Both the position numbers and the translations under genes were made by a program. 64,000 bases of DNA from Massilia sp. 9096 (GTDB taxonomy: Bacteria; Pseudomonadota; Gammaproteobacteria; Burkholderiales; Burkholderiaceae_D), in contig NZ_JQNN01000001.1 of the NCBI RefSeq assembly GCF_000745265.1, positions 2,232,001 to 2,296,000 of the forward strand, given 5' to 3'. The notes beneath the pieces were generated by a model, which searched no databases, was not told the DNA's origin, and saw only the letters and a list, made by a program, of their open reading frames with translations. Below are positions 1 to 64,000 of the stretch, in pieces; positions within the stretch are counted from its first letter, which is position 1, and each line of letters starts with the position of its first letter.

Positions 1-1
1 C

Positions 2-292
2 GACCTGGTCACCTTCGACGACGAAGACCGCTTCGACTGGGCGGCCCTGCCCCCGGACGGCCGCCTGACGATCCTGGCATCGACCAGCCGCATGCGCTAC
101 GGCGCGCACGCGCGTTCGAACTGGACGCCCGACCTGCACCTGGCGCTGTGGAACCCCTACCAGGCGCTCGATTTCAACACGCCCGCCCTGCTCACCTACG
201 GCTTCGCGCCGCCCGCGCTGGACGCCGTCGGCGCCTGGCTGGCCGGCGAGATCGAGGCCGCAGGCCGCATCCCCGTGCCCGGGTTCGACTGA
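2..292 (+). CDS. Glycoside hydrolase family 3-like enzyme, C-terminal end (partial)
   Basis: The reading frame is open from the window edge and ends at the TGA at 290-292; about 96 C-terminal residues are visible. The motif LWNPYQALD followed by LLTYGF and a closing GRIPVP resembles the C-terminal domain of GH3 beta-N-acetylhexosaminidases of the long NagZ type. In that family the enzyme releases GlcNAc from chitooligosaccharides or muropeptides. The next gene, 16 bp downstream on the same strand, is an AmpG-like importer, and chitinases follow, which fits this role. The catalytic domain lies outside the window, so the family call rests on the tail and context only. Confidence 0.55.
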   Translation, partial: DLVTFDDEDRFDWAALPPDGRLTILASTSRMRYGAHARSNWTPDLHLALWNPYQALDFNTPALLTYGFAPPALDAVGAWLAGEIEAAGRIPVPGFD

Positions 293-308
293 GGAGTTCA
301 TCATCGAC

Positions 309-1637
309 ATGCACACGCCGACGCTTGCACCCGCGGCCACGCGGCCCGCCACCCGGCGCAGCCCGCTGGCCTGGGTGCCCAGCCTGTATTTCGCCCAGGG
401 CCTGCCGTTCTATGCGGTCGCGATCGTCGCCGGCCAGATGTTCAAGAGCATGGGCGTGGCCAACGACGACATCGCCCACTGGACCGCGGCCATCATGTCG
501 GCCTGGATCTTCAAGCCGCTATGGAGCCCCTTCCTCGAACTGGCTTCGAGCAAGAAGCTGGTGGTGGTGAGCTTCCAGCTGATCGGCGGCGCCTGCCTGG
601 GCCTGGTCGCGGCGGCGCTGCACCTGCCGTTCTGGTTCGGCGCCTGCGTGGCGATGCTGACCCTGGTCGCGATCTGCTCGGCCACGCACGACGTGGCCTG
701 CGACGGCCTGTACATCGCCAGCCTGGACGAAACCGGGCAGGCGCGTTACGCCGGCTGGACCGGCACCTTCTTCAACGCCGGCCGCTTCATCTCGGCCGGC
801 GGCCTGCTGCTGCTGGCCGGCTACCTGGAAAAGACGGTGGGCGCGGTGTCGGCCTGGACCATCGTGTTTTGCATCGTCGCCGCGATGCTGGTCGGCCTGG
901 GCCTGTACAACAGCTGGGCGCTGCCGCTGGCGCCGAACACGCTGGCGCTCGGCCATGATGCCGGCGCCATCGCACGCACGCTGTGGCAAGTCATCGTCGA
1001 TTATTTCCGGAAGCCCGGCATCTGGGTCTCGATCGTCTTCATCATCCTGTTCCGTGCCTGCGAGGCCCAGGTGCAGACCATCGGCCCGCTGTTCCTGCGC
1101 GAGGCGCGCAACCTGGGCGGCCTGGGCCTGTCGACTTCGGAAGTGGGCGCGGTATACGGCACCGTCGGCACGGTCGCCTTCATCGTCGGCAGCATCGCGG
1201 GCGGCTACTTCACCGCCAGGCTGGGCCTGAAACGCGCGATGCTGGCGCTGATCCTGGCGGTCAACCTGCCGAATGCCGTGTTCTGGTATCTGTCGATGAC
1301 CCAGCCGACCGACCTGACGGTCATCGGCGCCGGCCTGTGCATGGAGATGTTCGGCTACGGCTTCGGCTTCGTGGGCCTGATTTTATACATGATGCAGGTG
1401 GTCGCGCCGGGCAAGTACCAGACCGCGCACTACGCCTTCTCGACCGGCATCATGCAGCTGGGCTTCTCGCTGTTCAAGTACGTCAGCGGCGACATCCAGC
1501 TGGCGCTGGGCTACCGCCACTTCTTCCTGTGGGTGATGCTGGCGGCGATCCCGGTGGCGGTGCTGTCACAGGTCATTCCGATGCAGGCGCGCCGCGCGCT
1601 CGACGACGGCGCGGACGCCCCGCGCGCGGACGCGTAA
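309..1637 (+). CDS. AmpG-like MFS transporter (PAT family)
   Basis: A 442-residue inner-membrane protein with about 12 hydrophobic segments. The N-terminal block (SLYFAQGLPFYAVAIVAGQM, residues 26-45) and the THDVACDGLYI stretch (about residue 120-135) are typical of the AmpG/PAT branch of the major facilitator superfamily, which imports anhydromuropeptides or acetyl-CoA-type substrates by proton symport. A GAGGAG ribosome site lies at 291-296. It starts 16 bp after the GH3-like gene and is probably co-transcribed with it. Beside chitinases it more likely imports chitin-derived GlcNAc oligosaccharides or anhydro-sugars than serving beta-lactamase induction; that substrate is inference. It converges with the GH18 gene, ending 7 bp away. 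Confidence 0.8.
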   Translation: MHTPTLAPAATRPATRRSPLAWVPSLYFAQGLPFYAVAIVAGQMFKSMGVANDDIAHWTAAIMSAWIFKPLWSPFLELASSKKLVVVSFQLIGGACLGLVAAALHLPFWFGACVAMLTLVAICSATHDVACDGLYIASLDETGQARYAGWTGTFFNAGRFISAGGLLLLAGYLEKTVGAVSAWTIVFCIVAAMLVGLGLYNSWALPLAPNTLALGHDAGAIARTLWQVIVDYFRKPGIWVSIVFIILFRACEAQVQTIGPLFLREARNLGGLGLSTSEVGAVYGTVGTVAFIVGSIAGGYFTARLGLKRAMLALILAVNLPNAVFWYLSMTQPTDLTVIGAGLCMEMFGYGFGFVGLILYMMQVVAPGKYQTAHYAFSTGIMQLGFSLFKYVSGDIQLALGYRHFFLWVMLAAIPVAVLSQVIPMQARRALDDGADAPRADA

Positions 1638-1644
1638 AAAACCG

Positions 1645-2583
1645 CTAGCGCTCCTGCGACAGGATGGCCTCGAACGCGCCGGCGGCGGCATCGACGCCGC
1701 TGCACGAATCGCTGGCGGCGCTCACTGGTTTGCCGCAGGGTTTGTCGCGCCCCAGCGACCAGTAATGCACCCCGGCCAGCTTCAAGGTACGGGCGCCTTC
1801 GATCATGGTGCGCGCATCCGCGACCGAAAACACGTTCGAGACCACGTCGTTCATGCCGATCATCGCCGTCAGCGCGATGCGCTCGTACGGGATGCCGTAT
1901 TTGGCGTGCACGTTGCGCGCCGCCTGCAGGCTCGACGCCCCCATGTCGCACACGCCATCCGTCACCACGCAGGCTTTCGGCGAAGCCGGCCCGTAGTCCA
2001 TCACCATCAGGTTGAACACGGCATCCCGCACGCCGTGGCGCTCGATGGCGGCGAGGATGCTTTCGCCCAGCGGGTTCAGGCTGTCCCGGCTGCCGTCGCT
2101 GGCAGCGTGGGTCGCGACCGTGAAGCTGTAGCGCAGCTTGGGATGGCGTTTCTGCGCGTCCTTGATGGCGGCCATCAGCGCATCGACCTGGGCCGGGGTC
2201 TGCTTGTCCTCGATGTCGAAATCGACGCCGACCAGCTGGGGCGAATCGTAGCGCTGCAGGAAGCGCTCCATGCCGGCGCTGCTGGCGCAGATGAACATGT
2301 GTTCGGCGCCGCCGGTCGAGACGATGTAGGGCCGCCCGGCTTTCGCGAACGCCGCCACGTTCCTGGCCACCTCCTCGGCGCTGCGGTCGAACCAGACCTC
2401 GTCGCCGCATTCACCCGAGGCGAAGGCCCAGGTCAGGGTGCCGTGCGCGAGGATCCGGGCGGCGCCCTGGGTCAGCGGCAGATACTGGTAGGGACCGGCG
2501 ACGAAGGCCGGGGCGGCGTGGGCCTGCACGGCGGCGCCGAACAATCCGGCATGCAGCAATGCGGCAAGGAAGGTTTTTTTCAT
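1645..2583 (-). CDS. Secreted GH18 chitinase-like protein
   Basis: A 312-residue protein with a signal peptide (MKKTFLAALLHAGLF, cleavage after AHA near residue 24). The GH18 catalytic motif DxxDxDxE appears as VGVDFDIE around residue 120, with the final Glu as acid/base, and the conserved MVMDYG block lies near residue 190. It probably cleaves chitin or chitooligosaccharides outside the cytoplasm. No binding domain is visible, unlike its paralogue at 6856-8115. The start is the ATG at 2583, which overlaps the TGA of the upstream cupin gene (2580-3548) by four bases, so translation is likely coupled. The open frame extends much further upstream, but only this ATG gives a signal peptide. Confidence 0.88.
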   Translation of the reverse strand: MKKTFLAALLHAGLFGAAVQAHAAPAFVAGPYQYLPLTQGAARILAHGTLTWAFASGECGDEVWFDRSAEEVARNVAAFAKAGRPYIVSTGGAEHMFICASSAGMERFLQRYDSPQLVGVDFDIEDKQTPAQVDALMAAIKDAQKRHPKLRYSFTVATHAASDGSRDSLNPLGESILAAIERHGVRDAVFNLMVMDYGPASPKACVVTDGVCDMGASSLQAARNVHAKYGIPYERIALTAMIGMNDVVSNVFSVADARTMIEGARTLKLAGVHYWSLGRDKPCGKPVSAASDSCSGVDAAAGAFEAILSQER

Positions 2584-3548
2584 TGCGGTCTGACCTTGGT
2601 GAGCACACCGTGGCGGTGCGCGGGAAGATGGGCGGCCGGATCGACGCCGGCATCGAACACGTAATGGCCGAACATGGCGGCCCAGGCCTGGCGCTGCGCC
2701 GGGGGCATGGCGCGCAGCGCATCCATGGCGATGGCCAGCGCCTGCATCGGCGTGCGCTCGCCGTCCACGGCCTGCACCGCCTTCCACCAGTAGTTGACCA
2801 GGATGTTCAGCGGTCCGGTGGACTGCACGTGGTGCCACCACAGCGAGGGGATGTAGATCGCGTCGCCCGGTCCGAGCTCGGCCACCAGCGCGCCTTCCAT
2901 CGCCCGGGCGAAGCGCGGGAAGCGCGCCAGGTCGGGCGCGTTGAAATCGACCATGCTGATCGGCGTGGGCGTGGGCGCGTAGTCGAGCGGGCCGATGTAC
3001 AGGTTGCCGACCTGCTCCGGCGCGAACAGCGTGAAACGGCGCCGGCCGGCGACCACGCAGGCGATGTTTTCCGATTCGTCGAAGTGGGCCGGCGTGACGA
3101 TCGCATTGCCGATCCAGATGCGCGCCGGCGCGTCGACGATGTCGATCGCCGCGAGCCTGTTCTCGCGCCCGAAGCGCGGCAGGCACGCGCCGACGGGCGC
3201 GCTCTGCACCGCCACCGACGGCGGGTCGGCGAACTGCGAATAGCGCGCCAGCTGCTCGATCACGTGCGAGACCGGCAGCCGGCGCCGTGCGAAATTGAAG
3301 CCGTTCATGTCGGGCGCGTAGAACAGGCGCCCCCTCTCTTGCGGCGGCAGCAGCAGCGCGTCGACCGCCTGGCCGCTGTCGCAGTCCAGCAGGTAGCGGC
3401 AGATGGCCTCGGGCGACGCGCGCGCGTGCGCGACCGCCGGCCAGCCGGACACGAAGCCGCGCAGCAGCGCCGGCGCGCCGCAGCTCAGGATCTCGTCGTG
3501 CAGCAGCGCGGCGTCGACGTGGTTGTATTCGCGGATGGGTTGGCTCAT
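2580..3548 (-). CDS. JmjC/cupin_8-like putative Fe(II)/2-oxoglutarate oxygenase
   Basis: A 322-residue soluble protein of the cupin_8 (JmjC-like, FIH-type) family. The iron-ligand pattern is visible as PAHFDESEN (His-x-Asp) near residue 175 and the distal WWHHV near residue 250. Members of this family often sit beside TonB-dependent receptors and SapC or tryptophan-halogenase genes in Xanthomonas- and Caulobacter-type carbohydrate loci; their substrate is not established. It has a paralogue at 40433-41437. The start at 3548 (MSQPIREYNH) is preferred over an upstream start at 3614, whose extra 22 residues are low complexity. It overlaps the GH18 gene by four bases. Confidence 0.82.
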   Translation of the reverse strand: MSQPIREYNHVDAALLHDEILSCGAPALLRGFVSGWPAVAHARASPEAICRYLLDCDSGQAVDALLLPPQERGRLFYAPDMNGFNFARRRLPVSHVIEQLARYSQFADPPSVAVQSAPVGACLPRFGRENRLAAIDIVDAPARIWIGNAIVTPAHFDESENIACVVAGRRRFTLFAPEQVGNLYIGPLDYAPTPTPISMVDFNAPDLARFPRFARAMEGALVAELGPGDAIYIPSLWWHHVQSTGPLNILVNYWWKAVQAVDGERTPMQALAIAMDALRAMPPAQRQAWAAMFGHYVFDAGVDPAAHLPAHRHGVLTKVRPQ

Positions 3549-3632
3549 GGGCGCAAGGACAAGCACAAGGAACGACGCGCCGCCTCCGCCGGCTTGGCGG
3601 GGGCGGCGCAACAACGTATCAGGCGGCGCGCG

Positions 3633-6446
3633 TCAGTACTTGATGCGCACGCCCAGATAATACTGCGCGCCGTTGACGTAGAAGCTCCTCGGCTGGTCCT
3701 TGTTGTAGACGTAGTTCTTCAGCACCGGGTTGTTGAGGTTCTGGCCGCTGAAGGTCAGGGTCACGTACTTGGTGATGTTCCAGTTGGCCGAGGCCGACAG
3801 CTGGCCGACGGCGTCCTGGTACATCGGCGTGCCGCGGTCCTGCGCCGCCAGGTAGGACGAACGCCAGGCGTAGCCGATGCGCGCGTTGAACACGTCGTTC
3901 TCATAAAAGGCGCTGGCATTGGCGGTGACCTTGGACGCGCCCAGCATGTCGCACGGGTCCGAGCTGGTGACGGTGGTGAGCGCCGGGCAGCTGCCGAAAT
4001 TCTGCTTCGAGTCGGCCAGGGTCAGGTTGGTGTCCGCGCCGAAGCCCATGCCGATCGGCAGCTGCAGGTTGAACTCGGCGCCCTTGACGCTGGCGTCGAC
4101 GTTGATCGGCGCGGTGATCGCATAGGTCGCGAACACGCCACGTCCGGTCTGCTGCGAAGCGCGGCTGTCGATAAACACGCCGCTGGTCGTGCCGTAGCCG
4201 ACGTAGTTGCGCAGGTCCATGTAGAACAGGCCGGCCGACGCCAGCGCGCGCGGGGCGAAGTACCACTGCACGGTCGCGTCGATGTTGTTCGAGATGACCG
4301 GCTTGAGCCTGGCGTTGCCGCCGTTGCCGGTGTGGTTCTCGTCGGTCAGCGTGACGGTGCCGCCCAGCGCGCCGAAGTCCGGACGGGTCATGGTGCGCGA
4401 CACGCCCAGGCGCGCCACCACGTCCTTGTTGACGTCGAACTTCAGGTTGGCGCTCGGCAGCGCATACGTGCTGTTGTTCTCGACCGCGGTCTGCTGCACG
4501 AAACCGCCCCACGGGAAGGCCGGCAGGTTGCCGCCCGGCGGCTGGTTCGGCAGGATCTGGTAGCCGTTCGAGGTGCCCTCGGTGCGCACGATGCGCACGC
4601 CGGCGTTGCCGCTCCACATATCGCCCTCGAAGTCGCCCGACAGGTACAGCGCCTTGGTCTTTTCCGTCAGGTTGAACATGTCCGGATAGTAGGTGCGGCT
4701 GACGTCGCGGTTCGAGTGCAGGTCGCCCCAGGCGCTCAGGATGTTGGGGTCGAGCTGCCAGACGTTCTTCGGAAAATCGCCGCCCAGGTCGCTGGCGAAG
4801 TCGCCCGGATAGGTGCTGCCGTTCCAGGCCGGGTTGGTGCTGCTCGAGCCCGGATTGGTGTTGGCCCAGTTCGGGCCCTGCGACACTTCCAGGTTGCTGC
4901 GATGGTGGTCGGTGCCGCGGAAACCGAACTTGATCTGGCGTAGCGGGCCGGCTTCGAGGCGGTAGGCGGCGTCGATCTGCGCGTACTTCTCTTCGTCGAA
5001 GGTCGATGCCGGCGACGCGCCGAACACCCAGTCCAGCGGCGTGCCGGTGAAGTTGGCCGTGTTAATGCTCGGGAAGTGGACCGTGGCCGGGTTGCCCAGG
5101 CCGTTGAGCTGGTAGTTCACGCCCGAATTGTTGATGTCGCCCTCGTACACGCCCTGCGCCGGGGTGGCGCCGGTGCCGCGCGTGATGCCGGCCTTGGCGC
5201 TGAGATCCAGGTCGTTCGTCACGCGCCAGCGCCCGTCCAGGTCGAGGAACTGGGTCTTGGCGTAGGCGCCCGGGCGATTGATGTTGTCGACGATCCCGTA
5301 GCGCAGCGGCGCCGCCGCCGTGCCCGCGTTGGCCCAGGACGCCGCGGTGAGCGTGCCGTTGCGCACCGCGTACGAGTCCGGCGCGACGTCGCCGCCGATC
5401 ACGCCCGAACCGAGCATGTCGGTCATGTAGTTGCGGTTGTAGTTCGAGGCTTTCAGCAGCGAGCTGAAATAGGTCGCATCGAATGACAAGTCGCGGCTCG
5501 GCTTGAACTGCAGGTCGAGCAGGCCGCCCTTGCGCTGGCGTTCCTGCTCGAACAGCGAGGAGCCGATCAGGCGCGGGTACCAGACATTGGCCAGGTCCGG
5601 ATGGGCGGTGGCGATCTTGCTGGTCGGGGCGATCTGGGCCCACTGGAGCAGCTCCTGGCCGTCGCGGCGCAGGCTGCGCTTTTCCGAAAAGCCCTGGACC
5701 ATCACGCCGAAGGTGTTGGTCGGATCCTTCCAGTTGGCCAGCACGCTGTATTGCGGATCGTTCTTCTTGGCCAGCGTCGAGCGCACGGCCTGCGCCGAGG
5801 CTTCGAACGACAGCGGCTGGCGGAAGTCGAGCGGCTTGCGGGTGATGATGTCGACGGTGCCCGACACACCGCCTTCGATCAGGTCGGCGGTCGGGGTCTT
5901 GTGGACCACGACCTGGCCGACGATCTCGGACGGCAGCAGCGAATAGCTGGCGCTGCGGCCGACCGCGCCGCCGACCTGGTCGAGCACGAACCAGTCGCCC
6001 GAGGACAGCGCGTGGCCGTTGATGGTGGTCTGGGTCAGGCTGGGCGCGGTGCCGCGAAGGCTGACGCGGTCGTTCTCGTCGAAGCCGCCGGAACCGGCCG
6101 CCGACGAGCTGATGTTCACGCCCGGCAGGCGCTGCAGCGAGTCGGCCACGTTCTTGTCCGGCATCTTGCCGACGTCTTCGGCGGTGATCACTTCGACGTT
6201 GCTGTCGGCGTTGCGCTTGACCGCCAGCGATTGCTGCAGGGAGGCACGGATACCCGAGACGATGACGGTATTGGTCCGCGTGTCGGCGCTGGCGCTGTCG
6301 GGCACCGGGTTCTGGGTCGCATTCTGCGCCGACGCGGCGTTGGCGACGCCCAGGACCAGCAGCGCGACGGCATGGGCCGCCGGCGTCAGCCTGGTATCGG
6401 AAAGTGGTTGCTGACGCTTGCCCGCTGCTGCCTTCGGATCTTTCAT
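3633..6446 (-). CDS. TonB-dependent outer-membrane receptor, probable chitooligosaccharide uptake
   Basis: A 937-residue receptor. A signal peptide runs to about residue 40 (cleavage after ASAQ). A TonB-box-like TVIVSGIR follows near residue 60. The plug contains the VEVITAEDVGKMPDKNVADS block typical of the large carbohydrate receptors of Xanthomonas and Caulobacter. A 22-strand barrel follows and ends in an aromatic/basic terminus (GVRIKY). The start ATG at 6446 has an AAGGGGA ribosome site; the frame is open further upstream but without a leader. It lies between two GH18 chitinases and probably imports N-acetylchitooligosaccharides across the outer membrane. Candidate operators lie upstream at 6553-6762. 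Confidence 0.88.
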   Translation of the reverse strand: MKDPKAAAGKRQQPLSDTRLTPAAHAVALLVLGVANAASAQNATQNPVPDSASADTRTNTVIVSGIRASLQQSLAVKRNADSNVEVITAEDVGKMPDKNVADSLQRLPGVNISSSAAGSGGFDENDRVSLRGTAPSLTQTTINGHALSSGDWFVLDQVGGAVGRSASYSLLPSEIVGQVVVHKTPTADLIEGGVSGTVDIITRKPLDFRQPLSFEASAQAVRSTLAKKNDPQYSVLANWKDPTNTFGVMVQGFSEKRSLRRDGQELLQWAQIAPTSKIATAHPDLANVWYPRLIGSSLFEQERQRKGGLLDLQFKPSRDLSFDATYFSSLLKASNYNRNYMTDMLGSGVIGGDVAPDSYAVRNGTLTAASWANAGTAAAPLRYGIVDNINRPGAYAKTQFLDLDGRWRVTNDLDLSAKAGITRGTGATPAQGVYEGDINNSGVNYQLNGLGNPATVHFPSINTANFTGTPLDWVFGASPASTFDEEKYAQIDAAYRLEAGPLRQIKFGFRGTDHHRSNLEVSQGPNWANTNPGSSSTNPAWNGSTYPGDFASDLGGDFPKNVWQLDPNILSAWGDLHSNRDVSRTYYPDMFNLTEKTKALYLSGDFEGDMWSGNAGVRIVRTEGTSNGYQILPNQPPGGNLPAFPWGGFVQQTAVENNSTYALPSANLKFDVNKDVVARLGVSRTMTRPDFGALGGTVTLTDENHTGNGGNARLKPVISNNIDATVQWYFAPRALASAGLFYMDLRNYVGYGTTSGVFIDSRASQQTGRGVFATYAITAPINVDASVKGAEFNLQLPIGMGFGADTNLTLADSKQNFGSCPALTTVTSSDPCDMLGASKVTANASAFYENDVFNARIGYAWRSSYLAAQDRGTPMYQDAVGQLSASANWNITKYVTLTFSGQNLNNPVLKNYVYNKDQPRSFYVNGAQYYLGVRIKY

Positions 6447-6855
6447 GTGCTTCCCCTTGGTTGGCTTGTAATGACGTCTTGTGTGTGAGGTGGTGTCTGC
6501 CGCGCCGGTCACTCGTCGATAGAACCAGTACTTGTCAATATACAAGGGCTCGATACCAGATTACTACCAATTTCTTGCTTATTTTGTACGCAATCCACCT
6601 TGCATAGACCCGCGTGGAACCGTTTCCAGTAGTGGTATGCTCGAATAAGCTCATGTTATGGGCGCATAAGGGGCTGCCACTTCCCGCGGTCCAGTATTGG
6701 TATCTAGGCCATGCAGGATGGATAGTTCCAGCGGCTGTGGTAAAAGCGCAAATGGGTGGTATTGATGTTGCGTTTTGAATACGCCGCGCGCGCGCTTCAA
6801 AAGCGAAGGGCCGGCCCCGGCAGCGCAGGAACCGGCCCTCCCCCGCCGCGGCGTT
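6447..6855. promoter_or_regulatory. Intergenic region with repeated TGGTAT half-sites
   Basis: Gap of 409 bases between the TonB receptor (start at 6446) and the end of the second GH18 gene. It holds two near-identical 13-mers, CCAGTAGTGGTAT at 6626-6638 and CCAGTATTGGTAT at 6691-6703. Single half-sites lie at 6553-6558 (ATACCA) and 6757-6762 (TGGTAT). The same half-site recurs upstream of the GH18 lipoprotein gene. I infer an operator for a chitin/GlcNAc regulator not encoded in this window. No protein-coding signal is convincing here. Confidence 0.5.
6807..6839 (-). terminator. Possible terminator hairpin after the GH18 lipoprotein gene
   Basis: Inverted repeat AGGGCCGG (6807-6814) and CCGGCCCT (6832-6839), just downstream of the gene ending at 6856 on the minus strand. 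The following tract in that direction (TCGCTTTT) is only partly T-rich, so termination is plausible rather than certain. Confidence 0.35.
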
Positions 6856-8115
6856 TTACAAGCCGAGATCGGTGATGAAGCGGTTGGCGAAGCCCCAGTT
6901 GCCGGCCTGGCCATAGCTGTTGCAGGTCGGCAATGCGTAACCCGGGGCGCAGTCGGTGTCGCGGTCGAGCGACCAGTAATGGATGCCGGCCAGGCCGTTG
7001 GTCTTGGCCCAGCTGGTGATCTTGTCGGCGTCCGCCAGCGAGAAGATTTCATCGGTCGCGTCGTTCCCGCCGATCATCGGCGTCAGCTCGATGCGGTTGT
7101 ACGGCACGCCCCAGTAATTGTGCAGGCTGATCGCGGCCTGGATCGCCGATTGACCCATGTCGCATTTGCCGCTGCTGCCCAGCGTGCACACCGAACTGCC
7201 GGCGCTGCCGTAATCCATCACCATCAGGTTGATGTAGTAGTTGGTCAGCCCTGCCGCCTTGATCGCGTTCATGGTGTTCACGCCGATCGTGCCCAGGCTC
7301 TGCGCCGAATTGCCGCCCAGGGTCGCCAGCGTGAAGGAAAAGCGCAGGCCGGGATGCTTGGGTTGTGCTACTTTCACGCGCTGGATCAGGTTGTTGATCA
7401 CGTCCTGCGATTGCCCGGCTTCGATGTCGAAGTCGACGCCGCGCAGGTTGGCGCTGTTGTAGCGGCCGATGAAGGTTTCGAAACCGGCGTCCGAGCCGCA
7501 CGAGAATGAGCCGGCGGCGCCGCCGGTCGACAGGATGTAGGTCTTGCCGGCGTTGACGAAATTCTGCACGTTGGCGCCGGCCAGCGCCGCGCCCTGCACC
7601 CCGCCCCAGTTTTCGCTGCCGCACTCGCCGGTCGCGAACGCCCAGGTAACGGTGTTGAGCTTGGACGGCATCACGCTGAGCAAGGGCTGCAGGCTGCCGG
7701 TCACCTTGGTCGACAGCACATTGGTATTCCAGTTCAGGTTGACCGTGACGTCCTTGTAGGGACCGAACGAGAAGCCGGTCGGGGCCGGGGTCGGGGTCGG
7801 GGTGGGCGTCGGGGTCGGGGTCGGCGTGGGGGTAGTGCCGGTGCCGGTCAGTGCCCAGGGTCCCCATTGGTCGGCGGTGCCGGGCACGTTGCCCTGGCTC
7901 CAGTAATTGGCGGTATAGGTGTTGCCGCCGTAGGTGACGCACATGCCGGCGGTATACACCGCGCTCGAGCTCCAGCCCGGACACGAGGCGCTCGACGTGG
8001 CGAGCTGGTGCGCCGAACGCGCGCTCACGGGGTCCGGATCGTTGCCGGCGCCGCAGCCGGCCAGGGTACTGGCGATCAAGGCAGTGATAAGACCGCCCAT
8101 GTTGGGATTTCTCAT
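6856..8115 (-). CDS. GH18 chitinase lipoprotein with N-terminal chitin-binding module
   Basis: A 419-residue lipoprotein. The signal peptide ends in a lipobox (STLAGC, Cys near residue 22). A CBM5/12-like module follows (about residues 40-85; CPGW, AGMCVTYGGNTYTA, YWSQGN, QWGPW). Then come a Pro-Thr repeat linker (about residues 90-112) and a GH18 domain. The catalytic motif is RGVDFDIE, with MVMDYG further on. It probably degrades chitin at the cell surface. The start at 8115 (MRNPN) has AGGAGAG six bases upstream; an overlapping ATG at 8121 is too close to that site. The catalytic domain is clearly paralogous to the protein at 1645-2583, with the same ends of motif blocks (ASxLHNY/HAKYG, IGxND, HYWSL). 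Confidence 0.9.
   Translation of the reverse strand: MRNPNMGGLITALIASTLAGCGAGNDPDPVSARSAHQLATSSASCPGWSSSAVYTAGMCVTYGGNTYTANYWSQGNVPGTADQWGPWALTGTGTTPTPTPTPTPTPTPTPAPTGFSFGPYKDVTVNLNWNTNVLSTKVTGSLQPLLSVMPSKLNTVTWAFATGECGSENWGGVQGAALAGANVQNFVNAGKTYILSTGGAAGSFSCGSDAGFETFIGRYNSANLRGVDFDIEAGQSQDVINNLIQRVKVAQPKHPGLRFSFTLATLGGNSAQSLGTIGVNTMNAIKAAGLTNYYINLMVMDYGSAGSSVCTLGSSGKCDMGQSAIQAAISLHNYWGVPYNRIELTPMIGGNDATDEIFSLADADKITSWAKTNGLAGIHYWSLDRDTDCAPGYALPTCNSYGQAGNWGFANRFITDLGL
7780..7833 (+). repeat. G-rich repeat encoding the Pro-Thr linker (G-quadruplex motif)
   Basis: On the plus strand, runs of four G alternate with two-base spacers (GGGGTC units), giving far more than four consecutive G-tracts. 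It is the complement of the Pro-Thr linker codons of the GH18 lipoprotein. It fits the canonical G-quadruplex pattern and is prone to slippage. Confidence 0.7.
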
Positions 8116-8444
8116 TATCATCTCTCCTATTTCCGTTGAGTGTTTTCCGCAACTGGCCCCAGGACTAACGCTCATTGATCTTTATCAAAAAGTTTCGTCA
8201 AATCAAGGATTTGCGATCGCTCAGCGCGCAGCGATAGCCAGCCGGTACTTACATTCTCATTGGAAAAATAGGCGGTCAAGTGGTTTCAAGAATTGGTTTT
8301 CTTTGTAATACCAATGACCGCGGGGATGACATGCATACCTGGACGCGGCGCAAAACAAGAGCCGACGTTGCAATACCAATCCGTCGTTCAGCACGCACTG
8401 GTATGGTGGCGCGAGCGACGGGTCCAGCATCGCGTTCAAACGCT
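8116..8444. promoter_or_regulatory. Upstream region of the GH18 lipoprotein gene with candidate operators
   Basis: Gap of 329 bases. It contains ATACCA at 8308-8313 (within ATACCAATGACCG) and at 8373-8378 (within ATACCAATCCGTC). TGGTAT lies at 8399-8404. These match the half-site of the 13-mers at 6626 and 6691. The base composition is richer in A/T than the flanking genes. No gene is supported here. Confidence 0.45.
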
Positions 8445-8816
8445 TCAATCGACGGTGGTCACGTCGACACGATCCGGATAGAACGCCAGGTGGTTGGCGA
8501 TCGGGGCCACCGCGTCGTGGGGATGCTCGTAGGTCCACACCGCGTTTTCGCCGCGCGCGCCGGCCGAGGGGATGCTGAAGTAATTACAGTCGCCCTTGTA
8601 CGGGCAATAGGTGGTGTGCTGGCTGCGGATCAGCAGGTCCATCTGCACGTCCGCGCGCGGGATGTACAGCACGGCCGGGTAAGCAGCTTCCTTGAGCGAC
8701 AGCGCGTGGCGGGTGTCGGCGACGACGGTCTCGCCGAGGGTCACCATGACGCGCTTGGCGGACGGCATGACGGCGATCGGGTGATCCGGACCCGGCACTT
8801 TGACGATTTTGTCCAT
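8445..8816 (-). CDS. DUF427 family protein
   Basis: A 123-residue cytoplasmic protein of the DUF427 (PF04248) family. The family signature is visible: YPAVLYIPRADV (about residues 45-57), HTTYCPYKGDCNYFS (about 66-81), and VWTYEHPHDAVAPIANHLAFYPD (in part, about 94-115). The biochemical function of DUF427 is not established. The start ATG at 8816 has AAAGGAG upstream. The open frame extends to 9365, but that extension lies antisense-frame over the neighbouring gene and has no leader. It lies 86 bp downstream of the LexA-boxed gene and could be in the same transcript. Confidence 0.85.
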   Translation of the reverse strand: MDKIVKVPGPDHPIAVMPSAKRVMVTLGETVVADTRHALSLKEAAYPAVLYIPRADVQMDLLIRSQHTTYCPYKGDCNYFSIPSAGARGENAVWTYEHPHDAVAPIANHLAFYPDRVDVTTVD

Positions 8817-8902
8817 GCGTGGACTCCTTTCGATGATGAGCGTATCGCGATTGTGCCGCAGCGCCGCAAAACCTGCCGGACGCGCGCGCGTCCGGCGCCG
8901 GC

Positions 8903-9217
8903 TCACACCGGGCGCGCAATGTCCGGCAGCGGCCAGTCCAGCAAGGCCGCGACGCGCCGCACGACCCAGCGCAGCAAGGGCGGCTCGCCCCAGCCGAGCG
9001 CCTCGACCAGGCGATAGGATTTGAGCAGGATGTCGACCGGGCGCACCGAGCGGTCGCTTTCCGCCTGCACGCGCGCGCATTCGCCCGCCAGGTGCAGCGC
9101 CAGCTCCTCGCAGACATTCCAGTCCAGGCAGCGGTTCGAAGGCGTGCCGCCGGCTTCCTGCGGAAAATCGAGCGGAACGGTGGTGTAGTCCGCCGCTGTC
9201 GTATTTTGTGTGCTCAT
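8903..9217 (-). CDS. Small unknown protein, predicted SOS-regulated (copy 1)
   Basis: A 104-residue protein I do not recognise. It has no signal peptide or membrane segment. The core is helical-looking, with the conserved block NRCLDWNVCEELALHLAGEC (about residues 28-47), then DRSVRPVDILLKSYR and a tail WPLPDIARPV. A close paralogue is encoded at 63124-63471, and invariant residues are concentrated from residue 28 onward. A near-perfect LexA box lies at 9255-9274, centred about 47 bp upstream of the ATG. A DNA-damage role is therefore inferred from regulation only. No toxin, nuclease or cell-division inhibitor motif is visible. Confidence 0.75.
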   Translation of the reverse strand: MSTQNTTAADYTTVPLDFPQEAGGTPSNRCLDWNVCEELALHLAGECARVQAESDRSVRPVDILLKSYRLVEALGWGEPPLLRWVVRRVAALLDWPLPDIARPV

Positions 9218-9254
9218 GCCCCACTTCTCGTCGATAACCGGATAGTGGACATAA

Positions 9255-9274
9255 TACTGTATAGATGTACAGTA
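9255..9274. promoter_or_regulatory. LexA (SOS) box
   Basis: TACTGTATAGATGTACAGTA is an almost perfect palindrome and contains CTGT-N8-ACAG, the proteobacterial LexA operator consensus. It lies between the divergent genes starting at 9217 (minus) and 9412 (plus). On the minus strand TATACA within it could serve as a -10 element, so LexA would block RNA polymerase directly. The same arrangement is seen at 63474-63493. Confidence 0.8.
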
Positions 9275-9411
9275 TAGGGGTTCGACATGAATGCGGCGGC
9301 CCCGCCCCGGCGTTGTGGGATTTCCACATAGCCGTTTCTGTTCCAAAGATATTGATGCGGCTCAAGTAAAATCATGTCCGCCCGAGTTTGTGACTGTCGG
9401 GTCCCGACTCG

Positions 9412-12400
9412 ATGCCGCCCGCTTTGTCACCGCCCTCCCCTTACCGTTCTCCTCATTTACCCATGCGCGACACCCGGCCGTCCAGCCCCCGTCAAGACCT
9501 GCAGGACATCGTCGATGCCTGCGCGGCGATCATCTGGATGGCCGACCCCGCCGGCGTGTGCACCTACCTCAATCCCGACGCCGCGCAGCGCCTCTCGAGC
9601 GGCAGCGGCGCGGTCACGGTCGACGACTGGTCCGCGTTCGTGCACGAGGACGACTGGGGTGCCATCCGCGATCTGCTGAGGCAAGAACGGCGCGGCCAGC
9701 GCGAGTACAAGGTCGAGTACCGCCTCAGGAAGTCCTGCGGCGCGGTGCGCTGGGTGCTCGAGAGCGCGGCGCCACGCTTCAACCAGGCCGGCGCCTTCGA
9801 AGGGCACGTGGGCAGCATCGTCGACATCAGCGCGCACAAGAGCGCGATCGACTCGCTGGCCAGGAGCGAGGCGCAATACCGCCTGCTGGCCGAAAACAGC
9901 AGCGACCTGATCGCCCACCTCGACGCGGACGGCCGCTACGTCTACATCTCGCCTTCGTACGCGGTCATCCTCGGCTACACGCTCGAGGAGCTGCGGCACC
10001 GGCACGCCTACGACGTGGTGTACCCGCATGACGTCGACCTGATCCGCGCCGACGTGGACTGCCAACTGCGCGACGGCGCCGCGGCCCAGGCGCTCGAGAT
10101 CCGCAAGCGCACCAAGGGCGGCGCGTACCAATGGTTTTCGGTGAAGGTCAAGGTCATGCTCGAGCCCGGCACCCGGCGCAAACTGGGCTCGATCATCGTC
10201 TGCACCAGCATCGAAGCGCAGAAGGCGGCCCAGGATGCGCTGCAGGCGCACATGCTGCGGCTGGAAAGCTGGGCGCTGGTCTCGACCGACCTGATCTGGG
10301 AAGTCGACCTGCGCACCGGCACCGTCTGGCGCAGCGTCCAGGCCAGGGCCCTGTACGACCTCAAGTCGGACACGACGCGGCTGTCCGATCGCAGCTGGGA
10401 AGAGCGCGTCCATCCCGACGACAGCGCCTGGGTCATCCCCGGCTTCCTGCGGCTGCTGGACGGCAGCGTCGAGCGCTGGCAGGCCGAATACCGGCTGCGC
10501 CTGCCCGACGGCTACTACACGCACGTGTTCGACAAGGGGGCCGGGATCCGCGACCGCGACGGCCGGCTGGTCTCGGTGGTCGGCAGCTTCATCGACCTGG
10601 CCGAGCACAAGAAGACCGAGATCGAGCTGTCGCGCCTGAACCGCGCGCTGAACCTGCGCAGCGCCTGCAGCCAGCTGCTGGTGCGCGTCAAGGACCGCCA
10701 CGAACTGCTCGACGGCATCTGCCGGCTGGCGCGCAACGTGGGCGGCTACATCAATGCCTGGGCCGGCTTCGCCGACGACGACGCCGGCAAGCACGTGCGC
10801 GTAGCCGCCAGCTCGGCCAACGCGGCCGACGCTTCGCTGTTGCGCGACATGGAGATCAGCTGGGACGCCGACGCACCCGGCGGCACTGGCCTCGGTCCGG
10901 CCGGCGTGGCGATCCGGACCGGCACCGTGCAGGTGATCGAGAATATCGACCGCTCGCCCGCATTCGACCGCTGGCGCGCCGTCGCCGAGCGGTTCGGCGG
11001 CAGGGCGGTGATCTGCCTGCCGCTCAAGGACGAAGGCCGCACCACCGGCGTCATGTCGCTGTACGCCAGCGAGCCGCGCCGGCCGTCGGAGGACGAGTTC
11101 CAGCTGCTGCAGGCGCTGGCCGACGAGCTCAGTTTCGGCATCGCCCACCTGCGCGTCCAGGCCGAGAAGGGACGCATGCGCGCGGCCGTCGCGACGCTGG
11201 CGGCGGGCGTCTCGTCGCATACCGATCACCGGTTTTTCGAACAGGTCGCGGTCCACATGGCGGAAGCGGTCAACGCCGATGCCGCCTTCATCTCGCTGTT
11301 CTCGCCGGCCTCGCAGCAGGGCGAGATCGTCACCGCCGTGGTGCACGGCCAGGTCATCGGCGGCTTCGCCTATGCGCTCGCGGGCACGCCCTGCGCGGCG
11401 ATGTTCGCCAGCCCGGTCTGCGTGGTGAACGACGGCCTGGTCGAGCGATTTCCGAACACCCGCTCGTTCGGCGCGGCCTCGTTCCAGGCCTGCGTCGGCG
11501 CGCGCCTGGAAAACAGCGCCGGCGAGTTGATCGGTTCGGTCTTCGCGCTCTACGAGAGCAAGATCTCGGACACCGACCTGATCGAATCGAGCATGCGCAT
11601 CTTCAGCGCGCGCGTGGCTTCCGAGCTGGCCAACATGCAGCACATCGCCAGGATCCGCTCGCTGGCGTATCACGACCAGCTGACCGGCCTGCCCAACCGC
11701 CAGGCGCTGCTCGAACGCCTCGAACACGACATCGGCGGCGCCACGCCCGCGCGCGCGCAGGGCGCCCTGCTGTTCATCGACCTGGACAATTTCAAGGCCC
11801 TCAACGACACGCGCGGGCACGATATCGGCGACCAGCTGCTGCAGCAGGTGGCGCAGCGCCTGCGCGCCAGCGTCCAGGGCGGCGACCTGGTCGCGCGGCT
11901 CGGCGGCGACGAATTCGTGGTCCTGCAGAGCAGCGCCGGCGAGTCCGCCGACGCCACGCGCCAGGTGGCGTGCGCGCTGGCCGAAGGCATCCGCGCGCGC
12001 TTGAGCGAGCCCTACCAGATCGGTTCCTACCAGCACCACACCACGCCCAGCATCGGCATCGTCCTGTTTTCCGACGAAGACATGACCGTCAGCGAAACGC
12101 TGAAACGCGCCGACGTGGCGATGTACCGCGCCAAGGGCATGGGCAAGAACCGCATCTGCCTGTTCGATCCGGTCATGCAAAGCGAGATGCTGGAACGCGC
12201 GCAGCTCGAATCGGACTTCCGCGACGCGCTGGCCGGCGGCCAGTTCACGCTCGAGTACCAGCCGCAGATGCACGCGCAGCGCGGCGTGTTCGGGCTTGAG
12301 GCGCTGGTGCGCTGGCGCCATCCGCACAAGGGCCTGGTCGCGCCTGGCAAATTCATTCCGTTTGCCGAAGAGTCGGGGCTGATCGTGCCGCTCGGCCTGT

Positions 12401-12975
12401 GGATCCTGGAGGCGGCGTGCCGCCAGATCGGCGCGTGGCAGGGCGACCCGCTGCTGGGCCGGGTCGTGGTGGCGGTGAACATCTCGGCGCGCCAGCTGCG
12501 CGATGCCGGCTTCGTCGAGGACGTCCTCGCCATCCTCGCGCGCAACGGGGCGCCGCCGGCGCGGCTCAAGCTGGAGCTCACCGAGAGCATGCTGGTCGAG
12601 AACATCGAGGACACGATCGTCAAGATGCGCGCGCTGTGCGCGGCCGGCATCTCGTTCGCGCTGGACGATTTCGGGACGGGATTTTCGTCGCTGTCCTACC
12701 TGAAGCAGCTGCCGATCGACACGCTCAAGATCGACCGCTCGTTCGTGCGCGACATCCTCACCGACAGCAACGACACCGCGATCGCGCGCACCATCGTCGC
12801 CCTGGCCCGGAGCCTGAACCTGGACGTGATCGCCGAAGGGGTCGAGACCGAAGGCGCGCGCGACATGCTGGTCAGCTTCGGCTGCGACTGCCACCAGGGC
12901 TATTTGTACAGCAAGCCGGCGCCCCCGGAGATGATCGAGGACTGGCTGCGCGCGCAGGCGCTGCAGTCAGCCTGA
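9412..12975 (+). CDS. Multi-sensor diguanylate cyclase/phosphodiesterase (PAS-PAS-PAS-GAF-GAF-GGDEF-EAL)
   Basis: A protein of up to 1187 residues with no membrane segments. Three PAS domains lie at about 30-140, 150-270 and 285-405; two GAF-like domains at about 430-580 and 600-740. A GGDEF domain (about 750-915) has an intact RLGGDEF. An EAL domain (about 930-1180) has EALVRW, LELTES, DDFGTG and EGVET. Both catalytic centres look intact, so it may make and degrade cyclic di-GMP. The RxxD inhibitory site expected five residues before GGDEF is absent (QGGD instead). The start is uncertain: ATG 9412 gives a proline-rich leader, ATG 9463 begins just before PAS1, and neither has a good ribosome site. 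Confidence 0.9.
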   Translation: MPPALSPPSPYRSPHLPMRDTRPSSPRQDLQDIVDACAAIIWMADPAGVCTYLNPDAAQRLSSGSGAVTVDDWSAFVHEDDWGAIRDLLRQERRGQREYKVEYRLRKSCGAVRWVLESAAPRFNQAGAFEGHVGSIVDISAHKSAIDSLARSEAQYRLLAENSSDLIAHLDADGRYVYISPSYAVILGYTLEELRHRHAYDVVYPHDVDLIRADVDCQLRDGAAAQALEIRKRTKGGAYQWFSVKVKVMLEPGTRRKLGSIIVCTSIEAQKAAQDALQAHMLRLESWALVSTDLIWEVDLRTGTVWRSVQARALYDLKSDTTRLSDRSWEERVHPDDSAWVIPGFLRLLDGSVERWQAEYRLRLPDGYYTHVFDKGAGIRDRDGRLVSVVGSFIDLAEHKKTEIELSRLNRALNLRSACSQLLVRVKDRHELLDGICRLARNVGGYINAWAGFADDDAGKHVRVAASSANAADASLLRDMEISWDADAPGGTGLGPAGVAIRTGTVQVIENIDRSPAFDRWRAVAERFGGRAVICLPLKDEGRTTGVMSLYASEPRRPSEDEFQLLQALADELSFGIAHLRVQAEKGRMRAAVATLAAGVSSHTDHRFFEQVAVHMAEAVNADAAFISLFSPASQQGEIVTAVVHGQVIGGFAYALAGTPCAAMFASPVCVVNDGLVERFPNTRSFGAASFQACVGARLENSAGELIGSVFALYESKISDTDLIESSMRIFSARVASELANMQHIARIRSLAYHDQLTGLPNRQALLERLEHDIGGATPARAQGALLFIDLDNFKALNDTRGHDIGDQLLQQVAQRLRASVQGGDLVARLGGDEFVVLQSSAGESADATRQVACALAEGIRARLSEPYQIGSYQHHTTPSIGIVLFSDEDMTVSETLKRADVAMYRAKGMGKNRICLFDPVMQSEMLERAQLESDFRDALAGGQFTLEYQPQMHAQRGVFGLEALVRWRHPHKGLVAPGKFIPFAEESGLIVPLGLWILEAACRQIGAWQGDPLLGRVVVAVNISARQLRDAGFVEDVLAILARNGAPPARLKLELTESMLVENIEDTIVKMRALCAAGISFALDDFGTGFSSLSYLKQLPIDTLKIDRSFVRDILTDSNDTAIARTIVALARSLNLDVIAEGVETEGARDMLVSFGCDCHQGYLYSKPAPPEMIEDWLRAQALQSA

Positions 12976-12996
12976 GCGGGCGACCCGAGCGGACGA

Positions 12997-13022
12997 CCTG
13001 AGCGGGCGGCCGCTCAGGTTTT
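12997..13022 (+). terminator. Rho-independent terminator
   Basis: Stem CCTGAGCGG (12997-13005), loop GCGG, stem CCGCTCAGG (13010-13018), followed by TTTT. It lies between the GGDEF/EAL gene and the convergent efflux channel gene and overlaps the stop codon of the latter. Confidence 0.65.
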
Positions 13023-14480
13023 CGCGCGCGCCGGCTTGCCATGGCCGAGCCTGGCCGGGTCCGGCTCGTCCTTCCAGCCGCCGCCGAGCGCCTTGTACAG
13101 CGACACCGTGGCTTGCAGGCGCCTGAGCTTGAGGATGCCCATGTCGTTCTGCACGTCGGACAAGGCACGCTGGGTGTCCAGGACCGTCATGAAATCCTCT
13201 GCGCCCGACTTGTAGCGGATCTCGGACAATTCGTAGGCCTGGCGCGCCTGCTCCAGTTCGAGCGTCTTGAGGCGCTGCTGCTCGTCCAGGCTATGGATCT
13301 GGCCGAGCGCCGTGTCCACTTCCGACAAGGCCGAAATCACGGTCGCGCGGTACACCTGCACCAGTTCCTGCTTGCGCGCGATGGCGATGTCGCGTTCGCG
13401 CTTGAGGCGGCCGCCGTCGAAGATCGGCGCCATCAGCGAGGTGCTGACGTTGGCGACCAGGTTCGGGGCGTTCAGGATCGACATCAGGGCGCTGCTTTGC
13501 GCGCCCATCGATCCGGTGAGATTAATGCTGGGGAACAGGTTGGCGCGCGCGACGGCGATGTTGGCATCGGCGGCGGCCAGGTCGGCCTCGGCGCGGCGGA
13601 TGTCGGGCCGGCGCCCCAGCAGTTCGGACGGCAAGCCCGGAGACACCTCGGGCAAGCTGATCGTGTCCAGGCCTTTCGGGCCGATCGAAAAAGTCTGCGG
13701 CGTCTTGCCGAGCAGGATCGCCAGCGCCGCCTGCGCTTCGCGCTCCTGCTGCATCAGGTCGGGGATCTCGGCTTTCTGCTGCGCCACGGTGGAGCGCTGG
13801 CGCGCCAGGTCGAGCGGCGAGGCCGAACCCACGCCCGCCTGCACCTCGACCAGCTTCAGGACGTGCTCGGCATTGGCGACGTGCTCGCGCGCCACGGCCA
13901 GGCGGTCGTGCAGCGACAGCACCTGCAGATAGGTCGAGACGATGCCGCTGGTAACCGTCAGCGCCACGGTCTGGCGGTCGAACCGGTTGGCTTGCAGCGA
14001 GGCCTCGGCGGAGGCCACGCTGGCCTTGTTCTTGCCCCAGAAGTCGACCTCGTACGACACCTGCACCCCGCTGTCGGCCGAGGTGCTGGAACTGCCGCGG
14101 CGGATCGGCATGGCGCGGCTGGCGTCGGTATAGACGCTGGCGGTAGGCAGCAGCGACACCCCGGCGATGCGCGCCTCGGCCTCGGCCTGCTTCACGCGCG
14201 CGAGCGCGCCCGCGAGCTCGAGGTTGCTGGACTGGCCTTCATCGACCAGCCGGGTCAGCTCCGGGCTGCCGAAGCGCTGCCACCAGTGCTTGTCGGGCCA
14301 CTCCTGGTGCTCCGGCGCGGCGGCGCCGGCCCAGCCGGCCGGCAGGTCGACCTTGGGTGGCGGCTCGACGACCGGGGCATGGCTGGCGCAGCCGGCCAGC
14401 ATGGCGCAGGCCAGGCCGGCCAGCAGCGCCGCTGCGCTCTGGGAATGGGGAAACTTCCGCTTCGGGGTGCGATGCGTCAT
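13014..14480 (-). CDS. NodT-family outer-membrane efflux lipoprotein
   Basis: A 488-residue TolC-like outer-membrane factor. A lipoprotein signal ends in the lipobox LAGC (Cys about residue 31). The two duplicated TolC-type coiled-coil halves are visible, with the conserved LLGRRPDIRRAEADLAAADA near residue 285 and ANLFPSINLTGS shortly after. It forms the exit duct of a tripartite pump. It begins nine bases after the stop of the adaptor gene (14490-15773), so they form an operon. No RND, MFS or ABC inner-membrane component follows; the next gene is convergent. Confidence 0.9.
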   Translation of the reverse strand: MTHRTPKRKFPHSQSAAALLAGLACAMLAGCASHAPVVEPPPKVDLPAGWAGAAAPEHQEWPDKHWWQRFGSPELTRLVDEGQSSNLELAGALARVKQAEAEARIAGVSLLPTASVYTDASRAMPIRRGSSSTSADSGVQVSYEVDFWGKNKASVASAEASLQANRFDRQTVALTVTSGIVSTYLQVLSLHDRLAVAREHVANAEHVLKLVEVQAGVGSASPLDLARQRSTVAQQKAEIPDLMQQEREAQAALAILLGKTPQTFSIGPKGLDTISLPEVSPGLPSELLGRRPDIRRAEADLAAADANIAVARANLFPSINLTGSMGAQSSALMSILNAPNLVANVSTSLMAPIFDGGRLKRERDIAIARKQELVQVYRATVISALSEVDTALGQIHSLDEQQRLKTLELEQARQAYELSEIRYKSGAEDFMTVLDTQRALSDVQNDMGILKLRRLQATVSLYKALGGGWKDEPDPARLGHGKPARAKT

Positions 14481-14489
14481 GCGGGCGCC

Positions 14490-15773
14490 TCAGGGAGCCG
14501 GGGCCACGGCGGACGCCACCGGCGGCCTGGCGACGGAACCCGGAACCGCGGCCGGAACCGCCGGCGCCGCCAAGCCCTTGGGCACAGGACCGATCAATAC
14601 CTTGTCGCCCGCGGCCAGGCCGGACAGGACCTGGGCCTGCTGGGCGTCGTGCAAGCCGATCTTGACCTTGCGCGCGGCGACCTGGGGGCCGGCCTCGACC
14701 ACGTTGACCTCATACTCGCCGTCCTCGTCCGGCGCGCCCAGCGCCCTGGCCGGCAGCAGCAGCGCGTCGCGCGCCTGCGCGACCACGAACTGCACTTGCG
14801 CCGTCATGCCGCTCATCAGTTCGCGGTCCGGATTCTTGACTTCGAACAGGACCGTATAAAACGCTTCCTTGCCCTGCTCGCCGGTGCCGTCGGCCGGGAT
14901 TGGAATCACCTGGCGCAGCTTGCCCGACCAGCGCTTGCCGGGATAGCCCGGGGTCGTAAAGCTCGCCGCCATGCCCGGCCGCAAGCGCGTCACGTCGCTT
15001 TCGGCCACGCGCGCCGCCACCGTCATGTCCGACAGGTCGGCGATGCGCAGCAGCGGCGCCGCCGGCTGCGAGGCGGCCACCACCTGACCCGGACGGACCG
15101 CCAGCGACACCACGGTGCCGCCGATCGGCGCCTTGACGTGGGTCTGCGCGCGCGCATCCTCGTCGATCTTCATGGTCGCTTCCAGCTCGCGGATCTGGGC
15201 CGTGATGGCGTCGACGCGCGCGCTCGCCGACGCCGCACTCATGCGCGCCGATTCGAACGCTTCCTGGCGCGTGGCGTTCTGCTCCTTGAGCTGGGTCTGG
15301 CGCTGGAACTGCAGCTGGGCAAAGTCGAGCTGGGCGCGCTGGTCGGCCAGGTCGGCCTGCAGCCGCGCCATCTGGGCGCGCGTGCTCTCGAGCTTGGCAG
15401 GCTGCTGGTTCGGGACGATTTCGAGCAGGACCTGGTCGGCCTTGACCGTGTCGCCGACGGCAACCATCACGTCCTTGACCTGGCCGCCGATCTGGGCGTA
15501 GGTATCGGCCCATTTGTGCAGCTGCAGCTTGCCGGCGGCGGCGACGGTATGTTCGATGTCTCCGCGGCGCACGGTGACGGTGTCGAGCTTGGGCGGCGCG
15601 GGCGGGGCCGTCGGTGCGAGCGGCTTGGGCGCAGGAACCGGCGGCGCGACCGGGCCGGCCAGCGCCGGCACCAGAACGGCGGCCAGCGACAGCAGTACCG
15701 CGGCGACGTCGCGCGAGGTGCGGCGCAGGTGCTCCGTCAAGGGAGAAATTCTGTATTGTTGATCAGCAGCCAT
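14490..15773 (-). CDS. HlyD/MacA-type periplasmic adaptor (membrane fusion protein)
   Basis: A 427-residue protein. A single N-terminal hydrophobic segment (about residues 23-42) anchors it. A proline-rich stretch and a split biotinyl-lipoyl domain follow (GQVKDVMVAVGDTVKADQVL near 90-110, APIGGTVVSLAVRPGQVV near 220). Between them is a long coiled coil (about 120-210) and after them beta-barrel and membrane-proximal domains. The length and coiled coil are closest to MacA-like adaptors, which normally pair with the ABC protein MacB. No MacB is visible here. The adaptor and NodT channel are adjacent and co-oriented. The ATG at 15773 lacks a strong ribosome site. Confidence 0.85.
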   Translation of the reverse strand: MAADQQYRISPLTEHLRRTSRDVAAVLLSLAAVLVPALAGPVAPPVPAPKPLAPTAPPAPPKLDTVTVRRGDIEHTVAAAGKLQLHKWADTYAQIGGQVKDVMVAVGDTVKADQVLLEIVPNQQPAKLESTRAQMARLQADLADQRAQLDFAQLQFQRQTQLKEQNATRQEAFESARMSAASASARVDAITAQIRELEATMKIDEDARAQTHVKAPIGGTVVSLAVRPGQVVAASQPAAPLLRIADLSDMTVAARVAESDVTRLRPGMAASFTTPGYPGKRWSGKLRQVIPIPADGTGEQGKEAFYTVLFEVKNPDRELMSGMTAQVQFVVAQARDALLLPARALGAPDEDGEYEVNVVEAGPQVAARKVKIGLHDAQQAQVLSGLAAGDKVLIGPVPKGLAAPAVPAAVPGSVARPPVASAVAPAP

Positions 15774-15840
15774 GGGACTACAGCAGAAATGTGCTGAGTA
15801 TACACGTTAATGGCATGCCGTTCATGGCATTGCGGAACTG

Positions 15841-15864
15841 TAAGAAAGCCGGCGACGCCGGCTT
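15841..15864 (-). terminator. Terminator-like hairpin downstream of the S53 peptidase gene
   Basis: Stem AAGCCGGC (15846-15853), GAC loop, GCCGGCTT (15857-15864). In the minus direction the stem is followed by TTTCTTA. A second perfect 12-bp inverted repeat (CGTCCGGCGCCG) lies at 15901-15912 and 15922-15933, closer to the stop codon at 15952. Together they probably end the peptidase transcript before the adaptor gene. Confidence 0.5.
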
Positions 15865-15951
15865 GCCAAAGTCGTAAGCGCTTGCGTGCTTTGCCGACAG
15901 CGTCCGGCGCCGCAAACCGCACGGCGCCGGACGCGTCGGAGTCCGCCTGAC

Positions 15952-17946
15952 TCAGTAGGTCGCGACCAGGGTCACGCCGCTGGGCGCGGCGTAACCGTAG
16001 ACCATGATGTAGTAGGTGCCGGCCGCGGGCGCCGAAATCGTGATCGTTTCCGCGGTCGTGCTGCCGGTCGAGGCCTTCAGGTACGACGAGGTGGTCGGGG
16101 CCGAACCGAGCTTGACGTACAGGTCGGCGTCGCCGCTGCCGCCCGAGGTCTTGATGGTGAGGCTGGAGCGGCCGGACGGCACCGTGATCGTGTACACCGC
16201 GGAGGCGTTCGTCGCCAGCGAGATGCCGCTGACCGGCACGCCGCTGGTCAAGGCGTTGCTCGGCGCTGTCGAGCCTCCGCCGCTGCCGATCACCGAGGCG
16301 AAGTTGGCCACGTTCAGGCTGCCGTAGCCGCTGGCGTAGTCCCAGCCCGTCTTGGCGCTGTAGCCGCCGTTGCTGCCCGAGGTAACGTCGTGGAACATCG
16401 AGGGATTGGCCGCCGCCTTCTGGTAGATCGCGCTGGCCGGGAAGCCCAGGGCGTTGCCGTTGGCCGACTGGACGCGCGCCCAGAAGCCGGTAAACAGCGG
16501 CGCCGCCAGGCTGGTGCCGCCGATCTGTTCGGAAGCGCCGCGCACCAGCACCAGCGCGCCGCTGTTGGGCGACGCGTCGAAGGCGATGTCGGGCGTGCCG
16601 CGCTTGGTCGACGAGCCGAGCACGCCGGCCGAGGTCTGCCAGCTCGGCGCGTTTTCCGTCAGCGACGGTCCGCCGCCGGCGCCGCCGCTGGCGCTCTGCT
16701 GGCAGGTGCTGGCCGAGGTGCAGGACCATACGGTCTCAGAAGTCCAGGTCGTGCCGGAGGTGTTGAGCGTCGTGCCGCCGACCGAGATCACGTACGGCGA
16801 GACCGATGGATAGCTCTGCGAGGTGGTGCTGCCGCCGCATTCATAGGCGCCGGAGTCGCCCGAGGACACCGAAAAGGTCTGGCCCTGGGCCACGGCGGTC
16901 TGGAAGATCTGGTCGTTACTGGCCAGGACGCCCGAATTCTTCGCGTCGGTCTCGCATTCGCCCAGCGACACGTTGATCACCTTGGCGACGTTGTCGGTCA
17001 CGGCGCGGTTGTAGGTGCTGGTCAGGTTGGCGTCGCTCAGCGTGGTGGCGGTGTACAGGATCATCTGCTTGATGGTGCCGCCGGCGGCCGCCAGCGAATC
17101 CTGCGTGTCCATGTTCCACTCGTCGATGCCCGAGGTGTCGGAGCTGGCCGAGCCGACCGTCACGGTGGTGACGTTCGGGGTCGGATAGCCGGCCTTGCTG
17201 GCAAAGCTCTTCAGGTCGGTGATGGTGCCGGTCATCGAGCCCTGGGTGATGATGCCGATGGTGGCATTGGTCGCGCTGGGCAGGCTGGCGGCGTTGTAGA
17301 TCAGCGGGAAGTCGGTCGGGTTGTGGCCGGTGGTGGCCAGCGGGTGCGCCAGCGGCTTGGCCATCGTGTGGTACATGTGGATGGTCTGCAGGCCGTGCAC
17401 GGCCAGGACGATGTCGCCCAGCGACGCCGGGACGCTGACGTCGCTGGCATTGGCGAACGCGGTGCGGCCGTCGACGTCATAGCTGTGCAGCTCGGTGTTG
17501 AACGCCGTCTTGACCGCGCCCGCGCTGCCGTCGGCGGTGACGAACAACTTGTTGTCCGACACGGTGATGTTGATGAAGCCCTGCTTGCTCAGGTAGTCGG
17601 TGACGGCCTTGACCTGGGCATCGGTCGGCGAATAGTTCTGCTTGAACGCCGCCGGCGTCAGTGGCTGCGCCCTGCCCGCCATCACCTGCGCGGTGACGTT
17701 GTCCAGGTCGGCCTTGTTGCGCAGTTTCAGCGCGACGACCACCTGCACCTGCGTGCCCGCCTGCAGTGCGGCGATATGGACCGCGTTGACGACAGCGGCC
17801 TGTGTCGTGGCCACCTTGTCCGTGCTCACCAGGCGCGGCGCCTTGGTCGCGGTGGCGACCCATTGCTGTGCCTGTGCTGCAGTGCCGACGGTGGCGAGAA
17901 CTGCGGCGGTCAAGGTCAATACAGTGATTTTCCGAGTGCTGATCAT
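15952..17946 (-). CDS. Secreted S53 family (sedolisin/kumamolisin-like) peptidase with PPC domain
   Basis: A 664-residue acid serine peptidase precursor. Signal peptide to about residue 26 (cleavage after AQA); activation pro-domain at about 40-190; peptidase S53 domain at about 200-555. Catalytic residues are recognisable: Glu and Asp in DEWNMDTQ, the oxyanion Asp in SSGDSGAYECGG, and Ser in GGTSLAAP. The calcium-binding tail is near FHDVTSG to GYGSLN. A C-terminal PPC domain (about 590-664) closes the protein. It probably degrades extracellular protein at low pH. The start ATG at 17946 has GAGGA six bases upstream; the TTG four codons earlier overlaps that site. Confidence 0.92.
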   Translation of the reverse strand: MISTRKITVLTLTAAVLATVGTAAQAQQWVATATKAPRLVSTDKVATTQAAVVNAVHIAALQAGTQVQVVVALKLRNKADLDNVTAQVMAGRAQPLTPAAFKQNYSPTDAQVKAVTDYLSKQGFINITVSDNKLFVTADGSAGAVKTAFNTELHSYDVDGRTAFANASDVSVPASLGDIVLAVHGLQTIHMYHTMAKPLAHPLATTGHNPTDFPLIYNAASLPSATNATIGIITQGSMTGTITDLKSFASKAGYPTPNVTTVTVGSASSDTSGIDEWNMDTQDSLAAAGGTIKQMILYTATTLSDANLTSTYNRAVTDNVAKVINVSLGECETDAKNSGVLASNDQIFQTAVAQGQTFSVSSGDSGAYECGGSTTSQSYPSVSPYVISVGGTTLNTSGTTWTSETVWSCTSASTCQQSASGGAGGGPSLTENAPSWQTSAGVLGSSTKRGTPDIAFDASPNSGALVLVRGASEQIGGTSLAAPLFTGFWARVQSANGNALGFPASAIYQKAAANPSMFHDVTSGSNGGYSAKTGWDYASGYGSLNVANFASVIGSGGGSTAPSNALTSGVPVSGISLATNASAVYTITVPSGRSSLTIKTSGGSGDADLYVKLGSAPTTSSYLKASTGSTTAETITISAPAAGTYYIMVYGYAAPSGVTLVATY

Positions 17947-18861
17947 TATTATCCTCAATCTTTTTTAATAAAACTGATGGAGTTACGTGAGTTACAGCGT
18001 TTTGCCTCGGCAGGACGATCGGTCCTCCGGTGCTTTCCGGCCAAGTCGTCGATTGCCCTCCGGGCCGGATCGGAGAATGACGTGCATATATCGCAAACGG
18101 CCGACGAGCCACTCTACGCTTATCGATTTAACGATTACAACTTTAAAATTGTAAAGATGAGTGGATGTAATTTTTCCGCAACATAAAGAATCGGCACTTA
18201 TCCAGGCCAGATTAATTAATGCGTTAAAGAAACTAAATTTTTTAACGAGCCAATTTGGCCAGAGCTGCAGATATGCTTTGCATTGCGCCGATAGTATCCA
18301 CCTGGCGCAGCAAGGCGTTCGCAGCTGCTTCCCCCCCACGACTTCTGATGCTGCTGTTGAATGCAAACGCGGCGAAACATGCGATGCAGGGGCTGGATCT
18401 GCCCCAAACATTTACCCTCACGATTTGTCGGATGTGCCGCACCACTTATCAAAACCGGACGGTGTCGAAGTCAGGATCGCTAAAATACGGGAACAGCCCA
18501 ACCACGAACCGGTGGCTCTGAATGGCAAAGAAAATTCTGGCGAAGTAAATACAACTCAAACCATCGTCAATACATTCAGCTCATATTGGGACCGAATTGG
18601 TTTTACTGGACGGAGATGTTCAGATAATAGATGACGGCTTTCCGCCACCTGAAATTTCTAACAAAATACCAATACTGCATTGCCTGGATCGATTTTGTTC
18701 CGGGCGACGCCTCTTTCGATTCCAAAGGAAAAACCACATCGACGGCGGGCACCGGCATATCGCATCTGGCGCTTGCCCGTCCCGATCGGCCCGCGCTTCG
18801 GACAAGCGAGGCGTCGGCAGTCTGCTAACATAGCGCTAACCCTGTATCCGGAGTTCATCGC
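17947..18861. other. Long gene-poor intergenic region
   Basis: About 900 bases, richer in A/T than its surroundings, between the S53 peptidase and the DUF1289 gene. Open frames exist (for example 18161-18634 plus, and 18242-18445 minus), but none has a ribosome site, recognisable domain or convincing composition. It contains ATACCAATACTGC at 18666-18678, which matches 12 of 13 bases of the chitin-locus motif, and AATTGGTTTT at 18595-18604, also present upstream of the GH18 lipoprotein gene (8291-8300). It may be regulatory or a decayed insertion. Confidence 0.35.
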
Positions 18862-18936
18862 TTGTCCCCTACCGCACGAGAAACAGCAAACTTGCTCGAC
18901 CTGATCCGCACTGAATCGCGCACCTGTTCGAGGTAG
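18862..18936 (+). CDS. Possible 24-residue leader ORF upstream of DUF1289 gene
   Basis: A TTG-initiated frame of 25 codons (starting TTG TCC CCT ACC) ends at TAG 18934-18936, six bases before the DUF1289 start. GGAG lies at 18850-18853, eight bases upstream. It might be a small leader peptide coupled to the next gene, or chance. No conserved motif is recognised. Confidence 0.2.
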   Translation: MSPTARETANLLDLIRTESRTCSR

Positions 18937-18942
18937 GCAGCC

Positions 18943-19119
18943 ATGGCCGTCAAATCGCCCTGTGTCGAGCTGTGCCAGTTCGACGGCAAGACCGGGCTGT
19001 GTACCGGATGCATGCGCACGCGTCTCGAAGCGCGCGAATGGAAGAAGATGACCGACCACCGCCGGCACCAGATCATCAACGAACGCGCGCGGCGCGAGAA
19101 AAAGCTGGCCGAGCGATAG
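18943..19119 (+). CDS. DUF1289 family small cysteine-motif protein
   Basis: A 58-residue protein. Four cysteines in the pattern SPCVELCQFD...GLCTGCMRT match the DUF1289 (PF06945) signature, which suggests metal binding; the tail EWKKMTDHRRHQII is also typical of the family. Its function is not established. The ATG at 18943 has GAGGTAGG upstream. It is followed by the DUF3147 gene at 19227 on the same strand. Confidence 0.85.
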   Translation: MAVKSPCVELCQFDGKTGLCTGCMRTRLEAREWKKMTDHRRHQIINERARREKKLAER

Positions 19120-19226
19120 CGCGGCCGGTGGAGGCAACCCATGCAAGATCCGACACGCCCTTCCCCTCCTGTGCAGCGCCGTTTCGCACAGGCGCTGACG
19201 GTCGCGCTCGGCCCGGTGGCGGTATC

Positions 19227-19577
19227 GTGACCTGGATCGTCACCAAATACCTGATCACGGCCGCTGTCGTGGTGCTGGTCTCCGAGTTTGCCAAACGCAG
19301 CGACAAACTGGGCGCGCTGGTCGCCGCGCTGCCGATGGTCACGGTGCTGACGCTCATCTGGCTGCATGTCGAGCGCCAGCCGGTGTCCAGGGTTGCGAAC
19401 CACGCCTGGTACACATTCTGGTACGTGATGCCGACGCTGCCCATGTTCCTGGTCTTTCCGGCGCTGCTGGAACGCTTCGGCTTTTGGCCTGCCCTGGCTG
19501 CGTGCGTGGTCCTGACCGTCGTGTGCTTCGCGCTGTTTGCCGCGCTGGTCAAAAAGTTCGGCATCGACCTGATGTAG
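19227..19577 (+). CDS. DUF3147 family small membrane protein
   Basis: A 116-residue protein with about four transmembrane helices (residues about 5-22, 33-48, 62-82 and 88-108). The family-typical blocks EFAKRSDKLGALVAALP and HAWYTFWYVMPTLPMFL are present. DUF3147 (PF11345) proteins are of unknown function. The start is a GTG at 19227; the frame is open upstream into an unlikely hydrophilic stretch, and the mature-looking sequence begins MTWIVTKYLITAA. Confidence 0.82.
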   Translation: MTWIVTKYLITAAVVVLVSEFAKRSDKLGALVAALPMVTVLTLIWLHVERQPVSRVANHAWYTFWYVMPTLPMFLVFPALLERFGFWPALAACVVLTVVCFALFAALVKKFGIDLM

Positions 19578-19586
19578 CTTGGCGCA

Positions 19587-20750
19587 CTAGCGCGACGCCC
19601 GGACCACGCGGCCCTTGGCCAACAGCTGCGCCTTGAACCATTGACGCACGCGCGGCGTGTTCGCTTCGAATGGGAGACTGAACCAGTAAGCGCCCGCTAC
19701 GAGCACCAGGTAACTGGCGCAATACACCAGGAAATCGGACAGCCGGTACGGCGAGAGCTGGCCGATGCCGAACAGCGACCACAGCAGATGCCCTATCACC
19801 AGCATCATCGGCACGTGGGCCACGTACAGGGTGAACGAGAAGTTCGCAAAGAAGCGGCCGATCCGGTCCAGCCGGTCCAGCATCGGCGTCGCGCGGCGCT
19901 TGAACTGCATGCTCGACAGGAACAGCACGAAAACCAGGCTGAACAGCAGGTACTGGAGATAGCTGTCCGGCGCGATGTCGCCCTTGCCTTTCATACGGAT
20001 CGCCAGCGCACTGCAGGCCAGCAGCAGCGTCAGCCCCCAGCGCCAGACCGGTCCGGCCTCGATCCGGATGCGCGAAAACAGCACGCCCAGCAGCCAGAGC
20101 GAGAAGTACAGCAGGATGGCCGCGGGCACCAGCCGGGCGATGACGGCGATCGCCAGCAGCGCGGCGATGCGCGTTGCGCCCGGCCGCCCGGGAAACGCCA
20201 GCACCAGCAGCGGGAACAGCACGTAGTACCAGGTCTCGTTGGCCAGGCTCCACAAAGGGAAGTTGCCGCCGAACGGCGGCACGACGATGGTCTGCAGCCC
20301 GAGCAGGTTGCCGGCGAAGACGCTCGCCGAGTACGGCTCGCCTGCGTCCAACGACAGCTGCGAACGGTCGAGCAGGCCGAGCACGGCGCCCGCCAGCAGC
20401 ACCACCGCGAAGGTCGGCGCCAGCACCACCCACAGCCGCGAGACCCGGTCGACCGCATAATGCTGGAACGCATGCTCCGCGCCCAGCTTGTTGAGGAAGC
20501 TGCCGCCCACCAGCCAGCCGCTGAGCACGAAGAAGACGATCACGGCCAGGTAGGCGAACCCGGTGCCGAACACCAGGCCCTGGAACAGCAAGGGTGGGCT
20601 CGTCACGGTGCCGAAACCGGGATACATCTGCGCGCGCAGGTGCGCCGCCGCGACCTGCAGCGCCGCCAGGCCGCGCAGCAAGGAAATCAGCATGGAATGC
20701 CAGGCGTCCTCCTGCAGGTTGCTCTTCCCGAGAACAGTGATCTTCGGCAT
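19587..20750 (-). CDS. Acyltransferase family 3 membrane protein
   Basis: A 387-residue integral membrane acyltransferase (Acyl_transf_3/OafA-like) with about ten hydrophobic segments. The N-terminal signature LISLLRGLAALQVAAAHLRAQ (in part, near residues 17-36) carries the conserved Arg and His of the family, and FFVLSGWLVG follows. Such proteins O-acetylate cell-surface polysaccharides or small molecules; the substrate is unknown. The ATG at 20750 has GGGGGA close upstream. It converges with the DUF3147 gene, nine bases apart. Confidence 0.88.
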   Translation of the reverse strand: MPKITVLGKSNLQEDAWHSMLISLLRGLAALQVAAAHLRAQMYPGFGTVTSPPLLFQGLVFGTGFAYLAVIVFFVLSGWLVGGSFLNKLGAEHAFQHYAVDRVSRLWVVLAPTFAVVLLAGAVLGLLDRSQLSLDAGEPYSASVFAGNLLGLQTIVVPPFGGNFPLWSLANETWYYVLFPLLVLAFPGRPGATRIAALLAIAVIARLVPAAILLYFSLWLLGVLFSRIRIEAGPVWRWGLTLLLACSALAIRMKGKGDIAPDSYLQYLLFSLVFVLFLSSMQFKRRATPMLDRLDRIGRFFANFSFTLYVAHVPMMLVIGHLLWSLFGIGQLSPYRLSDFLVYCASYLVLVAGAYWFSLPFEANTPRVRQWFKAQLLAKGRVVRASR

Positions 20751-21245
20751 ACATCCCCCGTCGTGAACGATTCCGATTGACGATATAAGCCAAATGCGCT
20801 TGGCATGCTGACCCGCCCCAAGCCAAGTGGCCTGCCGCTTGCCGGGCGCTTGCGCTACGTCGCGCCGCCACGGCCGGGACGCCGAGAGCAACGGCCTGCC
20901 GATTTCCACCGGCGCGAGGGGGACGATCGGTTCCTGACGGCGGACCTGGCATCGAGCATGGCCGCGTCATGCCATCGTCATAAAGCCGCACTAGCATACG
21001 TCTGTCCGCTGCACCGGAACGGTGTCGCGACAGCCCCAGTCCGGTCGGCTCGAGCACCGGCACCATTTTCAAGGGTTTGCGCACGCAAGCCCGGGACGCC
21101 TGCGAAGGAAGCCGGTTTTGGCTTACGACGACGACACGCTCGGCGACATCCTGCGGCGCATGGCGGACCACAAGCCAGTGAACAGCCGATGCGGAAATGC
21201 TCGGCATGGCGCATCGCCGGCCGTCGACGGAGGAAGAAGATCGCA
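20751..21245. other. Intergenic region without supported genes
   Basis: About 495 bases between the divergent acyltransferase and the hypothetical gene at 21246. A frame at about 21114-21248 contains a protein-like stretch (YDDDTLGDILRRMADHKPVN), but it has no convincing start and ends inside the next gene. I see no repeats or recognisable operators. Confidence 0.3.
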
Positions 21246-21665
21246 GTGAAAACCAACTATGACATGCGCGCCGTACGCCTGCTCGCGGAAGACGCCCGCT
21301 TGCGGCCGCTCACGCGGCACGTGCTCGTGACGCTGGTCTGGGCCACGCCGGTCGCGTTGCGCGGGCACGCCACCATGATTCCGCTGTCCGAACTGCTGCG
21401 CCGACTCAACACGGAAGCCGACGACCCCTGGCGCGGCACGGCCGAGCCCGAGGTGCTGAGCGCCATCGACGAACTCGACGAGGCGCACTGGAGCATGCCT
21501 TCGCTGGAAGGCGCCGCGATCGGCAGTTTTCTGAACGGCCATACCTTGTCCGAAGCCTCGGGCTTGCTTCACTTCCAGATCGACAACAACCTGATTGCGG
21601 CGCTCGATCAGATCAGCCAGCAACTGCAGGCGGATTCGGATGGTCCGCCGGAAACACGGCACTGA
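21246..21665 (+). CDS. Hypothetical protein
   Basis: A 139-residue cytoplasmic protein that I do not recognise. It begins at GTG 21246 with GGAGGAAG upstream; a nearby ATG at 21264 is an alternative. It is rich in acidic residues (DELDEAHWSMPSLEG in the middle) and ends in a helical stretch (NLIAALDQISQQLQADSD). The preceding stretch of the same open frame (20805-21245) looks non-coding. It converges with the TonB receptor gene across the terminator at 21689. Confidence 0.6.
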   Translation: MKTNYDMRAVRLLAEDARLRPLTRHVLVTLVWATPVALRGHATMIPLSELLRRLNTEADDPWRGTAEPEVLSAIDELDEAHWSMPSLEGAAIGSFLNGHTLSEASGLLHFQIDNNLIAALDQISQQLQADSDGPPETRH

Positions 21666-21688
21666 GCCAGGCGCCGGGCTGCGGCAAT

Positions 21689-21723
21689 AAAAAAGCCCGC
21701 AGGGGCCGTGTGCGCCTGCGGGC
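21689..21723 (-). terminator. Rho-independent terminator of the TonB receptor gene
   Basis: GCCCGCAGG (21695-21703) and CCTGCGGGC (21715-21723) form a nine-base stem. In the minus direction it is followed by TTTTTT. It lies 20 bp past the receptor stop codon at 21743. Confidence 0.85.
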
Positions 21724-21742
21724 CTTGGCCTGGATAAGCGGA

Positions 21743-24028
21743 TCAGAAATTGACTTTGAATTGCAGGCCGTAGGTGCGCGGCTCGTTCAGCATGCCGGTC
21801 AGGTTGTCGAAATCGATCGCGCCGGTGACCTGGATGCGGTTCGTGATGTTGCGCGAGTACGCCGCCAGCTCGTACTTGCCATTATCCCATTTGTAGCCGA
21901 CCCGCAGGCCGCCTTGGGCCAGCGGCTTGGCCTTGTATTCCCTGGCTTCGTACAGGAACATATTGTAGGTGCTGCGGTAGTCCCAGTCGGTCATGGCGTA
22001 CAGGTCGCCATCCTTGTACGGCACGCTGTAGGTCAGCGTAAAGTTGCCCTGCCACGTCGGCGCGCGCGGCAACGGATTGCCGTTGATGTAGACCGTGCCC
22101 GGGAAAGGTCCGGCGGGATTGGTCACGGTACAGCCGGCCACGCCGTTGGTATTGGCGTAGTTGCCGCAGTACTGCACGAACAGCTTGCCGTCCTTGATCT
22201 CGGTCTGGTTGTAGCTGCCGCCGAGCGTCATGCGCAGGTTGTCGGTCAGGATCGCCTGCGCATCCAGTTCGACGCCCTGCCCGGTCACCTTGTCGGCGTT
22301 GATCAGCTGGTTCATGTTGACCGTGCCGCTGCCTGCGGTCAGCTGCTTGTCCTTGACGCGGTACTGGAACACGCTGGCCGACAGGCGCGCGCGGCGGTCG
22401 AACAGGTCTTCCTTGATGCCGGCCTCGTACGACAGCGCCTTTTCCGCGCCGGCGAAGGACGGTCGGTCGCTCAGGCCGCTCAGGCGCCCCTGCATGCTGG
22501 GTGCGCGGTAGCCGGTGGCGACGCGTGCGAACAGGTTGGTGTCCTTGTCCAGCGCGTACATGGCGCTGGCGTCCCAGCTGACGTTGTGGCTGGTGTTGTC
22601 GATGACGAAGGGCCCGGCCGTGGTCGCCTCGACGCGCTTGGCCGAGAAATCCTTGCTGTCGGTCGTGTAGCGCAAGCCGCCGCGCAGCTTGAGCTTGTCG
22701 CTGACCGCGTAGTTCAGGGTGCCGAAGGCGGCCCAGGAACGGGTGTCCTGGGTCTGGGTCGAGTAGAACGGATTTTGCGGATTGCCGGCGCTGAGCGAAT
22801 CGAAGGCGATGCTGTCGATCTGGATGTGCTCGCGGAACAGGAACACGCCGCCGATCCATTGCAGCGGGCCGGCGTAGTTCGATTCGGCGCGGAACTCCTG
22901 CGTGAACTGGTGGTGGTTCGGCAGCACGTCGGCGGTTTCGACGGCGAACGGGATGTAGCCAGGGCCCATCGGCGGGGCGTACACCGCGCCGTAGCCGCCG
23001 TCGACGTCGGCGCGGCTGTAGAAATGCGCCGATTCGTAGCCCGTGATCGAATGCAGCGTGACCTCGCCCAGGTTCCAGTTCAGGCGCATGTTGGCGCCCT
23101 TGGTGCGCAGGGTCTGCTTGTTGATGCCGTCGGTCGGGTAATTGCCGTAGTCGAAGCCGTCGACCAGCTCGTTCGTGCCCTGCTTGATGATGTTGGCGCG
23201 GAACAGGGTCGCATTGTTGCCGAGGTCGCGCGCGTGCACGTTGAACAGCGCGCTGAAATCCTTGTTCGGCTGCACCAGCACCTGCAGGCGCAAGGCGTTG
23301 TCGTGGTAGCCCTCGAGGTCGCGGGTGCCGGTCGGACGCGGGTTGTGCACGCGGTCGTCGCGGTTCTGCGTCTGCACCGACAGGCGCGCCGCCACCGTGT
23401 CGCTCATCGGCAGGTTGTAGACGCCTTCGGCATTCTTCGCGCCGTAGTTGCCGATCCCGAGGTTCAGGTAGCCTTCGGTCTTGAACTGCGGCTTGACCGA
23501 ATCGAACTTGATCACGCCGGCCGGCGAGTTACGCCCGAACAGCGTACCCTGCGGTCCGCGCAGCACCTCGATCTGGTCGACGTCGAACACCGGGAAGCCC
23601 TTGAGCATCGGGCTTTCCTGGACGATGTCGTCGACCACCAGGCCGACCGGCTGCGACGCGTTCAGGTCGAAGTCGGTATTGCCCTGGCCGCGGATATAGA
23701 AACGCGGGAACGAGCGGCCGTAATCGGATTCGACGCTGAGGCTGGGCGTGCGTCCCGACAGGAAGCGGATGTCGTCGCCGCCGGCGATCAAGGCGTCCAG
23801 GTGGTCGCCCTTCAGGGTGCTGACCGACAGCGGCACTTCGCGGATGTTCTCGGAGCGGCGCTGGGCCGTCACGATCACCGATTCCAGGCGCTGCGGCGCC
23901 AACGCGGCCTCGGGCGTGGTGTCGGCGCTGTCCTGGGCCAGCACGCAGGTGGGAAACGCGCCCGCGACGGCGAGCGCCAGGATCGACAGCGCCGGGTACA
24001 GCGAGATGGTAGGTGTCTTGGTCATCAT
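21743..24028 (-). CDS. TonB-dependent receptor
   Basis: A 761-residue outer-membrane receptor. Signal peptide to about residue 32 (cleavage after VLAQ). A TonB-box-like region SVIVTAQRR lies near residue 50. The plug holds REVPLSVS, RFYIRGQG and VEVLRGPQGTLFGRNSPAGVI, the classic receptor signature. The C-terminus ends in an aromatic residue (LQFKVNF). It resembles the iron/FyuA-like and vitamin-type receptors of sphingomonads and burkholderiales rather than the large sugar receptors at 3633 and 36514. Its ligand is unknown and no substrate genes are adjacent. The start is one of two tandem ATGs (24028, 24025). Confidence 0.88.
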   Translation of the reverse strand: MMTKTPTISLYPALSILALAVAGAFPTCVLAQDSADTTPEAALAPQRLESVIVTAQRRSENIREVPLSVSTLKGDHLDALIAGGDDIRFLSGRTPSLSVESDYGRSFPRFYIRGQGNTDFDLNASQPVGLVVDDIVQESPMLKGFPVFDVDQIEVLRGPQGTLFGRNSPAGVIKFDSVKPQFKTEGYLNLGIGNYGAKNAEGVYNLPMSDTVAARLSVQTQNRDDRVHNPRPTGTRDLEGYHDNALRLQVLVQPNKDFSALFNVHARDLGNNATLFRANIIKQGTNELVDGFDYGNYPTDGINKQTLRTKGANMRLNWNLGEVTLHSITGYESAHFYSRADVDGGYGAVYAPPMGPGYIPFAVETADVLPNHHQFTQEFRAESNYAGPLQWIGGVFLFREHIQIDSIAFDSLSAGNPQNPFYSTQTQDTRSWAAFGTLNYAVSDKLKLRGGLRYTTDSKDFSAKRVEATTAGPFVIDNTSHNVSWDASAMYALDKDTNLFARVATGYRAPSMQGRLSGLSDRPSFAGAEKALSYEAGIKEDLFDRRARLSASVFQYRVKDKQLTAGSGTVNMNQLINADKVTGQGVELDAQAILTDNLRMTLGGSYNQTEIKDGKLFVQYCGNYANTNGVAGCTVTNPAGPFPGTVYINGNPLPRAPTWQGNFTLTYSVPYKDGDLYAMTDWDYRSTYNMFLYEAREYKAKPLAQGGLRVGYKWDNGKYELAAYSRNITNRIQVTGAIDFDNLTGMLNEPRTYGLQFKVNF

Positions 24029-24219
24029 TGTTATCAAGTCAAAAGGAAAGACTGCCGGGACGGCCCGGGGTCACCCGGGCTTGTCGATACAAATTACCTT
24101 AAGGAAATGATATCAAACGACAATTTGGTGACAAAGGGATATTTACGATATCGGGGCAAGGGTGTCCGATTCGGCGTGTTTACACGACGAGGCGATCGGC
24201 GATTCGCGGATGGCGCCAG

Positions 24220-26757
24220 TCACGCATGCGAGCGCCGTCCGATATGCAGGTGAAATCCCAGGTGCGCGATCCGGTCCCAGTTTCCGAAATGGGACGCAAT
24301 CCGCCCCTCGGGAAGCGCGAGCCAGACCAGCGCCAGGCCGAACAGCACGCTCGCCACGTCGGCCCTGCCCTGATGCCCCGGCAGCAGCCATGGAACGGCG
24401 ATCAGCCAGGCCCCGAAGGCGATGTTGGCCAAGCGCAGCGGCCGCGCCACTTCGCCCCAGGCCATGATCGAGAACGTCACCACCAGCGAGCCGACGACGT
24501 GGTCGCTGGCGGCGGCGGGTCCGCCGGTGTCGAACAGCAGGCGCGAGCACATCAGTACGACGCCGATGGCGGTGCTGACCAGGAGCGTCCAGGGCAGCGT
24601 CACGCCAGAGGTCAGCATTTCGCGCAGCACCGCGCGCGCCGGCTTTTCGAAGTCGTCCGAGTCGTCGGCGCTGCCGCCGTCCATGGTGTCGCCATGCAGC
24701 AGCAGGTACAGGAGCGGCCTGCCCTGCGCCCGCCGCGCGCGCAGGAACTGCAGCGTGGCGACGATCTCGTCGAACGAATACGGTATCTGCAACAGCATCG
24801 CGAGGGCGCCGGCCAGGCACAGCGTGCACCAGGTACCGATCACGATCGGCTGGATGATGATGAAGAACACGCTCACCGCGCCCAGCGGAACGATCAGGAT
24901 GCCGAATAGCAGCACCAGCCACGGCATCGTACGCCAGCGGCGCTTGTCGCCGATCACGCCGGTCACGATTTCCAGCACGTAGACCGAGGCGCCGAGCCCG
25001 GCGTCGGCGACCGGCCAGGCTTCCGAAACCGATGATGTGACGATCCGTTCGCTGCCGCTGCCGAAGAACGGGTCCCAGGCCGCGTCGATGTGGCCGAGCT
25101 GGTAAGCCGCCAGGTAGCGCGAGATGAACAGGCCGACGAAGGCCAGCGCGATGATCGGGATGCGGTTGGTCCAGCCCGACGGACTGTAGTCCCATCCCGG
25201 CGGCGCATCCGGTCCCGTCATGCGCGCCGCCGGGCCGATACCCGGCGTCGGCGCGACCGCGACGGCCAGCGTGATCACGAGCGCGCCCACCAGGGTGTCG
25301 TTGGCGTAGGCGGCAGCGTTCGGCGTCCAGAACAAGAGCGGCGCGAACAGCAGCCACAGTCCGAGCCCGGCCACCGTCCAGCGCGCGAAGCCCGCGTCGC
25401 GCGCGAGCGACCACAGCGCGAACGCGACGATCAGGCCGCCGGTGACCACGTCGTTCGCCGCCATCCAGGTGTCCGAGAATGGCAGTCCGCGCCCGGTCGG
25501 CGTGGCCGGCTCGATGCGCTGCATCCAGTTCCGGGTCAGCCCGAACACGAACGGACTGCTCATCAGCCAGGCCCCCAGCGCGGCATTGGCGAAGTGGCAC
25601 CACAGCGTGCGCTGGTGTTCGGTGCGTTCGAGCGCCCGGCAGTCCGCCAGCAGCGCCGCGCCTGCCGGCCCGCCCTGCCCGGCATCCTCCATCCAGAGCG
25701 GCAACGCGATCCGGTTGCGCCGGTACCAGGCGGCCGGATCCTGGCGCAGCCTGCCGACGATGGCGGGCAGGCTGCGCCGCAGCGCATGCAGCGGGCGCCA
25801 CCCGAGCAGCTGTTCGGCCCGTGTAATGTCCAGCTCATAATGGTCGTCCGCCAGCTCGACCATGAAGGGGCGCACGAACGGCTTCTGTCCACCATCGAGG
25901 GCATCCGGCACGATGTCCTCCAGCTTGTCCTGAAGCCAGGCGCCGCCGGTGGCGACCGGTTTCGGGATGCGCCGGGTGTCCCAGGGTTCGCCATGGATCA
26001 GGTGGCCGAGCAGGTTCTGCAAGGCCGCGTAGCTTTCGGTGACGGGCTCGCCGACCAGGATCGCGGTTTCCTGCGGCAAGGCGGCGCGCCGGTCGACCGC
26101 TGCCCGGAACGCGCGCGCGACGTCCTCGATGTGCACCAGGGCCTGGCCGTGCGTGGGGTCGCCGGGAAACACGCGACTTTGCATCTGGCGCTCGTGGATG
26201 CGCTGGATCTGCCAGGCCAGCGACGGCAGCTCGCAGTCGTCCGTGTACACCCCGGCGATGCGCACGACCAGCGCCGGGATCGCGCCGCGCGCCCCCGCAA
26301 CCACCTGTTCGGCCGCCAGCTTCGAGCGCGGATACGGCCATGCCGGCGCCAGTGGCGCGTCTTCGCGGATCGACCGTCCGGGCGCCGTCGGCGCGTGCAC
26401 CAGCATCGTGCTGGCATACACGAACTGCTCGACCTCGAACGATTGCAGCGCACGCAGCAGGCGCCGGGTGCCTTCGACGTTGATCGCGTCGTAGGCGGGG
26501 TTCTCCTCGCCCGAGAAATCGTAGAAGGCCGCCAGGTGGATCACCGACGCGATCCGGTTCCCGTAACGTTCCTGCAAGAGGGCGCAAGCCCTGTCCAGCG
26601 CCGCATCGGAACCGATGTCGGCGTCGATGCAGTGTTCGCCCTGGCAGCGGCGCTCCAGGCCGACGACGGTGTAGGTGTCCGCCAGCGCGGCGCCGATCGC
26701 ACTGCCGAGCCTGCCTTCCGAACCCGTGATGAGCACTACCGGCTTCGACGATTCCAT
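24220..26757 (-). CDS. NAD-dependent epimerase / SPW-repeat / VKOR-like fusion membrane protein
   Basis: An 845-residue fusion. Residues 1 to about 330 form a short-chain epimerase/dehydratase domain with a nucleotide-binding GSEGRLG near residue 12 and the catalytic YPRSK (Tyr-x3-Lys). From about 400 on there are around 12 membrane helices, including SPW-type repeats (GAWLMSSPFVFG, GLWLLFAPLLFW, GAWLIAVPWLL). A vitamin K epoxide reductase-like core has the active-site pair TWCTLC near residue 660. The two extra loop cysteines of classical VKOR are not visible. It may couple a quinone-linked redox step to a sugar or lipid modification; this is inference. The start ATG at 26757 has AGGGAGAA upstream. 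Confidence 0.82.
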   Translation of the reverse strand: MESSKPVVLITGSEGRLGSAIGAALADTYTVVGLERRCQGEHCIDADIGSDAALDRACALLQERYGNRIASVIHLAAFYDFSGEENPAYDAINVEGTRRLLRALQSFEVEQFVYASTMLVHAPTAPGRSIREDAPLAPAWPYPRSKLAAEQVVAGARGAIPALVVRIAGVYTDDCELPSLAWQIQRIHERQMQSRVFPGDPTHGQALVHIEDVARAFRAAVDRRAALPQETAILVGEPVTESYAALQNLLGHLIHGEPWDTRRIPKPVATGGAWLQDKLEDIVPDALDGGQKPFVRPFMVELADDHYELDITRAEQLLGWRPLHALRRSLPAIVGRLRQDPAAWYRRNRIALPLWMEDAGQGGPAGAALLADCRALERTEHQRTLWCHFANAALGAWLMSSPFVFGLTRNWMQRIEPATPTGRGLPFSDTWMAANDVVTGGLIVAFALWSLARDAGFARWTVAGLGLWLLFAPLLFWTPNAAAYANDTLVGALVITLAVAVAPTPGIGPAARMTGPDAPPGWDYSPSGWTNRIPIIALAFVGLFISRYLAAYQLGHIDAAWDPFFGSGSERIVTSSVSEAWPVADAGLGASVYVLEIVTGVIGDKRRWRTMPWLVLLFGILIVPLGAVSVFFIIIQPIVIGTWCTLCLAGALAMLLQIPYSFDEIVATLQFLRARRAQGRPLLYLLLHGDTMDGGSADDSDDFEKPARAVLREMLTSGVTLPWTLLVSTAIGVVLMCSRLLFDTGGPAAASDHVVGSLVVTFSIMAWGEVARPLRLANIAFGAWLIAVPWLLPGHQGRADVASVLFGLALVWLALPEGRIASHFGNWDRIAHLGFHLHIGRRSHA

Positions 26758-26977
26758 GTCGTTCTCCCTTGCTGGTCCTCGCTTGCGCGAGCGCGCAACC
26801 CTTGTGGACTCAGACCACGCGTGCGGCGGAAAGATCGAGCTTGATTGCGTTTCGGTGTAGCCCAATTCGTCGCATTGACACACGTCTATGTTACGGTCAA
26901 GATGCAGAGCGCGCTGGAAAGCTTTCCATATCCATCCGCATAGCCGAGCCAGACATTACAAAGAGATGGAGACACAG

Positions 26978-29533
26978 ATGACGATCCCGTTCCACCGCAC
27001 CGCGATCGCCCTCGCGCTCGGCCTGCCCCTCGGCTTGGCCGCAGCGACGGCATGGGCCGAGCCACAGGCTGACGCGCCTGCAGGGGCAGCGCTGACCGAG
27101 TGGCCGCGCATCAAGAGCGCTATTCGAACGGACGCGGCCCTCGAGGCGCGCGTCGCCGAGATCCTCAAGCAGATGACGCTGGCCCAGAAGCTCGGCCAGA
27201 TGACGCAGGCCGAGATCAAGAGCGTCACCCCCGACGACGTACGCAAGTACTACCTCGGCTCGATCCAGAACGGCGGCGGCAGCTGGCCGGGCAACGACAA
27301 GCACGCCTCCACGGCCGAGTGGGTCAAGCTGGCCGACGCCTTCTACGACGCCTCGATGGCGACCGACATGGCGATCAAGGTGCCGGTCATCTGGGGTACG
27401 GATGCGGTGCACGGGCATAACAACGTCTACGGTGCGACGCTGTTCCCCCACAATATCGGCCTGGGCGCCATGCGCGATCCGGCGCTGGTGCACGACATCG
27501 CGGCCGCGACCGCGCGCCAGGTGCGCGCCACCGGCATTCCCTGGGCGTATGCGCCGACCATCGCCGTGGTGCGCGACGACCGCTGGGGGCGGACCTACGA
27601 AAGCTTCTCGGAAGACCCGCTGCTGGTCAAGGGTTACGCCGCCGCTTACGTGGACGGCATGCAGGGCAGCCTCAAGGGCGACGGCAACGTGCTGGTCACG
27701 GCCAAGCACTTCATGGGCGACGGCGGCACCGAGAACGGCAAGAACACGGGCGTGACCAAGGCGTCCGAGCGCGACATGATGAACATCCATGCCCAGGGCT
27801 ACTATGGCGCGCTGGGTGCGGGCGCGCAGGTCGTGATGGCCTCGTTCAACAGCTGGAACGACACCACGGCCGGCCAGGACCATGGCAAGGTGCACGGCAG
27901 CCGCTACATGCTGACCACGATCCTCAAGGAGAAGATGGGCTTCGACGGCTTCGTCGTCAGCGACTGGAACGGGCAAGGCGAAGTGCCCGGCTGCCGCGTC
28001 GACAGCTGCGCGCAAGCGATCAACGCCGGCATCGACCTGATGATGGCGCCGGAACAATGGAAAGCATTTATCGCCAACACGACGGCGGACGTCGAGGCCG
28101 GACGCATTCCGATGTCGCGCATCGACGATGCCGTGACCCGCATCCTGCGCGTCAAGCTGCGCGCCGGCTTGTTCGGCAAGCGGCCGTCGAGCAACCCGTA
28201 CGCCGGCAAGGACAAGGCGCTCGACGCGCGCGACCTGGCGCGCCGCGCCGTGCGCGAGTCCTTGGTGCTGCTCAAGAACGAAGGCCCTGCCCTGCCGCTG
28301 CGCAGCGGCAAGCGCATCCTCGTGGTCGGCAAGGCCGCCGACAGCATGTCCAGCCAGACCGGCGGCTGGACGCTCACCTGGCAAGGCACCGGCAATACCA
28401 ACGCCGACTTCCCGAACGGCGTAACGATCCTGGCCGCGCTGCGCGCCGCCGCCGGCAGCGCGAACGTGACTTACAGCGCGGACGCGAAGGACGTCGACCC
28501 GTCCGCATTCGACGCCGTGGTCGCCGTCGTCGGCGAAGCGCCGTATGCGGAAGGCGACGGCGACATCGGCCTGTCGTCGACGTTGCGCCACAGCGCCCGC
28601 TATCCGGACGACCTGGCCGTGCTGCAGGCCGTGCACGGCAAGGGAAAGCCGGTGGTGACCGTGTTCCTGTCCGGCCGCCCGCTGTGGGTGAACGACCTGT
28701 TGAACCTGTCCGATACCTTCATCGCGGCGTGGCTGCCGGGCACCGAAGGGCGCGGCGTGGCGGACATGCTGGTGAGCGCCAAAGGGGCGCCCTCCCCCGA
28801 CTTCCGCGGCACCTTGTCGTTCTCGTGGCCCAAGAGCGTGTGCCAGACGCCGCTGAACGTCGGCGACGCCGGGTATGCGCCCCTGTTCGCGTATGGCTAC
28901 GGCCTGCGCAAGGGGTCGCGTTCGCATCTGGGCATGCTGGACGCGACCTACCCGGCAGGCGGCTGCGGCAACTCGACGACCTATCCCGTCTTCGGCCAGG
29001 CCGACCGCGCCAGCTTCCCGTTACGGCTGCGTGCCGGCTCGGCGGTGCTGCCGCTGGGCGCCGACCTGAACGCGACGTTCGCGCTGCCGGGCGTGAAGGC
29101 CAGCACCGCGCAGGTGACGCAGCAGCAGGATGCCAAGCTGGTCATCTGGACCGGACCAGCCGTGTTCGAAGCCCACGGCGAGCGTCCGCTGGCCTTGTCG
29201 CAGGCGGCGCTGAAGGATGGCGCGCTGCAGTTCGAGACGCGCGTCGAAACGGCGCCGTCCGGCCGCGTGTTGCTCGGGATGACGTGCGCGGCACAGGCGT
29301 GCGGGTCGCCCCTGGATGCGACCCGGCTGTTCACCGGACTCGTCGGCAAGGGCCGCCAGGTGGTGAAGGTGCCGCTGGCATGCTTCACCGGGCGCGGCGT
29401 CGATCTGGCACGTGTCGACACCCCGTTCGCGGTCGAGAGCACGGGGACGTTCTCGGCGGCGTTCGCGGCGGTCGACGTGGTGGGTGGCGCGGCGCGGGAT
29501 GGCGATGCGGTGCGCTGCGAAGACCTGCGTTAG
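26978..29533 (+). CDS. Secreted GH3 beta-glucosidase (exo-1,4-beta-glucosidase type)
   Basis: An 851-residue secreted enzyme. Signal peptide to about residue 26 (cleavage after AWA). The GH3 N-terminal barrel carries KHFMGDGGTENG (substrate-binding Lys-His) and the nucleophile Asp in FVVSDWNG near residue 320. The C-terminal domain (about 420-640) follows with ESLVLLKNEGPALPL. A further domain of about 170 residues resembles the galactose-binding-like ExoP tail of exo-beta-glucosidases. It probably releases glucose from beta-glucans. The start ATG at 26978 has GGAG six bases upstream; ATG 26966 overlaps that site. It diverges from the fusion gene, 220 bp away. Confidence 0.9.
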   Translation: MTIPFHRTAIALALGLPLGLAAATAWAEPQADAPAGAALTEWPRIKSAIRTDAALEARVAEILKQMTLAQKLGQMTQAEIKSVTPDDVRKYYLGSIQNGGGSWPGNDKHASTAEWVKLADAFYDASMATDMAIKVPVIWGTDAVHGHNNVYGATLFPHNIGLGAMRDPALVHDIAAATARQVRATGIPWAYAPTIAVVRDDRWGRTYESFSEDPLLVKGYAAAYVDGMQGSLKGDGNVLVTAKHFMGDGGTENGKNTGVTKASERDMMNIHAQGYYGALGAGAQVVMASFNSWNDTTAGQDHGKVHGSRYMLTTILKEKMGFDGFVVSDWNGQGEVPGCRVDSCAQAINAGIDLMMAPEQWKAFIANTTADVEAGRIPMSRIDDAVTRILRVKLRAGLFGKRPSSNPYAGKDKALDARDLARRAVRESLVLLKNEGPALPLRSGKRILVVGKAADSMSSQTGGWTLTWQGTGNTNADFPNGVTILAALRAAAGSANVTYSADAKDVDPSAFDAVVAVVGEAPYAEGDGDIGLSSTLRHSARYPDDLAVLQAVHGKGKPVVTVFLSGRPLWVNDLLNLSDTFIAAWLPGTEGRGVADMLVSAKGAPSPDFRGTLSFSWPKSVCQTPLNVGDAGYAPLFAYGYGLRKGSRSHLGMLDATYPAGGCGNSTTYPVFGQADRASFPLRLRAGSAVLPLGADLNATFALPGVKASTAQVTQQQDAKLVIWTGPAVFEAHGERPLALSQAALKDGALQFETRVETAPSGRVLLGMTCAAQACGSPLDATRLFTGLVGKGRQVVKVPLACFTGRGVDLARVDTPFAVESTGTFSAAFAAVDVVGGAARDGDAVRCEDLR

Positions 29534-29685
29534 CATATTGCATGAGGCGCACAACGCGAAGCGACGCGGCGGCTGCGCCGCCGTCCTTCGCTCGTGCGGC
29601 CTGTTCTTGAATGTGTTGCCGATCTTTTCGATAGACTCGAGCCGAACTCGCGGTCAGCGTCGGAAGTATTCGCGGGCAAGCCGCA

Positions 29686-30372
29686 TCAGTCGCGCTTGTA
29701 GCGCAGCCATACTCCGCCGCCGTCCTGGATTTCCGCAGACGCGAGCTTGAGATAAGCGGGCGTCGTCCAGGCATCCTTGGCGATTTCGAACGATGCCGGG
29801 TGCTCGCCACGGCCATCGATGAGCGGCAATATCAATACGCTCACTTCGTCAATCAGGCCTGCGTTGACGAACGATCCGCTGACGTGAGGACCGCCTTCCA
29901 CGATCAGGCGTTTTGTGCCGAACTCGTCGGCCAGAGTCTGGAGGACATGCGCCAGATCGATCTCGGTCTTGCCGCCGAAGATATACGACACCTGGATCGA
30001 TTGCAGATAGGCCAGGTAATCGTCGGCGACCGCCTCGGTGACGACGGCGACCACGTGCGAGCCCAATGCCTCGTTGCTCTTCCAGGCCACCTTGCCGTGC
30101 CCGTCGATCGAAATGGCGTAGGACTGCGCGTCGCGCTTTGCGATATACGGCGAACGTGGAATAGGCTCACGCGCCAGCCCTTTCGGATAATCGTCACCAT
30201 GGGCGATTTCCTGCATGGTGGTTCGGCCACAGATCCAGCCATCGAACGCGAAGGTCTGCGCCAGTTTTTCATACAGATCGCCAGCGGCTTTCTTGAACGG
30301 CCGGTCCCACCCGTCGGTCAGGGCATGCCCATCGATCGACGACATCATGTGGCAAATTACGTAAGGTTTCAT
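29686..30372 (-). CDS. RibD C-terminal domain reductase (dihydrofolate reductase-like)
   Basis: A 228-residue cytoplasmic protein of the RibD_C/dihydrofolate-reductase superfamily. The N-terminal strand with SSIDGHA (residues 11-17), the WICGRTTMQE block near 45, and the nucleotide-binding LIVEGGPHVSGSFVNAGLIDE near 165 are characteristic. It is a standalone reductase rather than a riboflavin bifunctional enzyme; the physiological substrate is unknown. The start ATG at 30372 has GGAGAG upstream and is preferred to the longer frame from 30402. Confidence 0.85.
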   Translation of the reverse strand: MKPYVICHMMSSIDGHALTDGWDRPFKKAAGDLYEKLAQTFAFDGWICGRTTMQEIAHGDDYPKGLAREPIPRSPYIAKRDAQSYAISIDGHGKVAWKSNEALGSHVVAVVTEAVADDYLAYLQSIQVSYIFGGKTEIDLAHVLQTLADEFGTKRLIVEGGPHVSGSFVNAGLIDEVSVLILPLIDGRGEHPASFEIAKDAWTTPAYLKLASAEIQDGGGVWLRYKRD

Positions 30373-30712
30373 CCAACTCTCCAAAAGCGAACGGTAAGTC
30401 ATGCATCAACGCCGGCGACACCTGATTGCACGAGGGCCTGACGTTGCGCTGCACGCCGATCGTAAAGCGACCCATTCATGCGACCCAGTTTGCCTGATTG
30501 ACGACAATCATGGCACGCGCCACGAACCCGACCTTCGCCGTCCATGGCTTGATGAACCGGCGGTCGGGCTTGGCCCCTACCCAACTGGCCTTGCTATCGG
30601 CGCCTCGATGATGAGCACGCTGACCGAGTCGCGAATCGTCGATCCAGCTGGGCGTATCGAAAGCGGATGCCGCCGATATCGCGGCATATTTGATGGATCC
30701 GGACAGCGCGAA
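30373..30712. other. Intergenic region, possible gene remnant
   Basis: About 340 bases between the reductase gene and the end of nadE. No complete gene is supported. On the plus strand at 30642-30710 a frame reads KADAADIAAYLMD, similar to the C-terminal helix of c-type cytochromes, but stops close upstream and no CXXCH is present. It may be a decayed fragment or chance. Confidence 0.2.
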
Positions 30713-31543
30713 TCAACGCGGCGGCTCGGCCGGCATCCTTCGCTTGTGCATCGTGCGGGTATAGGCCGTGACGATCTTGTCGAACGCGTCCTGGCCGATT
30801 TCCTTCCCTTCGAGAAAATCGTCGATTTCATCGTAGCTGCAGCCGAACGCTTCCTCGTCCGGCTTCTGCGGGGCCAGGTCTTCGAGGTCGGCAGTGGCCT
30901 GTTTTTGCGCCGTGCTGTCCGGCGCGCCAAGTTCGCTGGCCAGCGCGCGCACCTGGCGCTTGTTCAGATGGGCCAGGGGCGCGATATCGTAGCCGCTGTC
31001 GCCGTACTTCGTGAAAAAGCCCATCACGGCTTCGCCCCCGTGATCGGTGCCGACCACCACCCCGCCGGTGGCGCCGGCCAGGGCGTACTGGGCCACCATG
31101 CGCTGGCGCGATTTGATGTTCCCGAAAATAAAATCGCGCTCGCCGGGGTCGTCCGTGCCCAGGTGGTTGCCGAGCGCCGCCAGCATGGCTTCCGACGCCG
31201 GTGCGATGTCGACCGTGACCACGCGGTCGGGCCGGATGAACGCCAGCGCGCGCTGAGCATCGTCCTCGTCGGCCTGCGCCCCATGCGGCAGACGCATGGC
31301 GATGAAACTGGCCTCGCCGCCCTGCGCGCGGATGCGCTCGACGGCCAGTTGCGCCAAGCGGCCGGCGGTCGCCGAATCGACGCCGCCGCTGATGCCCAGC
31401 ACGTAAGTGCGCCCGTGGTGCTCGGTCAGATAGCGTGCCAAAAAGTCGACGCGCCGCTCCACTTCCGCCGCTGCATCGATGTGCGCTTGCACGCCAAGGT
31501 CGGCGATGATCTCTTTTTGCTTCTGTAGTTGCTCGTCGTGCAT
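30713..31543 (-). CDS. nadE: NH3-dependent NAD(+) synthetase
   Basis: A 276-residue enzyme, the usual length of the short ammonia-dependent NadE. It converts nicotinate adenine dinucleotide, ATP and ammonia to NAD+. The PP-loop motif SGGVDSAT lies near residue 51; GTDHGGEAVMGFFTKYGD and AQKQATADLEDL are typical of the family. No glutaminase domain is fused. The ATG at 31543 has GAGGGAA upstream. It appears monocistronic. Confidence 0.95.
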   Translation of the reverse strand: MHDEQLQKQKEIIADLGVQAHIDAAAEVERRVDFLARYLTEHHGRTYVLGISGGVDSATAGRLAQLAVERIRAQGGEASFIAMRLPHGAQADEDDAQRALAFIRPDRVVTVDIAPASEAMLAALGNHLGTDDPGERDFIFGNIKSRQRMVAQYALAGATGGVVVGTDHGGEAVMGFFTKYGDSGYDIAPLAHLNKRQVRALASELGAPDSTAQKQATADLEDLAPQKPDEEAFGCSYDEIDDFLEGKEIGQDAFDKIVTAYTRTMHKRRMPAEPPR

Positions 31544-31819
31544 CGTATTCCCTCACAATTGCGATACCGGTCGTGGCAGATTCTTGCACACTCCAGCAGC
31601 CTGAGCACGCACGTCACCACTCTCCCGAGGCGACGGAGGGAAGCACTGATTGGTTCGGTGGGACGTGGTTCCATCGGTGCGCCGACCTGAGACAAGATCG
31701 ACATTTCACACTACGTCGAAGACGTGCAAGGCGCTTTTCCGACCTCGAACATGCTGCCCGCGCGACGGGCCATTTCGACCTGTCGGAGACCTTCCTGATT
31801 GAATTTCACACAAGCGCGC

Positions 31820-32431
31820 TCACGGGCAAGGAATATCACCTGCCCTGTACCCCAATGATTCGGCGCTTGCGATGGTCAAGGCGATGGGCAGCTTCAGGCG
31901 CAGGCTGACGAGTGAAATCAATGGTTGGTAGGAAACAGCCGTACACGTGCCGGCACTCGCTCCTTCCTGACAGATGCGGGCCTGGACGGCACGGATACAG
32001 CTCGCGCTATTGGGGTCATTCATGCAGTTGACCCGATTTCTTGCCGGGCAGCTCGGCATGGACCCAGGTGAAATGCGCTGCAATGCCAATCCATTTGCAG
32101 GCAGGTACAGGTAGTCGATCCGGACGTTCCGGTAGGTGATTGGACTGCCGAATGGCAAATTCCCGCTTTCCTCATCAAGGACTGCGCGCTTACGCGCAAG
32201 GTTCAGCGCATCCGCGTCGTTGAACGAGATATTCGCTGCGGCGTGTGCCGCGCTCCGGGTCACCTCGGCCATGGTGTTATACATATACATTGCACGAGCA
32301 AATTCGATAATCCCGAACACGACCGTGAAGAATAACAAAGCGACAAACGCGAACTCGACGGAAGCTACCCCTTTCTGATTGAACCTTTGTCTGAACCTGG
32401 GCTTGATGGGATGCGCTTTAGTTGCCGACAT
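31820..32431 (-). CDS. TadE-like pseudopilin/pilus assembly protein
   Basis: A 203-residue protein with one membrane helix near the N-terminus (about residues 22-45). The TadE signature KGVASVEFAFVALLFFTVVF is followed by FARAMY. Four or more cysteines in the C-terminal part may form disulfides outside the membrane. The ATG at 32431 has AGGGAGAA upstream. It overlaps the upstream gene by 14 bases and is third in the TadG-TadE-TadE operon. Codon use is less GC-biased than in neighbouring genes. Confidence 0.8.
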   Translation of the reverse strand: MSATKAHPIKPRFRQRFNQKGVASVEFAFVALLFFTVVFGIIEFARAMYMYNTMAEVTRSAAHAAANISFNDADALNLARKRAVLDEESGNLPFGSPITYRNVRIDYLYLPANGLALQRISPGSMPSCPARNRVNCMNDPNSASCIRAVQARICQEGASAGTCTAVSYQPLISLVSLRLKLPIALTIASAESLGYRAGDIPCP

Positions 32432-32912
32432 AATAACTTCTCCCTGTCGCATCGATCTGAATTGCGATCGGGCCAGTATCCCCGGTGAACATCGATGTGA
32501 GCGGAGACAGGAAAGGGTCTTCAACGGTCATTTCCACGTAAACAGAAACCATTTTCGGCAGGACCGCTGTTTTACTTGTCAGACATGGACCTGAGTCGCA
32601 ATACACAAATGCCACAGGAAAATTAGTCCCTGGATTGAGCTCCTCCAACTCCGAGACAGCGATGGCCCTCGCCGCCTCCACGACAAATGCATTACCGGTG
32701 GGTGATTGCGTTTTCAATTCTGTTGCACTTGCGGAAGCAAGAAACCTCGCGGCATCGTGCGCAGCCTTTTCGGCCACCGTGTAATGCCACATGAACCGGC
32801 AGACAAACAGTGAGCCCGCGAGCAATGGGAGAAGTATCCACAGCATGACCGTAGCAAATTCGACGGTGACCGAGCCCAGCTCTCTCCGCTCGATACGTGG
32901 AAGCCTTTTCAT
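32418..32912 (-). CDS. TadE-like pseudopilin/pilus assembly protein
   Basis: A 164-residue protein with a single N-terminal membrane helix (about residues 20-42) carrying the TadE-type ELGSVTVEFATVMLWI. A pair of cysteines (YCDSGPC) lies near residue 130. It is paralogous in architecture to the next gene. The ATG at 32912 overlaps the TGA of the upstream TadG-like gene by four bases, indicating translational coupling. In Tad systems such proteins are minor pilins or assembly factors at the inner membrane. Confidence 0.8.
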   Translation of the reverse strand: MKRLPRIERRELGSVTVEFATVMLWILLPLLAGSLFVCRFMWHYTVAEKAAHDAARFLASASATELKTQSPTGNAFVVEAARAIAVSELEELNPGTNFPVAFVYCDSGPCLTSKTAVLPKMVSVYVEMTVEDPFLSPLTSMFTGDTGPIAIQIDATGRSYYVGN

Positions 32913-34441
32913 AAAATTAACTCCACAGGACCAGAGACCGTTTCTTGTGAGGTGGCGCCCGCAAACTCTCCGTAGACACCATTCGCGTCCGCGACAACCG
33001 TCATGAAAAACTTCCCGATTGCCACCACTGTCCCAGGGGAGCCAGCCACAGGACAGCTCAGTAAGGGGACGTTAAGCACCCGACGGTACTTGATGCCAGG
33101 TGGATGAACTGTAGGGGCCGTGGTCTGGGTAAAATACGGCGGCGACTGTGCTCCGGTCTTGGCGTCTGTCGGGTAAGAACTTACACCCGGGCCTGGACGG
33201 TACAACGATTGCCATACCATGGCGGCCGCCTGAAACGGAACGTAACCCGCTGGAGGTTCGGATTGCCCCGCCGTGTAAGAGGACCAGGGAACCGCCATGG
33301 CAAAGGTCCATAAAGGTCCATAACGCGTCGGCGTCTGATCGGCCGTCGGAGCCAGGTCGGCAATTGTCTGCAGCCTGTTTGCGGAGCTTGCGGGGTCGGC
33401 AACCTGGACCACCGGTTTAGTCATCCAGCCAATGCTTCCGAAGGGGTACTGCCTGATGTTCGAATCCGGCGGTGCCGAAATGGCATTGCACTGTCCATTG
33501 GACGCGTCAAAGCGGGAATTCAGCTGGTTGGCGAACTGGCTGATCGTGAAGCTGCTCAGCACCTTGACCGATTGGCCGATGACTTTTGGAAGCTCCACTG
33601 TCCCGGTACACATGTATGCCCCGACGACATCCACTGCGGAACCCGCACTATTGGACGATTGACTGACGGGGTCGATGACATAGCTCTGGCCCGTCGCTGT
33701 GTTCGGGCTCAGCTTCAGCAGGTTATATCCGACCCCGCGCCGAAAACCGTACTCTCTCAACTCCGAATACGCCGCCCCATTCAGGTTCTCCCTGCGGTCG
33801 ATCGGATTGCTCGGATCCTGAGACATTGCGCATATGGCAAACGGCACGACATTGAGCCTGCGCCTGCCTGCTACTGCCGTGTGCGATATCTGCAATTCCT
33901 TCTTATTTCCCAGTAAACCTTTGAACCAAAGGTCCATGGTTCCGTATTGAGGGTTTAAATCGTCCGTGTCTATCTTCACGTATGCGATTCCCCCTGGCGA
34001 CGCTTTTGCTGATTCGGCAGCCAGCCATTCTGTGCTACCGTCTGGCGATGTGGAAAATTTCAGCGCACTATCGGAAAAGACCATCGTGCTCTGATATTGA
34101 TAGTGAGGTCGCGTCAACTCATACCCGCCTTCCACTACATCATGCGCGGCGATGACTGCGTTGCTGATGCCGTTCGCGGTACCATCGAGTTGTTTTGCCG
34201 CGGAGAGCGCAATGGCATCGGCAAGGGAATGCATCTCGGCCTTCCTGTTGTAGATTCGCGCTGACTCGATAGCGAGCGCCAGGAGGCCAATAATCACGGG
34301 TAGCAGCACGGCAGTCATGATGCCAACCGCTCCATGCTGCCGACGTGTGTGGCGGTACCGTACAACCCGATATGGTGTCGACACCGGCTCGTTCGCGTTG
34401 TCCAACGCGGTGTGTCTTGATCTTTGAGCTGTTTTCCTCAT
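32909..34441 (-). CDS. TadG-like pilus assembly protein
   Basis: A 510-residue protein. A basic N-terminus is followed by one helix (about residues 38-62) in the TadG/Flp context HGAVGIMTAVLLPVIIGLLA. The NRKAEMHSLADAIALSAAKQ segment after it is typical of the TadG N-terminal region. The rest is a large, presumably periplasmic, domain of unknown fold with several cysteines. The ATG at 34441 has GGAGG upstream. It heads the three-gene operon. None of the tadA, tadB, tadC or rcpA genes is present in this window. Confidence 0.8.
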   Translation of the reverse strand: MRKTAQRSRHTALDNANEPVSTPYRVVRYRHTRRQHGAVGIMTAVLLPVIIGLLALAIESARIYNRKAEMHSLADAIALSAAKQLDGTANGISNAVIAAHDVVEGGYELTRPHYQYQSTMVFSDSALKFSTSPDGSTEWLAAESAKASPGGIAYVKIDTDDLNPQYGTMDLWFKGLLGNKKELQISHTAVAGRRRLNVVPFAICAMSQDPSNPIDRRENLNGAAYSELREYGFRRGVGYNLLKLSPNTATGQSYVIDPVSQSSNSAGSAVDVVGAYMCTGTVELPKVIGQSVKVLSSFTISQFANQLNSRFDASNGQCNAISAPPDSNIRQYPFGSIGWMTKPVVQVADPASSANRLQTIADLAPTADQTPTRYGPLWTFAMAVPWSSYTAGQSEPPAGYVPFQAAAMVWQSLYRPGPGVSSYPTDAKTGAQSPPYFTQTTAPTVHPPGIKYRRVLNVPLLSCPVAGSPGTVVAIGKFFMTVVADANGVYGEFAGATSQETVSGPVELIL

Positions 34442-34705
34442 CGGCCCTCCGCACGTCCACAGACAGGCAAGCCTTGTAGCAACGCAATTGCCAACGAGAA
34501 AATATTAGTGTGCGCTGCTGCCAGGCCTTTGAGCGGCCACAAGCTAATGGCGCCGTATCTGAAGGGATAAAGCCTAACTGAAACAGCTATAGAGGGTAGT
34601 TAAGGAGTATCAAGGTTTCGCAGCCATTATGAATGCGAATTCTTCACGAGCCTTCGACTTCAGAACTCACCTGGAAGCCTTTACGCAAAACCTGCCCGCA
34701 ACGTG

Positions 34706-36040
34706 TCAGCTATTCGTATGCCATCCCACGAGCGAGCTGCGGACACACCTAGGACCTTGCATGTCCCTTGAGCAAGCCCGAAATGATCGACAGCAGCCGG
34801 TCGCCCGCTCCAGGCGCCCGGCTTTATCGCCCCGCCGCGCCATGCTCTGCAGGTCGAGCGGGCGCGTAAGCCGGTGGCGCGCCAGCGCCGCGCCGCCTAC
34901 CGCGACCACGTCCGCGCCGAAGCGCGACGTGCGGATTTCCGGCGCGGTCAGCATCGCGGCATCCGCGTACTCGCCCAGCACCCGCCGCGCCGGCGCGATC
35001 AGCGTGTCGCCCAGCCGCACCGCCGGTCCGCCGATGACGATCGCCATCGGGTCGAACGCAGCCCACAAATTGTTCAGCAAGATCCCAAGCTGCTCACCCG
35101 CCACGGTCACCGCCGCGCAGGTTTGCGGATGGCCCTGTGCCACCTTCTCGAACAGCTGATCGAGGGCGGTATGGCTCGGCTTCTCCGTCCCCAGCAGCGA
35201 TCCCAGTCCGATCAGCGCATCCGCACAGCCACGCCGTCCGCACGAGCACAGCGGCCCGTTGGCCTGCAGGATCGCGTGCCCCACTTTGCCCGCGAAACCT
35301 TTCTGGCCGGTGAGCAGGTTGTCGCCGACGATCACGCCGGCGCCCACGCCGTAGCCTATCGACAGATAGACCAGCGGGTCCGTGCCGGCCTGCCCGGTGA
35401 ATTCGAATTCGGCCAGCGCCGAGACGTTCGCCTCGTTCTGCAGGTGCAGCGGCAGCCCGGCCAAAGGCGTGCCGGCAAATTACGAACGGAGCTGACTGTC
35501 CACATGCACGTTGCGCCAGCCGAGGTGAGGCGCGTAGCGCAGCAGCCCCAGCGTTTCGTCGCCCCCGCCATGCAGGCCGACACCGACGCCCAGCAGCTGG
35601 CGCACGCCGGCGACGCCGTTCGCGCGTCCCAGCCGGTGTGACATACCGACCAGCCGGTCGGCCACCAGCTGGATGCACGACGCCGGAACGTCGGTGTCGT
35701 CATAGGTAACGATGCAAGTGTCAAGCACTTCGCCCAGCAGATTGGTGGCGACCACGCGCGCTTCATCGACGCCGATGTCCGCACCCAGCAAGGCCAGGCG
35801 GTCCGCGTCGAGGTGCAGCGGCGTTGCGCGTCGCCCCACTTCGCCAGTTGCGATCAGCTCGCTTTCGGTCAGCCGCCCCTCGTCCATCAGGTCGCGCACC
35901 AGCATGCTGACCGTTGATTTGGTCAGTCCCAGCACGTCCGCCAGGGATGCGCGCGACAGCCCGGGTTGCGTGCCGACCTGGCGTACGAGGGCCATGCGGT
36001 TGAGTTGTTTGAGCAGCTGAGAGTCACCTGTAACTGGCAT
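34706..36040 (-). pseudogene. ROK family transcriptional regulator interrupted by an in-frame stop
   Basis: The frame has an N-terminal winged helix (about residues 12-60, with LADVLGLTKSTVSMLVRDL) and then a ROK sugar-kinase-like domain. An in-frame TAA at 35480-35482 splits it after VDSQLRS; the same frame continues with FAGTPLAGLPLHLQNEANVS, exactly where an intact ROK protein would. The ROK zinc site CSCGRRGCAD is in the downstream half. A Tyr codon (TAC or TAT) probably became TAA. The regulator would repress the divergent TonB receptor locus. The first half alone could still bind DNA but would lack most of the effector and dimer domain. The start at 36040 is chosen as the ATG just before the HTH; upstream ATGs exist. 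Confidence 0.82.
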
Positions 36041-36513
36041 AAATGAACCGGGATGAGTGTGATGATTGCGCAACACCAACATGTTCATCTTAAACAATTT
36101 TTTCATCTGAGTGGCCGGAGAAATACGGCACGCAGCCGTCACCTAGAGCAACCATGGCGATCAGCGCAAGTCCGAAGTCCTTGATATTTCGATGCAATCG
36201 ATTTCAGGTGAGGTGTTAGCTCAATGCATGGCCCCCTTTCCAACACCTGTGAACAAGGCCGCCTTATGCACCTCGGGTTGTTCAGCGTCGTTTCATCGTA
36301 CGTGCATCGATATTTTGTTTGTTCGACGAATTGACTAATCTGTATTTACGAATTAGCCTCGAGGAAATATATAGAGTCCGAATAGCAGATATTCATAAAT
36401 CATACGGACGCCGTTCCACTACAAAAATCACGATGCGGTGCTTTTCGGCACGGCCACCAGAGGTACCTCCCCGTATGGGTGGTGCCATATTTGTAGAAGA
36501 GAGAGGAGACATA
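36041..36513. promoter_or_regulatory. Upstream region of the TonB receptor locus
   Basis: About 470 A/T-richer bases between the ROK gene and the receptor gene. It holds the LacI-type palindrome at 36193-36206. The receptor frame is open back to 36319, but the added residues do not look like a leader. A strong ribosome site GAGAGGAGAC precedes the GTG start at 36514. Confidence 0.5.
36193..36206. promoter_or_regulatory. LacI-type operator candidate
   Basis: TGCAATCGATTTCA is a palindrome around ATCGAT with one mismatch in the arms. It matches the LacI/GalR-family consensus TGWAANCGNTNWCA at all but one position. It lies about 320 bp upstream of the receptor start and could equally serve the divergent ROK gene. 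Confidence 0.5.
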
Positions 36514-39500
36514 GTGTTGAACCAAAACAAGAAGGGAAATTCGCTTCATCTGGAGACCAGGCAAAGGCTGATCACCCTGGCCGTGGCGAGCGCCTGCGCC
36601 CTGCTCGGTCAAGCCCACGCACAGGAAGCGAACAACGGGGCTGATTCAACGATGGCGAACACGGTGGTCGTGACGGGTATCCGTGCCAGCATGCAGTCGA
36701 CGCTGAACCTGAAGAAGAACTCCGACGGTATCGTCGACGGTATCGTCGCTGAAGACATCGGCAAATTCCCGGACACGAACCTGGCCGAGTCGCTGCAGCG
36801 CATCACCGGCGTGTCGATCGACCGTCAAAATGGCGAGGGCCAGAAGATCACGGTGCGCGGCATGGGCCCTGACTTCAACCTGGTGCTGTTGAACGGCCGT
36901 CAAATGCCGACGGCCGACCTGAACGACGCGAACGGCCGTTCGTTCTCATTCGATAACCTCGCGTCGGAAGCCATTTCGCAGCTCCAGGTCTACAAGACCA
37001 GCCGCGCCCAGGATCCGTCAGGCGGCATCGGCGCCACGGTCAACATCATGACGGCACGTCCTTTCGACCAAAAGGGCACCGTGGCGAGCGTTGGCGTCAA
37101 GGGCGTAGTGGACCAGTCGAGCCAGAACCTGCCGGACTTGCTCAAGGGTAAGCGAGTGACGCCTGAAGTTTCCGGTATCTTCAGCACCGTCAGTCAGGAT
37201 GGCATGTGGGGTTTCGGGGGCAACGCCAGCTACTCGAAGCGTGACTCGGGCTTGAATCGCGCCCAGATCGCCAATGGCTGGATCGGACCCTACAAAGGCT
37301 CGGACGTCATCGACGGCTCGACCTTGCCCCAGCCTGGCGCCCCGGTCGGCAGCGTGACGAATCGTCCAGGTCCGAACGATCTGTATGAGCGCCCGCAAAA
37401 CTTTGGTTACCAAGTGAACGGTCTCGAGCGCGAGCGTATCAATGGCCAGGCCGTGCTGCAATTCCGCCCGATCAAGGAACTGACCTCGACCCTCGACTAC
37501 ACCTACGCGCAGAACAAGCTGCACACCCGCCGCGCCGAGATGAGCGTCTGGTTTGCCCAAACCCCGACCTCGACCAGCACCTGGCCGGGCGGCAGTAACC
37601 AGGCGCCGTTGACTTACTCGGAAGTGTACAACGCGCCGCAGGATATCTCGGTCATCTCGGCCGACTATGCCACCAGGAACACCCTGAATTCGGTCGGCTT
37701 CAACACGGTCTGGAAACCGCAGTCCGGCCTGAAGTTCACGCTCGACGCGCACTCGTCGAGCGCCGAATCGAAAGCCGACAGCCCATGGGGCAGCAGCAAT
37801 CAGCTGAGCAACGCCAGCTTCAGCCGCGGCAGAACCTCGATCGACTTCACCCACGAGCTGCCGATCCTGGGCATCGACGGCGCCAACGTGGCCGGCGAGC
37901 CTCTCCAGGCAACCGGTTCGCAGTTCTACAACACCTACGTCAAATCGACCGTCAAGCAGTTGCAGTTGAGCGGCGAGTGGAAGGTAGCCGAGGCGTCGAA
38001 CCTGAACTTCGGTGTGGGCATGACCGACGTGAAAAACCGTTCGACCCAATCGCTCGTGGGGAACAATGGATGGTCGGGCTTGACCAACAAGAATGACTAT
38101 CCCGCCAGCCTGTTCTCGAAGAGTGACACGGCCAGCTACTTCGACCAGTTCGGTGGCAACGGCGCGGCGGGCATGTTCAGGGACTTCTACACGGCCGATT
38201 TCGGCGCGCTGCGCACAGCAACCGCCAGCGCCGCGACCAAGCCCGGCTATGTCTCGAACGACGGCCCGAAGACGCAAGCCGACTTCCTGCCGAATTTCGC
38301 CACGACCGACAGCGATCAGCGCCTGGAGGAAAAAACCAAGACGGCCTACGTGGCCTTGAGCCAGGACTGGGAGTTTGCCATTCCGGTCCACACCTCGGTC
38401 GGCCTGCACTTTGAAAAAACCGATATCACTTCAGTGGCCCAGGTGCTCCCGGCGACGGGCGTGACCTGGACTGCGCAGAATGAGCTGCCGCTGACCTTTG
38501 CCGGTACCGCCTACTCGACCACGCATGGCTCCTACAGCAACGTGTTGCCAAACCTGAATCTCGACTTCGACGTGACCCCGGACTTCAAGGTGCGCGCCGG
38601 CGCCGGCACCACCATCAGCCGCGCCCGTTATAACGAGCTGCAGGGCGGCCTGACCATCGGCACCGGTTCCGACTACTATCTGGGCGGTACGGCTTCGACG
38701 GGCAATCCGAACCTGAAACCGGTGAAGTCGAAGAACCTGGACCTGTCCTTCGAGTGGTACTTCACCAAGCACAGCGTCGCCTCGCTGGGTCTATTCAACA
38801 AAAAATTGACTGACTACACTGCCCAGAACCAGATCCTCGAAAACCAGTACGGCATCCATACCCCGATCGGCGGCGGGTACTATAAAGCCGCCCTCGCGAA
38901 TGGCGGTTGCACCGTTGCCGACACCAATTGCATCCGTAACTACATCCTCAACAACTACAACGGCCAGCCTGGCGTCACCAAGACCGGCGTGAACTCGGTC
39001 GGCAATGCCACGGGTACGATCACGGGCATCGCAAGCGACCCGCTGATGCAGTTCAGGACGTCCAGCTTCGTGAACTCGCAACCGGCCAGCTTGCATGGCG
39101 CCGAGTTGAACGTTCAGCATATGTTCGGCGAGTCGGGCTTTGGCGTTCAGGCGAACTACACCTACGTGACTTCGCCGCTGAAATACAAGAACGACCAGAC
39201 CACCGATCAGTTCGCAATCCTGGGTCTGAGCAATTCGGCCAACCTGGTGGGTATCTATGAAAACTTCGGTTGGACGGTGCGACTCGCCTACAACTGGCGC
39301 GACGCGTTCCTGGCGTCCAAGACCGACGGCGGCGGCCACCTGGATCCGGTGTACACCGGTGCGTATGGTCAGACCGACCTGAGCGTGGGCTACGCCTTTA
39401 CCAGGAACCTGAACCTGGTGTTCGAAGGGATCAACCTGACCAATGCGACGCAACATCAGTACGGCCGGACCAGGGGCCACTTCCTGAACGCAACCCAGAC

Positions 39501-39540
39501 CGGCCCGCGTTACATGGTGGGCGCACGTTACACGTTCTGA
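36514..39540 (+). CDS. TonB-dependent receptor (large carbohydrate type)
   Basis: A 1008-residue receptor starting at GTG 36514 with GGAGAC upstream. Signal peptide to about residue 36 (cleavage after AHAQ). TonB-box-like NTVVVTGIR lies near residue 50, and the plug block AEDIGKFPDTNLAESLQRI is the signature of the large sugar receptors. The barrel ends in VGARYTF. It is the first gene of a locus that continues with SapC, a JmjC-like cupin and a halogenase-like gene, an order known from Xanthomonas and Caulobacter polysaccharide loci. The ligand is unknown. A terminator follows at 39579. Confidence 0.9.
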   Translation: MLNQNKKGNSLHLETRQRLITLAVASACALLGQAHAQEANNGADSTMANTVVVTGIRASMQSTLNLKKNSDGIVDGIVAEDIGKFPDTNLAESLQRITGVSIDRQNGEGQKITVRGMGPDFNLVLLNGRQMPTADLNDANGRSFSFDNLASEAISQLQVYKTSRAQDPSGGIGATVNIMTARPFDQKGTVASVGVKGVVDQSSQNLPDLLKGKRVTPEVSGIFSTVSQDGMWGFGGNASYSKRDSGLNRAQIANGWIGPYKGSDVIDGSTLPQPGAPVGSVTNRPGPNDLYERPQNFGYQVNGLERERINGQAVLQFRPIKELTSTLDYTYAQNKLHTRRAEMSVWFAQTPTSTSTWPGGSNQAPLTYSEVYNAPQDISVISADYATRNTLNSVGFNTVWKPQSGLKFTLDAHSSSAESKADSPWGSSNQLSNASFSRGRTSIDFTHELPILGIDGANVAGEPLQATGSQFYNTYVKSTVKQLQLSGEWKVAEASNLNFGVGMTDVKNRSTQSLVGNNGWSGLTNKNDYPASLFSKSDTASYFDQFGGNGAAGMFRDFYTADFGALRTATASAATKPGYVSNDGPKTQADFLPNFATTDSDQRLEEKTKTAYVALSQDWEFAIPVHTSVGLHFEKTDITSVAQVLPATGVTWTAQNELPLTFAGTAYSTTHGSYSNVLPNLNLDFDVTPDFKVRAGAGTTISRARYNELQGGLTIGTGSDYYLGGTASTGNPNLKPVKSKNLDLSFEWYFTKHSVASLGLFNKKLTDYTAQNQILENQYGIHTPIGGGYYKAALANGGCTVADTNCIRNYILNNYNGQPGVTKTGVNSVGNATGTITGIASDPLMQFRTSSFVNSQPASLHGAELNVQHMFGESGFGVQANYTYVTSPLKYKNDQTTDQFAILGLSNSANLVGIYENFGWTVRLAYNWRDAFLASKTDGGGHLDPVYTGAYGQTDLSVGYAFTRNLNLVFEGINLTNATQHQYGRTRGHFLNATQTGPRYMVGARYTF

Positions 39541-39578
39541 TTGCTGAAGCCGGCATTCGGACTGTGAGCAGGTCCTGA

Positions 39579-39613
39579 AGCAGGCCGTGGTGGCGATCAC
39601 GGCCTGCTTTTTC
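39579..39613 (+). terminator. Rho-independent terminator after the TonB receptor gene
   Basis: AGCAGGCCGTG and CACGGCCTGCT form a perfect stem followed by TTTT. It separates the receptor from sapC, so the downstream genes either depend on read-through or have their own promoter in the 115 bases before 39730. Confidence 0.85.
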
Positions 39614-39729
39614 CTTGCTACACTGAATCGCTATAAGGACTGACCATGATGGACCATTCGTGTGGCTCCGGTGGGCGTCGGCGCAATGCCAATCAGGTAG
39701 TCAATGAAATTCAAACGAAGAGACAAGCA

Positions 39730-40440
39730 ATGACCCACCGCGTTTTGTTAAACAACGTCGAACACAAAGACCTGAAAATCATGCTTGGCCGCGGCATCCG
39801 GTTCGGTGACGGCGAGACGATCTGCCCGACCTTCCCGGCCGAGTTTCGCAACGTGCTGGCCCACTATCCGATTGTGTTGCGCGAGACCGGCAACGAACAG
39901 CGCTACGAACCGGTGGCACTGTTCGGCTTTGTCGAGGGCGAAAACCTGTTCGCCAGCGCCGATGCGTGGGATGCGCTCTACGTGCCGATAGCCGTGGCGC
40001 GCCAGCCCTTCTCGATGGGACTGTACGGCGACGATCTGCTGGTACATGTCGACCTCGATCATCCAAAAGTCAGCACGACCATTGGCCATTCGCTGTTTCT
40101 CGAATATGGCGGCCAGAGTGAGCTGCTGGAACAGGTCAACAGCCTGCTGCTGGCCTTGCACCAGGGGCTGCAGAGTAACGCCGGCTTTGTCGCCGCGCTG
40201 CTCGAACATGACCTGATCGAGCCGTTCACGCTCGATATCGAACTGAACAACGGCTCGCAAAACCAGCTGCTTGGTTTTGCGACGATCAACGAGGAAAAGC
40301 TCGCCGCGCTCGACGCTGCGGCGCTGGCGCGTCTGCATCGGCACGGCTACCTGATGGCGGCACACCTGATGGCCGCATCGCTCGTCCAGCTGCGCGAGCT
40401 CATCGAGCGCAAAAACCAGCGCCTTGCGATCGATGGCTAA
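39730..40440 (+). CDS. SapC family protein
   Basis: A 236-residue protein of the SapC (PF07277) family, first named for an S-layer-associated gene. The typical N-terminus HKDLKIMLGRG and YPIVLRET, the DALYVPIAVARQPFSMGL block and the closing LMAAHLMAASLVQLRELIERKN are present. No signal peptide or membrane segment is visible. Its role is unproven; it occurs with TonB receptors and cupin/halogenase genes. The ATG at 39730 was chosen over the open frame from 39646. It overlaps the next gene by eight bases. Confidence 0.85.
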   Translation: MTHRVLLNNVEHKDLKIMLGRGIRFGDGETICPTFPAEFRNVLAHYPIVLRETGNEQRYEPVALFGFVEGENLFASADAWDALYVPIAVARQPFSMGLYGDDLLVHVDLDHPKVSTTIGHSLFLEYGGQSELLEQVNSLLLALHQGLQSNAGFVAALLEHDLIEPFTLDIELNNGSQNQLLGFATINEEKLAALDAAALARLHRHGYLMAAHLMAASLVQLRELIERKNQRLAIDG

Positions 40441-41437
40441 GCCGATGCGCGAGATCAGCGGCGCGACGCCTGCCGCGCTGACTGACGCCATCCTCACCGC
40501 GACCGAGCCGCTGGTGCTGCGCGGCCTGGTCGCAAGCTGGCCGCTGGTCAAGGCTGGCCTGCGCTCGCAGCGCGAGGGCATCGCCTATCTGCGCCGCTTC
40601 TACCAGGGCGAGGTGGTCCGCGCACTGATCGGTCCACCCGGCATCGCGGGGCGCTATTTTTATAACGACGACATCAGCGGGTTCAACTTCGACGCCGTCA
40701 ACGCCACGCTCGACGCGGTCCTCGATCGCGTGCTCGAACACCTCGATGATCCCTGCCCACCGACTTTTTATGTCGGCTCGACAACAGTGGACACCTGCCT
40801 GCCTGGATTCCGTGACGAAAACGATCTCGACCTGGGCGATCGCGATCCGCTCGTCAGCGTGTGGACCGGCAACCGTTCGCGCATTCCTGCACACCAGGAC
40901 CTGCCCGATAACGTGGCCTGCGTGGCCGCCGGGCGTCGGCGATTCACCTTGTTTCCTCCTGAGCAGTTGAGCAATCTGTACATCGGGCCGCTCGAATTCA
41001 CGCCGGCCAATCAGCCCATCAGCCTGGTCGACTTTCATCAGCCGGACCTGGTGAAATTTCCCAGGTTTGCCGAGGCCATGGAACAGGCGCAGGTGGCCGA
41101 ATTGCTGCCGGGCGACGCCATCTTCATGCCCAGCATGTGGTGGCACCATGTCGAAGGGCTCGACAGTTTCAACGTCCTGATCAACTACTGGTGGCGTCAA
41201 TCGCCAGGCTATATGGATGCCCCGATCAACACGCTGATGCACGCCATCCTGACGCTGCGCGAACTACCGCCGGCCCAGCGCCTGGCATGGCAGGAGGTTT
41301 TCCGTCACTACATATTTGAAGCGGACGGTAGAGAAGCGGCGCATGTTCCGGAACATGCGCGTGGGGTCCTCGGTGCGCTCGATCTCGACAAGGCGCGGTC
41401 CATGCGCGCAGCCATCATCCAGAAACTCAAACGCTAG
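40433..41437 (+). CDS. JmjC/cupin_8-like putative Fe(II)/2-oxoglutarate oxygenase
   Basis: A 334-residue protein paralogous to that at 2580-3548. The shared blocks include AGRRRFTLFPPEQLSNLYIG, and iron-ligand motifs are PAHQDLPDN (His-x-Asp, near residue 170) and WWHHV. It is probably an oxygenase acting with the neighbouring halogenase-like flavoprotein; the substrate is unknown. It starts inside the end of sapC (8-base overlap) and stops 13 bp before the halogenase gene, so sapC, this gene and the halogenase form an operon. Confidence 0.83.
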   Translation: MAKPMREISGATPAALTDAILTATEPLVLRGLVASWPLVKAGLRSQREGIAYLRRFYQGEVVRALIGPPGIAGRYFYNDDISGFNFDAVNATLDAVLDRVLEHLDDPCPPTFYVGSTTVDTCLPGFRDENDLDLGDRDPLVSVWTGNRSRIPAHQDLPDNVACVAAGRRRFTLFPPEQLSNLYIGPLEFTPANQPISLVDFHQPDLVKFPRFAEAMEQAQVAELLPGDAIFMPSMWWHHVEGLDSFNVLINYWWRQSPGYMDAPINTLMHAILTLRELPPAQRLAWQEVFRHYIFEADGREAAHVPEHARGVLGALDLDKARSMRAAIIQKLKR

Positions 41438-41450
41438 CAGGAGACACCCG

Positions 41451-42968
41451 ATGCAAAAAAGCAACCAGGAAACAATCGGCAGGCAGCCGGTGCGGCGCGT
41501 CGTCATCGCCGGCGGCGGCACGGCCGGCTGGATGGCCGCCGCGGTCATTTCCAAGATCCTGGGCAAGACGCTGGACATCACCCTGGTCGAATCCGACGAG
41601 ATCGGTAGCGTCGGGGTGGGCGAAGCGACCATTCCCAGCTTGATCCGGTTTCACCAGCTACTGGAACTGAACGAAGCCGACTTCATGCGGGCGACCCAGG
41701 CGACCTTCAAGTTGGGCATCAGTTTCGAGAACTGGCGCGCGCCCGGCGAGGACTATATCCACTCGTTCGGCTTGACCGGCATCGACCACTGGACCGCCGG
41801 CTTCCAGCATTTCTGGCTCAAGGGCCGCGAGCGCGGCCTGGCCGGCGACTTCGGCGACTATTGCCTGGAATTGAGGTCGGCCCAGCTTGGCCGCTTCGCG
41901 CATCTGCCGAACGACGTCATGAATTACGCTTACCATCTCGACGCGACCTTGTATGCCAGGTTCCTGCGCAAGTTCAGCGAAGGCTTCGGCGTCACGCGGA
42001 TCGAAGGCAAGATCGGCGAGGTGATGCTTGACGCCGCCAGCGGCCACGTGACCGGGCTCAAGCTCGATCACGGCGCCGTCGTCGAAGGCGATTTGTTCGT
42101 CGACTGCACCGGCTTTCGCTCGCTGTTGCTGGGGCAGACCATGGGTGTGGAATACGAGGACTGGTCGCAATGGCTGTTCAACGATACCGCCATTGCGGTG
42201 CAGACCGAATTGATGGGCGAACCCGTGCCCATGACGCGCGCGATTGCGCACGGCGCCGGCTGGCAGTGGCGGATCCCGCTGCAGCACCGGGTCGGTAATG
42301 GCCACGTGTTCTCCAGCAAGCACATGGACGGCGAGGAAGCCATGCAGATCTTGCTCGGCAATCTGCAAGGCGAGCCACTCACGCAGCCGCGCGTGATCAA
42401 GTTCAAGCCGGGCCAGCGCAAGCAATCATGGAAAGGCAACGTCGTCGCCATCGGCCTGTCGGGTGGCTTTCTGGAACCGATCGAGTCGACCAGCATCCAC
42501 TTGATCCAGCGCAATCTGATCCGTTTGATGCAACTGTTCCCGTCCAACGGCATCCGCCGCTCCGACATCGACGAGTTCAACACCCAGGCGCGAAGCGAGA
42601 TCGTCCACATCCGCGATTTTCTTATCCTGCACTACAAAGTGACCAGGCGCGCCGATACCCCCTACTGGGACGCTGCCAGGAACATGGAGGTGCCGGCATC
42701 GCTGCAACACCGTATCGACCTGTTCCGCGAAACCGGACGGGTGTTCCGCACCGAGGGTGAGTTGTTCACCGAATCGTCCTGGCTGCAAGTGATGCTGGGC
42801 CAGGGATTGACGCCCGAGCAGCATCACCAGTCGGCCGACCTGATGGGCGACGCCGAGCTGTCGCAGTTCCTCAACTCGATTCGCCAGAAAATCGAAAGGA
42901 CGGTCCAGCAGTTGCCGCCGCACCAAGCTTACATCCAGCGGTTCTGCCGCGCGCCGCGGCCGACTTAA
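41451..42968 (+). CDS. Tryptophan 7-halogenase-like flavoprotein
   Basis: A 505-residue protein of the flavin-dependent halogenase family. The FAD-binding GGGTAGWMAA is near residue 22, the halogenase motif WxWxIP is present as GWQWRIP, and the conserved Lys of the active site is probably that in TFKLGISFENW. GGFLEPIEST resembles the region of the catalytic Glu. Known homologues chlorinate or brominate tryptophan or indole with FADH2 from a separate reductase. None is visible here. The TonB/SapC/cupin setting is widespread, and its real substrate is unknown. GGAGACACCCG precedes the ATG. Confidence 0.88.
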   Translation: MQKSNQETIGRQPVRRVVIAGGGTAGWMAAAVISKILGKTLDITLVESDEIGSVGVGEATIPSLIRFHQLLELNEADFMRATQATFKLGISFENWRAPGEDYIHSFGLTGIDHWTAGFQHFWLKGRERGLAGDFGDYCLELRSAQLGRFAHLPNDVMNYAYHLDATLYARFLRKFSEGFGVTRIEGKIGEVMLDAASGHVTGLKLDHGAVVEGDLFVDCTGFRSLLLGQTMGVEYEDWSQWLFNDTAIAVQTELMGEPVPMTRAIAHGAGWQWRIPLQHRVGNGHVFSSKHMDGEEAMQILLGNLQGEPLTQPRVIKFKPGQRKQSWKGNVVAIGLSGGFLEPIESTSIHLIQRNLIRLMQLFPSNGIRRSDIDEFNTQARSEIVHIRDFLILHYKVTRRADTPYWDAARNMEVPASLQHRIDLFRETGRVFRTEGELFTESSWLQVMLGQGLTPEQHHQSADLMGDAELSQFLNSIRQKIERTVQQLPPHQAYIQRFCRAPRPT

Positions 42969-42989
42969 CCTTCTTGTCCAAAACGCCTT

Positions 42990-43697
42990 ATGTTCAATCC
43001 CAATCCCTCGATCAAGCGAGTCGCGCTGGGCGACGGTCGTTCTTATGTGGTCGTCGACAATATCCTGCGCGACCCCATGCAATTCGTCGCCCATGCCGTC
43101 GCGCGGCGCGCCGATTTTTCGCAGGAAGATTCTCACTACTATCCTGGGCCGGAATTGCGGCTGCCCCAAGCCGCGCACGGCGCCTTCGAAGCGTTCTTTT
43201 CACAATATATCCGGGGCCAGCTTGGCGCGCGGCGCACCCGCAGCACCTTGTGCAGGATGTCGATGGTGACGCGCAAGCCGGAAAATCTGGAACCATTCCA
43301 GAGAATTCCGCATGTCGATGGCGGCCCGTTCCAACCGGGCGAAGGCAATTTCGCCATGGTCCTGTATTTGTTCGAGGATGAACGGCTGGGTGGCACGAGT
43401 TTTTTTCGACCGCGGGTCGACCACGCGACATTATTTGCCATGATGGCGCGCGCGCAGCACATGGACCGTGACGCATTCTCCATCTTGATCGACAGCGCCC
43501 CCGCCTATCCGACCCGGACCAACGCGTATTTTGAAAAGCTGGCGACCGCCCCGGCGGCATTCAACCGCGCGGTGTTCTACGATGGCACGATCTACCACAG
43601 CGGCGACATCCGCCATCCGGAGCTGCTCAGCGCCGATCCGGAACAAGGGCGGCTGACCGTCAACGCCTTCTTCGGGGTGCGCCTGAACGCCCGTTGA
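42990..43697 (+). CDS. DUF6445-like putative 2-oxoglutarate/Fe(II) oxygenase
   Basis: A 235-residue soluble protein. A His-x-Asp iron motif appears as RIPHVDGG near residue 109 and a distal His in IYHSGDIRH near 205, the pattern of 2-oxoglutarate/Fe(II) dioxygenases. I place it in the DUF6445 group on overall appearance. It begins 21 bp after the halogenase gene on the same strand, so it is probably the last gene of that operon. The ATG lacks a clear ribosome site. Confidence 0.7.
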   Translation: MFNPNPSIKRVALGDGRSYVVVDNILRDPMQFVAHAVARRADFSQEDSHYYPGPELRLPQAAHGAFEAFFSQYIRGQLGARRTRSTLCRMSMVTRKPENLEPFQRIPHVDGGPFQPGEGNFAMVLYLFEDERLGGTSFFRPRVDHATLFAMMARAQHMDRDAFSILIDSAPAYPTRTNAYFEKLATAPAAFNRAVFYDGTIYHSGDIRHPELLSADPEQGRLTVNAFFGVRLNAR

Positions 43698-43714
43698 AGC
43701 GCGGCGTCTAGAAA

Positions 43715-44344
43715 CTAGCGTGCTTTCGCATGGTCGATGTTAAACGCGATGGCGATGCGATCCTCATCGGTCAGGTTGGGGCCGACGTGATGTTCGACCC
43801 AGCTTGGAAACATGACCAGCTTGCCCACTTCGGGCAGCACCGATACCGCCTCGGCCTGCACATTGCGGTAAAAGCTGCGGGTAAAGGTGCGCGCGAGGAT
43901 CGGATCACGAAAGCCGAGCGAACCGGCACATTCTTTCGCGGCCGGCACTTGCGGGTAATACACGCCGCTGATCCAGCTCCCCGGATGATTGTGGGGGCCA
44001 TTGGCGTGCCCTTTGCCATTGATAACACCCCACATGGCGCTGAATTGCGCTTCCGTGACCTCCGGCTCCGCAAACCATGCGCCTTTGACCATGCGTTCGT
44101 TGAGCACCCCCAGCACGAGTTGCTTGAGCTGTTCAAACCCCGGGAGCCGCAACAGATCATAGCTACGGAAGCCGCCATGGTTCGACAGGCCAGTCTTGTC
44201 GGCGATGCCGGCCGCGACTTCCTGGTCGCGAATCGCATGGATCTGGCGCGCCAGTTCCTTGTTGTCTACGCCTTGGGTCTGCAAAATGAAAACCGGCGTC
44301 GGAAATAACTCCAACACCTGCATGGACGCTTTCATGTTACTCAT
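43715..44344 (-). CDS. TIGR02466-type putative 2OG-Fe(II) oxygenase
   Basis: A 209-residue protein. The start VLELFPTPVFILQ and the block HNHPGSWISGVYYPQVP (about residues 116-132) match the TIGR02466 family of putative Fe/2-oxoglutarate oxygenases, with a distal WVEHHVGP near residue 190 supplying a His. It is the third candidate oxygenase in this locus and is convergent with the DUF6445 gene, ending 18 bp away. The function is unknown. Confidence 0.78.
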   Translation of the reverse strand: MSNMKASMQVLELFPTPVFILQTQGVDNKELARQIHAIRDQEVAAGIADKTGLSNHGGFRSYDLLRLPGFEQLKQLVLGVLNERMVKGAWFAEPEVTEAQFSAMWGVINGKGHANGPHNHPGSWISGVYYPQVPAAKECAGSLGFRDPILARTFTRSFYRNVQAEAVSVLPEVGKLVMFPSWVEHHVGPNLTDEDRIAIAFNIDHAKAR

Positions 44345-44536
44345 GGACCTGCCCAGGTTACGCCCTCGCTCGCGAATCCGAGGACGGGAGTTGTCGAGGT
44401 CTAAATTATGGCATAAGTGTCGAGCGTGGCTGCAGAGGGCCGGTTCAGAATTTCAACTGGAAGCGCTCGTTGGCGACTGTCCCTGCCAGCCTCCGGTCGC
44501 CAATGAGGTCCGAGCACCACGCAAATCCGGTCGTCG

Positions 44537-45331
44537 GTGATTCAGCGATTGATGGCGCTCTTTCTTCTTCCCAACCTGCGTTTGCTGGTGACCGCCGGGG
44601 CCAACGGCATCGGCGCCGCCATGGCGCGCGCCTTCCATGCCGCCGGCGCGCGCGTCCACGTGTGCGACGTCGACCGCAGCGCGCTGGACAAGCTGATGGC
44701 GGAAGCGCGCGGGATCACCGGCAGCATCGCCGATGCCTCGATTGAAGCCGAAGTGGACGCCGTGTTCGATGACGTGCGCAGCCACCTCGGCGGCCTGGAC
44801 GTGTTGATCAACAACGCCGGCATCGCCGGCCCCACCGGCGCCATCGAGGATATCGACGGCACGAGCTGGGAACGCACGCTGGCGGTCAACATCAACAGTC
44901 AATATTACTTTGCGCGCCGCGCCGTGCCGCTGCTTAAGGCGTCCGCCGCCAACCCCTGCATCATTTCCATGAGTTCAGTGGCCGGGCGCCTCGGGTATGC
45001 GTTCCGCACCCCGTATGCGGCGAGCAAATGGGCGGTGGTCGGCCTGACCAAGTCGCTGGCCATCGAGCTCGGGCCCCAGGGCGTGCGCATCAATGCGATC
45101 CTGCCGGGCGCGGTCGAGGGTGAACGGATGAACAACGTGATCGCCGCGCGCGCCGCGACCACCGGCATCGGCGTCGATGCCATGCGCCAGCAGTACCTGG
45201 ACAAGATTTCATTGCGGCGCATGGTCAGCGCGGACGACGTCGCGGCCATGGCGCTGTTTCTTTGTTCGCCTGCCGCGCGCAACCTGTCCGGCCAGGTCAT
45301 CAGTGTCGATGGCAACCTCGAGTATCTGTGA
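44537..45331 (+). CDS. Short-chain dehydrogenase/reductase (SDR)
   Basis: A 264-residue classical SDR. The nucleotide-binding motif is TAGANGIG near residue 20, NNAGIAG near 91, the catalytic Ser in SMSSVAG, and YAASK as the Tyr-x3-Lys pair. The end VISVDGNLEYL is normal for the family. It oxidises or reduces an alcohol/keto group with NAD(P); sugar-acid dehydrogenation is plausible given the lactonase gene further right. The start is uncertain between GTG 44537 and ATG 44552; neither has a strong ribosome site. Confidence 0.87.
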   Translation: MIQRLMALFLLPNLRLLVTAGANGIGAAMARAFHAAGARVHVCDVDRSALDKLMAEARGITGSIADASIEAEVDAVFDDVRSHLGGLDVLINNAGIAGPTGAIEDIDGTSWERTLAVNINSQYYFARRAVPLLKASAANPCIISMSSVAGRLGYAFRTPYAASKWAVVGLTKSLAIELGPQGVRINAILPGAVEGERMNNVIAARAATTGIGVDAMRQQYLDKISLRRMVSADDVAAMALFLCSPAARNLSGQVISVDGNLEYL

Positions 45332-45401
45332 CGTCAAGTCCGATACTGCGACTAACTCAGCAGTATTTCGTGTACGCTTTACATTTTCATACCGACTCTA
45401 G

Positions 45402-45416
45402 GTTACACTTTGTAAC
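45402..45416. promoter_or_regulatory. Inverted repeat upstream of the beta-helix gene
   Basis: GTTAC (45402-45406) and GTAAC (45412-45416) flank ACTTT about 85 bp upstream of the start at 45502. It is a possible operator with no assigned regulator. Confidence 0.3.
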
Positions 45417-45501
45417 ACCATTCCCGTCCGTAATCTCGTAAGCTGCGAACTTTCCAGCAGGCATAACTGCTGGCAGGAAATCCAGCTAACGAGGACATCT
45501 C

Positions 45502-46992
45502 ATGCAAAAGCTGCTCAACGCTGCAACGACCATCACTTCCCTTTCTATCTCGCCCCTGGCCGCCGCAATGTTGATTTCGTTCGCCGCCGTCGGTACCGCT
45601 TCCGCCGCCACCACCCGTTCGGTCGGCCCAGGCAAGACCTATTCCACCCCGTGCGCCGCCTTCAATGCCGCCCAGGACGGCGACACCGTCGAAATCGCCG
45701 GCGGCAACACCTACAGCGGCGACGTCTGCGGCATCTACCGCAACAACCTGACCATCCGCGGCGTCAACGGCCGTCCGGTCATCAACGCCAATGGCGCAGC
45801 TGCCATGGGCAAAGGCACCTGGGTGGTCGACGGCAACAACGTCACCGTCGAAAACGTCGAGATGCTGGGCGCGCGCGTGAGCGACCGCAACGGCGCCGCG
45901 CTGCGCCTGGAAGGCACCGGCTTCACGCTGCGTGGCTCGTACCTGCACGACAACGAGAACGGCATCCTGTCGAACCCGAACACCTCGAGCGACATCCTGA
46001 TCGAGACCACCGAGTTCAGCCACAACGGCAACGGCGATGGCCAGTCGCACAACCTGTACATCGGCAACAACCGCAGCCTGACCTTCCGTTACAACTACTC
46101 GCACGACGCCAACGTCGGCCACAACCTGAAGTCGCGCGCGATCACCAACACGATCGTGTATAACCGCTTCTCCAGCAGCGGCCTGGGCCAGCCGAGCTAC
46201 GAGATCGACCTGCCGAACGCCGGTACCTCGTACATCATCGGCAACGTGATCGAGCAGCCGTCGGCCAACCAGAATCCGAACATCGTCGCCTACGGCGAGG
46301 AAGGCGCGAGCAATCCGGCCCAGGATCTGTACGTGGTCAACAATACCTTCCTGAACGACTACGGTTCGGGCGGCACCTTCGTGATGATCGGTTCGGGCGT
46401 GAGCAAGGCGGCGCTGATCCAGAACAACATCTTCGCCGGTGTCGGCAGCATCACCAACCAGGGCACGGCGGTCCTCAAGACCAACTACGCCAACGCGGCC
46501 CCGGGCTTCGTGAGCCGTGCGAACTACGACCTGCACCCGACCGCGAACGCGCAAGTGATCGACGCCGGTTCGGCGCCGGGCAATTCGGCCAGCGGCTTTG
46601 CGCTGGCCCCGGCCGCGCAGTACGTGCACGTCGCGTCGAGCCAGACCCGTACGGTAACGGGCGCACTCGACATCGGCGCGTACGAAGCCGTGACGACGAC
46701 CACGCCGACGCCGACGCCGACGCCTACCCCGACGCCTACCCCGACGCCAACGCCTACCCCGACCCCGACCCCGACGCCTACCCCGGCGCCGGCCCCGGTC
46801 ACCTGGAGCGCATGCGCCATCCAGGGCGGCACCTGCAACTTCAGCGGCACGCGCCAGGTCCGTTTCGGCGTCAATGGTGTCTACGTGACCAAGACGGCAA
46901 CCCGTTCGATCGCCTGCACCGTGGCCGCATTCGGCGCGGATCCGGCGCCGCGTTCGGTCAAGCTCTGCTACTACTCGAGCGCCGTCCAGTAA
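45502..46992 (+). CDS. Secreted right-handed beta-helix protein with Pro-Thr linker and C-terminal module
   Basis: A 496-residue secreted protein. Signal peptide to about residue 35 (cleavage after ASA). Residues about 40-395 form repeated short strands with Asn/Gly turns (NNVTVENVEMLGARV, SLTFRYNYSHDANVGHN) typical of parallel beta-helix polysaccharide lyases or hydrolases. A Pro-Thr repeat linker follows at about 400-433. A C-terminal domain of about 60 residues (WSACAIQGGTCNFSGTR, with VRFGVNGVY) is probably a binding module also found at the ends of other secreted carbohydrate enzymes. The substrate cannot be deduced. GAGGA lies upstream of the ATG. Confidence 0.82.
   Translation: MQKLLNAATTITSLSISPLAAAMLISFAAVGTASAATTRSVGPGKTYSTPCAAFNAAQDGDTVEIAGGNTYSGDVCGIYRNNLTIRGVNGRPVINANGAAAMGKGTWVVDGNNVTVENVEMLGARVSDRNGAALRLEGTGFTLRGSYLHDNENGILSNPNTSSDILIETTEFSHNGNGDGQSHNLYIGNNRSLTFRYNYSHDANVGHNLKSRAITNTIVYNRFSSSGLGQPSYEIDLPNAGTSYIIGNVIEQPSANQNPNIVAYGEEGASNPAQDLYVVNNTFLNDYGSGGTFVMIGSGVSKAALIQNNIFAGVGSITNQGTAVLKTNYANAAPGFVSRANYDLHPTANAQVIDAGSAPGNSASGFALAPAAQYVHVASSQTRTVTGALDIGAYEAVTTTTPTPTPTPTPTPTPTPTPTPTPTPTPTPAPAPVTWSACAIQGGTCNFSGTRQVRFGVNGVYVTKTATRSIACTVAAFGADPAPRSVKLCYYSSAVQ
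46696..46793 (+). repeat. Pro-Thr-coding hexanucleotide repeat
   Basis: Tandem repeats of ACGCCG / ACGCCT / ACCCCG encode the Pro-Thr linker of the beta-helix protein. The length is likely to vary among strains by slippage. It parallels the linker repeat at 7780-7833 in the GH18 lipoprotein gene. Confidence 0.8.
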
Positions 46993-47320
46993 GCGGCCGC
47001 CCGTCGTCTGCCGACGACAAACAAAAAGCCCTCGCGCCGGTAGCGGTGCGAGGGCTTTTTTTCATGCCGGCGATATGCTTTACCGGTACGCTTCCTTGTT
47101 GGCGAATATAGCGCGCTTGTCGGTGCCGTGATCGGTCAGCGACAGCACACCTGGTCAATGCCGACGTTGATCAGGTCGAAGGCTGGGGTTCTGGCGTCTT
47201 GGGATCTCGTCGCTGCGCGTCTGAGCGATGCCGCACAGACGCAAACCGGCATGGGGGTCAACGTTGCTTCGATTAGTCTTCGGTAAATGTTCGCGGGATC
47301 GATCCCTCTAGGAAAACAAG
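46993..47320. other. Intergenic region after the beta-helix gene
   Basis: About 328 bases. It contains the terminator at 47023-47062. A 42-residue frame at 47158-47286 has no ribosome site or recognisable motif. Nothing else is seen. Confidence 0.3.
47023..47062 (+). terminator. Rho-independent terminator
   Basis: AGCCCTCGC (47027-47035) pairs with GCGAGGGCT (47048-47056), followed by a run of T and preceded by a run of A, so it could act in both directions. Confidence 0.9.
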
Positions 47321-48301
47321 ATGCCAAATGATTTCAACGACTTGCTTCCAACGCGGCTACTCCGTGCTGCCGCCCCACCCCGGCCCATGGACGGTTTCGA
47401 CAGCGTCCAGATCGATGACGTGCGGCTGGCTGATGTACTGTCGCCGAATGCCCAGCTCATCGTCCTTTATCAGGGAACGGTACATGCAGAGGGGCCGGCC
47501 TGGCAAGATTCGCAGCGGCGCCTGGTATGGTCGGACGTGCCCAACCGCCGCTTGCTGGGCTGGTATCCGGACGGGCATGTCGAAGTGTTGATCGATGGCA
47601 CCTGGTTCATGAATGGCAACGCCGTGCAGGCTGACGGTACCCTCGTTCACTGCGAACACGGTCGGCGCTGCATCAGCCGCGGCGGCGACTACGACAATCT
47701 GCCCGAGCCGATCGTCACCCACTACCAGGGCAAACGGCTCAACTCTCCGAACGACGTTGCGGTAGCACCCGACGGCGCGATCTGGTTTACCGACCCCTGG
47801 TTCGGCATCCTCATGCCGAACCAGGGTGCTCTGGCCGAACCGGAACTGGACCACTGCAGCGTCTACCGCTTCGACCCGCAGAGCGGCGATCTGCGACGTA
47901 TGGCTGATTTCGAGCAACCGAACGGCATCGCGGTGTCCAACGACGGCGCAACGCTGTATGTCTCCGATACGTCGCTCTCGCTGGGCGATGTGCCCGGTCA
48001 GCGCGCCGGCGCCAAGCACGAGATTGTCGCCTTCGATGTCGCGCAGGACGGCGCGCTCTCCAACCGACGCTTCTTCTGTCACACCGATCACGGTGCGCCC
48101 GACGGTTTTGCGGTCGACAGGCGGGGCTGGGTCTGGACCAGCGCCAGTGACGGCATCCACATCTGGTCGCCCGATCGCTGCAAACTGGGCTTCATTCCGA
48201 CCCCGACCTCGGTCGCGAACTGCACGTTCGGTGGAACGGACGGGCGCCGCTTGTTCATCACCGCGAAAGAGTTTCTGTTCTCAATCGATCTGCTCGGCTG
48301 A
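47321..48301 (+). CDS. SMP-30/gluconolactonase family protein
   Basis: A 326-residue soluble six-bladed propeller of the SMP-30/gluconolactonase/LRE family (PF08450). Conserved blocks include EGPAWQD near residue 57 (metal-ligand Glu), NSPNDVAVAPDGAIWFTDP near 140, and PNGIAVSNDGATLYVSD near 200. It probably hydrolyses an aldonolactone, making a sugar acid. No signal peptide is visible. The GMC oxidoreductase of the convergent operon could supply the lactone. It overlaps the end of the VOC gene by 44 bases. Confidence 0.87.
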   Translation: MPNDFNDLLPTRLLRAAAPPRPMDGFDSVQIDDVRLADVLSPNAQLIVLYQGTVHAEGPAWQDSQRRLVWSDVPNRRLLGWYPDGHVEVLIDGTWFMNGNAVQADGTLVHCEHGRRCISRGGDYDNLPEPIVTHYQGKRLNSPNDVAVAPDGAIWFTDPWFGILMPNQGALAEPELDHCSVYRFDPQSGDLRRMADFEQPNGIAVSNDGATLYVSDTSLSLGDVPGQRAGAKHEIVAFDVAQDGALSNRRFFCHTDHGAPDGFAVDRRGWVWTSASDGIHIWSPDRCKLGFIPTPTSVANCTFGGTDGRRLFITAKEFLFSIDLLG

Positions 48302-49103
48302 ACTGGTGAAAGTGGCCGTCCGGGTCGCGCATCAGCGCGTCATGCGCCGAGCGCCAGACGATGCGGGTGGCGGCAATGTCATTGACCGCCAATTGCCCGG
48401 TATCGCTGACGCGGTCGCGATATCCCAGCAGTTCGATATGCGGTGGCGCTGTCGCCGGCTGCATCGGCACGATGTCGACCACGATACCGTCGATGCCATC
48501 GAGCACTACCTGGGTTGGGCCCTGGTTGAGCATCGGTTCGCCTTCGACCATGCCATGATGGCTGTAGAAGCGACGGCTGGCGGCCAGGTCGCGCACCGCG
48601 ATGGCACTATGGTCGATTCCCAGGATGCCGCTCCCTCGCCAGTCCGGATTGGCACCACGCGGAAATTGCGTGAACTCGAGCGGATGACCTTCAGGGTCGC
48701 GCAGCTTGACCGCGGTGACGCCTCCAGAGGACTGCGGAAGCGTGACCGGCCGCTCCCGGCTGATCGGCGTGGCGCCGGCGTCGCGGGCACGATTCCACGC
48801 CATGTGCGCGTCGTCGGTGACGAGTGCGAAATGCTGGAAGATCCGGTCTGACGCGCTCCGCTCAGTCGGGTACGGACGTCCGGACAGGGCGTAGCAATCC
48901 AGGTCGACGCGGCTGGTGCCGAGCGACATTTCAATGCGCATGCCGGTGCCGGAGATGCCCAGCAGCGCCATTTCGGCCGTAGATATCGGCATGGGGTCGC
49001 CGATGTCGAAACCGATTGCGCGGTAAAACGCAGCGAGGCGAGTCAGGTCCGCGGTGACCAGCCGAAAACCGGCGATGGCGCCAAACTTCAGGTCAGATGA
49101 CAT
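48258..49103 (-). CDS. VOC family (glyoxalase-like) protein with two modules
   Basis: A 281-residue protein with two vicinal-oxygen-chelate modules (about residues 8-135 and 155-275). The first has FRLVTADLTRLAAFYRAIGF and the second GIDHSAIAVRDLAASRRFY, with RDPEGHPLEF and RDPDGHFHQF closing each. It probably binds a divalent metal and acts as a dioxygenase, isomerase or lyase. The start ATG at 49103 lies within the upstream cupin gene (16-base overlap). It is the last gene of the GMC-DoxX-cupin-VOC operon. Confidence 0.83.
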   Translation of the reverse strand: MSSDLKFGAIAGFRLVTADLTRLAAFYRAIGFDIGDPMPISTAEMALLGISGTGMRIEMSLGTSRVDLDCYALSGRPYPTERSASDRIFQHFALVTDDAHMAWNRARDAGATPISRERPVTLPQSSGGVTAVKLRDPEGHPLEFTQFPRGANPDWRGSGILGIDHSAIAVRDLAASRRFYSHHGMVEGEPMLNQGPTQVVLDGIDGIVVDIVPMQPATAPPHIELLGYRDRVSDTGQLAVNDIAATRIVWRSAHDALMRDPDGHFHQFSRADRLRTETLSR

Positions 49104-49546
49104 GGCACACGCTCGGGAGGCACATGACACTGCACCGTCATCAGGCAACACGGTTCGTCGCCGACGGTGCCGGAGCGGTGGCCTTTCTTGCCGCCAGTGT
49201 CGACGCAACCCTGGTCCTCGCCGAACGAGAATTCACCGGGTCCCTGTTCGACGCGAGTGCCGTCCATACTTTCGACCCACCAGCGACCGGACAGCACGAC
49301 GATCCATTGCGGGGCCGGATTCTCATGCCACTCGCCGACCCAGCCGGCCGGTTGCACGGTAAAGACGACGGTCGCCTCGCCACGCGCCAATGCATTGATC
49401 CACTGCGGGGCCGAGGAACCGATGCCCTTCAGGCTGTAATTGGTCAGCGCACAACGCGTTTGATGGCTTACACCCTGTTCATCGACATACAGGTGCGAAT
49501 AACTTACGGAAGGCTTGGGACCGGGATTGGAAGTTTGATTGCTCAT
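49088..49546 (-). CDS. Cupin-fold protein
   Basis: A 152-residue small protein with a cupin-like core: EWHENPAPQWIVVLSGRWWV (about residues 70-89) followed by PGEFSFGEDQ. It may be an isomerase, decarboxylase or binding protein; no clear metal triad beyond this is assigned. The start ATG at 49546 overlaps the stop of the DoxX gene by four bases, and it overlaps the VOC gene at the other end. Confidence 0.75.
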   Translation of the reverse strand: MSNQTSNPGPKPSVSYSHLYVDEQGVSHQTRCALTNYSLKGIGSSAPQWINALARGEATVVFTVQPAGWVGEWHENPAPQWIVVLSGRWWVESMDGTRVEQGPGEFSFGEDQGCVDTGGKKGHRSGTVGDEPCCLMTVQCHVPPERVPCHLT

Positions 49547-50007
49547 GAATGTGACCGGTAAGGTTGGCTGGAAGCCAGCGGCGAATGGAGAAACGGCGCG
49601 AGTCCGCTGCCATCGGTGCCGACCACGATCAGCAGGAAGGCGCCGGCAAGCGACAGATTCTTCATGAAATCCCAAAACAAGGTACGGCCGTGGCCATCGG
49701 GATCGGCCCAGAAATCGCCCTGCGCCCAGAAGCGCTTGTAGAGAATGGCCGTCAACATGCAAAAGCCGGCGATGACGAACGCACAGGCACGGTCGGCCAC
49801 GCCGGTCAGGACGCCAAGCGAACAGCCCAATTCGACGATAAGCCCGACCAGGATAGCGCCAACTCCCAGCACTCGCGGCTTGAAGACCTCCTGCGCCTGC
49901 CGCACTGCATGGTCAAAGCCAAACGTCTTGTCAATGACGCTGGATGGCATGAACAGCGCCACCAGCATCAAGCGCGCGACGAGTGCAACTCCAGCCGCCG
50001 CCGTCAC
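49543..50007 (-). CDS. DoxX family membrane protein
   Basis: A 154-residue protein with four hydrophobic segments (about residues 5-22, 45-68, 70-90 and 110-128) and the DoxX-type ARLMLVALFMPSSVIDKTFGF start. DoxX proteins are inner-membrane proteins linked to quinone-dependent oxidation or redox partners. It starts with a GTG that overlaps the TGA of the GMC gene by four bases. It could pass electrons from the GMC oxidoreductase; that is inference. Confidence 0.83.
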   Translation of the reverse strand: MTAAAGVALVARLMLVALFMPSSVIDKTFGFDHAVRQAQEVFKPRVLGVGAILVGLIVELGCSLGVLTGVADRACAFVIAGFCMLTAILYKRFWAQGDFWADPDGHGRTLFWDFMKNLSLAGAFLLIVVGTDGSGLAPFLHSPLASSQPYRSHS

Positions 50008-51566
50008 ATGCGCTCCCGGATGATGTCAGCGACCCGCAGTGCATTGGCAATGATCGTCAACGTCGGGTTCACTGCGCCAATCGAGGGGAAAAAGCTGGCG
50101 TCGGTCACATACAGGTTGTCGACCTCGTGGGCGCGGCATTCGAGGTTCAGGACCGAGGTCGCCGGGTCGCTGCCGAAGCGGCAAGTCCCGGCCTGGTGCG
50201 CCGTGCCGGATAGCGGGATGTCCTTGCTCAGGTACAGCGTGCGCTCCAGCAAGACGGCGGGCTGGCCGATCGCCGACAGGGTTTCCTCGAGCTTGCGTTT
50301 CAGTCGCTTGAGCGCCTCGGGATTGGTTTTCACGTAGTCCAGATGGACCTTGCCGTCCTTGTAGTAGACGCGGTTGTCGGGGCGCGGCAGGTCTTCGGCC
50401 TGCAGCCAGAAATTCATGGAATGGCGCGCGATCTCGGCAAATGGCATGTCGGGCAGCCACTCCAGCCACTCCGGTACGGCCTCGCCCTTGACCTGGTCGG
50501 CGTCGATGCCCGCGTTCATCTGGATCATGCCGAGCGGGTACTCCCAGTCGTCGCTCCCAAAATAAAAGTCGCTCAAGGCCATGGTCTTCTGGAATACGGT
50601 GTCGTTGGGGTGGCGCGTCACTGCCATCACGGCGCTCATTTCATGGCGCAGGTAATTGCGGCCGATCTGGTCGGAGCCGTTGGCGAGTCCATTCGGATGC
50701 TGCGGGCTGGCCGAACGCAGGAGCAGCAGCGCGGAAGACAGCGCGCCGCACGCGACCACGACCACATCGGCGCTATAAATTTCCTGCTGCCCCTTGCGCT
50801 CTACATGAACGGCGTCGACACGTCGCCCGCTCGCATCAGTGCCAAGTCTGGTGGCGTAGGCATTCGTCAGCAGCGTAACGTTTTTGTGACGCGCCAGCAT
50901 TGGATCGATGCAGACGACCTGGGCGTCGGCCTTGCCATTCAAAAGACATGGAAAACCATCGAATTTGGAGCACCTTATGCAGGTACTGGTGGGGGTCGCA
51001 AAACCATCTTCTTTCTGGTCAAGCAGGATTCCCAGTGGCAGATGAAATGGCTTCAATCCGATGCCGGTCAGCTTGTCGCAAAACTCGGCCACGTGCGGTT
51101 CATGCTTGACCGCTGCATAGGGATAGGGCACAGCACTTGGCGGATCGAGCGGATCCTCGCCGCGCTGGCCATGAACGTGGAACAGTGCCTCGGCCGCATC
51201 GTAATACGGCGCGAAATCGGCATACTTCAGCGGCCAGGCAGGCGAGACGCCGCCGGCATGGATGACTTCCTCGAAATCGCGTTCGCGCAGCCTTAACAAC
51301 GCAGCACCGTACACCTTGGAATTGCCGCCGACGCAATAATGCAGCTGCGGACTAAAGACCTTGCCCTCGACGTTTGTCCAGGTCTCGTTGACCTGATACT
51401 TGCGTTCGACGAAGACGGCCTGGGAACTCCAGTTCGCCTCTTCGCGCGGCAGGTAATCGCCGCGTTCGAGGATCAAGATGCGCTTACCGGTCGGCGCTAG
51501 CGCATGTGCGAGCGAAGCGCCGCCCGGACCACTACCAATAACGATCAGATCATAATGCTCAGCCAA
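50004..51566 (-). CDS. GMC family FAD-dependent oxidoreductase
   Basis: A 520-residue flavoprotein. The FAD-binding GSGPGGASLA is near residue 11; GGNSKVYGAAL and the C-terminal GTCRFGSDPATS and NPTLTIIANALRVADII match GMC oxidoreductases. It probably oxidises a sugar or polyol. The TTG at 51566 has GGGAG six bases upstream and gives MAEHYDLIVIGSG; an upstream GTG at 51605 lacks such a site. It is the first gene of the four-gene coupled operon (GMC, DoxX, cupin, VOC). Confidence 0.87.
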   Translation of the reverse strand: MAEHYDLIVIGSGPGGASLAHALAPTGKRILILERGDYLPREEANWSSQAVFVERKYQVNETWTNVEGKVFSPQLHYCVGGNSKVYGAALLRLRERDFEEVIHAGGVSPAWPLKYADFAPYYDAAEALFHVHGQRGEDPLDPPSAVPYPYAAVKHEPHVAEFCDKLTGIGLKPFHLPLGILLDQKEDGFATPTSTCIRCSKFDGFPCLLNGKADAQVVCIDPMLARHKNVTLLTNAYATRLGTDASGRRVDAVHVERKGQQEIYSADVVVVACGALSSALLLLRSASPQHPNGLANGSDQIGRNYLRHEMSAVMAVTRHPNDTVFQKTMALSDFYFGSDDWEYPLGMIQMNAGIDADQVKGEAVPEWLEWLPDMPFAEIARHSMNFWLQAEDLPRPDNRVYYKDGKVHLDYVKTNPEALKRLKRKLEETLSAIGQPAVLLERTLYLSKDIPLSGTAHQAGTCRFGSDPATSVLNLECRAHEVDNLYVTDASFFPSIGAVNPTLTIIANALRVADIIRERM

Positions 51567-51866
51567 TCTTTTTCTCCCAGCGGGAAATGTGGTTGTCCTC
51601 GGCACCCAGCGTCATTCTCGGTCGGCATCAATACAGATAGAAATGCTGCTTAGAAGGATACAGAGTCCAGACGGTATCACATCGTGATGGCGGACGATTC
51701 CGCAGTTGAACCCGGCACAGCAACTTGGTAACCTGCAAAAGTCGTGGATGTCTCGACAGGCAGCCTCCGACCGGCTCCAATATAAATTACGAACAGGGAT
51801 GAACTGAATTGGCCAGCCGCATTGCCGACTCAGGCATCCGGAATATTTGAAAAGATTTCGGGGATG
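51567..51866. other. Intergenic region upstream of the GMC operon
   Basis: About 300 bases between the GMC start and the decayed SDR. It should hold the promoter of the GMC operon. I see no clear operator, repeat or gene. Confidence 0.3.
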
Positions 51867-52386
51867 TTAAATGCGCGCCAGCCTGCCACCATCCACCAGC
51901 ACTGAAGCACCCTGAACAAACCGCGACTGTTTCCACACCAGGAACGCAACCACGTCTGCAATATCGTCGGGCTCACCGACGTCACGTTTTTCGATAACCT
52001 CGATCCCGGCCTTCACGTTTGGGTTATCCCACAGCATTGGAGTGTCGATAGCGCCCTGCGGGATCGCATTTACCCGGATACCCTTGGGCTTGCCTTTTAT
52101 TGCAGCCGAGCGCGTCAACCAGAGCAGCGCCGCTTTTGCAGCCGCATACGGCGCCACCATGGGTTCGGTTTCGATAGCATGCACGCTAGCGATGTTGACA
52201 ATCACGCCGCCCTCCTTCATGCGCAAAAACGCCTGTTTGATGAAATAAGAGCTCGATGAGGTCGACGTTGAGTATGCGCATCCAGTCTTCACCACGCGCT
52301 GGTCCCGCCGCGAAGCAGCCGCCGAGCAATGGAGAGACCGATGCCGCCTGCAGCACCAGCGACGATAGCGACCTTATTTTCCGAAT
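51867..52386 (-). pseudogene. Decayed short-chain dehydrogenase
   Basis: Parts of one SDR lie in three frames. An N-terminal piece (about 52297-52386) reads NKVAIVAGAAGGIGLSIARR but has no start in frame. After an apparent deletion of about 60 codons, a second frame reads DWMRILNVDLIE. After a frameshift, a third reads SSYFIKQAFLRMKEGG and continues through YAAAKAALLWLTRSAA to ASVLVDGGRLARI. The cofactor loop and NNAG motif are lost. It lies between the GMC operon and the GH1-like gene and may once have acted with them. Confidence 0.8.
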
Positions 52387-52393
52387 CATGGGC

Positions 52394-53701
52394 CTACTCC
52401 GTATTTTTGGGTGCGGCGGCGGAGGCAGCTTCGCTGCCTCCATCGGTTGCGGCCGGCGCCGCCATGGGCACCGTGTCCGGGTAGTCGTTCGGAAGCGCGA
52501 TCGGCACTTGCAAGCACGCGCTCTGGGTTGGCAGCACCTTGCCCCAGGCGCGGATCAAGTCGCGATAGGCTACGCCAACAGGACGAATATTTCGGTCCAG
52601 GTCGAACAAGCCAAGGGGATTGACCCTGCCATTGTTTTCGCGCAGAGCGGTATCCCAGTCGACCTGATCCGTCAGTGAATACCATGTGAAACCAACCACT
52701 GGTACGCCGCTGTTGCGGATGCTGAGCACATTTGCCCATTCCTTGCGCAGCCAGCGCACGGCTTCATCGCCGGCCGGCCCCTGAGCCAAGTTGGTTTCCG
52801 TATGCATCACGGGAAGCCGGTAGCGGTCGAAGTACTGCTGGGTGATCGTGGCGTAGCCGAATATCTCGCCGGACGCAGATGTGCCACCGTCCGCGTTCAC
52901 GTGATGTTCATTAGTTTGGTAGTAGTCATTGCCCATAATGCAATGATGCTTGAGATTGTTGTCGAGGAAAAAATGGTACTCCTCGCGCGTCATCCCGTTG
53001 TCCATCAGATACTCGTACATCTGGGAATCGACCCGGCGACCATAGTTGAGGTCGAGCGAAAGAAATCGCGTGGCGTTTTTGATTTCGGCCATGCCAATGG
53101 CCTCAGGGCTCTCGGCGTGAAAGTACTCGCTGGATTCGCTTTGCACGAACAGGGCATCCGGCCGAACTTCCAGGATTTCGCGCATTGCAACGATATTTGC
53201 CTTGACGATGTACTTGAGCGCCGTCACGAATGCGCGATCGGTAGTCATTTGTTCGTTCCACCAGCCATACAAGGCCGAGAAGATCGCGCAAATCGACATC
53301 TCGTTAACGGGTGTGTAGAGCTGTACCCAAGGAAAACGCTCGGCAAAGGCTCGAGCATAGTCCGCGAACAGCGCAGGAAAGTCCGGGTTCTGGAAGTTGC
53401 CGATCCAGTCGGGCACACCAAAATGGCATAAGTCGACGATAACAACCATGTTTCGACGGCGCAGATCGCCGAGGGTCTCGTCGGCGAAAGCCCAGTCGTA
53501 GCGATTCGGCCCACGCCATGTCAGGTGCAGCGGTGGCCCGTAACGCAGGACGCGGATGCCGAGTTCCTGCACGAGGTCGAAATCTTTACGCCAATACTTG
53601 TAATGACCGCATTTCGCCATCTCGTCGACACGGATTTTCCCATCGCCGATGGTGGGAATGCTGTTCTCAATACCGGTCGCGAACATAAATCCCGTGTACA
53701 A
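52394..53701 (-). CDS. GH1-like glycoside hydrolase
   Basis: A 435-residue protein resembling family 1 beta-glucosidases. The acid/base region appears as LYTPVNEMSI and the nucleophile region as VMHTETNLA, variants of TxNEP and TENG, so the two Glu residues seem present. The loop GFTWYSLTDQVDWD is typical for GH1. No signal peptide is visible. The Ala/Pro-rich C-terminus is unusual. I choose the TTG at 53701 because GAGGAG lies six bases upstream; ATG 53686 is 21 bases from that site. The gene is divergent from dctA. Confidence 0.72.
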   Translation of the reverse strand: MYTGFMFATGIENSIPTIGDGKIRVDEMAKCGHYKYWRKDFDLVQELGIRVLRYGPPLHLTWRGPNRYDWAFADETLGDLRRRNMVVIVDLCHFGVPDWIGNFQNPDFPALFADYARAFAERFPWVQLYTPVNEMSICAIFSALYGWWNEQMTTDRAFVTALKYIVKANIVAMREILEVRPDALFVQSESSEYFHAESPEAIGMAEIKNATRFLSLDLNYGRRVDSQMYEYLMDNGMTREEYHFFLDNNLKHHCIMGNDYYQTNEHHVNADGGTSASGEIFGYATITQQYFDRYRLPVMHTETNLAQGPAGDEAVRWLRKEWANVLSIRNSGVPVVGFTWYSLTDQVDWDTALRENNGRVNPLGLFDLDRNIRPVGVAYRDLIRAWGKVLPTQSACLQVPIALPNDYPDTVPMAAPAATDGGSEAASAAAPKNTE

Positions 53702-54000
53702 ACTGCTCTCCTCAAGCTGATCACAAGGCCAGCATACCGGAGCACGGAGGAACTCAACATTGCAAGCTGTCCATCCAGGAGCGTCGAGCGCAACAGTATG
53801 ATCGCGACCGCTTTCGCCAGTCAGGTTGGTGATTTGCGAACGCAGCATCTCATTGGTCGCCCTGTCGGATATTCAAAACACACATATCAGGTAGTCAGGT
53901 ATAGACGACGCACGTTCTTTCCCCTGTGACAGAATCGCATTTACAAACTGTCTGAGCTCGGGGTAACCCGGCTATAGGACGGGTAAACAGGAGACATACG
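53702..54000. promoter_or_regulatory. Divergent promoter region of the GH1-like gene and dctA
   Basis: About 300 bases. It must contain the promoters of both genes; I see no clear palindrome. AGGAGACA lies directly upstream of the dctA ATG. Confidence 0.35.
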
Positions 54001-55296
54001 ATGCTGAGCAGTACAACGGACGCCAAGGCGATCGAACGCACGACGGTGCGGCGCTGGTATAAACAGTTATGGATTCAAGTGCTGGTCGCGATGGCGCTCG
54101 GCATCCTCACCGGCCACTTCTTCCCCGACCTGGGCACCAAGCTGCAGCCACTCGGCGATGGCTTCATCAAGCTGATCCGGATGTTGATTGCGCCGATCAT
54201 CTTCTCCACCGTCGTTCTGGGCATCGCCAAGATGGACGACATGGCGCGCGTCGGGCGCGTGGCCATCAAAGGCTTGCTTTACTTCGAGGTCATGACCACG
54301 ATCGCCCTCGTCATCGGCCTGGTCGTCGTCAACATCTGGCAACCGGGCGCCGGCATGCACGTCAACGCCTCCAACCTGGACACGCATTCGATCAAAGGCT
54401 ATGTGGCGCAAGGCCATGAAGCCGGCATCATCCCCTTCCTGATGAACATCATCCCGACCACCATGGTCGGCTCGCTCGCGGAAGGCCAGATCCTGCAAGT
54501 GCTGTTGGTCTCGGTACTGCTCGGGTTTGCGCTGGTGCGCTTCGGCGCCGCCGGCAAGCCGGTGATCGACCTGCTCGAAGCGCTGTCGCAAGTCTTTTTC
54601 GGCATGGTCGCCATCGTCATGTGGGCGGCGCCACTTGGCGCGTTCGGGGCGATCGCCTTCACGGTGGGAAAATACGGCGCCGGCGCCCTGCTCTCGCTGG
54701 GCAACCTGCTGCTGTGCTTCTACGTCACCTGCCTGATCTTCATCTTCGCGGTGCTCGGTCCGATTTCGCGCCTGTGCGGCTTCAGCCTGTTCAAGCTGAT
54801 GCGCTACCTGCGCGAGGAAATCCTGGTCTGCCTGGCCACCACTTCGTCCGAAAGCGTACTGCCGCGCATGCTGATCAAGATGGAGCAGCTCGGCTGCAAG
54901 TCCAGCGTGGTCGGCCTCATCATCCCCACCGGGTATTCGTTCAACCTGGACGGGACCTGTCTCTACCTGGCCAGCGTGACCGTATTCCTCGCGCAAGCGA
55001 CCAATACCCCGCTCGACATCACCCAGCAGATCATCCTGCTCGGCGTGCTGCTGTTGACCTCCAAGGGTGCGGCCGGCGTGGCCGGTGCCGCCTTCGTCGT
55101 ACTGGCCGCCACGCTGTCGACGGTCGGCACCATCCCGGTGGCAAGCGTGGCCCTGATCCTCGGCGTGCACCGCCTGCTGTCCGAGGGCCTGACGCCGACC
55201 AACCTGATCGGCAACGCCGTCGCCACCATCGTGATCTCGAAGTGGGAGAACGCGCTGGACAGCGACCAGATGCACCGCGTTCTCAACCGCGAATAA
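54001..55296 (+). CDS. dctA: C4-dicarboxylate:cation symporter DctA-like
   Basis: A 431-residue inner-membrane transporter of the dicarboxylate/amino acid:cation symporter family with eight helices and two hairpins. Family motifs include LIRMLIAPIIFSTVV near residue 60, ATTSSESVLPRM near 282 (substrate-binding serine loop), GYSFNLDGTCLYL near 315 and TSKGAAGVAGAAFVVLAAT near 355. It imports dicarboxylates such as succinate, malate or oxaloacetate analogues with cations. Here it is followed by a porin and the lig genes, so an aromatic-derived di- or tricarboxylate is a possible substrate; that is inference. Confidence 0.92.
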   Translation: MLSSTTDAKAIERTTVRRWYKQLWIQVLVAMALGILTGHFFPDLGTKLQPLGDGFIKLIRMLIAPIIFSTVVLGIAKMDDMARVGRVAIKGLLYFEVMTTIALVIGLVVVNIWQPGAGMHVNASNLDTHSIKGYVAQGHEAGIIPFLMNIIPTTMVGSLAEGQILQVLLVSVLLGFALVRFGAAGKPVIDLLEALSQVFFGMVAIVMWAAPLGAFGAIAFTVGKYGAGALLSLGNLLLCFYVTCLIFIFAVLGPISRLCGFSLFKLMRYLREEILVCLATTSSESVLPRMLIKMEQLGCKSSVVGLIIPTGYSFNLDGTCLYLASVTVFLAQATNTPLDITQQIILLGVLLLTSKGAAGVAGAAFVVLAATLSTVGTIPVASVALILGVHRLLSEGLTPTNLIGNAVATIVISKWENALDSDQMHRVLNRE

Positions 55297-55382
55297 ATGC
55301 CAACGGGCAGGGCTAGGCGCCCTGCTCTCTTCTGGCTACGGAGCACCAAGAGTCCGGGCCTTCATAATAATCAGGAGACACC

Positions 55383-56426
55383 ATGAGCAGCCCTGTCCCT
55401 ACGGCCGCAGGCCGCGCCTTTGCCTGCGCGCTAGGCGGTACCATCCTTTGCTGTGCTGCAGCCTCGGCACAGGCACAGACCAACGTCCAGGTCTACGGCC
55501 TGGTCGGCAGCTACTTCGGCAGTATCAAGCGCAGCGACAACGTCGACCGTACGACCGTCGTCGGCTCCGGCGGCCTGACGACTTCCTGGTGGGGCATTCG
55601 TGGCAGCGAGGACCTGGGCGACGGCACCAAGGCCATTTTCCAGCTGGAGCAGTTCTTCCAGCCCGACACCGGTGGCGCCGGCCGCAGTCCCACTGACCCG
55701 ACCGGCTTCTCGCGTAGCGGCTGGGTCGGCCTGTCGGGCAGCTATGGCCAACTGACCATCGGACGCCATACCTCGCCGTATTACGTATCGATGCAAATGG
55801 TGAATCCGTTCGGCTCGTCGGTGGTGTTCTCGCCGCTGGTGGTGCAAAGCTACGTGGCGTCGTTCAGCAACACCGTGATCGGCGATACTGTGTGGAACAA
55901 CGTCATCCAATATGTCGCGCCGACGGTCGGCGGGCTGAGCACGACCATCGTCTACGCACCCGGAGAGGTGGCCGGCAACAGCAGCGTCAACAATGCGGGC
56001 GTCCATCTGCGCTACGTACACGACAAGTTGACCGCCGTACTGTCGGCACAACGCGTACGCACCGCCGCGGTCGCTCCATCGACCGGACAGGAAGCCTATC
56101 TGGCAGGCATGGCCTACGATGCCGGCTGGGCCAAGCTGTACGCCTCGGCGCAGGCCACCGACAATGCCGTCACCAACATCCGGTCGCGCACCTGGCAGCT
56201 GGGCACTTCGGTGCCGGTCACGGCAGGCGGCTCGATCCTGGTCTCATGGGCCCATACCACGCAAGACAATCCGAAGGCCGTGGTGGGCACGCACGACACC
56301 GCCGGTCTGGGTTACGACTACTTCATGTCGCGCCGCACCGACGTGTACCTTACTTACCTGTACGACCATATCGAAGGCAAGGTCAAGGGCAACAGCTACG
56401 CGCTTGGCATCCGCCACACTTTCTAA
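55383..56426 (+). CDS. Gram-negative general porin
   Basis: A 347-residue outer-membrane porin of the betaproteobacterial OmpC-like family (Porin_4). Signal peptide to about residue 31 (cleavage after AQA), then NVQVYGLVGSYFG, the loop-3 constriction region with GGAGRSPTDPTGFSRSGWVGL, and a C-terminus ending in GIRHTF with the required terminal Phe. AGGAGACACC precedes the ATG. It follows dctA by 86 bp and is probably co-transcribed, serving as its outer-membrane entry. Confidence 0.9.
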   Translation: MSSPVPTAAGRAFACALGGTILCCAAASAQAQTNVQVYGLVGSYFGSIKRSDNVDRTTVVGSGGLTTSWWGIRGSEDLGDGTKAIFQLEQFFQPDTGGAGRSPTDPTGFSRSGWVGLSGSYGQLTIGRHTSPYYVSMQMVNPFGSSVVFSPLVVQSYVASFSNTVIGDTVWNNVIQYVAPTVGGLSTTIVYAPGEVAGNSSVNNAGVHLRYVHDKLTAVLSAQRVRTAAVAPSTGQEAYLAGMAYDAGWAKLYASAQATDNAVTNIRSRTWQLGTSVPVTAGGSILVSWAHTTQDNPKAVVGTHDTAGLGYDYFMSRRTDVYLTYLYDHIEGKVKGNSYALGIRHTF

Positions 56427-56438
56427 GCCAAGCCCGGT

Positions 56439-57362
56439 TCAGGCCAGGTAAGCGTCGGCGCTCTGCTGGCGCGCCGCGTATTGGGTAAGGATCACGCTCT
56501 CCAGCATGGCCGTTGCCTTCGTCCCCAACCGCGACATCGGATGCTGGTTACTGGTGGCGAGTGCCATGCGCGCGGACAAAGCGGGATCGGTGATGCGCGT
56601 GCAGTGAAAGCGCCGCCGGCGCGCATCGGCCAGGATTGCGTTCAGTGGCAGTAGCGCATGGCCGTAGCCTTCATCGACCAGGTCGAGGATCGGGGGTACG
56701 GCATCGATCTCGAGCACGATGTTGAGATGAATGCTGTGTTCGGACGCGACCATTTCGACCAGCGTGCGGATCGCGTGCAGCCGGCCTGGAATGATGAGTG
56801 GGTATTGCGGCAGCTCGCGCAATGCGATCGTGGACGGCACCTTCGCCTCGGGTTTGCTGATCAAGAACATCTCTTCGCCGAACAGTATCCGTTTGTCCAC
56901 CAGCGGCGTCTCGCCGGTGTCATACAAAATTGCCGCGTCGATGCGCCCCATCGCCAGCCATTCTGCCAGATAGCTCGACAGCCCTTCCGAGACGCTGATG
57001 TTCGCCTGCGGGAACTGCCCCTGGAAGCCGCGTACGAGGGCCAGCGTGGCGACCCGAGCCACGCTTGGCGCCAGCCCGACCTTGAAATTGCCGTCGAGCG
57101 TACCCTGCAGATTTTTCAGCGCATTTCTTGCGCCGTCGACCTGATGCAGGATGCCCTTGCTGTGCTCGAGCAGTACCTTGCCGGCTTCGGTCAGCACGAC
57201 GCCACGCCCGTTGCGGCGCAACAGGTTCTGGCGCAGGTCCACCTCGAGCTGGCGCACCAAGCGGCTCAGCGCCGGCTGCGTGCGGCCAAGGATAGCGGAG
57301 GCGCGCGTGAAGCTGCTCAGTTCGGCAACGTGAACGAAAGCGTCGAGCTGTTCGAGGTTCAT
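56439..57362 (-). CDS. LysR family transcriptional regulator
   Basis: A 307-residue regulator. The N-terminal winged helix starts MNLEQLDAFVHVAELSSFTR and has GRTQPALSRLVRQLE as the recognition helix; the C-terminal inducer-binding domain spans about 90-300. It is divergent from the lig genes and likely activates them in response to a pathway intermediate, as LigR-type regulators do. The palindrome at 57370-57386 lies immediately upstream. The start at 57362 follows the family length; the upstream open frame is spurious. Confidence 0.9.
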   Translation of the reverse strand: MNLEQLDAFVHVAELSSFTRASAILGRTQPALSRLVRQLEVDLRQNLLRRNGRGVVLTEAGKVLLEHSKGILHQVDGARNALKNLQGTLDGNFKVGLAPSVARVATLALVRGFQGQFPQANISVSEGLSSYLAEWLAMGRIDAAILYDTGETPLVDKRILFGEEMFLISKPEAKVPSTIALRELPQYPLIIPGRLHAIRTLVEMVASEHSIHLNIVLEIDAVPPILDLVDEGYGHALLPLNAILADARRRRFHCTRITDPALSARMALATSNQHPMSRLGTKATAMLESVILTQYAARQQSADAYLA

Positions 57363-57369
57363 ATTCTGG

Positions 57370-57386
57370 TATGCAAAAATCGCATA
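57370..57386. promoter_or_regulatory. LysR-type operator
   Basis: TATGCAAAAATCGCATA: TATGC and GCATA flank seven bases, containing the T-N11-A motif bound by LysR regulators. It lies between the LysR gene (8 bp away) and the tautomerase gene (start at 57465) and fits autoregulation with activation of the lig operon. Confidence 0.7.
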
Positions 57387-57464
57387 GGAGCTAGTCGGAT
57401 ATGACCATTGTATAGGTGCACACCCCTCGGCACAATCGGCAGCATCCGTCAACCGAGAATCTCC

Positions 57465-58598
57465 ATGAATCATCAACGCAATTCTGACCTGAGACCGATA
57501 CCCTGCATGCTCATGCGCGGCGGCACCTCGCGAGGCCCGTTCTTTCTCGAGTCCGAGCTGCCGAGCGACCGTGCGCTGCGCGACCGCGTGCTACTGGCTG
57601 CGATGGGCTCACCGGATAAGCGCCAGATCGACGGCCTGGGAGGCGCCCACCCGCTTACCAGCAAGGTCGGCATCGTGCGCAGGAGCGCGACCCCGGGCGT
57701 TGACCTTGATTTCCTGTTCGCCCAGCTCCAGCCGGACAATGACACGGTCGATACCACGCCCAATTGCGGCAACATGCTGGCCGCAGTACTGCCCTTCGCG
57801 CTCGAGCGCGGCCTGCTGCCGATCGCATCCGGCACAACCACCGCGCGCGTACTCACGCTGAACACCGGCATGCAATGCGACGTGACGGTCCAGACCCCGA
57901 ACGGGCGCCTTTCCTACCTGGGCGACGCGCGCATCGACGGCGTCCCCGGCACCGCCGCGCCGATCAGCATCAATTTCCTCGACACCGCCGGCTCGGTCTG
58001 CCCGTCGCTGCTGCCCAGCGGTCATGTGCTGGACCGCATCCAGGTCGAGCATGACGCACAGAAGTTCGAAGTCGACGCCACGCTGATCGACAACGGCATG
58101 CCGATGGTGCTGGTGAAAGCCGCCGATTTCGGCGTGACCGGCTACGAAAGCGTGGCCGAGCTGAACGCCAACGAAGGCCTGCGCGCCCGGCTCGAAGCGC
58201 TGCGCCTGAGCGTCGGGCCCCTGATGGGCCTGGGCGAGGTTGCCTGCAAGAGCTACCCGAAGATGTGCCTGATCGCGCCCCCGCGTGCGGGCGGAAGCAT
58301 CGCTACGCGTTGTTTCATTCCGCACCTTTGCCACGAAGCGATCGGCGTGCTGGCGGCGGTAACCGTCGCCACCGCCTGCGTACTCGAGGGCTCGGTCGCC
58401 GACGGCAACGCCGAGGTACCACCGGGCACGAGCAAGACCATTTCGGTCGAGCACCCGACCGGAGAATTCAGCGTCGAACTGGGCCTCGATCCGGCCGGTC
58501 CGCAAAAGGTGGTGCGCGCCGCCCTGCTACGCACCGCGCGCCCGATCATGCGCGGCGAAGTGCTGGTTTCCGAAGAGCTCTGGACCGGCAACGTCTAA
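57465..58598 (+). CDS. PrpF-family 4-oxalomesaconate tautomerase
   Basis: A 377-residue enzyme of the PrpF family. MLMRGGTSRGPFFLE near residue 17 and TPNCGNMLAAV near 105 (catalytic Cys) are the family signature, and the KMCLIAPPR block is near 275. LigU and GalD of this family isomerise 4-oxalomesaconate in the protocatechuate 4,5-cleavage and gallate pathways. Its place directly before LigI, LigJ and LigK homologues supports that over aconitate isomerase. The ATG is at 57465; 17 bp separate its stop from the next start. Confidence 0.87.
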   Translation: MNHQRNSDLRPIPCMLMRGGTSRGPFFLESELPSDRALRDRVLLAAMGSPDKRQIDGLGGAHPLTSKVGIVRRSATPGVDLDFLFAQLQPDNDTVDTTPNCGNMLAAVLPFALERGLLPIASGTTTARVLTLNTGMQCDVTVQTPNGRLSYLGDARIDGVPGTAAPISINFLDTAGSVCPSLLPSGHVLDRIQVEHDAQKFEVDATLIDNGMPMVLVKAADFGVTGYESVAELNANEGLRARLEALRLSVGPLMGLGEVACKSYPKMCLIAPPRAGGSIATRCFIPHLCHEAIGVLAAVTVATACVLEGSVADGNAEVPPGTSKTISVEHPTGEFSVELGLDPAGPQKVVRAALLRTARPIMRGEVLVSEELWTGNV

Positions 58599-58615
58599 TT
58601 TTCACAGGAGTCTGC

Positions 58616-59554
58616 GTGACCGAATCGACCGTAATGAAAACGCCGGGTTGGCTCGACTGGTATGCCAACCCGACCAAACCCGAGTTCGTGTTGCCTCCCG
58701 GCGCAGTCGACGCGCATTGCCATGTGTTCGGCCCCCACGACAAGTTCCCTTATGCGCCGGAACGCAAGTACACGCCGTGCGACGCCAGCAAGGAGCAGCT
58801 GTTCGCCCTGCGCGACTTCCTCGGCTTCTCCCGCAACGTGATCGTCCAGGCAACCTGCCATGGCGCCGATAACCGCGCCCTGGTCGACGCCTGCCGCGCT
58901 GCGGCCGGCCGCGCGCGCGGGGTCGCCACAGTGCGCCGCAGCGTCACCGACGACGAGCTTCACGCCCTGCACGTCGCCGGGGTGCGTGGCGTGCGCTTCA
59001 ACTTCGTCAAGCGCCTGGTCGACTTCACGCCCAAGGAGGAACTGCTGGAGATCGCCGGGCGCATCGCGAAACTGGGCTGGCACGTAGTGATCTACTTCGA
59101 GGCGCAGGACCTGGCCGAGTTGTGGGACTTCTTCACTGCGCTACCTACCAAGGTCGTGGTCGACCACATGGGCCGGCCAAACGTCGACAAGGACATCGAC
59201 GGTCCCGAGTTCGGCCTGTTCCTGAAGTTCATGGAACAACACGACAACGTGTGGAGCAAGGTCAGCTGTCCCGAGCGCCTGAGCGTGACGGGTCCGGCGG
59301 CCCTCGACGGCGAACGTGCGCCTTACCGCGACGTGATCCCGTTCGCCCGCCGCATCGTCGAGCGCTTCCCGGACCGCGTCCTGTGGGGCACCGACTGGCC
59401 GCATCCGAACCTGAAGGACCACATGCCCGACGACGGCCTGCTGGTCGACATCATCCCGCACATCGCGCCCACGCCCGAGCTGCAACGCAAGCTGCTGGTC
59501 GACAATCCGATGCGCCTGTACTGGCCGGAAGAGACAGCGCTCGGCACCCGCTAA
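58616..59554 (+). CDS. ligI: 2-pyrone-4,6-dicarboxylate hydrolase (LigI-like)
   Basis: A 312-residue amidohydrolase. The [10 protein letters not shown] near residue 31 gives the metal-binding His-x-His pair, and RPNVDKDID and [10 protein letters not shown] near 250 are typical of LigI. It opens 2-pyrone-4,6-dicarboxylate to 4-oxalomesaconate. The start is GTG 58616 with AGGAG upstream; ATG 58634 lies six codons further. It is the second gene of the operon. Confidence 0.88.
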
Positions 59555-59572
59555 AAAGAAAAGGAACACGTC

Positions 59573-60610
59573 ATGAGACAACCATTGGTCATCGACTGCC
59601 ACGGCCACTACACGACCGCCCCGAAAGCGCTGGAGAACTGGCGCAACGCCCAGGTCGCCAACCTGAACACGCCAGAACTGGGTCCGAAAGCCTCCGACCT
59701 GAAGATCAGCGACGACGAGCTGCGCGAATCGATCGAAGCCAACCAGCTGCGCCTGATGCGCGAGCGCGGCTCGGACTTGACCATCTTCTCGCCGCGCGCC
59801 AGTTTCATGGCTCACCACATCGGCAACTTCGAGACGAGCGCCACCTGGGCAGCGATTTGCAACGAACTCTGTTACCGCGTGTCCCAGCTGTTCCCGGACA
59901 ACTTCATCGGTGCGGCCATGCTGCCGCAATCCCCTGGCGTCGACCCGGCCACCTGCATTCCGGAACTGGAACGCTGCGTCAAGGAGTTCGGCATGGTCGG
60001 CATCAACCTGAACCCGGACCCCTCGGGCGGCCACTGGACCTCGCCCCCGCTGTCCGATCGCCACTGGTACCCGATCTACGAGAAGATGGTCGAGTACGAC
60101 ATCCCGGCGATGATCCACGTCTCGACCAGCTGCAACCCATGCTTCCACACCACCGGTGCACACTACCTGAACGCCGACACCACTGCCTTCATGCAGTGCC
60201 TGACCAGCGACCTGTTCAAGGATTTCCCGACCCTGAAGTTCCTGATCCCCCACGGCGGCGGCGCCGTGCCCTACCACTGGGGTCGCTTCCGCGGCCTGGC
60301 GCAGGAGATGAAGAAGCCGCTGCTCGAGGAGCACCTGCTGAACAACATCTTCTTCGACACCTGCGTCTACCACCAGCCGGGCATCGACCTGCTCGCCAAG
60401 GTCATCCCGACCAAGAACGTGCTGTTCGCCTCGGAGATGATCGGCGCCGTGCGCGGCATCGACCCCGAGACCGGCCACTACTACGACGACACCAGGCGCT
60501 ACATCCAGGCCGCAGCCTTGATCGACGAAGACCGCTTCCAGATTTTCGAAGGCAATGCACGCAAGGTCTATCCGCGCCTCGACGCCGCCCTGAACAAGAA
60601 AGGCCTCTGA
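59573..60610 (+). CDS. ligJ: 4-oxalomesaconate hydratase (LigJ-like)
   Basis: A 345-residue amidohydrolase-fold enzyme. The metal-binding start [12 protein letters not shown] (His-x-His) lies at residues 6-17, and [16 protein letters not shown] near 228 is a family landmark. LigJ hydrates 4-oxalomesaconate to 4-carboxy-4-hydroxy-2-oxoadipate. AAGGAACACG precedes the ATG. The gene lies between ligI and ligK homologues with short gaps. Confidence 0.9.
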
Positions 60611-60612
60611 CC

Positions 60613-61311
60613 ATGACCACTCCCCTGATGAACCAGCTCGGCATCGTCAAGCGCAACATCGAGCGCGCTGACCGCGCGGCCGTCGATCAGCTGGCCACTT
60701 TTGGCGCTGCGACCGTGCACGAGGCGATGGGCCGGGTCGGCCTGATGAAGCCTTACATGCGTCCGATCTACCCCGGCGCGATGGTCGGCGGCACTGCCGT
60801 GACAGTGCTGCTGCACCCGGGCGACAACTGGATGCTGCACGTGGCCGCCGAGCAGATCCAGCCGGGCGACGTGGTCGTGGCCGCGCTCACCGCCGAGTGC
60901 ACCGACGGCTTTTTCGGCGACCTGCTGGCCACCAGTTTCGTCGCCCGCGGCGCCAGGGCGCTGATCATCGACGCCGGCGTGCGCGACGTGCGCGTGCTCA
61001 AGGAGATGGGTTTTCCGGTGTGGAGCCGCGCGATCAGCGCCAAGGGCACGATCAAGGCGACGCTCGGCTCGGTCAACATCCCGGTGGTCTGCGCCGGCGT
61101 CCTGGTCAACCCGGGCGATGCGGTGGTAGCCGATGACGACGGCGTGGTCGTGGTCCCGGCGCTCGAGGCCGCACGCGTCGCCGCGGCGGCGCACAAGCGC
61201 GAAGACCTGGAAGGCGAAAAGCGCGCCAAGCTGGCCGCCGGCGTCCTCGGCCTGGACATGTACGGCATGCGCGAGCCGCTGGCCAAGGCCGGCTTGAAGT
61301 ACGTCGATTAA
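60613..61311 (+). CDS. ligK: 4-carboxy-4-hydroxy-2-oxoadipate aldolase/oxaloacetate decarboxylase (LigK-like)
   Basis: A 232-residue enzyme of the RraA/aldolase fold. The conserved [16 protein letters not shown] near residue 30 and the [17 protein letters not shown] loop (in part, near 115; the Arg-Asp pair binds metal and substrate) match LigK/ProA. It cleaves 4-carboxy-4-hydroxy-2-oxoadipate to pyruvate and oxaloacetate, ending the pathway. It starts two bases after the stop codon of the ligJ gene. A fragment of nrdB in the opposite direction follows it directly. Confidence 0.92.
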
Positions 61312-61765
61312 TAGTCCGACCATACAGGCGTGGGTGTGGATGGCCTCTTCGAAACCCTGGCGCAGCAGGTACTCGCGGCTTTCCGGCGCCGTGATGGGGC
61401 GGTAGGTGCCCAGCACGATGTTGTTGGCCGCCAGCGAGTTCGAGGTCACGAAGAAGCCCAGGTTGCGCTTGACGATGACAACCATGGGTGTCTATCCTGC
61501 CGGTTAACGTCTGCTCCTGGAAGATTCCGGCCGGTCGATTCAGCATAACAGGCTGCCAATGCGAAAAGCTCGGCAACCGTCACGACAGACAGCGTCGGAC
61601 GCAGTCAATCCGATCCGCGGCAACTCCTCAGTCAACGCAACATAAGCAAGAAATTCTGCTGTGGCCAACGCACGTCCGGCAGCCAACGCCGCTACACTGG
61701 TCATTTCCATTCACGGCATGCCTGCCGGCGCCATCGCAGGTAGCGACTTCTTACGGAAACCGATC
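61312..61765. other. Intergenic region with nrdB fragment
   Basis: About 450 bases between the ligK gene and the methyltransferase. The left part holds the minus-strand nrdB fragment (61327-61485). The remainder shows no gene, repeat or operator that I can support. Confidence 0.4.
61327..61485 (-). pseudogene. nrdB: Fragment of ribonucleotide reductase beta-subunit gene (nrdB)
   Basis: A minus-strand frame reads [20 protein letters not shown], then [20 protein letters not shown] and FEEAIHTHA, which is the internal NrdB segment that carries iron-ligand Glu and His residues. It corresponds to only about 50 of roughly 350 residues. The match stops at HTHA, about 16 bases past the ligK stop codon, and no NrdB sequence is seen on the other side. 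It is a displaced gene piece, not a working gene. The apparent 305-codon frame from 61485 into ligK is an artefact. Confidence 0.8.
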
Positions 61766-62536
61766 ATGCACCGCACCCGCTCGCGCAGTTGTCGCACCTC
61801 CCGCCGTACCCTATCCATCCTGCTGGCCTGCCTGTCGGCTCTTACGCTGCTGTCATCCGCTCATATCGATGCTGCGGCACAGGCGGCGGCCGCCGATACG
61901 CGCTATGAACGCGTCGTACCCAGCCCGGATGGCATCGGCAAGCGCTACATGGGCCGCGAGATCGCCGGCGTGATGGGTTGGGAGGGCGCGCAATGGCTCG
62001 AGCGCGAAAGCCGCGCACGCGAGGAGCGGCCGGAATTACTTCTGCGCGAACTGGCGCTGGCGCCCGGCATGACAGTGGCCGACATCGGCGCCGGGACCGG
62101 CTACTACACCTGGCAGCTGGCGAAACAGGTCGGACCTGACGGACGTGTGTATGCAGTTGACGTCCAACCGGAAATGATCAGCATGCTCGACAGCCAAATG
62201 GCAAAGCGCGGCGTGCGCAACGTGGTCTCGGTACTGGGCAGCGAAACCACCGTCAAACTGCCGCCAAACAGCGTCGACTTGGCAATCATGGTCGATGTCT
62301 ATCACGAGCTCGCCTATCCCTCGGAGGTCCTCGACAGCATTGTCAACGCCTTGAAGCCGGGTGGGCGCGTGGTCTTCGTCGAATATCGGGCCGAAGATCC
62401 GGCAGTCGCGATCAAGCCGCTGCATAAGATGAGCGTGGCGCAGGTACGGCGTGAAGCCACGGCGCATGGCCTGAAGTGGGAACGCAGCATCGAATCGCTG
62501 CCGATCCAGCATGCGATCGTTTTCCGGAAACCCTGA
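61766..62536 (+). CDS. Class I SAM-dependent methyltransferase with signal peptide
   Basis: A 256-residue protein. The N-terminus is basic and then hydrophobic (TLSILLACLSALTLLSS, about residues 14-30), which looks like a signal peptide with cleavage near AAAQA. The methyltransferase motif I is VADIGAGTGYYTW near residue 100, with acidic VDVQPEM after the next strand. SAM is a cytoplasmic cofactor, so export would be odd; similar exported-looking methyltransferases exist in proteobacteria. The start ATG at 61766 was chosen because it begins this leader; the frame is open to 61661. Confidence 0.8.
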   Translation: MHRTRSRSCRTSRRTLSILLACLSALTLLSSAHIDAAAQAAAADTRYERVVPSPDGIGKRYMGREIAGVMGWEGAQWLERESRAREERPELLLRELALAPGMTVADIGAGTGYYTWQLAKQVGPDGRVYAVDVQPEMISMLDSQMAKRGVRNVVSVLGSETTVKLPPNSVDLAIMVDVYHELAYPSEVLDSIVNALKPGGRVVFVEYRAEDPAVAIKPLHKMSVAQVRREATAHGLKWERSIESLPIQHAIVFRKP

Positions 62537-62792
62537 GCGCAGATTTCGTGCGGTTGCTAACAATGAGTAACGGCCCGGGAGCTGAAGCGGCACATGCGCG
62601 GGAGCTCACCATTCGAAACGTGAGAAATCACAATGGCCCATGGCCAAGCGGGAGCAGTCCAATCGGTTCGCTAGACCGTAGCAGGCTGACAGGCTAACCA
62701 ACGGCTTATCGATTCAGCGCATGGGCGACGCGAACGACGACAGATAGGTACCTGAGCAGGATCAGAACTTGGGTGTATGCGAGGAGATAGGA

Positions 62793-62841
62793 TGGAGGCG
62801 AGGACGGGAGTCGAACCCGTCTAGACGGCTTTGCAGGCCGT
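62793..62841 (-). tRNA. tRNA-Cys(GCA), 3' segment only (probable attachment-site remnant)
   Basis: On the minus strand the anticodon arm ACGGC-CTGCAAA-GCCGT (anticodon GCA), the T-arm ACGGG-TTCGACT-CCCGT and the 3' end CCTCGCC-TCCA are intact. Upstream, the 5' acceptor strand (which should read GGCGAGG) and a proper D-arm are missing, so it cannot fold as a tRNA. Retention of anticodon stem to CCA is what tyrosine-integrase elements leave as their second attachment site. Confidence 0.75.
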
Positions 62842-62871
62842 TTCGTCCTCTATGAATCAATGAGTTAGCCC

Positions 62872-62893
62872 AGCACCACACTTTAGCACCACA
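62872..62893 (+). repeat. Direct repeat AGCACCACA (two copies)
   Basis: Copies at 62872-62880 and 62885-62893, 13 bases apart from start to start, about 30 bases from the tRNA fragment. Their size, spacing and place resemble arm-type integrase sites; this is inference. Confidence 0.4.
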
Positions 62894-63123
62894 TCGGTTC
62901 GCTTGGATGAAGCAAACCAGTGGACTAAGTCCCTTCCCTAACGCTGTTGCCTGCAGAGCAACGAGCGAATTTTTTAGGCGTTCTCAGCCGGGTCTTTCAT
63001 TAACCAGCGGCTTTTCGAGTGACCATGGATATAAGATATTCGAAACAATGTAACTACGGTAAAGTGCCGCTAACGTCGGTCTGCTCTAGGCAACGGCATG
63101 ATCAAGGCTGCAGATCACCGCGC

Positions 63124-63471
63124 TCAAAGCGGTCGTGCAATATCCGGCGCCGGCCAGTTCAACAAGGATGCAACACGCCGCACCACCCTTCTCAGTAAGG
63201 GCGGGTCGCCCCAGCCCAGGGACTCGACCACGCGATACGATTTCAACAGGATGTCCACTGGCCGCACGGACCGGTCTGCCTCAACCAAGAGCCGGGCGCA
63301 CTCGCCGGCAAGGTGCAAGGCCAATTCTTCGCATACATTCCAGTCCAGGCAGCGGTTCAGGAAAGTCGCGTCTGTTTGGTGAGGAAAGTCGACGGGAACG
63401 GCGGTATAGTCCGTACCCGTTTCGCGTTGTGTACCCGTGCCACTTCTCGTCAATAAGCCAATAGTGGACAT
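63124..63471 (-). CDS. Small unknown protein, predicted SOS-regulated (copy 2)
   Basis: A 115-residue protein, paralogous to that at 8903-9217. The block NRCLDWNVCEELALHLAGEC is identical in both, and the tail WPAPDIARPL differs at two of ten positions. The LexA box (63474-63493) lies directly upstream of the ATG. The codon matching copy 1's ATG is ACG here, so this copy must start upstream: ATG 63471, only 3 bases from the box and near or at the likely transcription start, or a TTG at codon 7. Translation may thus be leaderless or weak. Function is unknown. Confidence 0.65.
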   Translation of the reverse strand: MSTIGLLTRSGTGTQRETGTDYTAVPVDFPHQTDATFLNRCLDWNVCEELALHLAGECARLLVEADRSVRPVDILLKSYRVVESLGWGDPPLLRRVVRRVASLLNWPAPDIARPL

Positions 63472-63473
63472 GA

Positions 63474-63493
63474 TACTGTATAAACGTACAGCC
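63474..63493. promoter_or_regulatory. LexA (SOS) box
   Basis: TACTGTATAAACGTACAGCC contains CTGT-N8-ACAG. It is at the same place relative to the paralogue as the box at 9255-9274, and the flanking 20-30 bases are also alike, so gene and operator were duplicated together. Confidence 0.75.
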
Positions 63494-63617
63494 ATAAGAT
63501 ACGTCAGCGATACTGAGAATCCCGGGCGCGCTGCGCCAAGCCGAACAGTGGCGGCCGGACCCATGCCTGCCCAGAAAGCCGCCGTCGACAAGGGCAATGT
63601 GAAGCCCTGCGGGCCGT

Positions 63618-64000
63618 TCAATCGCCTGTCACCTGCCCGCTGCAGAATCCGAAGCCGATCCCGACAAATCCATCGCGTTCGCAGCGCGCGGTGAAGGTGA
63701 TCTCGTCCCCGTCCTCGAGCCAGCTGCGCCGCTCGCCGTTGGCGAGTTCGACCGGCTCGGCACCGCCACGTGTCAACTCGAGCAAACTGCTCAATTCTGC
63801 GCGCTCCGGTCCCGAGATCGTGCCGCTTCCGATCAGGTCGCCCGGCATCAGGTTGCATCCTCCGCTGGTATGGTGCGCCACCATCTGCGCCGGCGTCCAG
63901 TACAGGTGACGCGCGTTCGAGCGGATGATGCGCTGCGCCTCGGCGCCGGCCTCGCGCATGCGCGCCGTGCGCAGCCATACCGCCAGCTGGATGTCGATGC
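63618..64000 (-). CDS. fahA: Fumarylacetoacetase, C-terminal end (partial)
   Basis: The frame continues beyond the window edge; about 127 C-terminal residues are visible. YWTPAQMVAHHTSGGCNLMP, GDLIGSGTISGPE and GSLLELT-like SSLLELTRGG are signature blocks of fumarylacetoacetase, the last enzyme of tyrosine degradation, which splits fumarylacetoacetate into fumarate and acetoacetate. It acts in the cytoplasm with a divalent metal. The stop is TGA at 63618-63620. It is upstream of the LexA-boxed copy on the same strand, about 150 bp apart. Confidence 0.9.
   Translation of the reverse strand, partial: IDIQLAVWLRTARMREAGAEAQRIIRSNARHLYWTPAQMVAHHTSGGCNLMPGDLIGSGTISGPERAELSSLLELTRGGAEPVELANGERRSWLEDGDEITFTARCERDGFVGIGFGFCSGQVTGD

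Follow-up and report, generated by a model that had tools for sequence, protein, structure and literature searches.

A small gene of Massilia sp. 9096 that is probably under LexA control, and its place in an unnamed family of predicted helical proteins

A 64,000-nucleotide stretch of the Massilia sp. 9096 genome (contig NZ_JQNN01000001.1, positions 2,232,001 to 2,296,000; hereafter the window) carries, at positions 8903-9217 on the minus strand, a gene for a 104-residue protein, P0001, which is very probably under LexA control, judging from the operator sequence in front of it and the recurrence of that operator in front of its close copies. On balance we favor a reading in which this gene is a LexA-regulon member belonging to a small paralogous family, whose product is a damage-timed protein-binding effector and perhaps restrains growth, division, or replication. 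LexA would repress the gene, DNA damage would release it through RecA-stimulated LexA cleavage, and P0001 would then act by binding another protein, its most likely role being to hold back growth, division, or replication during repair.

The operator, TACTGTATAGATGTACAGTA (9255-9274), is a perfect palindrome over the outer seven bases of each side. It was scored with a matrix built from eight boxes of the same genome, which themselves range from 22.0 to 26.5 bits and precede lexA, imuA, dnaE2, dinB, ruvC, a uvrD-type helicase gene, parE, and a repair-type radical-SAM gene; the XerC-like and PA0069 boxes were left out. The matrix sites were picked by pattern and are to that extent circular, while their position before canonical SOS genes is not. 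In a ranking of the window by this matrix, TACTGTATAGATGTACAGTA comes first at 27.2 bits and TACTGTATAAACGTACAGCC (63474-63493) second at 21.6 bits, and the third site reaches only 9.9 bits; the maximum over 100 simulated 64-kb first-order Markov windows was 15.7 bits. The bare pattern CTGT-N8-ACAG with up to one mismatch occurs in the window about as often as chance predicts (17 observed, 15.9 expected) and is therefore not relied on here as evidence. Exact matches to the pattern number only two in the window, and both are the family sites at 9255 and 63474. The proposal of the sequence-only reading that a near-perfect LexA box precedes this small gene is thus borne out by the score, by three boxed paralogues, and by the box at every close copy examined. 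The distance of 38 bp given there is off by one, as the box does lie upstream but 37 bases separate it from the ATG (9217-9215) of the open reading frame, whose stop codon ends at 8903.

Across the 5.71 Mb of the genome, TACTGTAYANNNNTACAG with at most one mismatch gives 26 matches, several places being entered once per strand, against one match for the reversed pattern. The open reading frames were read at 18 box loci, of which ten hold a recognizable gene: lexA, imuA, an error-prone DnaE-type polymerase, DNA polymerase IV, ruvC, a uvrD/pcrA-type helicase, parE, a PA0069-family radical-SAM protein, a UDG-linked radical-SAM protein, and a XerC-like recombinase. These names come from NCBIfam, with the polymerase, helicase, parE, and recombinase falling below curated cut-offs, in the first three cases because the loci cut these genes. 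The lexA gene (L010; TIGR00498, E 2e-71) carries its own box, TACTGTACAAAAATACAG. One further locus holds the third paralogue of the P0001 gene, and the remaining seven show no recognized SOS-type gene, so that the motif alone is no proof of regulon membership.

All three paralogues in this genome are preceded by an exact CTGT-N8-ACAG box. Paralogue 2 (63124-63438, minus strand; 75% identical) has ACG where the other copies have ATG, and an in-frame ATG at 63471 lies 2 bp from the box; paralogue 2 may therefore be translated poorly. The third paralogue (68%) is located at C1:4471580. Behind the P0001 gene on the same strand a DUF427 gene had been noted from the sequence, and this assignment holds up (8445-8816, minus strand, 86 bp downstream; PF04248, E 4e-32). 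The idea that the two form one unit was rejected, because DUF427 is absent behind the other two copies of this genome; behind the close copies in genomes G036, G024, G032, and G040 there is a different small gene, not DUF427. The DUF427 gene is thus probably outside the P0001 unit.

Elsewhere in the genus the gene is sparse. A search of 62 genus genomes with P0001 gave matches at E<=0.01 in 23, and the 104-residue kind is found in four of the 62: G000 (three copies), G036 (two), G024, and G032 (one each). The G032 copy has an in-frame TAG, and G040 retains the box in front of a truncated copy. These decaying copies, together with the lost ATG of paralogue 2, show that the 104-residue gene is dispensable. 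The exact box is nevertheless found at all eight places of close copies, that is, all those whose upstream DNA was read, including the two broken genes of G032 and G040, and between most of these places DNA similarity is restricted to the unit of box and gene. Similarity searches also found 43 database proteins resembling P0001, at least one of which is a copy from the Massilia sp. 9096 genome, and a search of named genomes returned four loci, in Massilia sp. Leaf139, Herbaspirillum sp. SJZ107 (two), and a Burkholderiaceae MAG.

In some genomes the conserved unit is longer, running for about 700 bp from just before the box through the 104-residue-type gene (gene A) to the end of a second gene, gene B, which encodes an acidic protein of 87 residues (L076:6124-6387 and L236) with no Pfam match. 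Gene B adjoins gene A at five places in four other genomes (two in G036, one each in G024, G032, and G040); in G040 gene A is truncated and gene B intact, and in G032 both contain a stop. Gene B is present in 10 of the 62 genus genomes and in 9 of 392 genomes of the taxonomic family, all of the same genus (g1). It occurs in all five genomes with gene A or a remnant of it, as compared with 10 of 62 overall (hypergeometric 4e-5, a value that ignores kinship and linkage). The Massilia sp. 9096 genome has one full gene B, which is unlinked and has no box, and none of its three gene A copies has a gene B beside it. A constant partnership of gene B with gene A was therefore rejected as a general feature, gene B being unlinked and boxless here and confined to the genus.

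P0001 matches no family at E<=1 in Pfam, NCBIfam, PHROGs, or PADLOC, in agreement with the original description of a 104-residue protein lacking a recognized domain. The dN/dS values are 0.10-0.17 between the P0001 copy and others (five comparisons) and 0.10-0.29 over all pairs with unsaturated dS (11 of 15). Structure prediction from 60 aligned sequences (mean pLDDT 85, pTM 0.76) places helices at residues 26-53, 60-73, and 79-92 and gives low confidence to the start of the protein. Hydropathy analysis found no membrane segment, the top 19-residue mean being 0.61. P0001 is thus modeled as a soluble three-helix protein without a membrane helix. Comparisons of the predicted fold with the PDB returned weak, generic helical matches only, and neither the fold searches nor the sequence searches with P0001 gave a clue to its function.

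The 104-residue type belongs to a wider family of proteins of about 80-150 residues that has no name and no Pfam entry. The family pattern consists of VPxDFPRP, a GAxxGxQPK hairpin, RWxxCEDLA, and EAxWVxRRVAxxLxWP, and P0001 shares with it the N-terminal DFP motif and the C-terminal CEDLA...WVxRRVAxxLxW helices. Genome searches with P0001 reach distant members at E 3e-10, and comparison of a profile of the P0001 type with one of the other box-bearing types gives E 6e-17. Full-length members, mostly of about 120-150 residues, carry, after the DFP motif and before the helices, a GAxxGxQPKxL...GxFYxPG segment, which is predicted as an additional short two-strand hairpin in the full-length relative P0046 and is missing from the 104-residue type. 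Within the taxonomic family, a family profile finds members in 76 of 392 genomes, spread over 16 of 44 genera. A profile of other box-bearing types matches 9 of 300 genomes of the order, and another profile, searched class-wide, only 4 of 369 genomes, that of Massilia sp. 9096 among them. Further family members compared with Pfam and NCBIfam gave nothing convincing, and PHROGs returned only a match at E 0.5 for paralogue 2.

Profile comparison also connects the family with Comamonad-type proteins, whose C-terminal part is homologous (probability 94.7 against the close family and 98.4 against the full-length family). For one such protein 1544 relatives reach E<=0.001, and among the 120 matches listed several are labeled "ATPase with chaperone activity". 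For this part of the family the database label is doubtful; no Walker A motif (GxxxxGK[ST]) was found in P0001, which thus lends the label no support. Five Comamonad-type relatives that were checked have no box (L220 and L252-L255), while a sixth (L256:1459-1936) has one of 24.3 bits, placed about 110 bp ahead of the probable start of its gene.

Upstream scores separate the family members into two classes. Of 109 unique members, 15 score at least 20 bits, one scores 11.0, and 93 fall below 10; two of the 15 were first recognized by N-terminal fragments and completed from the DNA. L256 stands outside this set, as does L224, a further boxed member at 22.5 bits. The boxed types comprise the 104-residue type, a 78/79-residue type (G003, G005), a type of about 100 residues with the motif "SSIPxDFPRA" (G031, and twice in G155), single 122-residue proteins in G063 and G137, and full-length proteins in G139 and G157. 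A control set of 16,441 windows yielded 122 at 20 bits or more, but these derive from 15 loci with second copies counted; the box is that of a family member at 13 of these loci and that of another SOS-type gene, judged by eye, at the other two (PA0069-type L068 and LexA-like L124). Second copies and true family or SOS boxes among the control windows thus overstate the chance rate, and the simulated windows provide the clean control. On the matter of homologues consistently lacking a box, which the sequence-only reading had named as evidence that would count against it, the outcome is divided: the close copies are boxed throughout, whereas 94 of the 109 members of the wider family score under 20 bits, and the family as such is therefore not an SOS family.

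How the box is distributed over the family was examined on a tree of 96 rows (15 boxed) and 115 columns, from which members with fewer than 66 aligned residues had been dropped. The box label changes five times on this tree, at least four of the changes being forced by starred branches, as compared with an average of 14.2 for shuffled labels; the tree was made by a quick method, 34 of its 93 inner branches are open, and by itself it does not distinguish gain from loss. Boxed rows form four groups on this weakly resolved tree, one of which includes a single boxless row (L158). As 81 rows are boxless, repeated gain of the box would be a simpler reading than loss, and from these upstream sequences we consider it likely that LexA control was acquired more than once in the family. 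The box also goes together with the absence of the hairpin, which, scored by alignment columns, is missing in 13 of 16 boxed rows (L224 added) against 5 of 81 boxless rows (Fisher p 9e-10, kinship ignored). None of the five boxless rows without a hairpin has aligned residues before that part, so that these short rows may only be trimmed. Trimming also affects four of the 13 boxed hairpin-less rows (L001, L002, L003, and L033), and in these the full frames confirm that the segment is missing.

That P0001 is a protein-binding effector appears to us an evenly balanced proposition, and that it brakes growth or division is put forward only tentatively. SulA is a small, LexA-controlled division inhibitor of the SOS response, and P0001 resembles it in being small and in standing behind a LexA box; it lacks PF03846, as it lacks any Pfam family at E<=1. 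The SulA profile PF03846 finds no match anywhere in the genome, which leaves room for a division brake without proving one, and the absence of SulA does not make P0001 its substitute. TisB and HokE are small SOS-induced membrane toxins, from which P0001 differs in having no membrane-spanning stretch by hydropathy. A bolder proposal, which we regard as speculative and improbable as a whole, is that a family of small helical proteins, often located on islands, was captured by LexA several times, and that loss of the N-terminal hairpin released the helical part from the hold of a partner or of the protein itself, shifting control from protein contact to transcription and giving Burkholderiales SOS effectors of a new class that act in a checkpoint or in growth arrest.

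Among the alternatives to a damage-timed effector, the one that survives best, although we think it the lesser possibility, is that P0001 is an island-borne accessory protein of a toxin-antitoxin, defense, or mobility system, that its SOS timing is that of a mobile element, and that the copies found here are domesticated remnants. We surveyed neighbors within 4 kb by phmmer with six query proteins at 46 family ORFs in 42 larger loci, a sample that includes box-bearing ORFs, pieces of broken genes, and two pairs of near-identical islands, and found HAD_SAK_2-type genes near 14 of the 46 ORFs, a query-type integrase near seven, Rep3-like genes near five, and HipA near three; the HAD_SAK_2 identity was upheld by Pfam in the four tested. 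Members beside integrases, HipA, Rep3-like, or HAD_SAK_2 genes include boxless ones. With some relatives in such island-like settings, a toxin, defense, or mobility role is conceivable, and the patchy, multi-copy, and decaying distribution is in keeping with it, as is the association of gene B with gene A. However, around the three copies of the Massilia sp. 9096 genome none of the six query proteins has a match within 4 kb, gene A stands here without gene B, whose full homologue is unlinked and boxless, and gene B does not extend beyond the genus. Neither P0001 nor the full-length P0046 matches any of 50,697 phage records, and P0001 has no match among plasmids; P0046 does match three Paraburkholderia megaplasmids, and no box precedes these three relatives. 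Separately, genomes G024 and G188 share a very similar stretch (L059 and L113) with HipA, a full-length relative, an integrase, and an S8-type gene.

A role as an accessory to DNA repair or translesion synthesis, in which P0001 would for example modulate RecA or ImuAB-DnaE2 or pair with a repair enzyme, is fairly unlikely. SOS timing would suit it, and in another genus a full-length relative (L119:4405-6017) is divergent from imuA-imuB-dnaE2, genes recognized there by eye, with no strong box of its own. The recurrent HAD_SAK_2 neighbors also point in this direction, as Pfam names this domain from RNA-repair proteins. Against a repair role stand the patchy presence and decay of the gene, and the L119 arrangement is the one such neighborhood in 25 loci read by eye.

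The operator might instead serve the divergent PAS-GGDEF-EAL gene on the plus strand (start at 9412 or 9464), with the small gene a bystander. On the plus strand, a pair of sigma70-like hexamers (9246-9273) overlaps the box and faces that gene, which could thus be affected by LexA as well, and no such pair was found on the minus strand at the box. As a replacement for control of the small gene we consider this very improbable, since the box stands before each of the eight close copies, DNA similarity between most of these places is limited to box and gene, and no clear divergent gene is seen before paralogue 2. A chance motif or a non-coding reading frame, to which the chance frequency of the one-mismatch pattern might point, can practically be dismissed, as the score lies far above those of the simulated windows and the conservation of both box and protein, the latter with low dN/dS, already speaks against it.

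Lineage-specific SOS genes are a known kind. A 2012 comparative study (PMC3323433), in the portion consulted, describes hypA and hypB as predicted LexA-controlled hypothetical genes of beta-proteobacteria with several chromosomes, hypA being limited to multi-chromosome species and hypB to Burkholderia, and lists unfB of Vibrio as a lineage-specific SOS gene of hypothetical function. As far as those descriptions go, the P0001 gene is like all three in being a hypothetical gene behind a LexA box in one lineage, and it differs from hypA and hypB, compared here by description only, in belonging to a Massilia-type genome; on the same partial basis the P0001 family may overlap with them. A literature search on Massilia with LexA or the SOS response found no paper, and the other literature searches showed nothing that could be tied to the P0001 family. 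Within the literature searched, the P0001 family and its repeated link to LexA have thus not been described. SOS regulons combine a common repair core with poorly understood lineage-specific additions, and one such addition can be traced here: its boxed and boxless members are sharply separated by score, and loss of the hairpin accompanies LexA control. A single genome offers three paralogues and gave no match to SulA, which makes both the entry of genes into the SOS response and their role there directly testable.

Other box-bearing genes of this genome deserve mention. Two repair-type radical-SAM genes, of the PA0069 family (L009:221-1483) and UDG-linked (L027:252-1559), have LexA-type boxes in front; SOS control of a splB-type gene of beta-proteobacteria is reported in the consulted portion of the comparative study (PMC3323433). 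The start of the XerC-like tyrosine recombinase gene (L005:313-1485, near position 1503083 of C1) lies next to an exact LexA-type box, an arrangement that suggests recombination timed by the SOS response.
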